A DNA stretch of 36,606 nucleotides from a virus: positions 1 through 36,606 of the IMG/VR virus record IMGVR_UViG_3300044701_001961; one strand, 5' to 3'. Positions 1 to 36,606 of this stretch are shown here, piece by piece. The notes under the pieces are model-generated. The model did no database searches, was not told where the DNA came from, and saw nothing but the letters and a program-made list of their open reading frames with translations. How positions within the stretch are numbered: the first letter of the stretch is position 1; the number at the start of each line of letters is the position of its first letter. The position numbers and the translations under genes were made by a program.

Positions 1-127
1 GGCCATGTGGCGCGTTGCACCACGCGGGTTACGGCATCGTTGGGTTTCTCAGCGATGTAGTTGTTCACCGCCGAGTTGAATGCGCCTTGAAACTGCTCTG
101 GGGCAATCTTCCCGCTGTTGAGCTGGC
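1..127. repeat. Terminal direct repeat, left copy (circular overlap)
   Basis: Bases 1-127 are identical to 36480-36606. The repeat lies inside a coding sequence that reads continuously across the joined ends. An exact 127-base overlap is typical of a circular contig from a de Bruijn assembler using k=127, so it most likely shows circularity of the assembly and not a physical terminal repeat of the virion DNA. Confidence 0.97.
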
Positions 128-644
128 CCATCCAGTAGTCATACCCGCCTTGGTCGATCTGGTTGGCGTCAGTGCCAAACCCCTTGCGACCAATGCTGCC
201 GTAGGCTTTCATCACCATGTCTTCGTTGGGGTTCGGCATCACTGCAGCCCTTGCCGGTTGCGGCTCAACCGCTGCACGAATCTCTTGCGCTGGCGCTTGA
301 GGAGGCTGCATGCCGCCATACCCAGCGGTGCCGGGACGGGACAACTGCGGGACTTGGTAGCCGCCTTGCATGATGTTGCTCGACAGGCCCATGATGTTCG
401 GAATCAGACCCGTTCGCATGCTGTCCAGATCACTGAAGATGTTCTGGTACGCCGTCATGCTTTGCGGGCTAAACGGGTTCTGCTCGTAGAACCGCTGGAG
501 TTCCTGCCCGCGGGCGATCTGATCCTTCAGCCACGGCTGCGCGGGTGCCCACGGCTCACGGGATGCGGATGCTTGCGCATCATCGCCGCCAAGCAGACCG
601 CCGACCACAGAACCAACGACCGGCCCAATAATTGCCTCTGGCAT
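1..644 (-). CDS. Internal virion protein, N-terminal part of a gene split by the window ends (DUF4214-like segment)
   Basis: Starts MPEAIIGPVVGSVVGG at the ATG complementary to 642-644, behind the ribosome binding site AAGGAG, which lies in the last codons of the gene upstream. The frame is open to base 1. When the circle is closed it continues into 36314-36479, giving 269 aa. The N-terminus is Gly/Ala rich like other phage ejection proteins. Around residues 157-195 there is a segment with the pattern GGYDYWMGQLNSG, which resembles DUF4214 repeats (an acid/aromatic 'YW..qL..G' motif seen in secreted and virion proteins). Lying between a small GNAT-like protein and two large putative ejection proteins, it is probably a component ejected with or protecting the DNA. 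The exact role is inferred. Confidence 0.85.
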   Translation of the reverse strand, partial: MPEAIIGPVVGSVVGGLLGGDDAQASASREPWAPAQPWLKDQIARGQELQRFYEQNPFSPQSMTAYQNIFSDLDSMRTGLIPNIMGLSSNIMQGGYQVPQLSRPGTAGYGGMQPPQAPAQEIRAAVEPQPARAAVMPNPNEDMVMKAYGSIGRKGFGTDANQIDQGGYDYWMGQLNSGKIAPEQFQGAFNSAVNNYIAEKPNDAVTRVVQRATW

Positions 645-645
645 A

Positions 646-1008
646 TCAAATCTCCTTCTCAAAGGTGATGGTTTTGACCTTGTAGTCGGGCACCTTCTTG
701 GCCCAGCCTTTACGGCCCGTGAACAGTGCCTTGGAGCAGCCCACTTGCTTGCCCCAAGATTCCATTTCTTGCATGAGTGCAGGGTCGTATTCCCCCGCCA
801 TTGCGACGATGTGCAAGACGCGCTGCGTGCCTTGCTGCACCTCGGTGATCGCCCAGAGGTCGCCGTGCCGCCATAACTGCGCCAGGTCGGCCTTGCAGCG
901 TTCAATCCACATCGGTGCGGTGTGGATGTAGCTGCGGTCAAATGCAGCGTCTAAAGCCCGAATGGCTTGCCCTTCAACCTCGCGCAACTGCGAGAGTGGA
1001 ATGAGCAT
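646..1008 (-). CDS. Small virion-associated protein, GNAT-like / T7 gp13-like
   Basis: 120 aa. Its ATG overlaps the stop of the upstream gene (TGATG), so the two are translationally coupled. The sequence has 'LWAITEV' followed by a Gly-rich beta strand and a C-terminal 'GRKGWAKKVPDY' motif. This is the pattern of small GNAT-fold-like phage proteins encoded beside internal virion proteins in short-tailed phages (compare internal virion protein A of T7). No acetyl-CoA loop is clear, so enzymatic activity should not be assumed. It could equally be a structural or assembly factor. Confidence 0.8.
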   Translation of the reverse strand: MLIPLSQLREVEGQAIRALDAAFDRSYIHTAPMWIERCKADLAQLWRHGDLWAITEVQQGTQRVLHIVAMAGEYDPALMQEMESWGKQVGCSKALFTGRKGWAKKVPDYKVKTITFEKEI

Positions 1009-2222
1009 CAGAAGTTAATGCCGAGGTCTTGGTTTCCAAACATGTAGCCAGAACCAAACCCGCCCGCGCCGGATGCGCCAGTGGCATATGGGCTGCTACC
1101 GCCCCAACCACGCTGGAACGCATTCCCCAACTGATAACCGCCCAAGGCACCCATCAACGGATTACCCGGCATGGATTGGTTGCTCACCCCACCCTGCCCT
1201 GCAAAGCTGTTGGCTGTGTTGGCAAAGTTGTTGAAGTAGTTCAGCGGCGTGTTCCACATCGAGTTACCTGCGTTCAGGCCGATCTGGTTGCCGTTCATCA
1301 GCGTGCTGTAGGCATTCAGGCCAAGGTTCGCGCCTGCGATCTGGTTCTGCACGTTGCTGTTGTAGGCATTCAATCCGAGGTTGGCAAAGCCCAAGTCGTT
1401 CTGGCGCAGGCCCAGGTCGTAGTTCTGGTTCATGCCGTAACGCTGGGTCGCGTTGTTCATTCCGGCAATGTTGTATTGGTTGCGCAGTCCAGCGTAGCCG
1501 AGCTGGTTCTGTTTCTGTCCCAAGTTGTAGTTCAGGTCTTGGCCGCGAGTGGTCGCGCCATAGTTCAAGTCCTGACCGCGCAGGTTTGTCTGGTTTTGCA
1601 TGTTGGCAATGCTGTACTGGTTGTTCAGTCCTGCATAGCCAAGTTGCTGATTCAAGTCCTGACCGCGCTGCGTCGTGGCGTTGTTCATTCCAGCCACTTG
1701 CACTTGCGTCCTGTTGCCAGCGTCTGCAATACCCCTTTGATTCGCCAAGCCAGCAAAGCCAAGTTGCTGGTTCAAGTCTTGTCCACGCAAGGTGGTCTGG
1801 TTCTGCATCCCCGCAATGCCAGCTTGGTTGGCGAGGCCGGCATACCCCAACTGGTTGGTCAGGTCTTGGCCGCGCAGTGTGGTCTGGTTTTGCATTCCTG
1901 CAATGTCGCGGTTGACATCTTGACCCCGCATGGCAGTTTGGTTCTGCATGTCAGCAATGCGGAACTGGTTCGACAGATTCTGGTCATTCTTGTAGGCATC
2001 CCCGTACAGGTTTGCCAACGAGTTAGCGATGCCCTGCTGCGTCTGACCAATGGCAATACCTTGTGCAATGCCCTGACGCGACCCACCAAACCCGCCCGCT
2101 GCAACGGCACCGCTGTTGATCTGCGGCAGCAGATTGAACGACAGGTTCTGATTGGCCTGATTGGTCAGAGCCTGCGCCTGAGCGCCCAGATAGGGATTAC
2201 TGCCAAAACCGAGATTGAACAT
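1008..2222 (-). CDS. Gln/Asn-rich repeat internal virion protein
   Basis: 404 aa. After an N-terminal hydrophobic/Gly segment (MFNLGFGSNPYLGAQAQ) the protein carries degenerate tandem units built on 'NQTTLRGQDLNQQLGYAGL'. Six copies of RGQD are visible between about residues 100 and 230, each unit about 25-28 residues. The C-terminus is Gly/Asn/Tyr rich. This composition, with predicted helix-turn repeats and no enzymatic motif, is typical of podovirus proteins between the tail nozzle gene and the ejection proteins. It may be a DNA-ejection or core component. The repeats are also visible in DNA as 'caggtcttggccgcg'-type blocks, so length variation by recombination is likely. Confidence 0.85.
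   Translation of the reverse strand: MFNLGFGSNPYLGAQAQALTNQANQNLSFNLLPQINSGAVAAGGFGGSRQGIAQGIAIGQTQQGIANSLANLYGDAYKNDQNLSNQFRIADMQNQTAMRGQDVNRDIAGMQNQTTLRGQDLTNQLGYAGLANQAGIAGMQNQTTLRGQDLNQQLGFAGLANQRGIADAGNRTQVQVAGMNNATTQRGQDLNQQLGYAGLNNQYSIANMQNQTNLRGQDLNYGATTRGQDLNYNLGQKQNQLGYAGLRNQYNIAGMNNATQRYGMNQNYDLGLRQNDLGFANLGLNAYNSNVQNQIAGANLGLNAYSTLMNGNQIGLNAGNSMWNTPLNYFNNFANTANSFAGQGGVSNQSMPGNPLMGALGGYQLGNAFQRGWGGSSPYATGASGAGGFGSGYMFGNQDLGINF
1380..1985 (-). repeat. Degenerate in-frame tandem repeats within the Gln/Asn-rich virion gene
   Basis: About 75-84-nt units coding for the pattern NQT-x-RGQDLN-x-LGYAGLxNQ-x-IAGM recur with partial sequence identity across this stretch. They lie wholly inside the 1008-2222 gene. 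Confidence 0.75.
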
Positions 2223-2230
2223 GCTTTACC

Positions 2231-2476
2231 TCACAATTTGACCCAAGTCGCTCCGACTCGGGCATACACGCCAGCACCAGAACCAGGATTCCAGGTGGTG
2301 CCGTCCGCTTTCACAATCATTCCGTCAAAGATGCGCGACGGCGCTGCGTAGAGCGTCTTCAGCGCAACGTAGTCGGTGGGCTGCGACGCTTGCAGCGCCA
2401 ACTTGTCCAGCTCCACTCGCAAGGATTCCGCAAGGCTTTCCAGCGTCTGCGGATTGATCGCGCCACGCTGGTACAT
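2231..2476 (-). CDS. Hypothetical virion-region protein (81 aa)
   Basis: 81 aa beginning MYQRGAINPQTLESLAESLR. The start overlaps the stop of the nozzle-like gene (TGATG), so translation is probably coupled. The N-terminal half is helical with heptad-like Leu spacing. The C-terminal half ends with 'DGTTWNPGSGAGVYARVGATWVKL', a beta-hairpin-like ending common in tail fibre and tail accessory proteins. No family can be named with certainty. By position it is a minor structural or chaperone protein of the tail. Confidence 0.78.
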   Translation of the reverse strand: MYQRGAINPQTLESLAESLRVELDKLALQASQPTDYVALKTLYAAPSRIFDGMIVKADGTTWNPGSGAGVYARVGATWVKL

Positions 2477-4029
2477 CAGAACTCCCCTGCCGGAACAATG
2501 TCCATGTCAATCGAGCGAATACGCCAAGAAGTGTTTGCCGTCGTGTACACCCGATACGACAAGAACCGGCCCGTGGCAAACGCATCCGCCTTGTAGGTTG
2601 ATCCGATCACATACGCCACGGGGTCGCTCCATGTGTAGCTGCCCTCCACATCCATTGCGCCACCAACTTGGATGTACACCGTGCTGCCGGTCTGCCCATC
2701 AATGCGCGGGTACAGCGATCGCACCACCTTGACCCGATCCGGGGCATCAAACGCCAAACCCGTGCGCTCCACCCTGGCCGTGAACGAAGTCCCCGCAAAG
2801 TCAGACCCTACGTCTGTGCCAAGCAATGCTGGAGCCGTGCTGGTCAGGATGAAACGGGACTGAGTGTTGGGAATGTCAGACTGCGACCAAAACGATGTAT
2901 CTGAGGCCCAACTGTCAGGGTCTGACGCCCAGCTGGCCGGGCTTGTGTACTCGTATTGCCCCGATGTCCCGTAGGTCACATTACTGAGTTGGCGAACGCT
3001 GAACGTGTTGTCTGCCCAGTTCCAGATCAGTGCCTTTGTGCAGACTTGTTGCCCCTTTTCAGGGAAGCAAATCCATGCCTCATTGAGAGCAGGGTTAGAC
3101 ACCACAAACGAGCGACTGCTGTATTGCTCATCCATGTTGTCAAACAGCCACTGACGCATCTTCCCCGTCAAAATGGATTGAGGGCCGGTGCCGTTGTGGA
3201 TCACCACATCACCAACCGTCAGAACCAAGTGGCCGCTCGGAATGTTGCAAACGCATCCCGCCGCTATCGCACCTACTTCACCCGGCAGCCGCCGAAACTG
3301 CCAGATGTACTGACCGCCGATGTACGTCATTGAGTACATGGAATCGGTCTTGTAGATGATGAACTGATCGCCCATCTGCAGGCCGTCCACGATGACGCCC
3401 GCCGTCTCTGACAGGTCAACCTCACCCGCATCCACCGCAGGATTGGTTTCATCCCACGAGGCAGGCACGGTGCCGGGGTCAGCCGCCGATGACCACTTGA
3501 CCATGTGCGGGTACACCGTCGAACTCTTGGTGACATGCAGCGCCACCAAGTAGTTCTTGAACGGCCGGATCACCTTGCAGCGCGACGTGGAAGGCCACGC
3601 AGTCAATGCCGCCAAGTCGGTGCTGGTATTGCCGCCCCAAAACATCGGGACATCCACACCGTTGTTCAGGATCAACACGCCGTTGAGGGCTCCGCCAGTC
3701 CATCGGTTTTCGGCAAGCCCGGTCAGGGTTGGCCCCGTGATCTCGGTCAGGTTGCCATCGTCGCCTTCAACAAATACCTTGGATGTCCCCGCGTACACCA
3801 CAAACTTTCGCGTCGTGGTGTTGTACAGCTGAACAAAGTACGGTGTGATGCTTGGTGTCGTGAAAACACTTGTCTCGCCAGCAATACGTTCAGCCGATCC
3901 ATTGCGAAACCGCACGTTGATCGCATCGCTCACGGCGGAGACGGGCAGCTCAAACGGCTGCACGTCTTTGATCAGCCCTGCTGCACCAATTTGCGGAATG
4001 GTGACTTTTGGCATGTTCAGGCGGGCCAC
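2476..4029 (-). CDS. Tail nozzle / DNA stabilisation protein (P22 gp10 / T7 gp12 functional class)
   Basis: 517 aa, beta-rich throughout. The N-terminus 'GAAGLIKDVQPFELPVSAVSDAINVRFRNGSAERI' is the characteristic opening of podovirus packaged-DNA stabilisation or tail nozzle proteins: inputs, a parameter list, then 'NVRFRNG'. The following segments, 'RKFVVYAGTSKVFV' and 'GVLILNNGVDVPMFW', look like beta-propeller blades. It would sit below the adaptor ring and close the portal channel. Its place after the adaptor and fibre genes fits. The overlap with the downstream and upstream genes (13 nt with the 182-aa gene) suggests an operon with coupled translation. Confidence 0.85.
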   Translation of the reverse strand: MARLNMPKVTIPQIGAAGLIKDVQPFELPVSAVSDAINVRFRNGSAERIAGETSVFTTPSITPYFVQLYNTTTRKFVVYAGTSKVFVEGDDGNLTEITGPTLTGLAENRWTGGALNGVLILNNGVDVPMFWGGNTSTDLAALTAWPSTSRCKVIRPFKNYLVALHVTKSSTVYPHMVKWSSAADPGTVPASWDETNPAVDAGEVDLSETAGVIVDGLQMGDQFIIYKTDSMYSMTYIGGQYIWQFRRLPGEVGAIAAGCVCNIPSGHLVLTVGDVVIHNGTGPQSILTGKMRQWLFDNMDEQYSSRSFVVSNPALNEAWICFPEKGQQVCTKALIWNWADNTFSVRQLSNVTYGTSGQYEYTSPASWASDPDSWASDTSFWSQSDIPNTQSRFILTSTAPALLGTDVGSDFAGTSFTARVERTGLAFDAPDRVKVVRSLYPRIDGQTGSTVYIQVGGAMDVEGSYTWSDPVAYVIGSTYKADAFATGRFLSYRVYTTANTSWRIRSIDMDIVPAGEF

Positions 4030-4565
4030 ACAAGCGCGGGAAGGCTCGGCTCAATGTCAGAGAACCCGGTGGGAATCGGTCTGGTGCCCGCCTCCACCTC
4101 GGCAAGAATCTCGTACAGCTTGGCCCACGTCTGGTCACGCGCCTCAACGCAATACTGACCTTCGCGCTGGAACTTCAGCACGGTTGAGCTTGCGTAGGTG
4201 CAGGCCGACAAGATGCCGTCGAAATTGCGGGTCTTAGCAAACTCGTCCAAGCGCTTTTGCGTGCTTGACACCACCTCGTCTTGTAGGCGCAGTGCCGCCG
4301 CCGCCTGGTTGGCGGCAACAACTTCCGCATCAAACGCGTACACCTCCCAGCGCTTCTCCCAATGGCCCTTGTCCGTCAACTCAGGGGCCACTTCTCGCAC
4401 ACCATGCGTCACCGGGTCGTGACTTGGTTGCGGCGAAGAAAACACCACTTGGTAAGGCTGTGGCGCAGCAAACGGCGCAGGAAAGCTCGTGTTGGAGAAC
4501 TCTGCCCTGATCTCGGATTCGCTGACCGGGTATTGGTTGGTGTTCGTGTTGATGTACATAGTCAT
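4017..4565 (-). CDS. Conserved tail-region protein, possible fibre assembly chaperone
   Basis: 182 aa. The N-terminus (MYINTNTNQYPVSESEIRAEFSNTSFPAPF) resembles phage proteins encoded directly after tail fibres. 'YPVSESEIRAEFSNTSFP' followed by a Pro-rich linker and a helical C-terminal half (ANQAAAALRLQDEVVSSTQK) is the usual layout of fibre-associated or fibre-chaperone genes. The last 60 residues contain the conserved 'ILSACTYASS...F..EGQYCVEARDQTW' block. The start may be at 4565 or two codons later. The role as a chaperone is inferred from position directly downstream of the 657-aa fibre gene. Confidence 0.82.
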   Translation of the reverse strand: MTMYINTNTNQYPVSESEIRAEFSNTSFPAPFAAPQPYQVVFSSPQPSHDPVTHGVREVAPELTDKGHWEKRWEVYAFDAEVVAANQAAAALRLQDEVVSSTQKRLDEFAKTRNFDGILSACTYASSTVLKFQREGQYCVEARDQTWAKLYEILAEVEAGTRPIPTGFSDIEPSLPALVWPA

Positions 4566-4594
4566 TCCTTACGCACTGGTGTATTTGCACGCTT

Positions 4595-6568
4595 TCACGA
4601 GTACGCCAGATACAGGTACACAGCCCCGTTCACATTGATGTTTGTTGCCGCTACTTGGTTGACCACAATCCCGCTGTTGTCAGGATCAACCGAATCGTCT
4701 GAAGACACCTCGGCGGCAGCGGTGTTGAGCGACAGTCTTGGGTCGTTACCGGCAACAATTCCGCGAGCACTGTCCCAAACGTAGATGTCTTGCGCCGTTG
4801 CCGCGGTCGCACGAATCACCATGAGGAAACGCGCCCCGGTCGTGAATCCCATGTCAATGGTTTGACTAGATCCATTGCCGGTGTATGTGCCCACCTTGGA
4901 CACGCCCGTGCGGGTGGCCCACATCCAGCAGGTGTATGTCAAGCCACTGCCGTTCACGTCGGTAGAGGTACCAAGCCGAATCGTGGTCGCCGTCGGATAG
5001 GTGCTGTTCCAGACTGTTGTGTCAGTCGCCCGCCCATTGACAGTGGGCATGACGATCTTTTCTGTATTGTTCAGCAGCGACGAGCCAAACACCCACTGAT
5101 TCGTACCACTGCGCGACTTCACAAGCCACAGCTCGGGTGCGACACCCAGGTTGTGCGATTCGTTCTTGTTTGCTCCTGTCCCGGCGTAGCAAATCTGATC
5201 CATCGTGCCGTAGGCACGCACAAAGGCATTGGCGATGTGGTTGTTAGCCGTCGTATTGACGTTCAACTTGGCGGTTGCATCTGTGCCCGCATAAAACCCG
5301 TTCATCGAGCTGAATGCATTGCCATACTCAACCGTACTGACAATCTGCATGTCTAACGCTGTGGCCGATGTAACTTCCGCAGCCGTGCTGCCTGTGAGTA
5401 CATACGGCTGCCCACGCAATCGATCAGCGACAACCATCCCTGTCAGGGTTGAATCATCACGCTGCCGTACCAGCACCAGATCGGGGGCAATCGTCGTGTT
5501 GACCAGTCGGTTATCGGTATTCGTGCCGGTGTAAGCGGTCGGCATGAACACTTGCGTGCCAACGGTCGGCGGCTTGTTCGGTCGGCGAATGGCAACATAG
5601 ACGTAGGTGCTGCCGCTGCTGTTGACGTCTGGCTGACTACTCGTGACCTGAAAGCCACTAGCGGTCGGGCTGATCCGATCTCCCGCGTTGGTCTCCGTAT
5701 TGGTCACGCTGGCATACAAAAATGCGTCATTGCCGCCAGCAGCCATGCCACGCGTCTCGTCTAGCAGCAGCCAATCTGCAACGCCTCCCAAGGCACGCTT
5801 GATCAGCACGAATTGAGGCTCCCAGCCCAACGTGACTGTCGGGCCCGTTGCGCTTCCGTTACCGGTGTACTCGCCGCACCGAATCAATCCGTCAGATGCC
5901 GCGTTGTGGGCAAACAGATACGCGATGTACGTTGCACCGTTGACGTTGGCGTCGGGCGATCCGCTGATGCTTGGCGGGCCGAATACAGTGCTTGTTGCGT
6001 TCCAAGAAGTGAACGTAATGCTGCTTGCGGCAGCCGTTGAGTTCAGCGTGAGATAGGAATTTGCACCGCGAGAAGTGTGATACACAAACCAGTTGCTTGA
6101 AGCGCCGGATGTCCGCTTAATCAAGATCAGCCCCGGAGCGACCCCCAACGAATGCGGGATGCTTTGCTGCGTCACTTGGCCGTTGCCCGTGTATTGCACA
6201 ACGTCAAAGAACTTGGAGCCACGTCCAAACGACCAAGAGGTGTAGATGCCGGTGTTGGTGTTGACCCCCGTTGCGCTTCCCAGCGAGAACCCGTCGCTGT
6301 TGAATGCGGTCAAACTACTTGCCAGCGTGGTTGATATATCGGTCGTGTTGGAGTTGATCTCGTTGTTCGCGCCGCGCGCCGTGTCAAACAGAAAGTGGTT
6401 TTCAGTCGAGTCTCTGCGCTTGATCCACACCATGCCGCCTTTGCCGGACAGATCAATACCGTTCGTGATTGATTGCGAAGACCCGTTGCCGGTGTACAAG
6501 TAGGTGGAGAAGACATCCTCCGCGTACAGCTGGTCAAGAATCGTCGCTGTGTTGTTGGCCGCGAACAT
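4595..6568 (-). CDS. Tail fibre-like protein with DUF7483-type repeats
   Basis: 657 aa, almost entirely beta-rich and Thr/Ser/Asn/Gly rich. The unit 'YTGNGSSQ.I...G..P..vliKr' recurs about five times (for example 'YLYTGNGSSQSITNGIDL', 'VQYTGNGQVTQQSIPHSLG', 'CGEYTGNGSATGPTVTLG', 'GTYTGNGSSQTIDMGF'). Each is followed by 'W.v.D..RG..n....nt.a......' and 'GF.....'. This is the repeat known as DUF7483 from phage tail fibre and receptor-interaction proteins. It lies between a short fibre-like gene and the probable chaperone. It is the most likely receptor-binding or decoration fibre of the particle; the ligand is unknown. Confidence 0.85.
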   Translation of the reverse strand: MFAANNTATILDQLYAEDVFSTYLYTGNGSSQSITNGIDLSGKGGMVWIKRRDSTENHFLFDTARGANNEINSNTTDISTTLASSLTAFNSDGFSLGSATGVNTNTGIYTSWSFGRGSKFFDVVQYTGNGQVTQQSIPHSLGVAPGLILIKRTSGASSNWFVYHTSRGANSYLTLNSTAAASSITFTSWNATSTVFGPPSISGSPDANVNGATYIAYLFAHNAASDGLIRCGEYTGNGSATGPTVTLGWEPQFVLIKRALGGVADWLLLDETRGMAAGGNDAFLYASVTNTETNAGDRISPTASGFQVTSSQPDVNSSGSTYVYVAIRRPNKPPTVGTQVFMPTAYTGTNTDNRLVNTTIAPDLVLVRQRDDSTLTGMVVADRLRGQPYVLTGSTAAEVTSATALDMQIVSTVEYGNAFSSMNGFYAGTDATAKLNVNTTANNHIANAFVRAYGTMDQICYAGTGANKNESHNLGVAPELWLVKSRSGTNQWVFGSSLLNNTEKIVMPTVNGRATDTTVWNSTYPTATTIRLGTSTDVNGSGLTYTCWMWATRTGVSKVGTYTGNGSSQTIDMGFTTGARFLMVIRATAATAQDIYVWDSARGIVAGNDPRLSLNTAAAEVSSDDSVDPDNSGIVVNQVAATNINVNGAVYLYLAYS

Positions 6569-6570
6569 TC

Positions 6571-7149
6571 TCAGACCGTGTAGTTCTGCCCGGCGTTGGT
6601 GCCGTACCAGTTGGTGCCATCAGCCACAAAGGTAAATTTGTCAAGCTTGTTGGCACCAGCCGTGATGGATGGCGCAGTACCGCCAGGCCACTTCACTGTC
6701 CCAGGCCAGCTGACGGTTCTGTTTCCTGTGCCGTCTTGTTTTTGCAGCAAGATGAAGGAGCGGCCCGCTGTGGGTGTCGGGAAGGTGTAGATCACGTTGC
6801 CGGTGAGCGTGAGAACTTGCACCGTCCCGTTCAGTAAATCAATGGTGTACGCAGTGCCGGTGTTGGCTGTTGCCACTTCTTCCGTATAGCCGTTGGTGAA
6901 GACACCAGCCTCAATGGTCTTGTTGGTCAGCGTCTGCGTGTCCGAGATGCCGACCGCCGTCGATGTAACGCCAGCAAGCCGACTTAGCTCGGTATGAGTG
7001 GCCGTCACCGCGCCCGTAATGGACGGGAACGTGCTCAGGATGGTTGACTTGATCAGCCGAAGATGGTCGTCACCCTGGCTTTTTGGGTCGGTAGCAGCTG
7101 GGTTTGTCGCAACCAAGCTGTTGATGTAGGTGCCCGTTTCCAGTGCCAT
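6571..7149 (-). CDS. Short tail fibre / receptor-binding-type protein
   Basis: 192 aa. The N-terminus 'MALETGTYINSLVATNPA...DPKSQGDDHLRLIKSTI' is a very common virion-attachment leader of podovirus and siphovirus tail fibres. It is followed by 'TGAVTATHTELSRLAG' and a beta-rich C-terminal half with 'LTGNVIYTFPTPTAG' and a final 'GTNWYGTNAGQNYTV'. It begins 3 nt before the stop region of the adaptor gene, in the same operon. It probably forms a trimer attached to the tail hub. Confidence 0.85.
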   Translation of the reverse strand: MALETGTYINSLVATNPAATDPKSQGDDHLRLIKSTILSTFPSITGAVTATHTELSRLAGVTSTAVGISDTQTLTNKTIEAGVFTNGYTEEVATANTGTAYTIDLLNGTVQVLTLTGNVIYTFPTPTAGRSFILLQKQDGTGNRTVSWPGTVKWPGGTAPSITAGANKLDKFTFVADGTNWYGTNAGQNYTV

Positions 7150-7152
7150 GTC

Positions 7153-7737
7153 TTACCTCGCACGGGCCACCAGAGGCCCATTCATCGTGTCGCGCATTGA
7201 ATTGCCGTTGATCTCGTCCATTGCCGCCTGAAATCTCGACCCCCACTGAGCAGCTTCCTCTGGGTTTTTGATGTACAGATTGGCCTCGGCCACGGCGCCA
7301 AACAAATACACGCTGGGGTGGCCCGTCAACACCCAGTTGCTGGTGTTGGACACCGACAGCGCAGGGATCGAGCGATACAGCACACCCTCGACCGTGCCGG
7401 TGCCATCGAACACCAGTTCACTGCCTTGCCAGGCAAACATGGTCGCCAAGCCTTCCGTGCCGTTGGCGATGACGCTTTCAATCGTTTGCGCCTTGAGCGG
7501 CGTGCCCTCATATCCATCCAGCCACAGCGTTTTCACAGCCACCGTGTTGGCAGGCGCCGTGATGCGGTTGTTGGTGATGGCCGTGGGCGACAGCGCCAGC
7601 TCGTTGTCCTTGGTGCGCAGGTAGCGGTTGAGCTTCTCCTCCACCAACGCAATGAAGTCAGGAATGACCGTCGTCAGGTCACTGCGGTGCAGCCACTGAG
7701 CAATCGCCGTCTGCAGCTCCGAGTAAGTCGTGATCAC
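7153..7737 (-). CDS. Head-tail adaptor protein (P22 gp4 / 'phage adaptor' type)
   Basis: 194 aa, GTG start overlapping the stop of the upstream gene as GTGA. The N-terminus 'TTYSELQTAIAQWLHRSDLTTVIPDFIALVEEKLNRYLR' is diagnostic of helical adaptor proteins that bind below the portal ring in short-tailed phages. The C-terminus is helical ('AEANLYIKNPEEAAQWGSRF'). A middle beta segment with 'LWLDGYEGTPLK' is typical of the family. In the assembled particle it forms a dodecameric ring connecting the portal to the nozzle. Confidence 0.9.
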   Translation of the reverse strand: MITTYSELQTAIAQWLHRSDLTTVIPDFIALVEEKLNRYLRTKDNELALSPTAITNNRITAPANTVAVKTLWLDGYEGTPLKAQTIESVIANGTEGLATMFAWQGSELVFDGTGTVEGVLYRSIPALSVSNTSNWVLTGHPSVYLFGAVAEANLYIKNPEEAAQWGSRFQAAMDEINGNSMRDTMNGPLVARAR

Positions 7738-8039
7738 TTCAGCACCTTCTCAAACGTCACCATCGCAGGGTTCTCCTTGAGCCAGCGCATCACACGCTTC
7801 TTGTCAATCGTCCCGTCCTGGCGCATCAGCGTCGCCAAAACAGCCATCGGAATGAAGCCCACATGGCGCATCTCACCCCAGCGCTCGCCAGCGGTGTTGG
7901 CACGGGCCTCTGCAGCGGTCTGCAGGAACGGCTCGGCGTCGTAGGTCTTTTCGATGACAGTCTTCCCGGCATCCTCTAAGTGATGCACGCGGGTCTTGAT
8001 GCCTGTCTGTTTGTCTTGTTCTTGGTAAACGATGGGCAT
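7734..8039 (-). CDS. Conserved head-region protein (101 aa)
   Basis: 101 aa, MPIVYQEQDKQTGIKTRVHH. The gene lies between the major capsid protein and the adaptor, where other podoviruses keep a small conserved virion protein. No catalytic motif is seen. The pattern is a mixed N-terminal half and a helical C-terminal half ('LMRQDGTIDKKRVMRWLKENPAMVTFEKVLK'). Its ATG directly follows the U-run of a strong terminator hairpin, so there is no conventional spacer region. The GGGG of the descending hairpin arm lies 7-8 nt upstream and may be the only ribosome-binding element. Expression is expected to be well below that of the capsid protein. Confidence 0.82.
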   Translation of the reverse strand: MPIVYQEQDKQTGIKTRVHHLEDAGKTVIEKTYDAEPFLQTAAEARANTAGERWGEMRHVGFIPMAVLATLMRQDGTIDKKRVMRWLKENPAMVTFEKVLK

Positions 8040-8070
8040 AAAAAAACCCCGAGGGTTGCCCCCCGGGGTT
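8040..8070 (-). terminator. Rho-independent terminator after the major capsid gene
   Basis: On the minus strand, AACCCCG and CGGGGTT form a stem closed by a GC-rich loop and followed by seven U (complement of 8040-8046). The U-run touches the start codon of the next gene. Confidence 0.88.
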
Positions 8071-8089
8071 CTGCTAGTGGCCTAGTGGA

Positions 8090-9061
8090 TTAGGCGGTCA
8101 GCGCGGCGATCTTGCCGTGAGCGGCTTCCGAGGTCACGACCAGCGTGGCCTCAGCGAACACCAGCTCCTTCTCGGTGTGGCCGGTCTTGGCCAGCGGCGT
8201 GCTCTGGAACTCTTGCAGGTACGCCACGCCAGCCATCTCCGGGTTCAGGATGAACACGGTGTCGTTGTTGGCGGTGGCCTGCACATAGTTCGGCACCACG
8301 GTCAGCTCGCCGAAGTCGCTCATGTAGACATCAGCGCCACCGACGATCACGGCCTGCTTGCCCTTGGCCACGTTGAAGCGGCTTGAGGCGATACCAGCAA
8401 AAGCCGAGAAGCCGGCCTTGTGGCTCGGCGTCATCGAGATGACGCTGGGCATTTCACCGGAGTTGGTGTAAATGCTCTGCATCACGGTCTTGAGCTGCGC
8501 CTCAGCAAACGCACGAGCCGTACCTGCCGTCGGAGCGACGGTGGCCAGGCCCGAGGTGTGCGAGGTGGTCGAGCCACCAGCACCGTGCGAGGTGTTGGTG
8601 TACAGCAGAGCGCCCAGACCCGCGAGCTTGCGGGCGGTGGTGCTGTTGCCAGCGACGGCCGGGTTGTTAGAGATGATTGCTGCCTCCAGGTCGCGCTTGA
8701 GCTCTTTGAAAGCCTTGGCGATCTGGTACTTCATCTCCGACGAACGGCCAGCGGCCTTCGACTTCTCGGTGGTGCTCGACACCACAGCCACTTTGTCGAA
8801 GAGCTGGGTGGTGTTGGCCACGCGGTTGGTGGCGGTCAGCGCGGTGCCGGTACGGTCGTCGCCTTCAATGACGGCGTTGTCCTTGTTCGGCGTGGCCAGA
8901 CCGTCACGCTGCCACTCGTGCAGCTTTTGGGTGGCCTTGAAGCGACGGATCGCAGACAGCACCGGGGTCGCCTCGGGCGACACCATGTAAATCTTGTCTT
9001 GCAGGTCTTCGCGGATGCCTTTGGAGTCGTAGCTGTCAAAGGTTTCAGAAGGTTGTGCCAT
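8090..9061 (-). CDS. Major capsid protein, SU10/DUF5309 type
   Basis: 323 aa, starting MAQPSETFDSYDSKGIRED behind the strong ribosome binding site GGAGAG. The sequence 'DLQDKIYMVSPEATPVLSAIRRFKA' followed by 'HEWQRDGL' and 'NRVANTTQLFDKVAVVSSTTEKSKAAGR' is the hallmark of the SU10 major capsid protein family (Pfam SU10_MCP, formerly DUF5309), an HK97-fold capsid protein. The C-terminal 'YMSDFGELTVVPNYVQ' and 'LQEFQSTPLAKTGHTEKELVFAEATL' are also conserved. Length is usual for the family. The gene follows the scaffold gene by 15 nt and is followed at once by a terminator, giving a short, highly expressed unit. Confidence 0.96.
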   Translation of the reverse strand: MAQPSETFDSYDSKGIREDLQDKIYMVSPEATPVLSAIRRFKATQKLHEWQRDGLATPNKDNAVIEGDDRTGTALTATNRVANTTQLFDKVAVVSSTTEKSKAAGRSSEMKYQIAKAFKELKRDLEAAIISNNPAVAGNSTTARKLAGLGALLYTNTSHGAGGSTTSHTSGLATVAPTAGTARAFAEAQLKTVMQSIYTNSGEMPSVISMTPSHKAGFSAFAGIASSRFNVAKGKQAVIVGGADVYMSDFGELTVVPNYVQATANNDTVFILNPEMAGVAYLQEFQSTPLAKTGHTEKELVFAEATLVVTSEAAHGKIAALTA

Positions 9062-9076
9062 GAGAATCTCTCCTAA

Positions 9077-9952
9077 TTACAGAAGTGCGGCCAAGTCCTC
9101 GACCCGGCCATGTGACTTGAGACGTTGCACCACCGCTTGATTGCGGGGTTTTGGTGCCTTGGCTTGCGGCTTCACCACTACGGGCGCCTGGGCCACCTTT
9201 TTCATCGCTTCAGGGCGCTTCTCCTGAAGCTCGCGCCACCGCATTGCGTCGTGCAGGACATGCACCAGACGCGCATCGGTGACGTTGCTCAGTTCCTCGT
9301 CGCCGTAGCCGTACTGCTTGACTGCAGAACGGATGCGCTCGGCCATCTTGGAATCGAAGTCGGGCAAACGCTGCTTGAGTTCCTTGGACTGCTCTTGCAG
9401 CATTTGCTGTCGGTGTTGAACCGTCAGGTGCTGGTACTGAGCCTGTGCCTGCTGTAACTCTTGCGCCTTTTGTTGCAGCGACCGATCAAGGTTTTGACGG
9501 GCGATGAGCAGCTTTTGGGCCTGAACCGGGTCAGAGTCCGACAGCGCTTGCCAATCCAGTTGCTCAAACTGGGCAAGCTGCGTCTGAATCTGCTTGAGTT
9601 CTGCTGCCTTGTCGAAGGTCACAGACATCAACTGCTCTTGGGACTGAACGAACCGTGCACGTTCTTCAGCTGCCTTGCGCAGTTCTGCAACCTCTTGGGT
9701 CTTGCGGGTGTAGTCGCCTTGCCGAAGTAAGGCGTCCTTGAGTTCCTTGGGAACACGGTACGTCTTGCCCTCGTATTCAGCCTCGATCAGATCGTCATCA
9801 GCGTCCGTCGCCTCGGGTTGCTCATCGGCGCCTTCCTCTTCTTCAGGCTGCGCTGCGAGTTCCTCGTCAACGGGCTGCTGCTCCTCCTCAGGCTGTTCCA
9901 GCAGGTCGGCAATGTCGTTGAGTGACACTCCAGTTTCTTGGTTGGTGTCCAT
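9077..9952 (-). CDS. Capsid scaffolding protein
   Basis: 291 aa from MDTNQETGVSL at 9952, preceded by GGAG at good spacing; a longer TTG start exists but lacks a binding site. The N-terminal 65 residues are extremely acidic (runs of E, D and Q). A middle segment, 'EAEYEGKTYRVPKELKDALLRQGDYTRKTQEVAELR', is the conserved core of scaffolding proteins paired with SU10-type capsids. Residues about 100-200 form a long Gln/Leu-rich coiled coil. The basic Pro/Lys C-terminus (VVVKPQAKAPKPRNQAVVQRL) fits a capsid-binding tail. The position directly before the capsid gene is the canonical one. Confidence 0.9.
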   Translation of the reverse strand: MDTNQETGVSLNDIADLLEQPEEEQQPVDEELAAQPEEEEGADEQPEATDADDDLIEAEYEGKTYRVPKELKDALLRQGDYTRKTQEVAELRKAAEERARFVQSQEQLMSVTFDKAAELKQIQTQLAQFEQLDWQALSDSDPVQAQKLLIARQNLDRSLQQKAQELQQAQAQYQHLTVQHRQQMLQEQSKELKQRLPDFDSKMAERIRSAVKQYGYGDEELSNVTDARLVHVLHDAMRWRELQEKRPEAMKKVAQAPVVVKPQAKAPKPRNQAVVQRLKSHGRVEDLAALL

Positions 9953-9967
9953 AACACTCCACAAATG

Positions 9968-9989
9968 AAAAAGCCCGCGTGATGCGGGC
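9968..9989 (-). terminator. Second of two tandem terminators upstream of the scaffold gene
   Basis: Minus-strand GCCCGC-atcac-GCGGGC followed by UUUUU. It lies 16 nt upstream of the scaffold start codon. Confidence 0.85.
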
Positions 9990-9991
9990 GT

Positions 9992-10012
9992 AAAAAACCC
10001 GCCGAAGCGGGC
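9992..10012 (-). terminator. First of two tandem terminators, UUCG tetraloop
   Basis: Minus-strand CCCGC-uucg-GCGGG followed by six U. The very stable UUCG loop makes this a textbook intrinsic terminator. Paired with the hairpin at 9968-9989, it should separate the upstream late genes from scaffold/capsid unless an antiterminated polymerase reads through. Confidence 0.9.
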
Positions 10013-10033
10013 TATCCAGCGGGATGCTGAATC

Positions 10034-10330
10034 TCAGGCGGCTTTGCGGAATCGCGCCATCAGGCTGCGTTTTTCCTCAAACTGCCGCAACTGTTCGGAG
10101 GCGAGCTTGCCGGTCTCGATGTAGCCCTCCAAGATCGAGCGGAACTTGCGGCTCGTCTTGATGAGCTGCCACAAGGCTTCCTTGCCCTCGTGGTCGCGTG
10201 CCGGACATGCAATCCACTGCTCCATCACTTCCTTCTCAATCGCCTCCAACGCCTCGTTCAAGAGTTCGTTTTCCAGCAGGGATTGGGATAGCTGCCCACG
10301 GGTCTGCTGGGCCATCAGTTCTTGTGTCAT
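10034..10330 (-). CDS. Conserved helical virion-region protein (98 aa)
   Basis: Starts MTQELMAQQTRGQLSQSL at 10330, with ATGA overlap with the stop of the preceding gene. The protein is nearly all helix and charged ('NEALEAIEKEVMEQWIACPARDHEGKEALWQLIKTSRKFR...ILEGYIETGKLA'). The motif 'ACPARDHEGKEALWQLIKTSRKF' is typical of small conserved podovirus proteins encoded near the scaffold. Function is unknown; a capsid assembly or minor structural role is inferred from position. Confidence 0.82.
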   Translation of the reverse strand: MTQELMAQQTRGQLSQSLLENELLNEALEAIEKEVMEQWIACPARDHEGKEALWQLIKTSRKFRSILEGYIETGKLASEQLRQFEEKRSLMARFRKAA

Positions 10331-12120
10331 GCCATCAATAAGATGAGGGCGTCTTCCTCGTCCAACTGCGCGAGGAACGCCTGTTGCGCTTGCCAAGCCT
10401 GCAGTGCTTGCGCTTGCTGCTGGGCCTGCTCGTCTTCCAATTCCTTGAGCCTGATCTGCAGCAGCACCTGCTCGTACAAGGCCACCCAGTCAAACCCGGG
10501 CATCGCCCGCACCAGCGGAGCCACCGCCTTCTTGACCTCTTTCTTGAGGTTCTCGCCAGGCTTGGCCTTGGCCACACGAACGATGGTTCGCGCAACCTCC
10601 TGCACCTTGTCTTTGGCTTCGTCTTCGCTGAGCGTCTTGGGCTTGCGCAGCCACCACACCTTGGGCTCGAAATCGACGATCTCGATCTCGTGGTAGCGCC
10701 GGGTGATCTCAGCCGGGAAGAACTGGTTGTTGTTGAAGGCCGTCCACGCGACGTAGCCGCCTTCCACATAGCCCGACTCCACATAGTCGGGGAACGTGAT
10801 GTCCTGCGTCGTCGCCCCGCCATTGCTGACGGTCGGCGCGTAGAACGTCTGGTTGTTGGTGTACAGCGACGCACTCAGCGTGCGCACTGTCGTGATCGTC
10901 GGCCCGTAGAACGTCTGCGCGTTCTCGTAAGTCTGCGAGGCCAAGGTGGCGCTGGAGGCCAGCGTCGCGCCGTAGAACACCGAAGTGTTCTCGTACAAGT
11001 CCGGCACCAGCGTCTGCGGGCCACCGTCTTGCGCCACCACCGCCGCGTAGAACGTCTGCGCGTTGCTGTACAGGCTCGGCGTCAGCGTGACGCTTGTGCT
11101 CAGCGTCGGCGCATAGAAGGTCTGCGCGTTCTCATACAGCGCCGGCTGCAGCGTGTAGGACGCGGCCACCGTGGCGCTGTAGAAGGTCTGTGCGTTCTCG
11201 TACAGGCCCGGTGCAAGGTCTTGTGCCCCACCAGCCTGCGTCACCTCGGCGCTGTAGAACGTCTGCTCGTTCGTGTACAGCGCGGGGCTGAGCGTCACCG
11301 CGCCAACCGATACGGTCGCGGCGTAGAAGGTCTGACTGTTGGTGTACAGGCTCGGCGTGAGCGTCTGTACGTTTTCCCGAATGCGGATCAGCGCAATCGG
11401 GCCGCGCACGTTGGTGACCGTGCCCGTGGCGGTGACACCGACTGTCGGTGCAGCGGTGCTGGAGCCGGCCGTCGCCTCGGCATACGCAACGTACCCGCCG
11501 ATGTCGTTGCCGTTGCCGGAGTCCGGCTCTTCCAGTTCGACCGCCGTGCCGAACGTCGTGCCGGTCGACGAGATCGTCGGCGCGGTAAAGCCGTTGTTCA
11601 GGACATCGGTCGGGATACACATGGCCCAGATGGCCATGTCTCCGTCTTGCAGGTTCGGCGCGGCGGTGCCGTTGGTCAGCGCGGTCGTGAACGCCGTGCC
11701 CGAGGTCGGGGCCGTCGTCCTGCTGCCGTCTGCCGTGCCGTAGACAAAGCTGCCCGCCCCCGAGGGGATGCGAACGATCAGGCCCCAACTGACGTTGTTG
11801 GTGCCCACCGTGACCGACAGGTTGCCCGTCTCGGTGCCGTCAACCGTGTCTTTGGTGTAAATCCAAAGGTTGGTGTTGCCGGTATCCGCACCTAGCGTGG
11901 TGCCGTAGCCGCCCGCGCCCGTCAGCGCCTCGCGCTGCGTCCAGCCAGTGATCGCTCCCGATGAGCCAATCGTGCCGCCGTTGGCGGTCGACGGCTTCAT
12001 GCCGACGATCAGGACAAGGCAGTCCCCCGCCTGGATGCCGGTCGGATACGCAGGTGATACGGAGGTGCCGTTCTGCGCTGAATACGCGGCACCGCCATCG
12101 GTTGGGGTTCCAAGCGCCAT
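10327..12120 (-). CDS. Large repeat-containing structural protein: beta head, eight 'LYxNxQTFY' repeats, helical tail
   Basis: 597 aa in three visible parts. Residues 1-250 are a Gly/Thr/Ser-rich beta domain ('GIQAGDCLVLIVGMKPSTANGG...GAITGWTQREAL') like the N-terminal domains of phage adhesion or decoration proteins. Residues about 252-431 hold eight tandem copies of 'LxPxLYxNxQTFYxAxV'. Residues 431-597 begin with 'VESGYVEGGYVAWTAFNNNQFFPAEITRRYHEIEIV' and end in a Gln/Ala/Leu helical segment. The combination suggests a virion surface protein whose repeats may act as a spacer. It lies between portal-proximal genes and scaffold, so it is more likely a head decoration or minor head protein than a tail fibre. 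The role is inferred. Confidence 0.82.
   Translation of the reverse strand: MALGTPTDGGAAYSAQNGTSVSPAYPTGIQAGDCLVLIVGMKPSTANGGTIGSSGAITGWTQREALTGAGGYGTTLGADTGNTNLWIYTKDTVDGTETGNLSVTVGTNNVSWGLIVRIPSGAGSFVYGTADGSRTTAPTSGTAFTTALTNGTAAPNLQDGDMAIWAMCIPTDVLNNGFTAPTISSTGTTFGTAVELEEPDSGNGNDIGGYVAYAEATAGSSTAAPTVGVTATGTVTNVRGPIALIRIRENVQTLTPSLYTNSQTFYAATVSVGAVTLSPALYTNEQTFYSAEVTQAGGAQDLAPGLYENAQTFYSATVAASYTLQPALYENAQTFYAPTLSTSVTLTPSLYSNAQTFYAAVVAQDGGPQTLVPDLYENTSVFYGATLASSATLASQTYENAQTFYGPTITTVRTLSASLYTNNQTFYAPTVSNGGATTQDITFPDYVESGYVEGGYVAWTAFNNNQFFPAEITRRYHEIEIVDFEPKVWWLRKPKTLSEDEAKDKVQEVARTIVRVAKAKPGENLKKEVKKAVAPLVRAMPGFDWVALYEQVLLQIRLKELEDEQAQQQAQALQAWQAQQAFLAQLDEEDALILLMA
10826..11365 (-). repeat. 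Eight tandem in-frame repeats coding LxPxLYxNxQTFYxAxV
   Basis: The DNA blocks containing 'tagaacgtctgcgcgttctc' recur about every 60-80 nt with small changes across this stretch of the 597-aa gene. The eight translated cores end in AATV, SAEV, SATV, APTL, AAVV, GATL, GPTI and APTV. Confidence 0.85.
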
Positions 12121-12131
12121 GCGCTACCCCC

Positions 12132-12737
12132 TTAGGTGTATGGCGGCGTAAAGCTCGGGGTGCCGAACTTGCTGACCTGGTAGTAGAAGTCCACGCCCAG
12201 CAAGAACGCCGGGTCAGGGAACGTGTCCGCAGCGGCCGCACCGTCTCGGAAGATGCGGATCAGAAATCGCATGTTGGGCGCAGTCTGATCGCCAGGAAAC
12301 GGCGTGCTGACCTTCTGGTAGTGCTTGTAGGCCGTGCCGTCAGTCGCCGAGTCGTAGTGCTCGATGATCGACGGGAAGAACGTGCCGTTGACTTGTGCGC
12401 CGGTGTACTCAATGCACCAGCGAACAGAGCCCGTGGCCGTGCTGTTACCCGGCGACCAGTGAAACGCCAGATACAGATCGGTGCCAGGTGCCCACGACAG
12501 CGGCACATCCCAGTTGGTGTACGACTCGCTCATCGCGTTGGCGACGTAGCTGTACGCGACCACGTTGTCGCGGAACACCGTCAACTCGGCCGGGTTGCCC
12601 GATCCCTCGCGCACGGTCGGCTCCAGCCCGTCCATCACCCACGCCACCTTGGTGCGGTTGTCCAGATCGGTGAAATTCCCGTCCAGCTCTGCAAACGACA
12701 GCGCCGAGCCTTTGCCCGACCGCGTGGTGATCGTCAT
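12132..12737 (-). CDS. Structural protein with fibre-type N-terminal motif (201 aa)
   Basis: 201 aa. The first residues, 'MTITTRSGKGSALSFAELDGNFTDLDNRT', are the short motif found at the start of many phage tail and fibre proteins. The rest is a beta sandwich-like sequence ('DLYLAFHWSPGNSTATGSVRWCIEYTGAQVNGTF'), reminiscent of carbohydrate-binding or decoration domains. It sits between a 133-aa protein and the repeat protein in one operon, with 3-11 nt gaps. No enzymatic motif is seen. It is probably a virion decoration or accessory protein. Confidence 0.8.
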   Translation of the reverse strand: MTITTRSGKGSALSFAELDGNFTDLDNRTKVAWVMDGLEPTVREGSGNPAELTVFRDNVVAYSYVANAMSESYTNWDVPLSWAPGTDLYLAFHWSPGNSTATGSVRWCIEYTGAQVNGTFFPSIIEHYDSATDGTAYKHYQKVSTPFPGDQTAPNMRFLIRIFRDGAAAADTFPDPAFLLGVDFYYQVSKFGTPSFTPPYT

Positions 12738-12740
12738 GGC

Positions 12741-13142
12741 TTAGAGCTGGACGATTCCAGATGCGTTCCAGGTGATCGTGATATCGCCGCCGTTGGGCGT
12801 GACTGGCAGACCCGTCACGCCGGTGTCGATCCACGCCACCAGGCGCGAGGTGCCCGCCGTGCCGGTGTCGATGTAGATGAGCAGCGCCTCGACACTGTTG
12901 CCGCTCACGCCCGTGAACGTCACGTTGTCGCCGTCAAACAGGCCGTTGGTCACCGTCGTGTTGGCAATCGTCTGCGGCGTGCCCACCACCCCCGACACCG
13001 ACGAGTAAAACTCGTGCGCCGAGTTGTAGCTGTAGGTGCCGGTGTCGATCAGCGCCACCTTGACGGTGCCGTCATTCAGGTCGGTGTTGGCCGACGCATC
13101 GAGCAGGGCTTGCTTGTACAGGGGATAGATTGCGTTAGCCAT
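12741..13142 (-). CDS. Conserved structural protein next to portal (133 aa)
   Basis: 133 aa, MANAIYPLYKQALLDASANTDL. The pattern 'YPLYKQALL......DLNDGTVKVALIDTGTYSYNSAHEFYSSVSGVVGTPQTI' is common among phage proteins encoded near tail or head genes. The protein is beta-rich, with 'SVEALLIYIDTGTAGTSRLVAWIDTGVTGLPVTPNGGDITITWN' as the C-terminal half. Its ATG overlaps the portal stop (TAATG), so it is translated with portal. The exact place in the particle is unknown. Confidence 0.85.
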   Translation of the reverse strand: MANAIYPLYKQALLDASANTDLNDGTVKVALIDTGTYSYNSAHEFYSSVSGVVGTPQTIANTTVTNGLFDGDNVTFTGVSGNSVEALLIYIDTGTAGTSRLVAWIDTGVTGLPVTPNGGDITITWNASGIVQL

Positions 13143-15343
13143 TACTGGACTCCTACGGGTGCCACGCCAACAGCGCGGCCAGTTTCATCACGGATCACTT
13201 GCTTGGGGGCGTTCATCGCAGCGGCAAGCTGTGCGAGCGCCTGAGCGATGGCATCGTTGCGGGCCGTCTCAGCCACCATAGGCACCATCTGCTCTTCCTG
13301 CCTGGCGCGAATCTTTAGCAGCTCAAGCTGGGTCTGGTGCTCGCGCTCGCGCTCGGCCTCTTGCGCCTTGAACGCCAGCTCGGCTTGGAACTTCTGCGCG
13401 TCTAGTTGGAGCTTGGCCGCTGACTCTTGCTGATCGGCCTGCATCTCGGCGGCGCTTTGCTGCACCTCCATCTGCGCCTTTTGCTGCTGCATCTGAATCT
13501 TGGCCTGCTCCACCATCACGATGGGGTTCGGCGGCTCAGGTTGCGGCTGGGGCGGCGGCAAGGTGGCCGGGTCAGTCCAAAACTCGCCGGGGTTCTTGAA
13601 GCCCGCGTTCTCGGCCAGTCGTGCCTGCAGGTTGTAGACGTTCTTCGGGTTGACGAGCTGCGGCCCAAACGGCGTTTGCATCATCGTCAGTTGCGCCTGC
13701 GCCATTTGCAGCAAGAACTGCTGCTGCTGCATCGTGTCGCCCGTGCCGATGCCGACGTTGATCGACAGGTCGTAGCCGTCACGCCACTCCTGCGGGTCGT
13801 ACTGCACAAACTTACCGTTCAGGCGGAACGACAGCTTGTCCATGCCGTAGTCCGAGAGCGTCTTGAAGATGCCCCGGAACATCGGGGCCACCAGCGCCTC
13901 GGCCATGATGCGGGCCATCAGCTTCATGCGCTTTTGGCTGGCGTTCATAATCATCGACACGCCGGTGGCGGTCTTGTTCAGCGAGTTGGCGTCCAAGCCT
14001 TGGCTGTAGCGGGTGTAGCCGGTGCGGTTCTCTTTCTTCGCCTCCAGCAGCTCCACCATCGGCATGGCCTCGATGCCTTGCCAGCGCTCCACATAGGGCC
14101 GCACCGCACCCGCCGCACGCTCGCGGATGATGCCGCCCGGACGGCGGTTCAGCAGGTCGTCGATGTTGGCCAGCGGGTTGCCTTGGGCATCCGTCAGCAC
14201 CACCGTCTCTTGGTTGTTGGCCAGGTACAGGTTGTCCAACTGCTGGCGCATGATCTCGGTGGACATGCGCTGGAAGTCCGACACCAGATCGGCCACCGAC
14301 AGGCCGTCAAAGCGGTGCGTCAGCAGGTACGGAGTCCAGCAGGCCATCGGCACATGGCTGCACTCCTTGTTCTCCAGAATCTCGTCGCCCAGGCGCACGA
14401 TGCGGCGGCGCTCGGCAATGCCGTCACCGTCGTAGTCCACCAGAACGTACTCTTCGCGCAGGTAGCCGCGCACCATCGCCGGGTCGAGTTCGTTTTCCTC
14501 TTCCCACCAGCCCCACTTGCCACCCTTTTGGGCCTCGCGGTAGTCGGCGTCAGCGGTGTTCAGCTCGTTTTGCGCCCGCTTGACCTGCTCGGGCGTCACG
14601 TCAAAGCCCAGCTCCCTGATCTCGGAGACGGTCTTCTCGGTCACATGCGCCACATACGGGCAGTCGTCCAGCAGCACGCTGTTGTGGCGGCGGCTGATGT
14701 GCAGCTCGTCGGGCGGGATGTTGACGATACGAACCACACCGCGCTTCTTGATCGTCTTGATCTTGACGGTGTAGCGCTCCGGCAGCACCACACCCATCAG
14801 GGCCGCTTGCTGCTGCTCCTCGGGCGTCGGCTCCACCAGCTCTTTCTCTTCGACCTGGGCGTCCGGGTTGGAGGCCAGGTAGGCGGCGAGCTGCATGTCG
14901 TCCACCGCGCTGTAGCGCTGGTACTCGGCCACGCGCTTTTCTTCCCAGAACCACTTGACGCCGCCCGTCTTGAGCAGCAGGGCGTCCTTGGCGGCGGTGT
15001 ACAGGATCAGGAAGCCGTTGTTTTGCTTGTAGAAGACGTAGTTGCAGGCGTTGGTGGCCTGCTCTGCGCCCTGCTCGTCCTCCGGGCCCACCGGGTCAAA
15101 CACCACCGCCTTGTCGGAGGAGACAAACACCTCCACCAGATCGGGCAGCATGCCCTCGACCGCATCAAACACGTCCGACGAGACGACCGTGCTGCGCCCT
15201 TCCTCCTCGTTGCCGTAGGGCATCCTGAGGTACTCGCGCATGGATCGCAGGCGATCACTGGCGACTTCGCCCTCGAGGTAGTGGTAGGCACTGTCGGCCT
15301 CCTCTTGGAGATAGGCCAGCAGCTCGGTTTCGGTCATCTTCAT
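13142..15343 (-). CDS. Portal protein
   Basis: 733 aa. 'SAYHYLEGEVASDRLRSMREYLRMPYGNEEEGRSTVVSSDVFDAVEGMLPDLVEVF' is the conserved N-terminal signature of P22-like long portal proteins. The middle region carries 'PPDELHISRRHNSVLLDDCPYVAHVTEKT' and 'DLVSDFQRMSTEIMRQQLDNLYLANNQE', also diagnostic. The last 180 residues are a Gln/Ala/Lys/Glu coiled coil ('KIQMQQQKAQMEVQQSAAEMQADQQES'), corresponding to the barrel found in podovirus portals. It follows the terminase large subunit with no gap and is the docking point for terminase and the adaptor ring. Confidence 0.96.
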   Translation of the reverse strand: MKMTETELLAYLQEEADSAYHYLEGEVASDRLRSMREYLRMPYGNEEEGRSTVVSSDVFDAVEGMLPDLVEVFVSSDKAVVFDPVGPEDEQGAEQATNACNYVFYKQNNGFLILYTAAKDALLLKTGGVKWFWEEKRVAEYQRYSAVDDMQLAAYLASNPDAQVEEKELVEPTPEEQQQAALMGVVLPERYTVKIKTIKKRGVVRIVNIPPDELHISRRHNSVLLDDCPYVAHVTEKTVSEIRELGFDVTPEQVKRAQNELNTADADYREAQKGGKWGWWEEENELDPAMVRGYLREEYVLVDYDGDGIAERRRIVRLGDEILENKECSHVPMACWTPYLLTHRFDGLSVADLVSDFQRMSTEIMRQQLDNLYLANNQETVVLTDAQGNPLANIDDLLNRRPGGIIRERAAGAVRPYVERWQGIEAMPMVELLEAKKENRTGYTRYSQGLDANSLNKTATGVSMIMNASQKRMKLMARIMAEALVAPMFRGIFKTLSDYGMDKLSFRLNGKFVQYDPQEWRDGYDLSINVGIGTGDTMQQQQFLLQMAQAQLTMMQTPFGPQLVNPKNVYNLQARLAENAGFKNPGEFWTDPATLPPPQPQPEPPNPIVMVEQAKIQMQQQKAQMEVQQSAAEMQADQQESAAKLQLDAQKFQAELAFKAQEAEREREHQTQLELLKIRARQEEQMVPMVAETARNDAIAQALAQLAAAMNAPKQVIRDETGRAVGVAPVGVQ

Positions 15344-16609
15344 TTAAGCAACTCGTCTGTTCCTGTAAACGATGGGCTGCGCTCCCCAATCCTCGTTGGT
15401 CATCCGGTTCTCGCTCACACACATGTAGCGGAACGCATCGGCGTCGTGGCTGGCGTCGTCGTGCAGCGGGGCACCAAACGCACCAGTCGATTGACTCATC
15501 TGCCTGCGGTACTTCTTCAGGCTTTGCAGCAGCTTGGCGGTCTTCTCCGCATCAAAGTAGCAGCGCGGAAACAGCAGCCGGGTGGCCTGGATGCCCTCTT
15601 CGACATCCATGCGGGGCACGATCTCAACGCGCCGGCCCAACTGCTCCAGAATTTCCTTGGCGCTCTTGCCGGTGTTCACGCTGCGGCTGTTGCCGTCGTG
15701 TGGCAAGAAGTCCGTGCCCCAGCGGTAGTCCTTGGCCTCCAGTTGCCGCACATAGTCGTTGAGCGTCTGGTACGAGCCCGAGATGTGGTCAATCACGCGC
15801 ACCTCGGAGGCCGCACGCTGCACCATCACGATGCTGGTCTCGTCGTTCCAGCCCAAGTCCCAAAAGGTGTGCACCTTGAGCAGCGGGTCATACGGCACCG
15901 CCCGCACGCGGCCCTGCTCCTGCAGCAAGGTCAGCTCGCGTCCGTAGATCGCCCCCTCCACCGCTGGGCGGCACTCGCCCTCCCACACAGTCTTGTAGGC
16001 CACCGGGTCGCGGCGCTCGAGGTCGCGGCGCTCTTGATCCAGCACCTGCGGAAACCACGGGTTGCTGTCCCAGTTGGCCTTTCTGATCCACGCCCCCTCT
16101 GGCGGGTTCAGCACGAACCGCTCAAACGTCTCGTCCGAGTCCAGCTCGGGGTTGAAGGTGATCCAGATTTCGGAGCCAGGCTTGCGGATCGTCGGGATCA
16201 GCACGTCCCACGAGCGCTTGGAGACCACCTGCGCCTCTTCCACCCAGCAGACATCGACGCCCTCAAACGACTTGAGGTTGGCCACGCCTTGCTGGCGAAT
16301 GCCGGCAAACTGGAAGTCCGAGCCGTTGCGCCCCAAGATGCGCGTCTCCTGCACCTCGAACTTGTCCTCCAGCCCGAGCAGGCCGATCTGATCCTTGAGC
16401 AGCCGGTGTACCGATTCCTGGATCGACTTCTGTGTCTCACGCGCACACAGCACCCGGATCGGCTTGGCCGCGGCTAGTGCCACCAGCGCCCTGGCCACCG
16501 ACCAAGACTTGCCACTGCCTCGGCCACCGTACAGCACCTTGTAGCGGGCGGGCTTGAACAGCGGCAAGAACGGGTCGGGAACCTCAACCTTGATTCGCTG
16601 GGACGCCAT
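15344..16609 (-). CDS. terL: Terminase large subunit
   Basis: 421 aa. The ATPase Walker A motif GGRGSGKS is at residues 28-35. Walker B and the catalytic acid are in 'VDVCWVEEAQ', about residues 118-127. The RNase H-like nuclease domain shows Asp251 (FWDLGWND), Asp300 (GTDFLPHD) and the terminal acidic pair in 'DASHDADAF', about 385-393. Layout and length fit the PBSX/P22-type large terminases that package concatemeric DNA. The start overlaps terS by 26 nt, and portal follows immediately. Confidence 0.97.
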   Translation of the reverse strand: MASQRIKVEVPDPFLPLFKPARYKVLYGGRGSGKSWSVARALVALAAAKPIRVLCARETQKSIQESVHRLLKDQIGLLGLEDKFEVQETRILGRNGSDFQFAGIRQQGVANLKSFEGVDVCWVEEAQVVSKRSWDVLIPTIRKPGSEIWITFNPELDSDETFERFVLNPPEGAWIRKANWDSNPWFPQVLDQERRDLERRDPVAYKTVWEGECRPAVEGAIYGRELTLLQEQGRVRAVPYDPLLKVHTFWDLGWNDETSIVMVQRAASEVRVIDHISGSYQTLNDYVRQLEAKDYRWGTDFLPHDGNSRSVNTGKSAKEILEQLGRRVEIVPRMDVEEGIQATRLLFPRCYFDAEKTAKLLQSLKKYRRQMSQSTGAFGAPLHDDASHDADAFRYMCVSENRMTNEDWGAQPIVYRNRRVA

Positions 16610-16898
16610 GCACTTCCAAGGTCACCGCGTACTCGATGGGGCCACCATCGGCTCCCGTGGTCTCCGTGCGGGCCAGCTTGGGGATGTGGTACTCCACCAC
16701 GCTTTGGAATAGCTCAAACGCCTTGGCGGGGTTGGGCTTGATGTCGTGCGTCGGATCGCCCGCTGCCACCGCATTGAGCCACTCAGAGAGCCTATGGGCG
16801 TTTCCGTCCACGAATAAGGCTATGGCCTGTCGCGCTTCCGATGTCGCCTTGTTGGGCGTTCCAGCTACCCTGCCGCCCGTTTTATGACCGTGCGCCAC
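16584..16898 (-). CDS. terS: Terminase small subunit
   Basis: 104 aa with GTG start at 16898 (MAHGHKTGGRVAGTPNKATSEARQ). The N-terminal 'KTGGRVAGTPNKAT' is the conserved basic DNA-binding start of many small terminases. The middle segment is helical and the C-terminus short and acidic. Its 3' end overlaps terL. It is the first gene of the late operon, behind the terminator that follows the Q-like gene. Confidence 0.92.
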   Translation of the reverse strand: MAHGHKTGGRVAGTPNKATSEARQAIALFVDGNAHRLSEWLNAVAAGDPTHDIKPNPAKAFELFQSVVEYHIPKLARTETTGADGGPIEYAVTLEVHGVPANQG

Positions 16899-17199
16899 GG
16901 CAACCTCTACTCTGCTCTACAGTAGTTTTCATGTTCCGAATTCCTTGTGGATTGTTCGGGGTTAGCGTGTTTGCTAACTCAGGGGTTGTGGGTGGGGCGG
17001 CGTTCCTTGCAGAGTTAAAGCAATGGCAACTGCTGTGCGTTCAAGTACGCGCCCCGTAAACAAAAAGGGCCACCCAGTTTGAGCAGCCCTTTGCCCGAGC
17101 AGGAGGTGCCAACACCTCCCGTCGGGATATTTCGCCTGTGCTTTTGCTTGCGATTGACGTGATTGTGCTCAATCGCAGCATGGATGCAATACGCTATAT
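16899..17199 (-). promoter_or_regulatory. Late-operon control region between the Q-like gene and terS
   Basis: 301 bp without a supported gene. It holds an intrinsic terminator (17058-17092), a small perfect hairpin GGAGGTG-ccaa-CACCTCC (17102-17119), a hairpin GTTAGC-gtgttt-GCTAAC (about 16962-16979) and a CTACT...AGTAG inverted element just upstream of terS. In lambda-like phages the space between Q and the first late gene holds the late promoter, the Q-responsive pause and the terminator overridden by Q. I cannot identify a convincing -35/-10 pair, so the promoter itself is not placed. Confidence 0.6.
17058..17092 (-). terminator. Rho-independent terminator ahead of the late operon (tR'-like)
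   Basis: On the minus strand AAAGGGC pairs with GCCCTTT, with an inner CTC/GGG stem and an AAACT loop, and is followed by a U-rich UUGUUU stretch. Its position between the antiterminator gene and terS is that of lambda tR'. Confidence 0.8.
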
Positions 17200-17206
17200 C
17201 TAGCGT
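17191..17206. repeat. Inverted repeat ACGCTA-tatc-TAGCGT at the end of the Q-like gene
   Basis: Perfect 6-bp arms with a 4-nt centre, overlapping the stop codon of the Q-like gene (17200-17202). It could be a protein-binding site of the late promoter region. No direct evidence. Confidence 0.5.
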
Positions 17207-17571
17207 GTTCGGTTCATCAGCATCTGCCGGCCATCCCGTACTGCTTGCAAGAGGCCCGCCCTGCTGAGGCCGAGCTTGCGGCACACCCGCTCGGGGTGCG
17301 TGCCAAACACATAGAACCAGCGTAGGGAGTCGCGTTGCGCCGTCGGCAGCGCCGAGATCGCCTTCTCCACCGCCTGCGCGTCCAGACTGTCCACTGGGTC
17401 GGGCAGCACTGGGGCGTGCCACTGGCGGGCGTTGGAGCGCCCCTGCCGCCACATCGGGTGCTGGTACAGCGGCCAGCGCGGCTTGACCCAGCGTGCCCAG
17501 TTCAGCAGCCGCTCGTGGATCGGCACTTGGTGCGTCTCGACAACGAAGAAGTCAACGTAATCGCGCTTCAT
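17200..17571 (-). CDS. Q-like late antiterminator / sigma70-region-4-like regulator
   Basis: 123 aa from MKRDYVDFFVVETHQVP at 17571, coupled to the upstream gene by ATGA. The N-terminal half is Trp/Arg rich ('LLNWARWVKPRWPLYQHPMWRQGRSNARQW'). The C-terminal half, 'DAQAVEKAISALPTAQRDSLRWFYVFGTHPERVCRKLGLSRAGLLQAVRDGRQML', has the shape of a sigma region-4 helix-turn-helix, as found in Q antiterminators of the phage 82/P22 classes. It is the last gene of the leftward early operon and is followed by a terminator and terS, exactly where Q lies in lambdoid phages. The sequence assignment is by pattern; the role is strongly supported by position. Confidence 0.8.
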   Translation of the reverse strand: MKRDYVDFFVVETHQVPIHERLLNWARWVKPRWPLYQHPMWRQGRSNARQWHAPVLPDPVDSLDAQAVEKAISALPTAQRDSLRWFYVFGTHPERVCRKLGLSRAGLLQAVRDGRQMLMNRTR

Positions 17572-17831
17572 GCACTCTCCAACAGCCGTTTGATCGTGAC
17601 GTTCAGGGCACCCAGCTCGTCCATCTTGCGGATGGCCCAAGCCCGTTTCTGTCCGTGCCAACCCATCAGAGGCCCACGGTGGCAGTCCACACAGAGCGCC
17701 ACAGCGGTGTACTGACTGCCCTGCTGGATGTGGTGCGCCTCGCTGGGCGGGGCAGCGTCACACACGGCACAGGCCAGGCTCTTGACGCGCTCCAAGTGCT
17801 TGCGCTCTCTAGGCGTGAGCTTGTTCAGCAT
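17568..17831 (-). CDS. HNH/Ref-like zinc nuclease (recombination accessory)
   Basis: 87 aa from MLNKLTPRERKHLERVKSL at 17831. The motif 'CAVCDAAPPSEAHHIQQGSQYTAVALCVDCHRGPLMGWHG' contains CxxC, AHHI and CxxCH. This is the arrangement of the DUF968/Ref family, RecA-dependent HNH nucleases of phage P1 and relatives found beside NinB. The start overlaps ninB by 23 nt and the end overlaps the Q-like gene, so it is part of a tight nin-like cluster. Nuclease activity is inferred from the conserved Cys/His set. Confidence 0.85.
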   Translation of the reverse strand: MLNKLTPRERKHLERVKSLACAVCDAAPPSEAHHIQQGSQYTAVALCVDCHRGPLMGWHGQKRAWAIRKMDELGALNVTIKRLLESA

Positions 17832-18216
17832 CGGCAAACTCCACGCCCTGCTCGGCCCCAAACGCCTCGATCAGCGCCATCAGGTCGCTCATCTCGCTGG
17901 AGGTCATCTTGCTGGTGCTGGTGCCCAACACCACAAACCCACCATCGAGCCCCGGCACCGCCCGCTGGCGCTTGAGGCTCGCCGAGAAGATGTGCTTCCA
18001 ATCCTCCGCGCTGAGTCGCTGGCCGTGCCACTCCACCTGGTCGGCGATCTCGTGCAGCATCGCCCAGAGTCGGCGGTTTTGCTCGCTGGTGCGCTTTTCC
18101 TCACGCAACTCCACCACCATGCGCCGGCCGGCCATCAGGTGGCTCTTCAGCAGCGGCCACAGTTGCTCGCGGATGGCGGTGTGCGCCTGCACGGGTTCGA
18201 TGCAGCGGATCAGCAT
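17809..18216 (-). CDS. ninB: NinB family recombination protein
   Basis: 135 aa from MLIRCIEPVQAHTAIREQLW at 18216. The central motif 'VVELREEKRTSEQNRRLWAMLHEIADQVEWHGQRLSAEDWKHIF' is the signature of NinB (Orf of lambda), a single-strand-DNA and SSB-binding recombination mediator. The C-terminal 'VPGLDGGFVVLGTSTSKMTSSEMSDLMALIEAFGAEQGVEF' is also typical. The length equals that of usual NinB proteins. It is flanked by a resolvase-like and a Ref-like gene with short overlaps. Confidence 0.95.
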   Translation of the reverse strand: MLIRCIEPVQAHTAIREQLWPLLKSHLMAGRRMVVELREEKRTSEQNRRLWAMLHEIADQVEWHGQRLSAEDWKHIFSASLKRQRAVPGLDGGFVVLGTSTSKMTSSEMSDLMALIEAFGAEQGVEFADAEQAHA

Positions 18217-18599
18217 GCGTCCCTCGCCACCGCCGCCCAGGCATGCACCGAGCCCTCGGCTGTCCACTGGTAGTCGTGCCACATCTCGGCGCTTTGCACC
18301 GTCAGATGCACCGACACCGGCCACACCGCACGCCACTCATCGCGGTCAAGCCGGTAGATCAGCACGGGAATCGCCCCACTGGCCTGAGCGACGGCTTGCG
18401 CCCACCATTTCTGGATGTCGCCGCGGGTGGCCTTGGCGTAGCGCTTGATCTCCACGCTCCAGCCCGGCACGCCGAGCAGGTCGGAGTCGCCGTCATGCTG
18501 ACGCACCCGGCGCTTCACTTCCCAGCCCGTCAGGTCGCGGATCAGCGACGCTGCCTCGCGCTCGCCTGCCTTGCCCTTCTGTCTGCTCATCAGCCCCAC
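18210..18599 (-). CDS. Holliday-junction-resolvase-like nuclease
   Basis: 129 aa. A GTG start at 18599 is favoured because GGGAG lies 7 nt upstream; the ATG at 18590 is too distant. The motif 'RQKGKAGEREAASLIRDLTGWEVKRRVRQHDGDSDLLGVPGWSVEIKRYAKA' has the E...D...ExK arrangement of the PD-(D/E)xK fold: Glu in GERE, Asp in DSDLLG and 'VEIKR'. This is as in archaeal-type Hjr and phage resolvase-like proteins. It probably processes recombination or replication intermediates with NinB and the Ref-like protein. Confidence 0.85.
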   Translation of the reverse strand: MGLMSRQKGKAGEREAASLIRDLTGWEVKRRVRQHDGDSDLLGVPGWSVEIKRYAKATRGDIQKWWAQAVAQASGAIPVLIYRLDRDEWRAVWPVSVHLTVQSAEMWHDYQWTAEGSVHAWAAVARDAC

Positions 18600-18744
18600 G
18601 CTGCATCTCCCTTACCAGTGCGTCTTTGATGCCTGCAAACCCGGCTTCGCTGTCCAACTCCTTGGCGCGGTGCCAGGCGTGGGCCTTTGCGCCGGGGTTG
18701 CGGGCCATCCAGATGAGGTGTGCCAGTTCCACATCGAACGTCAA
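18493..18744 (-). CDS. Hypothetical protein overlapping the resolvase-like gene by 107 bp
   Basis: 83 aa, MTFDVELAHLIWMARNPGAKAHAWHRAKELDS. The ATG overlaps the stop of the preceding gene as ATGA, which supports real translation. The first 50 residues look like a small conserved phage protein ('LIWMARNPGAKAHAWHRAKEL'). The last 30 are Gly/Arg/Asp low complexity and lie in the overlap with the next gene. Either the long overlap is genuine or a small indel has extended the C-terminus. Function unknown. Confidence 0.7.
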   Translation of the reverse strand: MTFDVELAHLIWMARNPGAKAHAWHRAKELDSEAGFAGIKDALVREMQRGADEQTEGQGRRARGSVADPRPDGLGSEAPGASA

Positions 18745-19196
18745 AGCTCCACCACTTCAGGCGCTTTAGAGCGGAGGCGGTTGGCCGTGTCGCGGATCGC
18801 CGCCTCGTACTGGCTGCGGCTGACCGACTGGCGCTGCAGGTCGTGGAAGGCGTACAGGTCGCGCAGTGCCTGCAGGCCCGGCCCGGTCAGGCCCATCTTT
18901 TTCGTGCGTTCGTAACGCTGCTGCGCGTCGATCAGCGCCGCCTGGGCCTTGGCGCACGCCTCCAGCGCCTCCGGGCCGATGCCACGGCGGGCCATCGTCT
19001 CGGTCAGGTTGAGCATGTTGCTGATGTCGCGCCACTCTTGGATGCGGGCGCGGCCGTGGGCAAACGCATCAATGGCGGCCAGCTCCAGCAGGCGCAGCCG
19101 CTCCAGGTACTGCTCGGGCGTGTAGGACGCCCCCTCCATCGCGTGCTGGATCGGGTTGACCAGCGCCCAGACGCGGCGCTTGCATTGCTTTCTCAT
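18741..19196 (-). CDS. Conserved early-operon protein (151 aa)
   Basis: 151 aa, helical, MRKQCKRRVWALVNPIQHAMEGA. The motif 'RRVWALVNPIQHAMEGASYTPEQYLERLRLLELAAIDAFAHGRARIQEWRDISNMLNLTETMARRGIGPEAL' is found in small phage proteins encoded next to replication helicases. It is coupled to the helicase by ATGA and to the next gene. Function is unknown; the operon position suggests a replication accessory. Confidence 0.85.
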   Translation of the reverse strand: MRKQCKRRVWALVNPIQHAMEGASYTPEQYLERLRLLELAAIDAFAHGRARIQEWRDISNMLNLTETMARRGIGPEALEACAKAQAALIDAQQRYERTKKMGLTGPGLQALRDLYAFHDLQRQSVSRSQYEAAIRDTANRLRSKAPEVVEL

Positions 19197-20110
19197 TCAA
19201 AGCCCCTTGAGTGGTCGTGCGGAAACTTCGAGAAACTCATCGCCATGTCTCGCGGATGCGCGATGTACTGCGTGCTGCGGTGGTGGAACCACAGGCTGAC
19301 CTTTCCCTCCCAGCCAAGGTGGCGGTTCTTGTCCACGATCAGCAGCGCATCCGGCTCCATCTCGTGCACGTCCTTGCCCGCCGCCTGCATGTCCTCTTTT
19401 TTCTTGTTGCGCCACACGATCAGCAGGTTGTCCACCAAATTCACGATGGAGCCCGCGCCGAGGGTGTCCATCTTTCGCGGAGGCGCAAACTCGTCGGCGG
19501 TCTTGCGGGCGTGGTGCACGAGGTGGATGTGGATTTCCTCGTCCTTGGCAACCGAGGTGAGGTTGTCCACAAACGCCTTCTGGCCCTCGTAGTCCTCGTC
19601 CGACTTCACGCACTTGATGAGGTTGTCCACGATGAAGTGCTTGACGCCCAACTCCCGAGCGCAGTAGCGGATGGCCCCGATCAGCGTCACACTGTCGGCG
19701 TTGCCGAGCTGGTCGTACAGCCACAGCTTGCCGTCGCTCCACTCGATAAAGCTCTTGGCCTCGTCCAGCGTCGGGTGACGGCTGTCCAGAAACTGAGCCG
19801 ACAGACGCTCGATGGTCTTGTGCGGGCGCATCTCAAAGCTGGCGATGCACACCTTCTCGCCCTGCGTCGCAAACGACAGCGCACATTGCCCCAGCAGCAG
19901 CGACTTGCCGTGGCCGTTGGTGCCCACCCACAGCGACACCTCGCCAGGACTAAACGCCACCCGGTCGCCGACCTTGGCCCACGGCAGGCGTATGCCGGTG
20001 ATGGTGGGCGTCTTGCCCATCACCCGGTCAAAGTACAGGTCTTGCCACGCCTGCAGAGGACGCACCTTGTGCTTGGCGTCCGTCTCGACGAGGTAAGCCG
20101 AGAAATCCAT
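19193..20110 (-). CDS. Replicative DNA helicase, DnaB / T7 gp4 helicase-domain type
   Basis: 305 aa from MDFSAYLVETDAKH at 20110. Walker A GTNGHGKS is at residues 63-70, the conserved Glu of motif H1a is in 'SFEM' (residue 93), and Walker B HFIVDN is at 158-163. Further on, 'HIHLVHHARK' and the final 'IVDKNRHLGWEGKVSLWFH' match RecA-core motifs of hexameric helicases. There is no primase domain. The start is uncertain: no good binding site precedes the ATG, and GTG (20131) or TTG codons just upstream, overlapping the previous stop, are alternatives. It probably works with the DUF1376 initiator to load at the origin. Confidence 0.92.
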   Translation of the reverse strand: MDFSAYLVETDAKHKVRPLQAWQDLYFDRVMGKTPTITGIRLPWAKVGDRVAFSPGEVSLWVGTNGHGKSLLLGQCALSFATQGEKVCIASFEMRPHKTIERLSAQFLDSRHPTLDEAKSFIEWSDGKLWLYDQLGNADSVTLIGAIRYCARELGVKHFIVDNLIKCVKSDEDYEGQKAFVDNLTSVAKDEEIHIHLVHHARKTADEFAPPRKMDTLGAGSIVNLVDNLLIVWRNKKKEDMQAAGKDVHEMEPDALLIVDKNRHLGWEGKVSLWFHHRSTQYIAHPRDMAMSFSKFPHDHSRGFE

Positions 20111-20121
20111 CGAAGCGTCAA

Positions 20122-20469
20122 TCAACTGCACATGACCCCCAAGGTGTCGGTGAAGATGTCGGGTGTTTTCCAAGAGTCGCCCACAAAGGTGGCCGTCAGG
20201 ACACGGCAGGCGACGGGTTTGAATTGCTCAGCAACAGCAAGCACTCGGGCGTGGTTGCGGCCTTCAACCTTGACGGTCAACTGCCAAGCAAAACGCACGT
20301 CCAGCGTCGGCAGGTGATCCTTCGGCTCGACCACCACATGGGCGTGCTCGCCGTAGTGCATCCAGTCGCGGTTCCAGCGGCATCCCCGGTCGGTGTCCAC
20401 ATAGACGATGCCGTCACGCGGCACTTGACCCAGCAAGCGCAATTCCTTGAGGATTTCGGCTCCCTTCAC
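20122..20469 (-). CDS. Conserved early protein of unknown function (115 aa)
   Basis: GTG start at 20469, chosen because GGGGG lies 7 nt upstream; the longer frame to 20595 would run into the divergent gene. The sequence 'ILKELRLLGQVPRDGIVYVDTDRGCRWNRDWMHYGEHAHVVVEPKDHLPTLDVRFAWQLTVKVEGRNH' is a compact alpha/beta protein with several Trp/His/Asp but no known catalytic motif. It lies directly before the helicase in the leftward early operon. Its start is only 12 nt from the start of a plus-strand gene facing away. Confidence 0.75.
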   Translation of the reverse strand: MKGAEILKELRLLGQVPRDGIVYVDTDRGCRWNRDWMHYGEHAHVVVEPKDHLPTLDVRFAWQLTVKVEGRNHARVLAVAEQFKPVACRVLTATFVGDSWKTPDIFTDTLGVMCS

Positions 20470-20481
20470 AGCGGAGCCCCC

Positions 20482-20700
20482 ATGAACGACGTAACCACCC
20501 TGGCCGCGCTGGCCTTGGCTAACCAAGCCCTGCTCATCAAGCTGATTGCCGTGCTCAAAGCCGATGGCGTCATTTCTCAAACTCAGGTCGCACAAGCACT
20601 TGAGCGCGCATACGCCGTGCTTGAAGAAGGAGGCGACACCGTTGGCCTGCGTGCCAGGGTGTTACTGGAATCGGCTGCTCAGGGGTTTGAGGTTGGATGA
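20482..20700 (+). CDS. Plus-strand helical protein inside the minus-strand early operon (72 aa)
   Basis: 72 aa, MNDVTTLAALALANQALLIKL, with GCGGAG 5-6 nt before the ATG. Codon use is GC3-rich like real genes here. The protein is helical with regular Leu/Ala spacing ('LLIKLIAVLKADGVISQTQVAQALERAYAVLEEGGDTVGLRARVLLE'), similar to small proteobacterial proteins annotated as hypothetical. It is transcribed against the operon from the cro promoter, and its promoter is not obvious. It overlaps a weaker minus-strand frame at 20570-20770. Confidence 0.6.
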   Translation: MNDVTTLAALALANQALLIKLIAVLKADGVISQTQVAQALERAYAVLEEGGDTVGLRARVLLESAAQGFEVG

Positions 20701-20770
20701 GGCTGTCGTTCAGCATCGCTTTAACGGCCCTCAGATGTTCGTTTCCGGCGTCGTAAGGGCGCTGGGTCAT
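20570..20770 (-). CDS. Possible small protein after the DUF1376 gene (66 aa)
   Basis: 66 aa, MTQRPYDAGNEHLRAVKAML. Its ATG overlaps the DUF1376 stop as ATGA, the normal coupling in this operon, and the first half reads like a real protein. The second half (Arg/Gln rich) is antisense to the plus-strand gene at 20482-20700 and looks like a shadow. Either only the N-terminal part is genuine (frame since altered) or the frame is fortuitous. Confidence 0.4.
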   Translation of the reverse strand: MTQRPYDAGNEHLRAVKAMLNDSLIQPQTPEQPIPVTPWHAGQRCRLLLQARRMRAQVLVRPEFEK

Positions 20771-21501
20771 AGCGCCCCCGAAAAAACGCTCTGAGAGGCC
20801 ATAGACCCGCTTGCTTTCGATGCTGAAACCCAGTCAGCCTTGAAGCCCTGCCAGCCACGGGCGCAGCACTCGCTCAGGGCGTCCTCTAGGCTCAGGCTGG
20901 CCTTGCTGGCTTCACGGCGTATGCCGTCCAGTGCCGCCACCGAGAGCGGTGACTTCTTCGCCTTCCTGATGGCGATGAACCCATCCCACGTTGCCTCGCT
21001 GACATCCGAAGGACGTTCAATACCGCGCTTGCGCGGGGACTGCGCAGCAGTCTGTATTTCTTTATTTGGTGTTGGTGTTGGTGTTGGTGTTGGGGGCATT
21101 GCATCGGCATGTGCTTTTAATGCCGTGGCATGCGCGTCTTGATGCCGTGGCATTGCCGCTGCATTGCCATCGGTTGGTGCTGCGGCATGCCAGCGCTTGT
21201 TAGCCTTCTCGCGCTGCTTGTCTTGACGCTCCCGCATGCGCAAGATTTCGTCGTCGCACCGGGCATGACGCCACCCCTCGTCGGTGCGCGTGAAGAACTC
21301 GCCGAGCACCACGCGTACCGCCTCTCGCTGGACATCCGTGGTCGCTACAACCAAACGAAACACCATGCGCTCGTCCAGAGGGATCGGTGCTTCGCTGAGG
21401 TAGTACACGTCCAGCAGCATTCGGTACGCAGCGTTCTCGTCCCAGCTCAGATGCCGAGTCGCCGATGCGTAGTCGCCGATGTGGAAGGGGTAGTAATTCA
21501 T
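20767..21501 (-). CDS. Replication initiation protein, DUF1376 family
   Basis: 244 aa from MNYYPFHIGDYASATRHLSW at 21501; a TTG four codons upstream overlaps the previous stop and is an alternative. The N-terminal 'YYPFHIGDYASATRHLSWDENAAYRMLLDVYYLSEAPIPLD' is the defining DUF1376 motif, a winged-helix domain of phage and prophage replication initiators that occupies the place of lambda O. The middle is a linker with 'PTPTPTPTPN' repeats. The C-terminal 80 residues (DVSEATWDGFIAIRKAKKSPLSVAALDGIRREA) form the helicase-loader-like end. The origin is probably in or near this gene but no iterons stand out. Confidence 0.9.
   Translation of the reverse strand: MNYYPFHIGDYASATRHLSWDENAAYRMLLDVYYLSEAPIPLDERMVFRLVVATTDVQREAVRVVLGEFFTRTDEGWRHARCDDEILRMRERQDKQREKANKRWHAAAPTDGNAAAMPRHQDAHATALKAHADAMPPTPTPTPTPNKEIQTAAQSPRKRGIERPSDVSEATWDGFIAIRKAKKSPLSVAALDGIRREASKASLSLEDALSECCARGWQGFKADWVSASKASGSMASQSVFSGAL
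21061..21094 (+). repeat. Short hexamer tandem repeat (ggtgtt)n in the DUF1376 gene
   Basis: About four to five copies of 'ggtgtt' encode the Thr-Pro linker of the initiator on the opposite strand. It is a simple repeat prone to slippage in whole codon pairs. Confidence 0.75.
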
Positions 21502-21509
21502 GAGCGCAC

Positions 21510-21731
21510 TCAACCTTCCCTGCCGCTTCCGTCTGCATCCGGCATCAGCGGATTGCCGCGCAGCACACGAGCAATCAAACTGGCCTCATGCAACACGTTC
21601 TTGACGTTTTCTTCCAGTACGCTGACCACATAGGAATGCCGATCCAGCCCCTTGGCGAGGGCGATGGCATCAAGCGCGGTCGCCAAATCAGCGGCAACAA
21701 GGCCGCGCAGCTCGGTCTTGTCAGTAGCCAT
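21510..21731 (-). CDS. Small early protein, possibly ribbon-helix-helix type (73 aa)
   Basis: 73 aa, MATDKTELRGLVAADLATALDAIALAKGLDRHSYVVSVLEENV. A short beta-like start followed by 'LATALDAIALAKGLDRHSYVVSVLEENV' has the spacing of an Arc/CopG-like domain. It is the second gene after the cro promoter, where lambda phages encode CII. A regulatory role is therefore plausible but unproven. Confidence 0.75.
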   Translation of the reverse strand: MATDKTELRGLVAADLATALDAIALAKGLDRHSYVVSVLEENVKNVLHEASLIARVLRGNPLMPDADGSGREG

Positions 21732-21732
21732 A

Positions 21733-21936
21733 TCAGTTCGGTTCGGTGGTTGCCTGCTTCTCCAGCCCTAGCTCTGCGGAGAACCGCTTGCGGGCCAGCG
21801 CTGCCACCACGCGATCCGCAATGCGGTCGGGCAGCACATCGGGCCAGTTAGATACCGCCTGGTAGGTGACGCCAATCTCCTTGGCTGCGGCGGCGACGGT
21901 GCCGCCAAGGAGTTCAATGGCTTTCGTCTTGAGCAT
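21733..21936 (-). CDS. cro: Cro-like repressor (YdaS/Cro helix-turn-helix)
   Basis: 67 aa, MLKTKAIELLGGTVAAAAKEIGVTYQAVSNWPDVLPDRIADRVVAALARKRF. The helix-turn-helix is visible as 'TVAAAAKEIGVTYQAVSNW', residues about 13-31. It is divergent from cI and starts exactly where its promoter predicts transcription to start, 7 nt after the -10 box, with no ribosome binding site, so a leaderless mRNA is expected. It should compete with CI for the operators at 21944-22015. Confidence 0.9.
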   Translation of the reverse strand: MLKTKAIELLGGTVAAAAKEIGVTYQAVSNWPDVLPDRIADRVVAALARKRFSAELGLEKQATTEPN

Positions 21937-21942
21937 GCTCTT

Positions 21943-22015
21943 ATTGAACCACGGTTCAAGTCTTGAGTCAACTGATGTTCAAGACTTTTCTGCTACCGTC
22001 TCAACGATGGTTGAA
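21943..22015. promoter_or_regulatory. cI/cro switch: leftward (PR-like) promoter and three operators
   Basis: The minus-strand promoter has -35 TTGACT (complement 21966-21971), a 17-bp spacer and -10 TTCAAT (complement 21943-21948). Operator 1 (21944-21959) is TTGAACC-AC-GGTTCAA with perfect 7-bp arms and covers the -10. Operator 2 (21967-21982, minus-strand reading TTGAAC....GTTGAC) covers the -35. A weaker site at 22000-22015 (11 of 16 matches) covers the cI start codon. Operators 1 and 2 are 23 bp apart. A plus-strand extended -10 TGC-TACCGT (21991-21999) ends 8 nt before the cI ATG and is the best candidate for the cI promoter. Confidence 0.85.
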
Positions 22016-22666
22016 TACTGGGATCGCCTACGACCCCTGATGGAAGCGCGCGGCTTAGACAAGGCCGGACTGGCGCGCCTGATCGGCGTCAGCTACCAAG
22101 CGGTGGACAAGGTGTCTAAGGGCGGGGCTTTTGGCTCAGCCAACAACATCAAGGCGGCGGCGGCGCTTGGGGTCACGCCGACCTGGCTGGCCACCGGCTA
22201 CGGCGACAAGCACCCTCCCTTCTCTGCCCAGTCAAACGTCGAACCCGCCCCTGACGTTGTAAGCAAAAAGGTCGTGCCCGTTGTAGGGGAAGTTAAAGGT
22301 GGGGAAGATGGGTTCTTGGACGAACTGCAGTACCCCGTTGGCCACGGCATTGGCACCGTGGAATTCCCCACCAGAGACCCCCAGGCTTACGCCCTGCGGG
22401 TGCGTGGGGATTCGATGCACCCGCGCTACCGCACCGGGGAGTTCATCGTCGTCTCGCCGAGCATCGAGCCGCAGCCTGGCGACGATGTGGTGGTCGCCCT
22501 ACGGGACGGCCGCAAGCTCCTGAAGGAGCTGAACTGGCTGCGCGACGGCGACGTGCAACTGCTCAGCGTCAACAGCGACTTTGCACCCCTGACGGTGGCC
22601 TCGGCCGAGGTGGAATCCATGCACCTCGTGGAAGGCCGCGTCCGCAGGGCCGTCTTTCGACCATGA
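22007..22666 (+). CDS. cI: CI-like repressor, HTH plus S24 peptidase-like domain
   Basis: 219 aa from MVEYWDRLRPLMEARGLDK at 22007. The N-terminal helix-turn-helix is about residues 14-38 ('LDKAGLARLIGVSYQAVDKVSKGG'). The C-terminal S24 domain has Ser136 in GDSM and Lys173 in RKLLKEL, 37 residues apart as in LexA (Ser119/Lys156). The hinge reads VPVVGEVKGGEDG, so the Ala-Gly cleavage pair expected about 35 residues before the Ser appears as Lys-Gly-Gly. No ribosome binding site precedes the ATG; a leaderless transcript is likely. It represses both early promoters. Confidence 0.95.
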   Translation: MVEYWDRLRPLMEARGLDKAGLARLIGVSYQAVDKVSKGGAFGSANNIKAAAALGVTPTWLATGYGDKHPPFSAQSNVEPAPDVVSKKVVPVVGEVKGGEDGFLDELQYPVGHGIGTVEFPTRDPQAYALRVRGDSMHPRYRTGEFIVVSPSIEPQPGDDVVVALRDGRKLLKELNWLRDGDVQLLSVNSDFAPLTVASAEVESMHLVEGRVRRAVFRP

Positions 22667-22691
22667 GCACAGCATGAATTTTAGGAATGGC

Positions 22692-22880
22692 ATGACCCGT
22701 CTTGCACGAGCCTTTCTGGGTCTCGTGTGGGTTATCTGGCTCGTTGTGGCAGTTACTGATAGCAATGCCGCAAAGGCGGGCGAGCAACTGTTTTACATGC
22801 TGCTCTTCACGGCCGGATACATGGTGTCCTGCAAAGCCATTGCATGGGTCTACAACGGATTTTTCCCCAAGCAGGAATGA
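22692..22880 (+). CDS. Small two-helix membrane protein downstream of cI
   Basis: 62 aa from MTRLARAFLGLVWVIWLVV at 22692, which has AGGA 6 nt upstream; an in-frame ATG at 22674 lacks a good site. Two hydrophobic segments are visible: residues about 7-22 ('AFLGLVWVIWLVVAV') and about 35-52 ('LFYMLLFTAGYMVSCKAIAWV'). It is the second gene of the cI transcript and ends before a strong terminator, so it would be made in the lysogen. Membrane proteins in this place often affect superinfection. That role is only inferred. Confidence 0.75.
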   Translation: MTRLARAFLGLVWVIWLVVAVTDSNAAKAGEQLFYMLLFTAGYMVSCKAIAWVYNGFFPKQE

Positions 22881-22967
22881 GACCTGCTCTGCGCTAACAC
22901 CCTGCTCCAGCGTGGCGCAGCTTTAGCAGCGCTTAAATTGGTCTAGCAGCACTGGCCCCCACCGTAC

Positions 22968-22993
22968 AGCCCGCCCAGCGCGGGCTTTTTTTT
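22968..22993 (+). terminator. Rho-independent terminator of the cI operon
   Basis: AGCCCGC-ccagc-GCGGGCT stem followed by an unbroken run of eight T. It isolates lysogenic transcription from the rightward early operon. Confidence 0.95.
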
Positions 22994-23018
22994 CGTCCCT
23001 ACTTGTGAAGAAACGGCA

Positions 23019-23036
23019 GCGTGAGTTTCCTCACGC
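23019..23036. repeat. Perfect inverted repeat GCGTGAG-tttc-CTCACGC
   Basis: 7-bp arms with a 4-nt loop, 40 bp upstream of the first operator of the rightward early promoter. There is no U-run of terminator quality. It may be a second terminator, a binding site or a barrier element. Confidence 0.6.
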
Positions 23037-23075
23037 CGGTTTGGTAGGGGTTTTCCCTTATTTTGAACTTATTTG

Positions 23076-23115
23076 TTGAACCGTGGTTGACACTGTGGTT
23101 TAACCGTGGTTCAAT
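23076..23115 (+). promoter_or_regulatory. Rightward early (PL-like) promoter with two CI operators
   Basis: -35 TTGACA (23087-23092), 17-bp spacer, -10 TTCAAT (23110-23115). Operator A is TTGAACCGTGGTTGAC (23076-23091, 14 of 16 matches to TTGAACCGTGGTTCAA) and operator B is TTTAACCGTGGTTCAA (23099-23114, 15 of 16). Start-to-start spacing is 23 bp, and each operator ends one base inside the -35 or -10 box, exactly as at the cro promoter on the other strand. Confidence 0.92.
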
Positions 23116-23144
23116 TCAGTCATCGCAACCCCACGGAGACCGCG

Positions 23145-23492
23145 ATGTACCTGATGCCCCCGGAACAGTCGGATCGCCTCTACCACCAGGCGCTCCACGG
23201 CTACGAGCAAGAGACCAAGGACGCCGTTGCCGCCTGGTCGCTCGGCGACAACACCGCCGAGGTCTACGCCTTCAACCGCACGCTCAACCGCACGGTTCCC
23301 GTGCCGGTCGCCACCGCCCTGTACGACGCGCTGGACGACCAAGAGCTGATCGACCAGTGGCTTGACGTGCTGCGCAAGTCCAACTGCTCGCATGTGGCCG
23401 CCCTGCGCACCGCACTGGCCCAGCGCCACATCAAGGTCAACGGCGAGTTCATCGCCGAAGACCGCGCAGGCAACTACGACGCGGAGGACTGA
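23145..23492 (+). CDS. First gene of the rightward early operon, unknown function (115 aa)
   Basis: 115 aa, MYLMPPEQSDRLYHQALHGY, with GGAG 6-7 nt before the ATG and a leader of about 23 nt from the predicted start. The protein is helical and acidic ('DRLYHQALHGYEQETKDAVAAWSLGDNTAEVYAFNRTLNR'). It stands where lambda has N, but no Arg-rich RNA-binding segment is visible, so an N role is not supported. Function unknown. Confidence 0.85.
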   Translation: MYLMPPEQSDRLYHQALHGYEQETKDAVAAWSLGDNTAEVYAFNRTLNRTVPVPVATALYDALDDQELIDQWLDVLRKSNCSHVAALRTALAQRHIKVNGEFIAEDRAGNYDAED

Positions 23493-23493
23493 C

Positions 23494-23667
23494 ATGGAAC
23501 AAAGCAGCGTCATCCGCCACGCCGAGGGCAACGTGTTCGTCGACGCCTTTGACGACGACGTGGTGCTGTCCGTCTGGACGACCACCGGCCACGCCCGCGC
23601 CCATCTCACCAAAGAACAGGCCCGCGAGCTGATCGCTGCCCTGCTTGATCTCGTGGAGGAAGCATGA
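23494..23667 (+). CDS. Small early protein (57 aa)
   Basis: 57 aa, MEQSSVIRHAEGNVFVDAFD, starting 1 nt after the previous stop. The N-terminal half is beta-like ('VFVDAFDDDVVLSVWTTTGHARAHL') and the C-terminal half is one amphipathic helix ('TKEQARELIAALLDLVEEA'). It is acidic. No family recognised. Confidence 0.8.
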   Translation: MEQSSVIRHAEGNVFVDAFDDDVVLSVWTTTGHARAHLTKEQARELIAALLDLVEEA

Positions 23668-23981
23668 ACACTCAACACACGCCCGGCCGTTGGATTCTTA
23701 GCGACGAAACCAACCCGCTTATTTTTGCCAACGGCGCTTACGTCGCCCAAGTGCTGATGTACTCAGACGGGCAAACCGGCTCGCTGCGCGACAGGGCGCA
23801 CGCCGACGCCCGTCTCATCGCCGCCGCACCAGACCTGCTGCTGGCACTGGAGTACCTACTGGGCGACCTAGAGCTTGACATGAAAACCGACGGCCCGGCG
23901 ACGCATCGCCTGGTCAAGTCGGGCAAGCGCATCGAACACGCCCGCGCCGCGATTGCCAAGGCCACTGGAGGTGACGCATGA
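23664..23981 (+). CDS. 'PGxW...NARLIAAAPDLL' family protein, paralogue 1
   Basis: 105 aa, MNTQHTPGRWILSDETNPLIF. The layout is HTPGRW at the start, a beta segment, 'ADARLIAAAPDLLLALEYLL', then a C-terminal helix ending 'RIEHARAAIAKATGG'. This is a very common but uncharacterised family of phage early proteins, and two further copies occur in the same operon (25264 and 26782). ATGA overlaps join it to both neighbours. Confidence 0.88.
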   Translation: MNTQHTPGRWILSDETNPLIFANGAYVAQVLMYSDGQTGSLRDRAHADARLIAAAPDLLLALEYLLGDLELDMKTDGPATHRLVKSGKRIEHARAAIAKATGGDA

Positions 23982-24178
23982 CCCCGTACACCACCAAGAG
24001 CGGCCTGCAGATCGGCTCGCTGTACGTCACGCCGCGCCACGTCTACCACGACAGCGACGCCCTGCGCGTGCAGTCGGCCCTGCTGGGCAGCAAGCGCGAC
24101 AAGGACTACCCCGTGCTGGTGGCGTGTTCCATCGCCATCGTGGCCCTGATCGGCATGGCCGCAGTGGGGTGGCTATGA
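23978..24178 (+). CDS. Single-pass membrane protein (66 aa)
   Basis: 66 aa, MTPYTTKSGLQIGSLYVTPRH. The N-terminal 45 residues are soluble and contain 'GLQIGSLYVTPRHVYHDSDALRVQSALLG'. One transmembrane helix at about 46-66 ('VLVACSIAIVALIGMAAVGWL') ends the protein. It is coupled by ATGA to the next small membrane protein. Function unknown. Confidence 0.82.
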   Translation: MTPYTTKSGLQIGSLYVTPRHVYHDSDALRVQSALLGSKRDKDYPVLVACSIAIVALIGMAAVGWL

Positions 24179-24351
24179 CCTGCCGGGTCTGTGAGGGCCG
24201 TCAGCCCTGCCCCTGCCCTGGCGCTTGCGAGCTGCCCATCCAGATGCTCGACGAGCCCACCGACTGGGTGACGCGCTTCGCCGTCGCCGTCACCGTCCTT
24301 GCCACAACCTTCGTGGTGGCTGTAGGAATTTTCTTAATCGTGAGAGGTTGA
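24175..24351 (+). CDS. Cys-rich N-terminus plus transmembrane helix (58 aa)
   Basis: 58 aa, MTCRVCEGRQPCPCPGACEL. The five Cys in the first 18 residues (CxxC....C.C...C) suggest metal binding or disulfides. A transmembrane helix follows at about 35-56 ('FAVAVTVLATTFVVAVGIFLIV'). Overlap with the previous gene as ATGA suggests the two membrane proteins are made together. Confidence 0.8.
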   Translation: MTCRVCEGRQPCPCPGACELPIQMLDEPTDWVTRFAVAVTVLATTFVVAVGIFLIVRG

Positions 24352-24353
24352 CC

Positions 24354-24962
24354 ATGAAAAACATCGCTTCAGCGTTTGTTAAAGCGCAACGCTCGTTTGC
24401 CCCGGCGCTCAAGACCAACACCAACCCGCATTTCCGCAGCAAGTACGTCGCGCTGGACGGCTGCATCGAGGCGGTGATTGACGCGCTCAACAGCAACGGC
24501 ATCGCCCTGCTGCAGCAGACCCACGAGTGCGAAAGCGGCGTGATGGTGGAGACGCTGTTCCTGCACGAGAGCGGCGAAACCATGTCGGGCGGCAAGCTGC
24601 ACGTCCCGGCCAGCAAGCATGACGCCCAAGGCTACGGCTCGGCACTGACCTACGCCCGCCGCTACAGCCTGATGGCCGCGTGCGGCATCGCTCCCGAAGA
24701 CGATGACGGCAACGCCGCCACTAAGGCCCCGCGCCACAGCCCGGTGGAGCCCGTCGCTGTGCCGCCGCACCGCATGGCCATCGTCAGCGACTGCGCCGAT
24801 GCGATCCGCGAGCGCATGGCCGCGAACGATGACGTCGGTGCCTACGAGATTGCCTCCGGCGTGACCGACCCCGAAGAGAAGCAAGCACTCTGGAAGCTGC
24901 TGGACAGCAAGACCCGCTCAGCCATCAAGAAGCACGCCGAGTCGCTCAAGGAGGTCGCATGA
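24354..24962 (+). CDS. ERF-family single-strand DNA annealing protein
   Basis: 202 aa from MKNIASAFVKAQRSFAPALK at 24354. The core 'NTNPHFRSKYVALDGCIEAVIDALNSNGIALLQQTHE' and 'AQGYGSALTYARRYSLMAACGIAPEDDDGNAA' are the two conserved blocks of the ERF superfamily (P22 Erf), ring-forming annealases of phage recombination and genome circularisation. The C-terminal 60 residues are a separate helical tail. No partner exonuclease is visible nearby. It lies at the centre of the rightward early operon. Confidence 0.95.
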   Translation: MKNIASAFVKAQRSFAPALKTNTNPHFRSKYVALDGCIEAVIDALNSNGIALLQQTHECESGVMVETLFLHESGETMSGGKLHVPASKHDAQGYGSALTYARRYSLMAACGIAPEDDDGNAATKAPRHSPVEPVAVPPHRMAIVSDCADAIRERMAANDDVGAYEIASGVTDPEEKQALWKLLDSKTRSAIKKHAESLKEVA

Positions 24963-25267
24963 GCTACCGCGAACTGGAGCTGCAGGTGCTGCGCTGGGCG
25001 CAAGACCGCCAGATCATCCCGCGCTCGGATGCGCTGTCGCAGTCCATCAAGTCGCTGGAAGAGTTGCAGGAACTCATCAGCGCCCTGAACCGCAAGGACT
25101 TCCACGCCGCCAAGGACGCCTACGGCGACCTGATGGTCACGCTGATCATCGGCTGCGACCTGGCGGGGCTCGACATGGTGCAGTGCCTTGAGCACGCCTG
25201 GAACGAGATCAAAGACCGCAAGGGCTACCTGCGCAGCGATGGCGTCTTCGTCAAGGAGGCCGCATGA
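24959..25267 (+). CDS. MazG-like nucleotide pyrophosphohydrolase
   Basis: 102 aa, MSYRELELQVLRWAQDRQII. The helical motif 'SLEELQELISALNRKDFHAAKDAYGDLMVTLIIGCDLAGLD' shows the ExxE..(12-28 residues)..D pattern of all-alpha NTP pyrophosphohydrolases (Glu in EELQE, Asp in AYGDLMV). Length fits single-domain MazG-like phage proteins, which may clean up unusual dNTPs or modulate (p)ppGpp. The overlap with erf (ATGA) suggests co-translation. Confidence 0.88.
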   Translation: MSYRELELQVLRWAQDRQIIPRSDALSQSIKSLEELQELISALNRKDFHAAKDAYGDLMVTLIIGCDLAGLDMVQCLEHAWNEIKDRKGYLRSDGVFVKEAA

Positions 25268-25578
25268 AGCCACGCACGCACGGATTTTGGTACGCAGGAC
25301 ACTCAAAGCATGAAGGCTTAGAGCATCGTGTTTATGCACGAACTGGCGAAGTAGAGGTGTGCGTAGCCGACTGCGATCAACACGTTCCCCTGTCGGAAGC
25401 CGCTCAAAACGCACGATTGATTTCGGCAGCGCCCGACTTGGCTTTGTTTGCTGACCACTACATCAACGCATTTGAGTCTCATCGCATCACGAACGCCAGT
25501 TCTTCAGAACTTGACTACACGGGATTTCTTGCCGGACTTGCCCTCAAAGCAATGTCGAAAGTGAGAGGTGAAGCATGA
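25264..25578 (+). CDS. 'NARLISAAPDL' family protein, paralogue 2
   Basis: 104 aa, MKPRTHGFWYAGHSKHEGLEH. The central 'EAAQNARLISAAPDLALFADHYINAFE' matches the same motif in the genes at 23664 and 26782. The beginning 'THGFW' replaces 'TPGRW'. The gene is slightly more AT-rich than its neighbours, so it may have been acquired separately and not by recent tandem duplication. Confidence 0.85.
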   Translation: MKPRTHGFWYAGHSKHEGLEHRVYARTGEVEVCVADCDQHVPLSEAAQNARLISAAPDLALFADHYINAFESHRITNASSSELDYTGFLAGLALKAMSKVRGEA

Positions 25579-25781
25579 CGCAGACCGAGTGGATTCTGGA
25601 CGCCCTCAAGCGCGGCCCGCTCACCGCGATGGATGCACTCAACGGCTGCGGCTGCTTCCGGCTGGCCTCGCGCATATGTGACTTGCGAGCCGAGGGCCAC
25701 GAGATTGAAACCCGGCATCTCACCTTGCCGAACAAAAAGGTGATCGCTGAATACCGACTCAAGGAAAGGATCGCAGCATGA
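25575..25781 (+). CDS. Winged helix-turn-helix protein (68 aa)
   Basis: 68 aa, MTQTEWILDALKRGPLTAMDALNGCGCFRLASRICDLRAEGHEIETR. The arrangement 'IL..Lk.GplT.mdAL...G..rLasRI.DLr.eGh.I' is the small helix-turn-helix domain frequent in phage early operons (HTH_39 type). It is likely a DNA-binding regulator. ATGA overlaps link it to both neighbours. Confidence 0.88.
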   Translation: MTQTEWILDALKRGPLTAMDALNGCGCFRLASRICDLRAEGHEIETRHLTLPNKKVIAEYRLKERIAA

Positions 25782-26023
25782 CTCAGCAATACGACAACGA
25801 CAACACCGGCATTCTGAGCAAGAACGACCGCAAGACCGAGGACTGGCACCCAGAGTATCGGGGCATAGCAACCATCGGCGGCGAGGACTACTACATCGAC
25901 GCTGTGATCCGTGAGCGCAAAGACGGGTCGGGCAAGTTCTTCTCACTGAAGTTCAAGCCGAAGACGGACAAGCCCGCGGGCAAGCCCACCATGAAAAAAG
26001 AAGATTCGGATGTTCCTTTTTGA
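25778..26023 (+). CDS. Small beta protein with SSB-like acidic C-terminal tip (81 aa)
   Basis: 81 aa, MTQQYDNDNTGILSKNDRKT. 'NTGILSKNDRKTEDWHPEYRGIATIGGEDYYIDAVIRERKDGSGKFFSLKFKPK' is the DUF736-like beta core (N-t-G-i-L-f-K-N..K....HP-x-Y-x-G). The tail ends in EDSDVPF, closely resembling the DDDIPF tip by which bacterial SSB recruits replication and repair proteins. This suggests a single-strand DNA-linked or SSB-mimicking role alongside ERF. The function is inferred. Confidence 0.85.
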   Translation: MTQQYDNDNTGILSKNDRKTEDWHPEYRGIATIGGEDYYIDAVIRERKDGSGKFFSLKFKPKTDKPAGKPTMKKEDSDVPF

Positions 26024-26382
26024 TGATGAAAACCAAGTTTGTCGGCGCACACCCGTTTGGCGCACTAGCCCCCAAGTCGCTCACGATTGACGTGGCTCGC
26101 CTGAAGATCGAGAGCACCCCGTACCAGCCCGAGGGCCGCAGGAGCATCGCCAGCAAGTACACGCGGCTGTTCTCCAAGCTCAGCGAGGGCCAGTGCATCG
26201 TGTGCGAGCCCAAGGAGACCGGCAGCGTCAGAGCGGCCCTGCAGAAGCACTACAAGAACCGCAAGGCGCACCCAATCATCCGCACGATCTCGCACTGCGA
26301 GGACGGCAAGGGTCGGGTGTGGCTTGTGAAGCTGGAGAAGTTGAATGAAGTGCCCAACGTGCCGCGCCTGGTCGCTGGTTAA
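26023..26382 (+). CDS. Conserved early protein (119 aa)
   Basis: MMKTKFVGAHPFGALAPKSL. Two adjacent ATG codons (26023 and 26026) overlap the previous stop as TGATG. 'RRSIASKYTRLFSKLSEGQCIVCEPKETGSVRAALQKHY....HPIIRTISHCEDGKGRVWLVKLEK' looks like a small DNA-binding or HTH-related domain seen in phage proteins that control sporadic early functions. No catalytic residues are evident. Its 3' end overlaps the zinc-ribbon gene below by 38 nt. Confidence 0.8.
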   Translation: MMKTKFVGAHPFGALAPKSLTIDVARLKIESTPYQPEGRRSIASKYTRLFSKLSEGQCIVCEPKETGSVRAALQKHYKNRKAHPIIRTISHCEDGKGRVWLVKLEKLNEVPNVPRLVAG

Positions 26383-26500
26383 GGAGACGCGCGAACGTGC
26401 GGATGGCTCGCGCAGGCGTAGGTACGAATGTGCCAACGGCCACCGCTTCACCTCGGAAGAGCGGGCCATCCCGCCCCCCAAAACACGGCGCAGGAGCTGA
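26345..26500 (+). CDS. NrdR-like zinc-ribbon microprotein (51 aa)
   Basis: 51 aa, MKCPTCRAWSLVKETRERAD. Cys3, Cys6, Cys29 and His33 form a zinc-ribbon pattern. The segment 'ADGSRRRRYECANGHRFTSEER' closely follows the NrdR zinc-ribbon layout (dG..RRRReC..C..RFTT.E), with the last Cys replaced by His. It overlaps the previous gene in another frame and ends 1 nt before the next start. It may be a nucleic-acid-binding regulator. Confidence 0.78.
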   Translation: MKCPTCRAWSLVKETRERADGSRRRRYECANGHRFTSEERAIPPPKTRRRS

Positions 26501-26501
26501 C

Positions 26502-26597
26502 ATGAACCTCATGGATTGGGTGCTCTTGGGCATCTGTTTGGCAGTCTGGGTACGCATCTGGTTTGTCCTCTGGGACATTGGAAGGAAGATGAAATGA
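26502..26597 (+). CDS. 31-residue transmembrane peptide
   Basis: 31 aa, MNLMDWVLLGICLAVWVRIW. A single hydrophobic helix spans about residues 4-23, followed by a short basic end (GRKMK). It is preceded by CAGGAG, and its stop overlaps the start of the Xis-like gene (ATGA), which argues that it is translated. Confidence 0.65.
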   Translation: MNLMDWVLLGICLAVWVRIWFVLWDIGRKMK

Positions 26598-26785
26598 ACG
26601 AGATGATGTCAACGCAGGACATCGCCAGCTTCTTGAAGCTGCACCACATGTACGTCCGGGATCGGCTTACCAAGCATCCCGAGTTCCCGCGCCCGACGCT
26701 TATGCTCAGCACCAAGATCAAGCGCTGGGCCAAGGCCGACATTGAGCGCTGGCTGGAGCGCCACGCGCAGAAGGTCAAACGATGA
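26594..26785 (+). CDS. AlpA/excisionase-like winged helix protein
   Basis: 63 aa from MNEMMSTQDIASFLKLHHMY at 26594. 'MSTQDIASFLKLHHMYVRDRLTKHPEFPRPTLMLSTKIKRWAKADIERWLERHA' follows the MerR-like/AlpA winged-helix pattern (T.eia.fL.....y..d.....p.FP.P......i.rW...di..Wl). In phages this family acts as excisionase (Xis) or as a transcription activator. It lies two genes upstream of the integrase in the same operon, which supports an Xis role. Confidence 0.85.
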   Translation: MNEMMSTQDIASFLKLHHMYVRDRLTKHPEFPRPTLMLSTKIKRWAKADIERWLERHAQKVKR

Positions 26786-27066
26786 ACATTGCCCACGCCC
26801 CCGGCCCGTGGAGTGTGTGGTACTGCTCTCCCAAGCATGTAGTCGTCCAGTCGCCCGACCTGCGAACGGTTGCGCGTCTGATCCACAAAACCATCGAGCC
26901 AGGCCCGTTTGAGCTGGCCGAGACAGCGGCAAACGCGGCATTGATTTCAGCCGCGCCGGAACTCCTGTTCGCCTTGGAAGAGCTGAAGCGCGAGTCCAGC
27001 CCCAAGGCGTGGACGTTCGCGGAGTCGGCCATCGCCAAGGCCAAGACGCCAGTGCACAAGGATTGA
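26782..27066 (+). CDS. 'APGPW...NAALISAAPELL' family protein, paralogue 3
   Basis: 94 aa, MNIAHAPGPWSVWYCSPKHV. It opens with 'APGPW', continues with a beta-rich part and 'ETAANAALISAAPELLFALEELKRE', and ends with the helical 'AESAIAKAKT'. It is the third copy of this family in the operon, after 23664 and 25264. The function of the family is not known. It is coupled to the Xis-like gene by ATGA. Confidence 0.88.
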   Translation: MNIAHAPGPWSVWYCSPKHVVVQSPDLRTVARLIHKTIEPGPFELAETAANAALISAAPELLFALEELKRESSPKAWTFAESAIAKAKTPVHKD

Positions 27067-27067
27067 T

Positions 27068-27262
27068 ATGACCGGCGACGCACTCAACACGCCCAGCGTG
27101 CAGCCTGGGGACGTATGCCCGCGCTGCGAGTCCGAAGAGTGGGATGAAATCAACTGGGAGCGCGGCCGTGAGCGTGACGTACCATTCAACCGCTGCTACC
27201 ACTGCGAGCACGAGTGGCCTCTTACTCCGCACGCAGCACGTTTGCCAACCAATCCCGCATAA
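27068..27262 (+). CDS. Zinc-ribbon protein (64 aa)
   Basis: 64 aa, MTGDALNTPSVQPGDVCPRC. Cys17, Cys20, Cys43 and Cys46 (CPRC and CYHC) form a four-Cys zinc ribbon. The C-terminus 'EHEWPLTPHAARLPTNPA' is partly encoded by the first copy of the ACTCCGCACG element. It is the last small gene before the integrase control region. Confidence 0.8.
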   Translation: MTGDALNTPSVQPGDVCPRCESEEWDEINWERGRERDVPFNRCYHCEHEWPLTPHAARLPTNPA

Positions 27263-27480
27263 AACTCCGCACGGAGCACATTTCTCCAATGGAGTTGTGT
27301 TCCGGCCCCGGGCACCACAACCTAAGTTGGCATTCGCCAACCGATCCCCTCTGCCGTCATTTTCCTGAGTGTTTTCAAGCACTTAGGCTGCGGCATTGAG
27401 TTTACTCAAGCCCCCCGAAACTGGTCGTTTTTGGCGGTTGCCGTACATTACTCCGCACGAAATTACGCATCGTGCGGAGT
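27224..27480 (+). promoter_or_regulatory. Integrase leader: repeated ACTCCGCACG element and RBS-masking hairpin
   Basis: The decamer ACTCCGCACG occurs at 27224-27233, 27264-27273 and 27450-27459. The last copy begins a perfect inverted repeat, ACTCCGCACGA (27450-27460) with TCGTGCGGAGT (27470-27480), separated by 9 nt. The 3' arm contains GGAG, the ribosome binding site of the integrase (GTG at 27486). A second direct repeat, GCCAACC(A/G)ATCCC, is at 27244-27256 and 27337-27349. The 223-bp gap 27263-27485 holds no gene. The repeats could be arm sites for Int/Xis or RNA elements controlling int translation. Confidence 0.75.
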
Positions 27481-27485
27481 GAGCC

Positions 27486-28403
27486 GTGGCAAGCATCCGA
27501 AAATACAAGGACAAATGGCGGGTCGAGGTGTACGTCTGCGGCGTACGCAAAAGCGCTGTCTGGGCGACCAAAAAAGAGGCGATGGCGTGGGCGATCCAGG
27601 TCGAGTCTGAGCTGCGCGAGCCGACCGAGCGGACGTTTGACAGCCTGGCCGACGAGTACCTCAGGCGGGTGACGCGGCACAAGGCCGGGGCGTTGTGGGA
27701 GGAAAGAAGGATTGCCGCGCTGCGGGAGCACTTTGCTGGGCCGCTGCGGGAGATTGACGCACCAGACATTGCCCGGTGGAGGGATAGCCGACTGGAAGCC
27801 GTGTCAGCCAGTACGGTGGTGCGCGAAGCGAACTTGCTCCGGCATATGTTTTCGGTGGCGCGGGATGAGTGGCGCTGGATTGACCACAGCCCGTTTCGGG
27901 GGGTCAAGCTGCCCAAGGAGAACCCGCCGCGCAAGGCCAAGTGGACGTGGCTGCTCATCAGGCGGGTGCTGCGTGCCGCCCAGCAAGGGGGCGAGAAGAC
28001 GCAGGAGGTAGGTCTGGCGTTCCACATCGCCCTCAGGACAGGCATGCGGCTGCAGGAAGTTTTGGCGGCTCCTGAGGGGCTCTCTGGGCGCGTGGTGACC
28101 GTGCGCACCAAGACGCACCCGAAGGGCGATCAAATCCCGGTGGGACGCATTGCGGCCAGGCTCATCAAGCGAGCCTCATTCACCGTGGAGCCCAACGAGG
28201 CCAGCGTGCTGTTCGGCAAGTTGACGCGCAGCCAGATGATCGAGGGACTGACCTTCCACGACGCCCGAGCCACGGCGCTCACGCTGCTGTCCAAGAAGGT
28301 CGATGTGATGACCTTAGCGCGGATCAGCCGGCACAAGAATCTGAGCCTGCTGCTGTCCACCTACTACCGCGCCACGGCAGAGGAAATCGCCGACAAGCTT
28401 TAG
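27486..28403 (+). CDS. int: Tyrosine recombinase integrase
   Basis: 305 aa with GTG start (MASIRKYKDKWRVEVYVCGV). Residues 1-45 form the arm-binding beta domain ('GVRKSAVWATKKEAMAWAIQVE'), about 50-140 the SAM-like core-binding domain, and 150-305 the catalytic domain. Catalytic residues visible are Arg188 (RTGMRLQE), Lys209 or Lys213, His258-x-x-Arg261 (HDAR), His283 (SRHKN) and Tyr293/294 (STYYR). Complete and of normal length. It stands at the end of the rightward early operon, opposite the end of the late operon, so attP is probably close by. Confidence 0.97.
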   Translation: MASIRKYKDKWRVEVYVCGVRKSAVWATKKEAMAWAIQVESELREPTERTFDSLADEYLRRVTRHKAGALWEERRIAALREHFAGPLREIDAPDIARWRDSRLEAVSASTVVREANLLRHMFSVARDEWRWIDHSPFRGVKLPKENPPRKAKWTWLLIRRVLRAAQQGGEKTQEVGLAFHIALRTGMRLQEVLAAPEGLSGRVVTVRTKTHPKGDQIPVGRIAARLIKRASFTVEPNEASVLFGKLTRSQMIEGLTFHDARATALTLLSKKVDVMTLARISRHKNLSLLLSTYYRATAEEIADKL

Positions 28404-28577
28404 TGAACGCAATGTCTAACACTTGACACTGCCGCGAAGCTCTGTACCATACAACCAACCTCTCAAATGCGAGGGGCAATGCGTCACAGTTGTGCAGTGT
28501 CAATGCTCACCATGGTGAGTAAGTACGAGAGGTGGAAATCGGCGCCACCCCCTCTGTGACCGCTGGAAGAGGCTCTG
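28404..28577. other. Non-coding stretch after int: probable attP region and possible small RNA
   Basis: 174 bp without a gene. It has a perfect 9-bp inverted pair, TTGACACTG (28423-28431) and CAGTGTCAA (28495-28503), the 14-bp palindrome CTCACCATGGTGAG (about 28505-28518) and long-range complementarity between CCAACCTCTC (about 28456) and GAGAGGTGG (about 28534). In lambda-like maps attP lies downstream of int, which makes this the best place for it. No recognisable tRNA 3' end is present. Confidence 0.55.
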
Positions 28578-28602
28578 TCATTTGGCAGGGCCTTTTCTCT
28601 TT
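28423..28602 (+). ncRNA. Candidate small RNA with own promoter and terminator
   Basis: A promoter-like TTGACA (28423-28428), 16-bp spacer, TACCAT (28445-28450) is followed by a strongly self-complementary stretch and an intrinsic terminator at 28571-28602. The implied transcript would run from about 28457 to 28602, about 145 nt, and would be antisense to the 3' end of the gene at 28578-29384. The alternative is that the repeats belong to attP and the terminator simply ends the int transcript. Confidence 0.35.
28571..28602 (+). terminator. Terminator after int
   Basis: GGCTCTG-tcatttgg-CAGGGCC (one G-U pair) followed by TTTTCTCTTT. It lies partly inside the 3' end of the convergent gene. Confidence 0.7.
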
Positions 28603-29384
28603 GAGAGACCATCTGGGTAGACGGAGACCACCTCAAGCAATCCTTGCTCGTTGACCCTAAGAGGCAATCGAGCGTCGTACTTTCGCCCCGTCACCTTGTC
28701 AACCATGTCAGTGTTCAGCAGAGACGGGTATTGCCCGGACTTTGCTGGGTCATAGTCAATGAAGGAATTCGGGCGCATGGACTGCTCCATAAACGTGCCA
28801 ATTTCTTCTGGTGTGAAATTGTCAACATCCTTCCTCTTCATCAAGTGATTGAAGGCGCTTCCCATCACAACATCGTTTGACAAGGGCTGTTCTCCCGACG
28901 CTTTGGCGTATCGCTTGAGCTGTCCGCTTGTGACGTCTCCAAGCCGATATGTGCCACTACTGACGCCCCGTGTCAGATCGCTCACCAGTCGTTTCTTCGC
29001 CAGTGGATCGATTGCCATTGGAACGGCGAGCCCTGTGCCTAGAAGATAGTCTTCCGTCATCTCTGCCGCCTTGGGGGCAAGCGCTTTAGCAGTGACATTT
29101 GCTGCCCTGCCAGCCGCAGGCGCAAGTGGCGCTACCGCCAGCAGGGCGTTAGCCACTTCTTCGCGGGGCTTCAGGGTCATGCCCTTGCCAGTAGTCAGGC
29201 TCTCCCCGTAGCTCATCCTGTCAAGCGTCTTGGCTACGTCGGGCACACCCAACAGTCCAAGCAGCATTCGCACCGGCGGGTTGTCGTAGCCTCCGGGAGC
29301 AGAAGCAAAGTCGTTCACACCTTGCAAGCCGTCGGCCAGCAGCCCAAGCACCCTGTTGCGCGGGGTCGGTTGGATGTAGTCCAT
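28578..29384 (-). CDS. Virion-linked protein with possible BECR-type (toxin-like) nuclease domain
   Basis: 268 aa, MDYIQPTPRNRVLGLLADGL. The N-terminal 100 residues ('LLGLLGVPDVAKTLDRMSYGESLTTGKGMTLKPREEVANALLAVAPLAPAAGR') are a leader shared by phage proteins encoded after the lysis or ejection genes. The C-terminal 130 residues ('SGTYRLGDVTSGQLKRYA', 'NDVVMGSAFNHLMKRK', 'FTPEEIGTFMEQSMRPNSFIDYD', 'LLEVVSVYPD') show the order of motifs known from PBECR/BECR-fold nuclease toxins of phages. This match is by eye only. It is the last gene of the leftward late unit and slightly lower in GC than its neighbours. Confidence 0.72.
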   Translation of the reverse strand: MDYIQPTPRNRVLGLLADGLQGVNDFASAPGGYDNPPVRMLLGLLGVPDVAKTLDRMSYGESLTTGKGMTLKPREEVANALLAVAPLAPAAGRAANVTAKALAPKAAEMTEDYLLGTGLAVPMAIDPLAKKRLVSDLTRGVSSGTYRLGDVTSGQLKRYAKASGEQPLSNDVVMGSAFNHLMKRKDVDNFTPEEIGTFMEQSMRPNSFIDYDPAKSGQYPSLLNTDMVDKVTGRKYDARLPLRVNEQGLLEVVSVYPDGLSKRKGPAK

Positions 29385-29407
29385 TACGCAATCCTCATCA
29401 ATCGCGC

Positions 29408-29605
29408 TCAGTTGAGCAGTTCGGGCATCTGGTTGAGTTCTTGCGCGTGGTGTGCCGCCAAGAACAGCATCGTGGCGAGCTGGCTGGCCTCATCGACCGA
29501 CAGGTCTATGTCCAGGCTCCCGATCACTAAATGCACATCGGCGCGGGTGTCGGTCACCAGCAGCCGCACCTCAATCTCGTCTACTTCCTTGCCCAGTCCA
29601 GCCAT
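29408..29605 (-). CDS. Small conserved protein (65 aa)
   Basis: 65 aa from MAGLGKEVDEIEVRLLVTDT at 29605; the longer frame to 29734 is the shadow of another gene. 'VRLLVTDTRADVHLVIGSLDIDLSVDEASQLATMLFLAAHHA' forms a beta-beta-alpha pattern. It overlaps the small membrane protein below by 25 nt. Function unknown. Confidence 0.72.
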   Translation of the reverse strand: MAGLGKEVDEIEVRLLVTDTRADVHLVIGSLDIDLSVDEASQLATMLFLAAHHAQELNQMPELLN

Positions 29606-29739
29606 AGCAACCCAAGGTTGGCCCACGAGTACCCCGAGTAAACGAGGGCCAGCGCGTAGTCGCCTTTCAGCAGGTACATCACCATCGCCCCGGCGTAGCA
29701 GAGCGTCGGCACCAAGATCAGCGCGAACGTCCAAGTCAC
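29581..29739 (-). CDS. Two-helix membrane microprotein (52 aa)
   Basis: GTG start at 29739 overlaps the phosphoesterase stop as GTGA. Translation begins (M)TWTFALILVPTLCYAGAM. There are two hydrophobic segments, about residues 4-24 and 29-48, with a polar KGDYA turn between, ending 'LDWARK'. Good codon use and coupling on both sides support it. Small membrane proteins like this are frequent near phage lysis genes; its role is not known. Confidence 0.75.
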   Translation of the reverse strand: MTWTFALILVPTLCYAGAMVMYLLKGDYALALVYSGYSWANLGLLWLDWARK

Positions 29740-30710
29740 AGGTCGCTCACATCAATCACGTTGCCGCGAAACTCGATCTTGCCCTCGGCAAACCGATGCA
29801 CCAGCTCGGGCCACAGCAGACGCCCGTTGTGGAAGGTCAGCACGGCAAAGCCTGAGCGCCAGTTGACTGGGTTGTCTTCCAAGTAGTCGGTGAACTGTGG
29901 GCCGTCAGCATCGGCCAGCGTGCCGGTGTCCACGCCGTAGCGGGTGTACGGGCCGTAGTCGCTGTACGGTGTGACCTTGAGGCTGTGCAGGTGCCCGGTG
30001 ACGATGCTCTTGCCCGAGGTGACGGTATTGTTGTGCGTGGCGTGGATGCCGCCCTTGTAGCGGTGCTTGACCACGACCTCTTCGGTCGGCCAGCAGCTCC
30101 AGCAGCTCGTCCAGTTCGGGAAGTGGTCGTTGAGCTTGAAGCCCTTGGTGTGCATGAACTCGGGCACCGTGTTGGCGAGCCGGTTCTCAAACCGCGCATC
30201 GTGGTTGCCCAGCGTCCAGATCAGCTTGGCTTTGCCTGCAGCCTCTTCAATCTCGCCGAGACTTGCCTCGCACGCCTTCAGCTCTTGGATCACGGATGGC
30301 TTGCTGTCCCAGCCGATACGCGGGTGACGCGAGATGCTGGCCCCGTCAAAGGCGTCGCCGTTGTTGATGATCGCCTTGGGCTGCAGTTCCTTGATCGCCC
30401 ACATCAGCCCCTTGAAGGCGGTGGTGCGGATACCCGGCCAGAAGTGCGCGTCGGAGAACACCAGCACCACGCCGTTCTCAATGCCGAGGTGGTGGCGGTA
30501 CTTGTGGTGGTGCGCGGTGTGCAGGTGCTCGTAGTGCTTGGCGCGAACGTCGGCCGCTTCGAGCTTGATGCCGCGCCGGTTCTCGATAGACCTGCGCCGT
30601 CCGTACACCGCCTCGGTGGCGATGCCGAGTGCCTGCGCCACCTTGCGGGCAGACTTGTGGGTGTTCCACAGTTCAACAAATTCAGCCTCACTGACTACCG
30701 GCGCTGGCAT
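29736..30710 (-). CDS. Calcineurin-like metallophosphoesterase with N-terminal HTH
   Basis: 324 aa from MPAPVVSEAEFVELWNTHKS at 30710, with GGGGAG upstream. Residues 1-50 resemble a helix-turn-helix ('SARKVAQALGIATEAVYGRRRSIENRRG'). The phosphoesterase core shows Asp87/His89 (SDAHFW), Asp119 (NNGDAFDG), Asn169-His170-Asp171 (GNHDARF) and His240/His242 (GHLH), all binuclear-metal ligands. Possible substrates are nucleic acid ends or cyclic nucleotides. It follows the HExxH gene by overlap (23 nt) and belongs to the late operon. A role in DNA end processing or anti-defence is only a suggestion. Confidence 0.93.
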   Translation of the reverse strand: MPAPVVSEAEFVELWNTHKSARKVAQALGIATEAVYGRRRSIENRRGIKLEAADVRAKHYEHLHTAHHHKYRHHLGIENGVVLVFSDAHFWPGIRTTAFKGLMWAIKELQPKAIINNGDAFDGASISRHPRIGWDSKPSVIQELKACEASLGEIEEAAGKAKLIWTLGNHDARFENRLANTVPEFMHTKGFKLNDHFPNWTSCWSCWPTEEVVVKHRYKGGIHATHNNTVTSGKSIVTGHLHSLKVTPYSDYGPYTRYGVDTGTLADADGPQFTDYLEDNPVNWRSGFAVLTFHNGRLLWPELVHRFAEGKIEFRGNVIDVSDL

Positions 30711-31077
30711 AAGTCTCCCCAAGCACATGCTCAAGCACCGTGATGACACGATGCTCGGCCGCCTCCAGCGCCTCGGAGGGCGCACCACGATCCTGCGCGA
30801 CCGCAATCAGGTCGAACAGGAACACATGCAAAACTTCATGCAGTGCCGTCAGCGACAAAGACTGCGGCGTCACCGGCGTGGCTCCAAAGTGGCCGACCCG
30901 GTACACCGCCAGTCGCGCTGGGCCGTCGCAGGTCACCGAGGCCATCGCGTCCTTCTCGGGGCGCTGGCCTTTCTCGATGCGCCAGTCGCGCAGGTTCAAC
31001 ACCTGCTGCCAGTGCTTGACGTACTCGTCAAACTCGGCCTCTTGCTCGGCAGAGGGTTTGTTCAGCGCTTTAGGCAT
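30688..31077 (-). CDS. Zincin-type (HExxH) metallopeptidase-like protein
   Basis: 129 aa, MPKALNKPSAEQEAEFDEYV. The zinc motif is His80-Glu81-x-x-His84 (TALHEVLHVFLF), with Glu108 (AAEHRVI) as likely third ligand. The N-terminal 'HWQQVLNLRDWRIEKGQRPEKDAMASVTCDGPARLAVYRVGHFG' is a beta domain typical of this phage family. No signal peptide is seen, so it acts in the cytoplasm or the virion. No strong ribosome binding site precedes the ATG. The HNH gene starts divergently only 30 nt away. Confidence 0.88.
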   Translation of the reverse strand: MPKALNKPSAEQEAEFDEYVKHWQQVLNLRDWRIEKGQRPEKDAMASVTCDGPARLAVYRVGHFGATPVTPQSLSLTALHEVLHVFLFDLIAVAQDRGAPSEALEAAEHRVITVLEHVLGETYASAGSQ

Positions 31078-31092
31078 TGAATTAGTCAGCTG

Positions 31093-31101
31093 TGGTATAA
31101 T
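31093..31101 (+). promoter_or_regulatory. Extended -10 promoter of the HNH gene
   Basis: TGG-TATAAT (31093-31101) is an extended -10 box with a perfect hexamer. No good -35 is seen. Its last base is 7 nt before the ATG, so transcription should start on the start codon. Confidence 0.82.
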
Positions 31102-31107
31102 AAAAGC

Positions 31108-31719
31108 ATGAAATCAACTAGCCGAAGCGGCATCAATAAGACGCACGGAGCAACCGTTGGCGGGAAAAGAACGCCTGAGTACATAACATGGCTTTCAATG
31201 CGACAACGATGCACAGACCCGAATCACAGAAATTGGAAAGGATACGGTGGTAAGGGCATCAAGGTGTGCGAAAGGTGGATGCAGAGCTTTGAAAATTTTC
31301 TGACTGATCTTGGGCCAAAGCCGTCACCAAAACATTCGCTAGACCGCATCAATCCTGCCGGCAACTACGAGCCTGAGAACTGCAGGTGGATTACCATCAA
31401 AGAGCAGCAAAACAACAAGAACAATAATCAACACATCAATGTTGATGGCAACAATTTAACGATTGCAGAAGTTGCCTTGCTGATCGGTGTGCCATACCGA
31501 ACACTTGCTAACCGGTTCCATAAGTATCAGGACGGCCTGATTACTTACGAACAACTTTTGCTGAAAGGCAATCAGCGATGTGTTTACTTGCCAACTGGCG
31601 AATCTTTGACTCAGGCCGCCAAGCGAATAGGCATAACAATTACAGCGGTGAAATACCGCATGCACCGATACGCAATTGGCAAAATGTCAATTAACGAGGC
31701 GCTAGGCATACGTTCTTAA
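31108..31719 (+). CDS. HNH-like endonuclease with two C-terminal HTH modules, inserted in the late operon
   Basis: 203 aa, MKSTSRSGINKTHGATVGGK. The nuclease-like part is residues about 25-105: 'ITWLSMRQRCTDPNHRNWKGYGGKGIKVCERWMQSFENFLTDLG' then 'KHSLDRINPAGNYEPENCRWITIKEQ', a well-known family of small selfish HNH-type proteins. Residues about 115-150 ('NLTIAEVALLIGVPYRTLANRF') and about 165-200 ('SLTQAAKRIGITITAVKYRM') are two helix-turn-helix repeats like those of homing endonucleases. It is on the opposite strand to all its neighbours, clearly more AT-rich, has its own extended -10 promoter, and overlaps the end of Rz by 29 nt. A recent selfish insertion is likely. Confidence 0.9.
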   Translation: MKSTSRSGINKTHGATVGGKRTPEYITWLSMRQRCTDPNHRNWKGYGGKGIKVCERWMQSFENFLTDLGPKPSPKHSLDRINPAGNYEPENCRWITIKEQQNNKNNNQHINVDGNNLTIAEVALLIGVPYRTLANRFHKYQDGLITYEQLLLKGNQRCVYLPTGESLTQAAKRIGITITAVKYRMHRYAIGKMSINEALGIRS

Positions 31720-32185
31720 CGTACTCCTGCAACCCTACGAGCCTCGCTTCCAAGAGGTCAGCATCTCTGCCCAGGTTGACAAGAGCCTCTGCACAAGCTC
31801 CGAGTAGGTCACGCTCAAGTCGGGCGGCTCCAGCAGCTCGGCTGGCGGCGGCGGGATCGCTGGGGGCTGGGCAAGCAGGGGCGGTGGCAAGGGTGTCGCG
31901 CAGGCCGTCAAGAGCAGACTGAGCACCAACAGCGGCAGTCGCCGCCTTACGCTTCTCATCGACATAGCGCTTCTCCGCTGCGGACTTGGCCGCGACCAGG
32001 GCTTGTTCTTTCTTGCGAAACAGTTGTTCTTGTTCCAGCAACTTCGCCGTCTGCACGGCCTTGTCCTTGTCCCACTCGGCCCGCAGCATGGCCTTGCCCA
32101 AGCGGTAGGCCGTGAAGTGTGTAGCGCCTAGCGCCACAAGCAGCACGAGGCCAACAATGACGCGGGGGTTCAGGAACCAGTACAT
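31691..32185 (-). CDS. Rz: Rz-like inner membrane spanin
   Basis: 164 aa, MYWFLNPRVIVGLVLLVALG. An N-terminal membrane anchor at about 9-22 is followed by a long charged coiled coil ('LGKAMLRAEWDKDKAVQTAKLLEQEQLFRKKEQALVAAKSAAEKRYVDEKRK') and an Ala-rich tail. This is the arrangement of i-spanins, which span the periplasm and act with Rz1 in the last step of lysis. The endolysin stop overlaps its start by 16 nt, and Rz1 is embedded in another frame. Confidence 0.93.
   Translation of the reverse strand: MYWFLNPRVIVGLVLLVALGATHFTAYRLGKAMLRAEWDKDKAVQTAKLLEQEQLFRKKEQALVAAKSAAEKRYVDEKRKAATAAVGAQSALDGLRDTLATAPACPAPSDPAAASRAAGAARLERDLLGACAEALVNLGRDADLLEARLVGLQEYVKNVCLAPR
31735..31965 (-). CDS. Rz1: Rz1-like outer membrane lipoprotein spanin, embedded in Rz
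   Basis: 76 aa, MSMRSVRRRLPLLVLSLLLT, entirely inside the Rz gene in another frame. A basic start and hydrophobic stretch end in the lipobox LLTAC. The mature protein is Pro rich ('ATPLPPPLLAQPPAIPPPPAELLEPP'), the classical feature of Rz1. The embedded arrangement equals that of lambda Rz/Rz1. MRSVR two codons later is an alternative start. Confidence 0.93.
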   Translation of the reverse strand: MSMRSVRRRLPLLVLSLLLTACATPLPPPLLAQPPAIPPPPAELLEPPDLSVTYSELVQRLLSTWAEMLTSWKRGS

Positions 32186-32637
32186 GTTCGGTGCTCCGCT
32201 TGACGGCGGCGGGTCAGTCCGGCAAGCTCTTTGCCGCCTTGCCGGTTCCAGCGCAACAGCTCATCGCAAAAGGGTTGCCCCGCCTTGGCTTTCTTAACCA
32301 ATGTGGAAGAGCACGCTGCACCAGTGCCCACGTTGTAGGCCCATGAACTGATGGCGTCCCACTCGCCCTGAGTCATCGCCACATTGGGGCCAATGCAGTC
32401 GCGCAGGCGCTCTTGGAATGCTTCCGTCGTGGCCAAGAGTCGCACCAGCGCTTTGTCGGGGGTGATCTTGTCGCCAGGCTTGACGCCCTCGGTGTTGCCC
32501 CAGCCAATCGTGCTGATGCCTTGCTGCTTCTCGTGCTCGGTGGCGTAGTAGGCTTCACCACGGAAGGACTCCCATCCGGCGATGCCGACAAGGGCAGATG
32601 CACTCAGCGTAAGAGCCGCCACCTGCACGCGGTTCAT
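32170..32637 (-). CDS. SAR endolysin, glycoside hydrolase family 24 lysozyme
   Basis: 155 aa from MNRVQVAALTLSASALVGIAG at 32637; the frame runs further upstream but into the holin gene. Residues 5-21 form a weakly hydrophobic Ala/Ser/Gly-rich segment, as in signal-arrest-release endolysins. The catalytic Glu23 follows directly (WESFRGEAY) and Thr43 lies in ISTIGWGNTEG. The C-terminal 'LAGLTRRRQAEHRTC' is the conserved end of GH24 lysozymes. It hydrolyses peptidoglycan glycan strands after the membrane is depolarised by the holin. Confidence 0.95.
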   Translation of the reverse strand: MNRVQVAALTLSASALVGIAGWESFRGEAYYATEHEKQQGISTIGWGNTEGVKPGDKITPDKALVRLLATTEAFQERLRDCIGPNVAMTQGEWDAISSWAYNVGTGAACSSTLVKKAKAGQPFCDELLRWNRQGGKELAGLTRRRQAEHRTCTGS

Positions 32638-32686
32638 AGCCACATCACCCGCCACCAGAGTTGTGGCCAAAGCAACCAGAACAGCA

Positions 32687-32911
32687 TTACTCGTCGACCT
32701 GCTCGTCGCGCTTTTTCTTGGCAATCTTCAGGTGCTGGTGCTTAAACCAGATGTTTGCCAGCAAGCCGATCACGGCAATCAGCAAGCCGCCAAAGGCTCC
32801 GATCTCGCTGGCCGTCATGCCGAAGTACACGGCGGCGGTCGAGCCTCCGTACTGCGCCGCAGTCGCGGCCTTGGTGGCAACCGTTTGGGTGGCGTCGTGG
32901 GCAATGGACAT
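32687..32911 (-). CDS. Holin
   Basis: 74 aa, MSIAHDATQTVATKAATAAQ. A small protein with a polar N-terminal half, one clear transmembrane helix (residues about 36-55, 'IGAFGGLLIAVIGLLANIWF') and a strongly basic tail 'KHQHLKIAKKKRDEQVDE'. 'YFGMTASEIGAFGGLLIAVIG' is common in single-helix phage holins of the HP1-like family. It lies directly upstream of the endolysin, with a 49-nt gap, and 1-nt overlap with the gene before it. Confidence 0.9.
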   Translation of the reverse strand: MSIAHDATQTVATKAATAAQYGGSTAAVYFGMTASEIGAFGGLLIAVIGLLANIWFKHQHLKIAKKKRDEQVDE

Positions 32912-33162
32912 CAGAACCTCATCTCAGGGGGCGATTGAGCGCGGCGGCGCTCGGACAGGTAAGCGTTGAAGCAGTGGCGCTCTTCGGCAAACAGCACCCA
33001 GAACACCCAGTCGGTCAGCGGACGCCACACCCGGCCCCAGAACTTGCCGTCACGCTCCAGCCGGTAGGCGTAGGACGACAGCGACTCGTCAGCCCAGCCG
33101 CCGATCAACGCGCACAGTAATTGATCAAACGCAATCAGGACTTGGAGCGCGTAGCGTTTCAT
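32911..33162 (-). CDS. Conserved protein preceding the holin (83 aa)
   Basis: 83 aa, MKRYALQVLIAFDQLLCALI. The pattern 'ALQVLIAFDQLLCALIGGWADESLSSYAYRLERDGKFWGRVWRPLTDWVFWVLFAEERHCFNAYLSERRR' is a conserved phage/prophage family found next to lysis genes. Two weak hydrophobic stretches suggest membrane association. It follows the terminator at 33169-33191 by only 6 nt, so its expression needs read-through. Confidence 0.85.
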   Translation of the reverse strand: MKRYALQVLIAFDQLLCALIGGWADESLSSYAYRLERDGKFWGRVWRPLTDWVFWVLFAEERHCFNAYLSERRRAQSPPEMRF

Positions 33163-33168
33163 GGGCGT

Positions 33169-33191
33169 AAAAAAACCCGCCTGAGCGGGTT
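33169..33191 (-). terminator. Terminator between ejection and lysis genes
   Basis: Minus-strand AACCCGC-tcag-GCGGGTT followed by seven U. It lies directly upstream of the ATG at 33162, like the terminator behind the capsid gene. Confidence 0.85.
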
Positions 33192-33194
33192 GGG

Positions 33195-33203
33195 TGCTAT
33201 AAG
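33195..33203 (+). promoter_or_regulatory. Extended -10 promoter of the 47-aa membrane protein gene
   Basis: TGC-TATAAG (33195-33203) is an extended -10 whose last base lies 7 nt before the ATG at 33210. No -35 is obvious. It predicts a leaderless mRNA. Confidence 0.72.
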
Positions 33204-33209
33204 TGCGGG

Positions 33210-33353
33210 ATGGATTCTTGGATTTTGGCCGTCGTGCTGAAGCCTTTGCTGTTCCTTGCGGTTTGCTTTATGGCTCTAGATCCCGCCCGCAAGGCAGTCG
33301 AGCGCATGAAAGACAGTCGACTGAAGCGACTGTTACTCAAGCGTATTCAGTAA
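33210..33353 (+). CDS. 47-residue membrane protein, independent plus-strand gene (moron-like)
   Basis: 47 aa, MDSWILAVVLKPLLFLAVCF. There is one hydrophobic helix at about 4-22, then 'MALDPARKAVERMKDSRLKRLLLKRIQ', a basic amphipathic tail. It has its own extended -10 promoter, lies on the strand opposite to the late operon and overlaps the 3' end of the ejection protein gene by 21 nt. Such autonomous units are typical of lysogen-expressed moron genes. Function is unknown; effects on membrane or superinfection are speculative. Confidence 0.75.
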   Translation: MDSWILAVVLKPLLFLAVCFMALDPARKAVERMKDSRLKRLLLKRIQ

Positions 33354-34961
33354 CCCCATGCCGCCCGCTTGACCACCCATCGTCAGGAAGCGAGACACAT
33401 TCGGCCCAACCAGATTTGGGGCTACACCCCGAGAAGCACCCGATGCCAAGCCGATCACCGGGCTGCTTGCGTATGCTCTGGTCGCCAAGTTGATGGGCAG
33501 CGAAAGCATCAACTCCATCGGGTTCGTGACCATCGACCGGGTAGCGGTTCCAGAGTCCCCAACAATCGGACGGAATGCCTGCGACACCCGAGCGGCGTTG
33601 TAGAGGTCAGATTGGTTGCCGTTGAACAGGAAGCCCTGCCGGTCGCGTGCCTGCAGCGTGCTGGCAAGGTTTGCCCCGCTGATGTTGCCAGTTGAAGGGT
33701 TCACGACGCCTTGCCGCCCCGTCAGAAGCATCAAGTTGCGGTACTCACCTCGAGCATTCTGGAATGCCTTGAGCGTTTCCCCGGTGAGAGAACCTTCTAG
33801 ATAGTCATCTACTAAGTCTTTCACCTGGAACAATGCCCGGCCTAGTTCACGGTCGCCATTGCCAGAAGTCATCTGGTTGTGCGCCGCCTTGTTCAACTTG
33901 CTCGTCAGGGTGGCAAGTTGCGCCTGGGTGGCGTTGCCAGACTCAGCAAAGGACAAGAACCGCTTGACCAGCGGGTTATCCGACAGAGAGACCGGAAGCA
34001 GACCTTCAAACTCCGACTCAACACCGCTCAGGCGCGTCAGAAAGTCATCAGGGTCGATACCAACGGGCTTGTTGCCACGGACAAGGCTGTAGACGCCACC
34101 AATGCGGTCATGGGCACGCTGAAGAACCGTGGAATCTACGGTGTCAGCAGTCTCACCGATGGCCTTGGCAGCAGCGCGGTTCACAAGCCGCTGGTTGTTT
34201 TCCTTGATGGCATTGAAGGTTCCCGAGGTCATTGGCTGGCTCTCCAGCTTTGCCTCCAGTTGCTGCAGCGCACGGGAGCCGGATGCCTGACCCGGAGTGA
34301 ACCGATAGCCATTGGCACGCGCCCAATTCATAATGCTGCGCTGGCTGTCGCTCAGTGCACCCACATCGGTCGGGTCAACAGAGCCAAACCCAGCGCCGCC
34401 ACCGCGCACCATCGCTTGCGGGTTCGCTTGCACGGACGCAGAACTGCCCGCCATTCCCGGCCCTGCGTTGACAGTCGCAGCGTTGCGCGTACCACCCAGA
34501 ACCGTAGACAGACCGCTGGCGATCTTCTGACCCGCAACACCACCAGCACCGCCAAACACGGAATTGGTGACGGTTTCTCGCGTATCTACAGAGGGCTGAA
34601 GCGCCCCCATAGCAGCACCCGTGATACCAGCCCCAAGGGTTGTATTGGCACCCGGGATCATTGCCGCAGGCATAGCCATAGCGGCCTGACCCAAGATGTT
34701 GCCAACCGTACCAGAAGTGGTACGCATCAGCGGCGTGTCTAGCCTGCGGGCTTCCTGAACATCCTCGCGGGTGACAAGCGGCTCAATCTTGCCGTTGCGA
34801 ATGGTCGGAATGACTTGACCCACACCACGAGCGATGTCTGTCATGCCCTTGCCAACACCGGCCAAGAATCGGTCGGTGACGCTCATCCCCTCTGTGGGGT
34901 CAATGGCTTGATTGGGTCGAGCGTTCCACGGCCCAGTTTGGTATTCCTCCCAAGGCTTCAT
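33333..34961 (-). CDS. Large internal virion / DNA ejection protein
   Basis: 542 aa from MKPWEEYQTGPWNARPNQAI at 34961, whose ATG overlaps the previous stop (TAATG). The N-terminal 'VTDRFLAGVGKGMTDIARGVGQV' is a leader typical of podovirus ejection proteins. It is followed by a Gly/Ala-rich hydrophobic segment, residues about 85-120 ('GQAAMAMPAAMIPGANTTLGAGITGAAMGAL'), that could insert in a membrane. The C-terminal 350 residues are helical and repeat the pattern 'LTSKLNKAAHN...LGRALFQVKDLVDDYLEG'. No lytic transglycosylase motif is seen. It probably forms part of the trans-envelope DNA channel. Confidence 0.85.
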   Translation of the reverse strand: MKPWEEYQTGPWNARPNQAIDPTEGMSVTDRFLAGVGKGMTDIARGVGQVIPTIRNGKIEPLVTREDVQEARRLDTPLMRTTSGTVGNILGQAAMAMPAAMIPGANTTLGAGITGAAMGALQPSVDTRETVTNSVFGGAGGVAGQKIASGLSTVLGGTRNAATVNAGPGMAGSSASVQANPQAMVRGGGAGFGSVDPTDVGALSDSQRSIMNWARANGYRFTPGQASGSRALQQLEAKLESQPMTSGTFNAIKENNQRLVNRAAAKAIGETADTVDSTVLQRAHDRIGGVYSLVRGNKPVGIDPDDFLTRLSGVESEFEGLLPVSLSDNPLVKRFLSFAESGNATQAQLATLTSKLNKAAHNQMTSGNGDRELGRALFQVKDLVDDYLEGSLTGETLKAFQNARGEYRNLMLLTGRQGVVNPSTGNISGANLASTLQARDRQGFLFNGNQSDLYNAARVSQAFRPIVGDSGTATRSMVTNPMELMLSLPINLATRAYASSPVIGLASGASRGVAPNLVGPNVSRFLTMGGQAGGMGLLNTLE

Positions 34962-36304
34962 TACAGCTTCTCCCAATTCCTTTGGTCAGCGGGATTGCCT
35001 CCCTTGTACCGATATCCGTTGCGAACGATGCCGGGTTGCGGAGCGTTGGTGGGCGTAAATGCCGACTCAGCACGACCTGCAGAGATGCGAGCCGCCTTTA
35101 CCAGTTGCTCTTGACGAGCTAACTTGTCGGCAATGGTCGCTGCGCTATCACCGATCTGAGGGAAGTACGACTTCCGATAGCCCTCCAACTGCTCACGGGT
35201 GTAGGCAGCGCCAGTACCCAGAGTCAGTGCAGCATCAAGGAAATCAAGCTGTGCAGCTTCCACACGCTGGCGGTCGGTAGAGGTAAACAGGTTGCGGCCA
35301 ACATCAGTCGGCACAAATGAAGCCAAGCCAGGGCGCTCAGCACTCGGGTTATTCTTCACAACGTCCGTGAGCGTGTTTTGAGCGGCTTCCAGACGGGTCA
35401 GCAAGGTTGCCGCTTTGCGCTCACCCTCTGTTGCGGTTTGGCTCTTTTCAGCAGGGCCACCAGGAATCGCCTCAAGGCGACTGCCGTCAGCAGACCAGCG
35501 ATAGCCCTGCGGCGGCTTGTTCCGGTCAGCACCACCCCGCATGTCAAAGGCTAGACGCTGCTGGGCCAGGTTGTTGCTCTGCCACCCACGGCGGGATGTG
35601 TCTTGCTCGGCAGGCGACATGTTGATGGGGAAACTGCCAACAGTCTGACGCGACACCGGGTCAACCAGCGATTGTCGGTCGCCTTGGCTGATCGTCATGG
35701 GCTGCTTCCACTGCTCCATGCCCTGACCGATGGGCTGGCCGTACTCGTCCACTTGAAGCGTCACCGGCCTACCATTGACCATCGTCTCAATGGTGCGTGC
35801 AACCTTTGGCTTGCCCAGATTAACGAGCCCTTCGTACTCCTTGATCTGCGCTGGAGTCAAGCCCAAGCGCAGAGCCGTCTGTACGTCGAACTTGGCCGGC
35901 CCTTGCATGGAAGGCTGATCGACCTTGGAGCCTTGCGAGAACATGGGCATACCATCCACCTCGGGCGTACTGATGCTCCCTTGCGTGACGGACTGACCAT
36001 ACAAGCGAGGAATAGCCGACAGCAGTTGACGCTGCCGATCCTTCTCTGCGACCGCTGCCTTGCGCTCCGCAGCCTGAGCTAGCGTTTCCTCTTTCTGTGC
36101 GCCTAGCACTTCCATCTGCATGCGCCGGTACTCTTCCTGCATTTTTCTGTCAGCAGCGGCTTGCTTCTGTTGGTTGAACTGCCCCATCGCCCCAGCCAAT
36201 CGCTGACCAAAGGACATCGGTACTGCCGAGGGGCCAGCAGCCGCTAGCAGGGACAAACCGAGCTGGGCATCGTCGTTTTGCAAAAAATCAAGTAGTCCGC
36301 GCAT
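34961..36304 (-). CDS. Internal virion / ejection protein with coiled coil
   Basis: 447 aa, MRGLLDFLQNDDAQLGLSLLAAAG, with AAGGA 6 nt upstream. Residues about 40-90 are a coiled coil ('FNQQKQAAADRKMQEEYRRMQMEVLGAQKEETLAQAAERKAAVAEK'). A linker and a helical C-terminal domain follow ('ATEGERKAATLLTRLEAAQNTL', 'LDFLDAALTLGTGAAYTREQLEGYRKSYFPQIGD'). This C-terminal domain is conserved in ejection proteins of P22-, BPP-1- and related short-tailed phages. It is encoded between the split 269-aa virion gene and the 542-aa ejection protein. Confidence 0.85.
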   Translation of the reverse strand: MRGLLDFLQNDDAQLGLSLLAAAGPSAVPMSFGQRLAGAMGQFNQQKQAAADRKMQEEYRRMQMEVLGAQKEETLAQAAERKAAVAEKDRQRQLLSAIPRLYGQSVTQGSISTPEVDGMPMFSQGSKVDQPSMQGPAKFDVQTALRLGLTPAQIKEYEGLVNLGKPKVARTIETMVNGRPVTLQVDEYGQPIGQGMEQWKQPMTISQGDRQSLVDPVSRQTVGSFPINMSPAEQDTSRRGWQSNNLAQQRLAFDMRGGADRNKPPQGYRWSADGSRLEAIPGGPAEKSQTATEGERKAATLLTRLEAAQNTLTDVVKNNPSAERPGLASFVPTDVGRNLFTSTDRQRVEAAQLDFLDAALTLGTGAAYTREQLEGYRKSYFPQIGDSAATIADKLARQEQLVKAARISAGRAESAFTPTNAPQPGIVRNGYRYKGGNPADQRNWEKL

Positions 36305-36313
36305 GGTGATTCC

Positions 36314-36606
36314 TTAGTAGACGTTACTTGCGTTCGCTTGCTGCCGACGTAGATAGTCCTCAAGCATGCCGTCAAACGATGACTGATCTGCCAGCAGGCC
36401 AGTTGGTTGCGCAGGAGCCGATGGCCGGTTCATGCGCGTCCAATCCACCTGTCCGTACATGCCACCGCCAAAGCGATCTGGCCATGTGGCGCGTTGCACC
36501 ACGCGGGTTACGGCATCGTTGGGTTTCTCAGCGATGTAGTTGTTCACCGCCGAGTTGAATGCGCCTTGAAACTGCTCTGGGGCAATCTTCCCGCTGTTGA
36601 GCTGGC
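36314..36606 (-). CDS. Internal virion protein, C-terminal part of the gene split by the window ends
   Basis: Continuation of the gene at 1-644; the stop is at 36314-36316 (ends QANASNVY). The terminal part contains 'VNNYIAEKPNDAVTRVVQRATWPDRFGGGMYGQVDWTRMNRP'. Bases 36480-36606 are the duplicated overlap. The methionine at 36547 is internal, not a start. Confidence 0.88.
   Translation of the reverse strand, partial: QLNSGKIAPEQFQGAFNSAVNNYIAEKPNDAVTRVVQRATWPDRFGGGMYGQVDWTRMNRPSAPAQPTGLLADQSSFDGMLEDYLRRQQANASNVY
36480..36606. repeat. Terminal direct repeat, right copy (circular overlap)
   Basis: Identical to 1-127, including the open reading frame. See the left copy. Confidence 0.97.

Follow-up and report, generated by a model that had tools for sequence, protein, structure and literature searches.

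The lysogeny switch of phage lambda is built on divergent cI and cro genes with three operators between them and, beyond cI, a further set of operators at an early promoter. Its repressor is of the S24 type, replication genes follow cro, and recombination genes and the integrase follow PL. The lambda operators are 17 bp long. OR3 is centred 19 bp and OR2 42 bp upstream of the cI ATG, 23 bp from each other, with OR2 near -42 serving PRM activation. In the immB regions of N15 and phiKO2, three 16-bp operators lie between the repressor gene and cro in an intergenic region of about 80 bp, Cro is all-helical, and OL consists of two sites 7 bp apart; the N15 OL is annotated at 34056-34094 in AF064539 as 39 bp holding two 16-bp sites with a 7-bp gap. 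The repressor CB of these phages lacks the cleavage residues (PMC4997575). In PY54, which is related to N15 and phiKO2, leaderless cI and cro mRNAs have been shown by RACE (PMC4488713). P22 has three palindromic sites between c2 and cro.

The stretch analysed here (the window) is the whole of IMG/VR record IMGVR_UViG_3300044701_001961, positions 1-36,606, 36,606 nt in length. A perfect 127-bp direct repeat occupies both ends of the record (1-127 and 36480-36606), and the assembly is therefore probably complete and circular, with a length of 36,479 bp. The record very probably carries a bipartite lysogeny switch of the lambdoid kind. Its five 16-bp operators, built on the half-site TTGAAC, would be common to CI and Cro. 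Site positions, promoter-like boxes, gene identities, conservation and the co-change with the recognition helices are read from sequence; from these, we infer binding by the two proteins and an order of affinities among the sites. The features of the region are as follows.

21733 to 21936, minus strand: cro, 67 aa, recognition helix TYQAVSNW; best PDB match by sequence and by fold is P22 Cro
21943 to 21982, minus strand: left module, 40 bp (16-bp operator, 7 bp, 16-bp operator, one T)
21943 to 21948, minus strand: predicted PR -10 box TTCAAT; TTNAAT is kept here in nearly all relatives
21944 to 21959: predicted operator O1, TTGAACCGTGGTTCAA, perfect palindromic arms TTGAAC-N4-GTTCAA, over the PR -10; 21.4 bits in the position weight matrix (PWM) scan
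21966 to 21971, minus strand: predicted PR -35 box TTGACT, 17-bp spacer to the -10
21967 to 21982: predicted operator O2, TTGAACATCAGTTGAC, over the PR -35 and also overlapping the PRM -35 region; 12.7 bits
21994 to 21999, plus strand: predicted PRM -10 box TACCGT, with TGC just before it (extended -10); predicted start at the A of the cI ATG
22000 to 22015: predicted operator O3, CTCAACGATGGTTGAA, centred on the cI ATG, located with a half-site scan; 18.8 bits
22007 to 22666, plus strand: cI repressor gene, 219 aa, helix-turn-helix (HTH; recognition helix VSYQAVDK) and S24 peptidase domain
22674 to 22880, plus strand: 68-aa open reading frame directly behind cI, in a rex-like position
22968 to 22986, plus strand: intrinsic terminator-like hairpin and T run, between cI and PL
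23076 to 23115, plus strand: right module, 40 bp (16-bp operator, 7 bp, 16-bp operator, one T)
23076 to 23091: predicted operator OL2, TTGAACCGTGGTTGAC, over the PL -35; 19.6 bits
23087 to 23092, plus strand: predicted PL -35 box TTGACA, 17-bp spacer to the -10
23099 to 23114: predicted operator OL1, TTTAACCGTGGTTCAA, over the PL -10; 20.0 bits
23110 to 23115, plus strand: predicted PL -10 box TTCAAT, predicted start at about 23122
23145 to 23492, plus strand: first gene of the PL operon, 115 aa, its leader containing a possible ribosome site

The gene products support the assignment of the two regulators. The CI S24 domain matches PF00717 (1.1e-16), and CI reads as an HTH-S24 repressor of the self-cleaving type, for which cleavage would be expected. 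Cro scores 28.5 bits against Pfam P22_Cro, just under the curated cut-off of 30.2, and its best match in a sequence search of the PDB is P22 Cro (E 0.001). The AlphaFold2 model of Cro (mean pLDDT 87) is all-helical, and a fold search with this model returns P22 Cro first (probability 1.00, E 0.01), followed by Xfaso 1 and N15 Cro. By sequence and model, Cro therefore appears to be P22/N15-like. A recognition helix YQAV is common to CI and Cro. Downstream of cro lie an O-like primosomal or replication gene and then a helicase, and the early genes downstream of PL include an Erf-like annealing protein and an integrase, a predicted gene order that has the lambda topology. Family searches gave no match for the 68-aa open reading frame or for the 115-aa first gene of the PL operon.

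The preliminary description of this DNA had proposed two mirror-image 40-bp modules of identical layout, and this holds base by base. The operator start-to-start spacing of 23 bp and the -35 and -10 boxes were found as described in both modules. The two boxes are 17 bp apart, and five of the six bases in each lie within an operator. At PR and PL alike, the -10 box TTCAAT does not have the usual A at position 2, a point that the preliminary description left unmentioned, and TTNAAT is kept in relatives at both promoters. A generic promoter scan of the window reported no promoter because it demands A at this position.

Short palindromes arise by chance, and the five sites could in principle be such chance or compositional palindromes; O3 alone matches the consensus arms at 9 of 12 positions, as do 20 places in the window. 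This explanation is negligible in probability. With a PWM built from other phages' sites, leaving out the window, a scan of the 36.6 kb found exactly five places at 12.7-21.4 bits, followed by a next site at 11.4 bits. These five are O1, O2, OL1, OL2 and, at 22000-22015, O3. The four sites of the preliminary description are thus real, and a third switch operator had been overlooked, making five in total; the scan shows none scattered elsewhere in the window. A search for the 16-mer with up to three mismatches gave five strand matches at three places, where 0.32 were expected, and none of 100 shuffles reached five. Any pair of sites at 20-27 bp was seen in one of 100 shuffled windows, even at a laxer cut-off. 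The conservation of the sites in relatives, together with a control set of 45 loci described below, also speaks against chance, and this reading was rejected once that conservation was found.

Relatives were collected from viral contigs and bacterial genomes by searches with the CI N-terminal domain, Cro and a Cro alignment. They are mostly prophages of Burkholderiales (Comamonas, Variovorax, Acidovorax, Achromobacter and others), and some are closely related to each other. Three loci (L050, L054 and L055) were first obtained from a DNA-pattern scan and so do not count as independent evidence that the sites are conserved; protein searches recovered two of the three again. The 52 non-identical cro-cI regions contain 2.31 exact-core sites per 100 bp, compared with 0.18 in shuffles. 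In the 34 relatives having both sites, the O1-O2 spacing is 23 bp (29 cases) or 24 bp (5 cases), and the O2-O3 spacing in relatives is mostly 32-33 bp. The register of O3 to the cI ATG is identical in all 31 detected sites, in a search that allowed one base either way. Counting the window, 30 phages have modules resembling PL downstream of cI, with two or three sites 22-24 bp apart, and the genes behind them differ; phages with PL pairs usually have no site upstream of the switch. A motif search in related prophages, which had been suggested earlier, is thus positive for the PR pair, the PL pair and the cI start-codon site in about 30 relatives. These switches appear to keep one plan: the cro promoter carries O1 and O2, the cI ATG carries O3, and a PL module follows downstream. 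They allow the CI/Cro operators of this family of uncharacterised prophages to be predicted exactly.

A whole-CI search mostly recovers phages that share just the S24 domain, and these were used as a negative control. Of the 46 whole-CI loci, 45 share only the C-terminal domain of CI, and none of these has an operator pair; such pairs occur only in L004, which shares the HTH. As a separate observation, the S24 domains of these loci (L005-L049), with up to about 60% identity, are joined to many unrelated HTH domains, a mosaic of repressor domain swaps.

The position of O3 on the cI start codon raises the question of whether the conserved sequence there is an operator or reflects a constraint on translation start or coding. 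It takes in the ATG and codons 2 and 3, and leaderless mRNAs depend on their own 5' end, both of which would fit a constraint of this kind. However, the CAAC at -5 to -2 is non-coding and would lie outside a leaderless mRNA, yet it is as well conserved as the coding half, with which it is palindromic. The Val-2 codon of cI is GTT in 29 of the 29 cases with valine at this position, while other valine codons are GTT in 96 of 574 cases (17%). This exclusive use of GTT indicates that the constraint on O3 acts at the DNA level. In addition, relatives with a different operator motif (the WAG class, below) carry the new motif at their third site, just upstream of the ATG. A constraint from translation start or coding is therefore very unlikely, and this reading was rejected on the conserved palindromic non-coding half and the exclusive GTT.

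Besides O3, the most conserved signal upstream of cI in 31 switch regions is TA...T at -13 to -8, which places the predicted cI transcript start at the ATG, so that the cI mRNA from PRM would be leaderless. The cro ATG is 6 nt past the PR -10 in the window and 5-7 nt past the TTNAAT -10 in most relatives; thus, cro is probably leaderless as well. In the window and its relatives, PL transcripts, unlike those predicted for cro and cI, are predicted to have leaders. With its centre at -32.5 relative to the cI start, O2 falls on the expected PRM -35 region, and activation of PRM from O2 in the lambda manner is therefore unlikely. The extended -10 of the window PRM (TGCTACCGT) may compensate for this. 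The family offers a test of whether PRM activation of the lambda type is dispensable in a lambdoid switch. Tentatively, we suggest that these switches form a distinct and widespread class: the O3 word of the CI/Cro switch would be at once operator, transcription start and first codons, and the structure would rule out activation of cI by its own product from O2; we regard this as somewhat more doubtful than probable.

In the proposed mechanism, CI dimers in a lysogen would occupy O1 and O2 and block the leaderless cro promoter PR on the minus strand, and dimers on OL1 and OL2 would block PL on the plus strand, the driver of the recombination and integration genes. O3 covers the start codon and the predicted +1 of the leaderless cI transcript, and cI would be shut off when O3 is occupied, either by Cro at an early stage of lytic growth or by abundant CI. 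Self-cleavage of CI triggered by the SOS response would then free PR and PL. Alternatively, CI could bind all five sites and Cro be specific for O3 only, repressing cI and not its own gene. Gel shifts show this behaviour of Cro in phiKO2 and PY54 (PMC4997575, PMC4488713), the Cro described here is of the same all-helical type, and O3 keeps its own distinct sequence (CAACNATGGTTGA) across relatives. On the other hand, the YQAV helix is common to Cro and CI, and the core arms of O3 are the same as at the other sites. Specificity of Cro for O3 alone is a serious but rather unlikely alternative to operators common to both proteins.

Compared with the known systems, the switch appears to be of the lambdoid CI/Cro type, with a layout closest to N15/phiKO2. 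The predicted operators lie between divergent cro and cI genes and over opposed promoters, the three switch operators follow one consensus, a second set is found at the early promoter beyond cI, and CI combines an HTH with an S24 domain. The equation of the two regions with lambda PR and PL therefore stands for gene identities and topology, but the layout is nearer to N15/phiKO2 than a strict copy of lambda. The operators are 16 bp and not 17 bp, the O2-O3 centre spacing is 33 bp and not 23 bp, and O3 lies on the cI ATG and not upstream of it. With N15/phiKO2 the switch has in common the 16-bp operator length, three operators at the switch plus an OL pair separated by 7 bp, a cro-repressor interval of about 80 bp and an all-helical Cro. 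Two OL sites are usual in this family, where lambda has three; L004, L075 and some others also have three. A third PL operator at the 22-24 bp spacing, as in lambda OL, is seen at L004:8106-8167 and L075:4692-4753. The operator arms TTGAAC-N4-GTTCAA differ from the TA-N10-TA motif of N15/phiKO2 (PMC4997575), the N15 OR3 is centred about 20 bp upstream of the repressor ATG and not on it, and the N15/phiKO2 OL controls plasmid replication, whereas PL here leads into an early operon with the Erf-like gene and integrase. P22 resembles this phage in the sequence and predicted fold of Cro and in its three palindromic sites, but its operators are of the ATTTAAG type and its OR3 lies just upstream of the c2 start codon. 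The kind of switch is known; what sets this variant apart is its operator word, the placement of O3 on the start codon and the 33-bp spacing of O2 and O3.

The exact half-site motif is absent from the literature searched, in which no paper on the operators of this switch family was found. A DNA search in phages gave only unrelated replication and recombination matches, and tblastn with Cro against 50,697 phage records gave no match. Acidovorax phage Aval has a related CI, but no TTGAAC operators were found in the portion of its switch examined.

Three operator classes, AAC, AAT and WAG, are found among the relatives. AAC operators pair with CI helices ending in K, and AAT operators with CI helices ending in KR in five of five cases, which represent few independent events. 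Phages with an SQA or PAA Cro and an SSA CI have GTWAG-N4-CTWAC operators at the same O1, O2 and O3 places, and at PL where it was found. The operators thus appear to change in concert with the CI and Cro recognition helices. To judge by its title, the work of Hall, Lefevre and Cordes (2005, J Mol Biol 350:667; cited in PMC4997575) reportedly concerns correlations between Cro helices and OR half-sites. By that title the principle would be shared, with half-sites following the recognition helix, and here it extends to five dispersed sites and both proteins within one phage family. The family can be seen as a natural experiment in the joint change of repressor helices and five dispersed operators, and it offers one testable co-change step, from K to R in the CI helix with C to T in the half-site. 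The GTWAG-N4-CTWAC class with Cro helix SQA and CI helix SSA is seen in the switch regions of L100, L106, L107, L113 and L114.

Two further elements were noted around PL. The first, 40 bp upstream of the PL module at 23017-23038, is a hairpin with a 9-bp stem that is terminator-like on the minus strand. The second is a TCCATCGC-like stretch at the predicted PL start (23116-23127), conserved in the PL modules of relatives despite their differing downstream genes.
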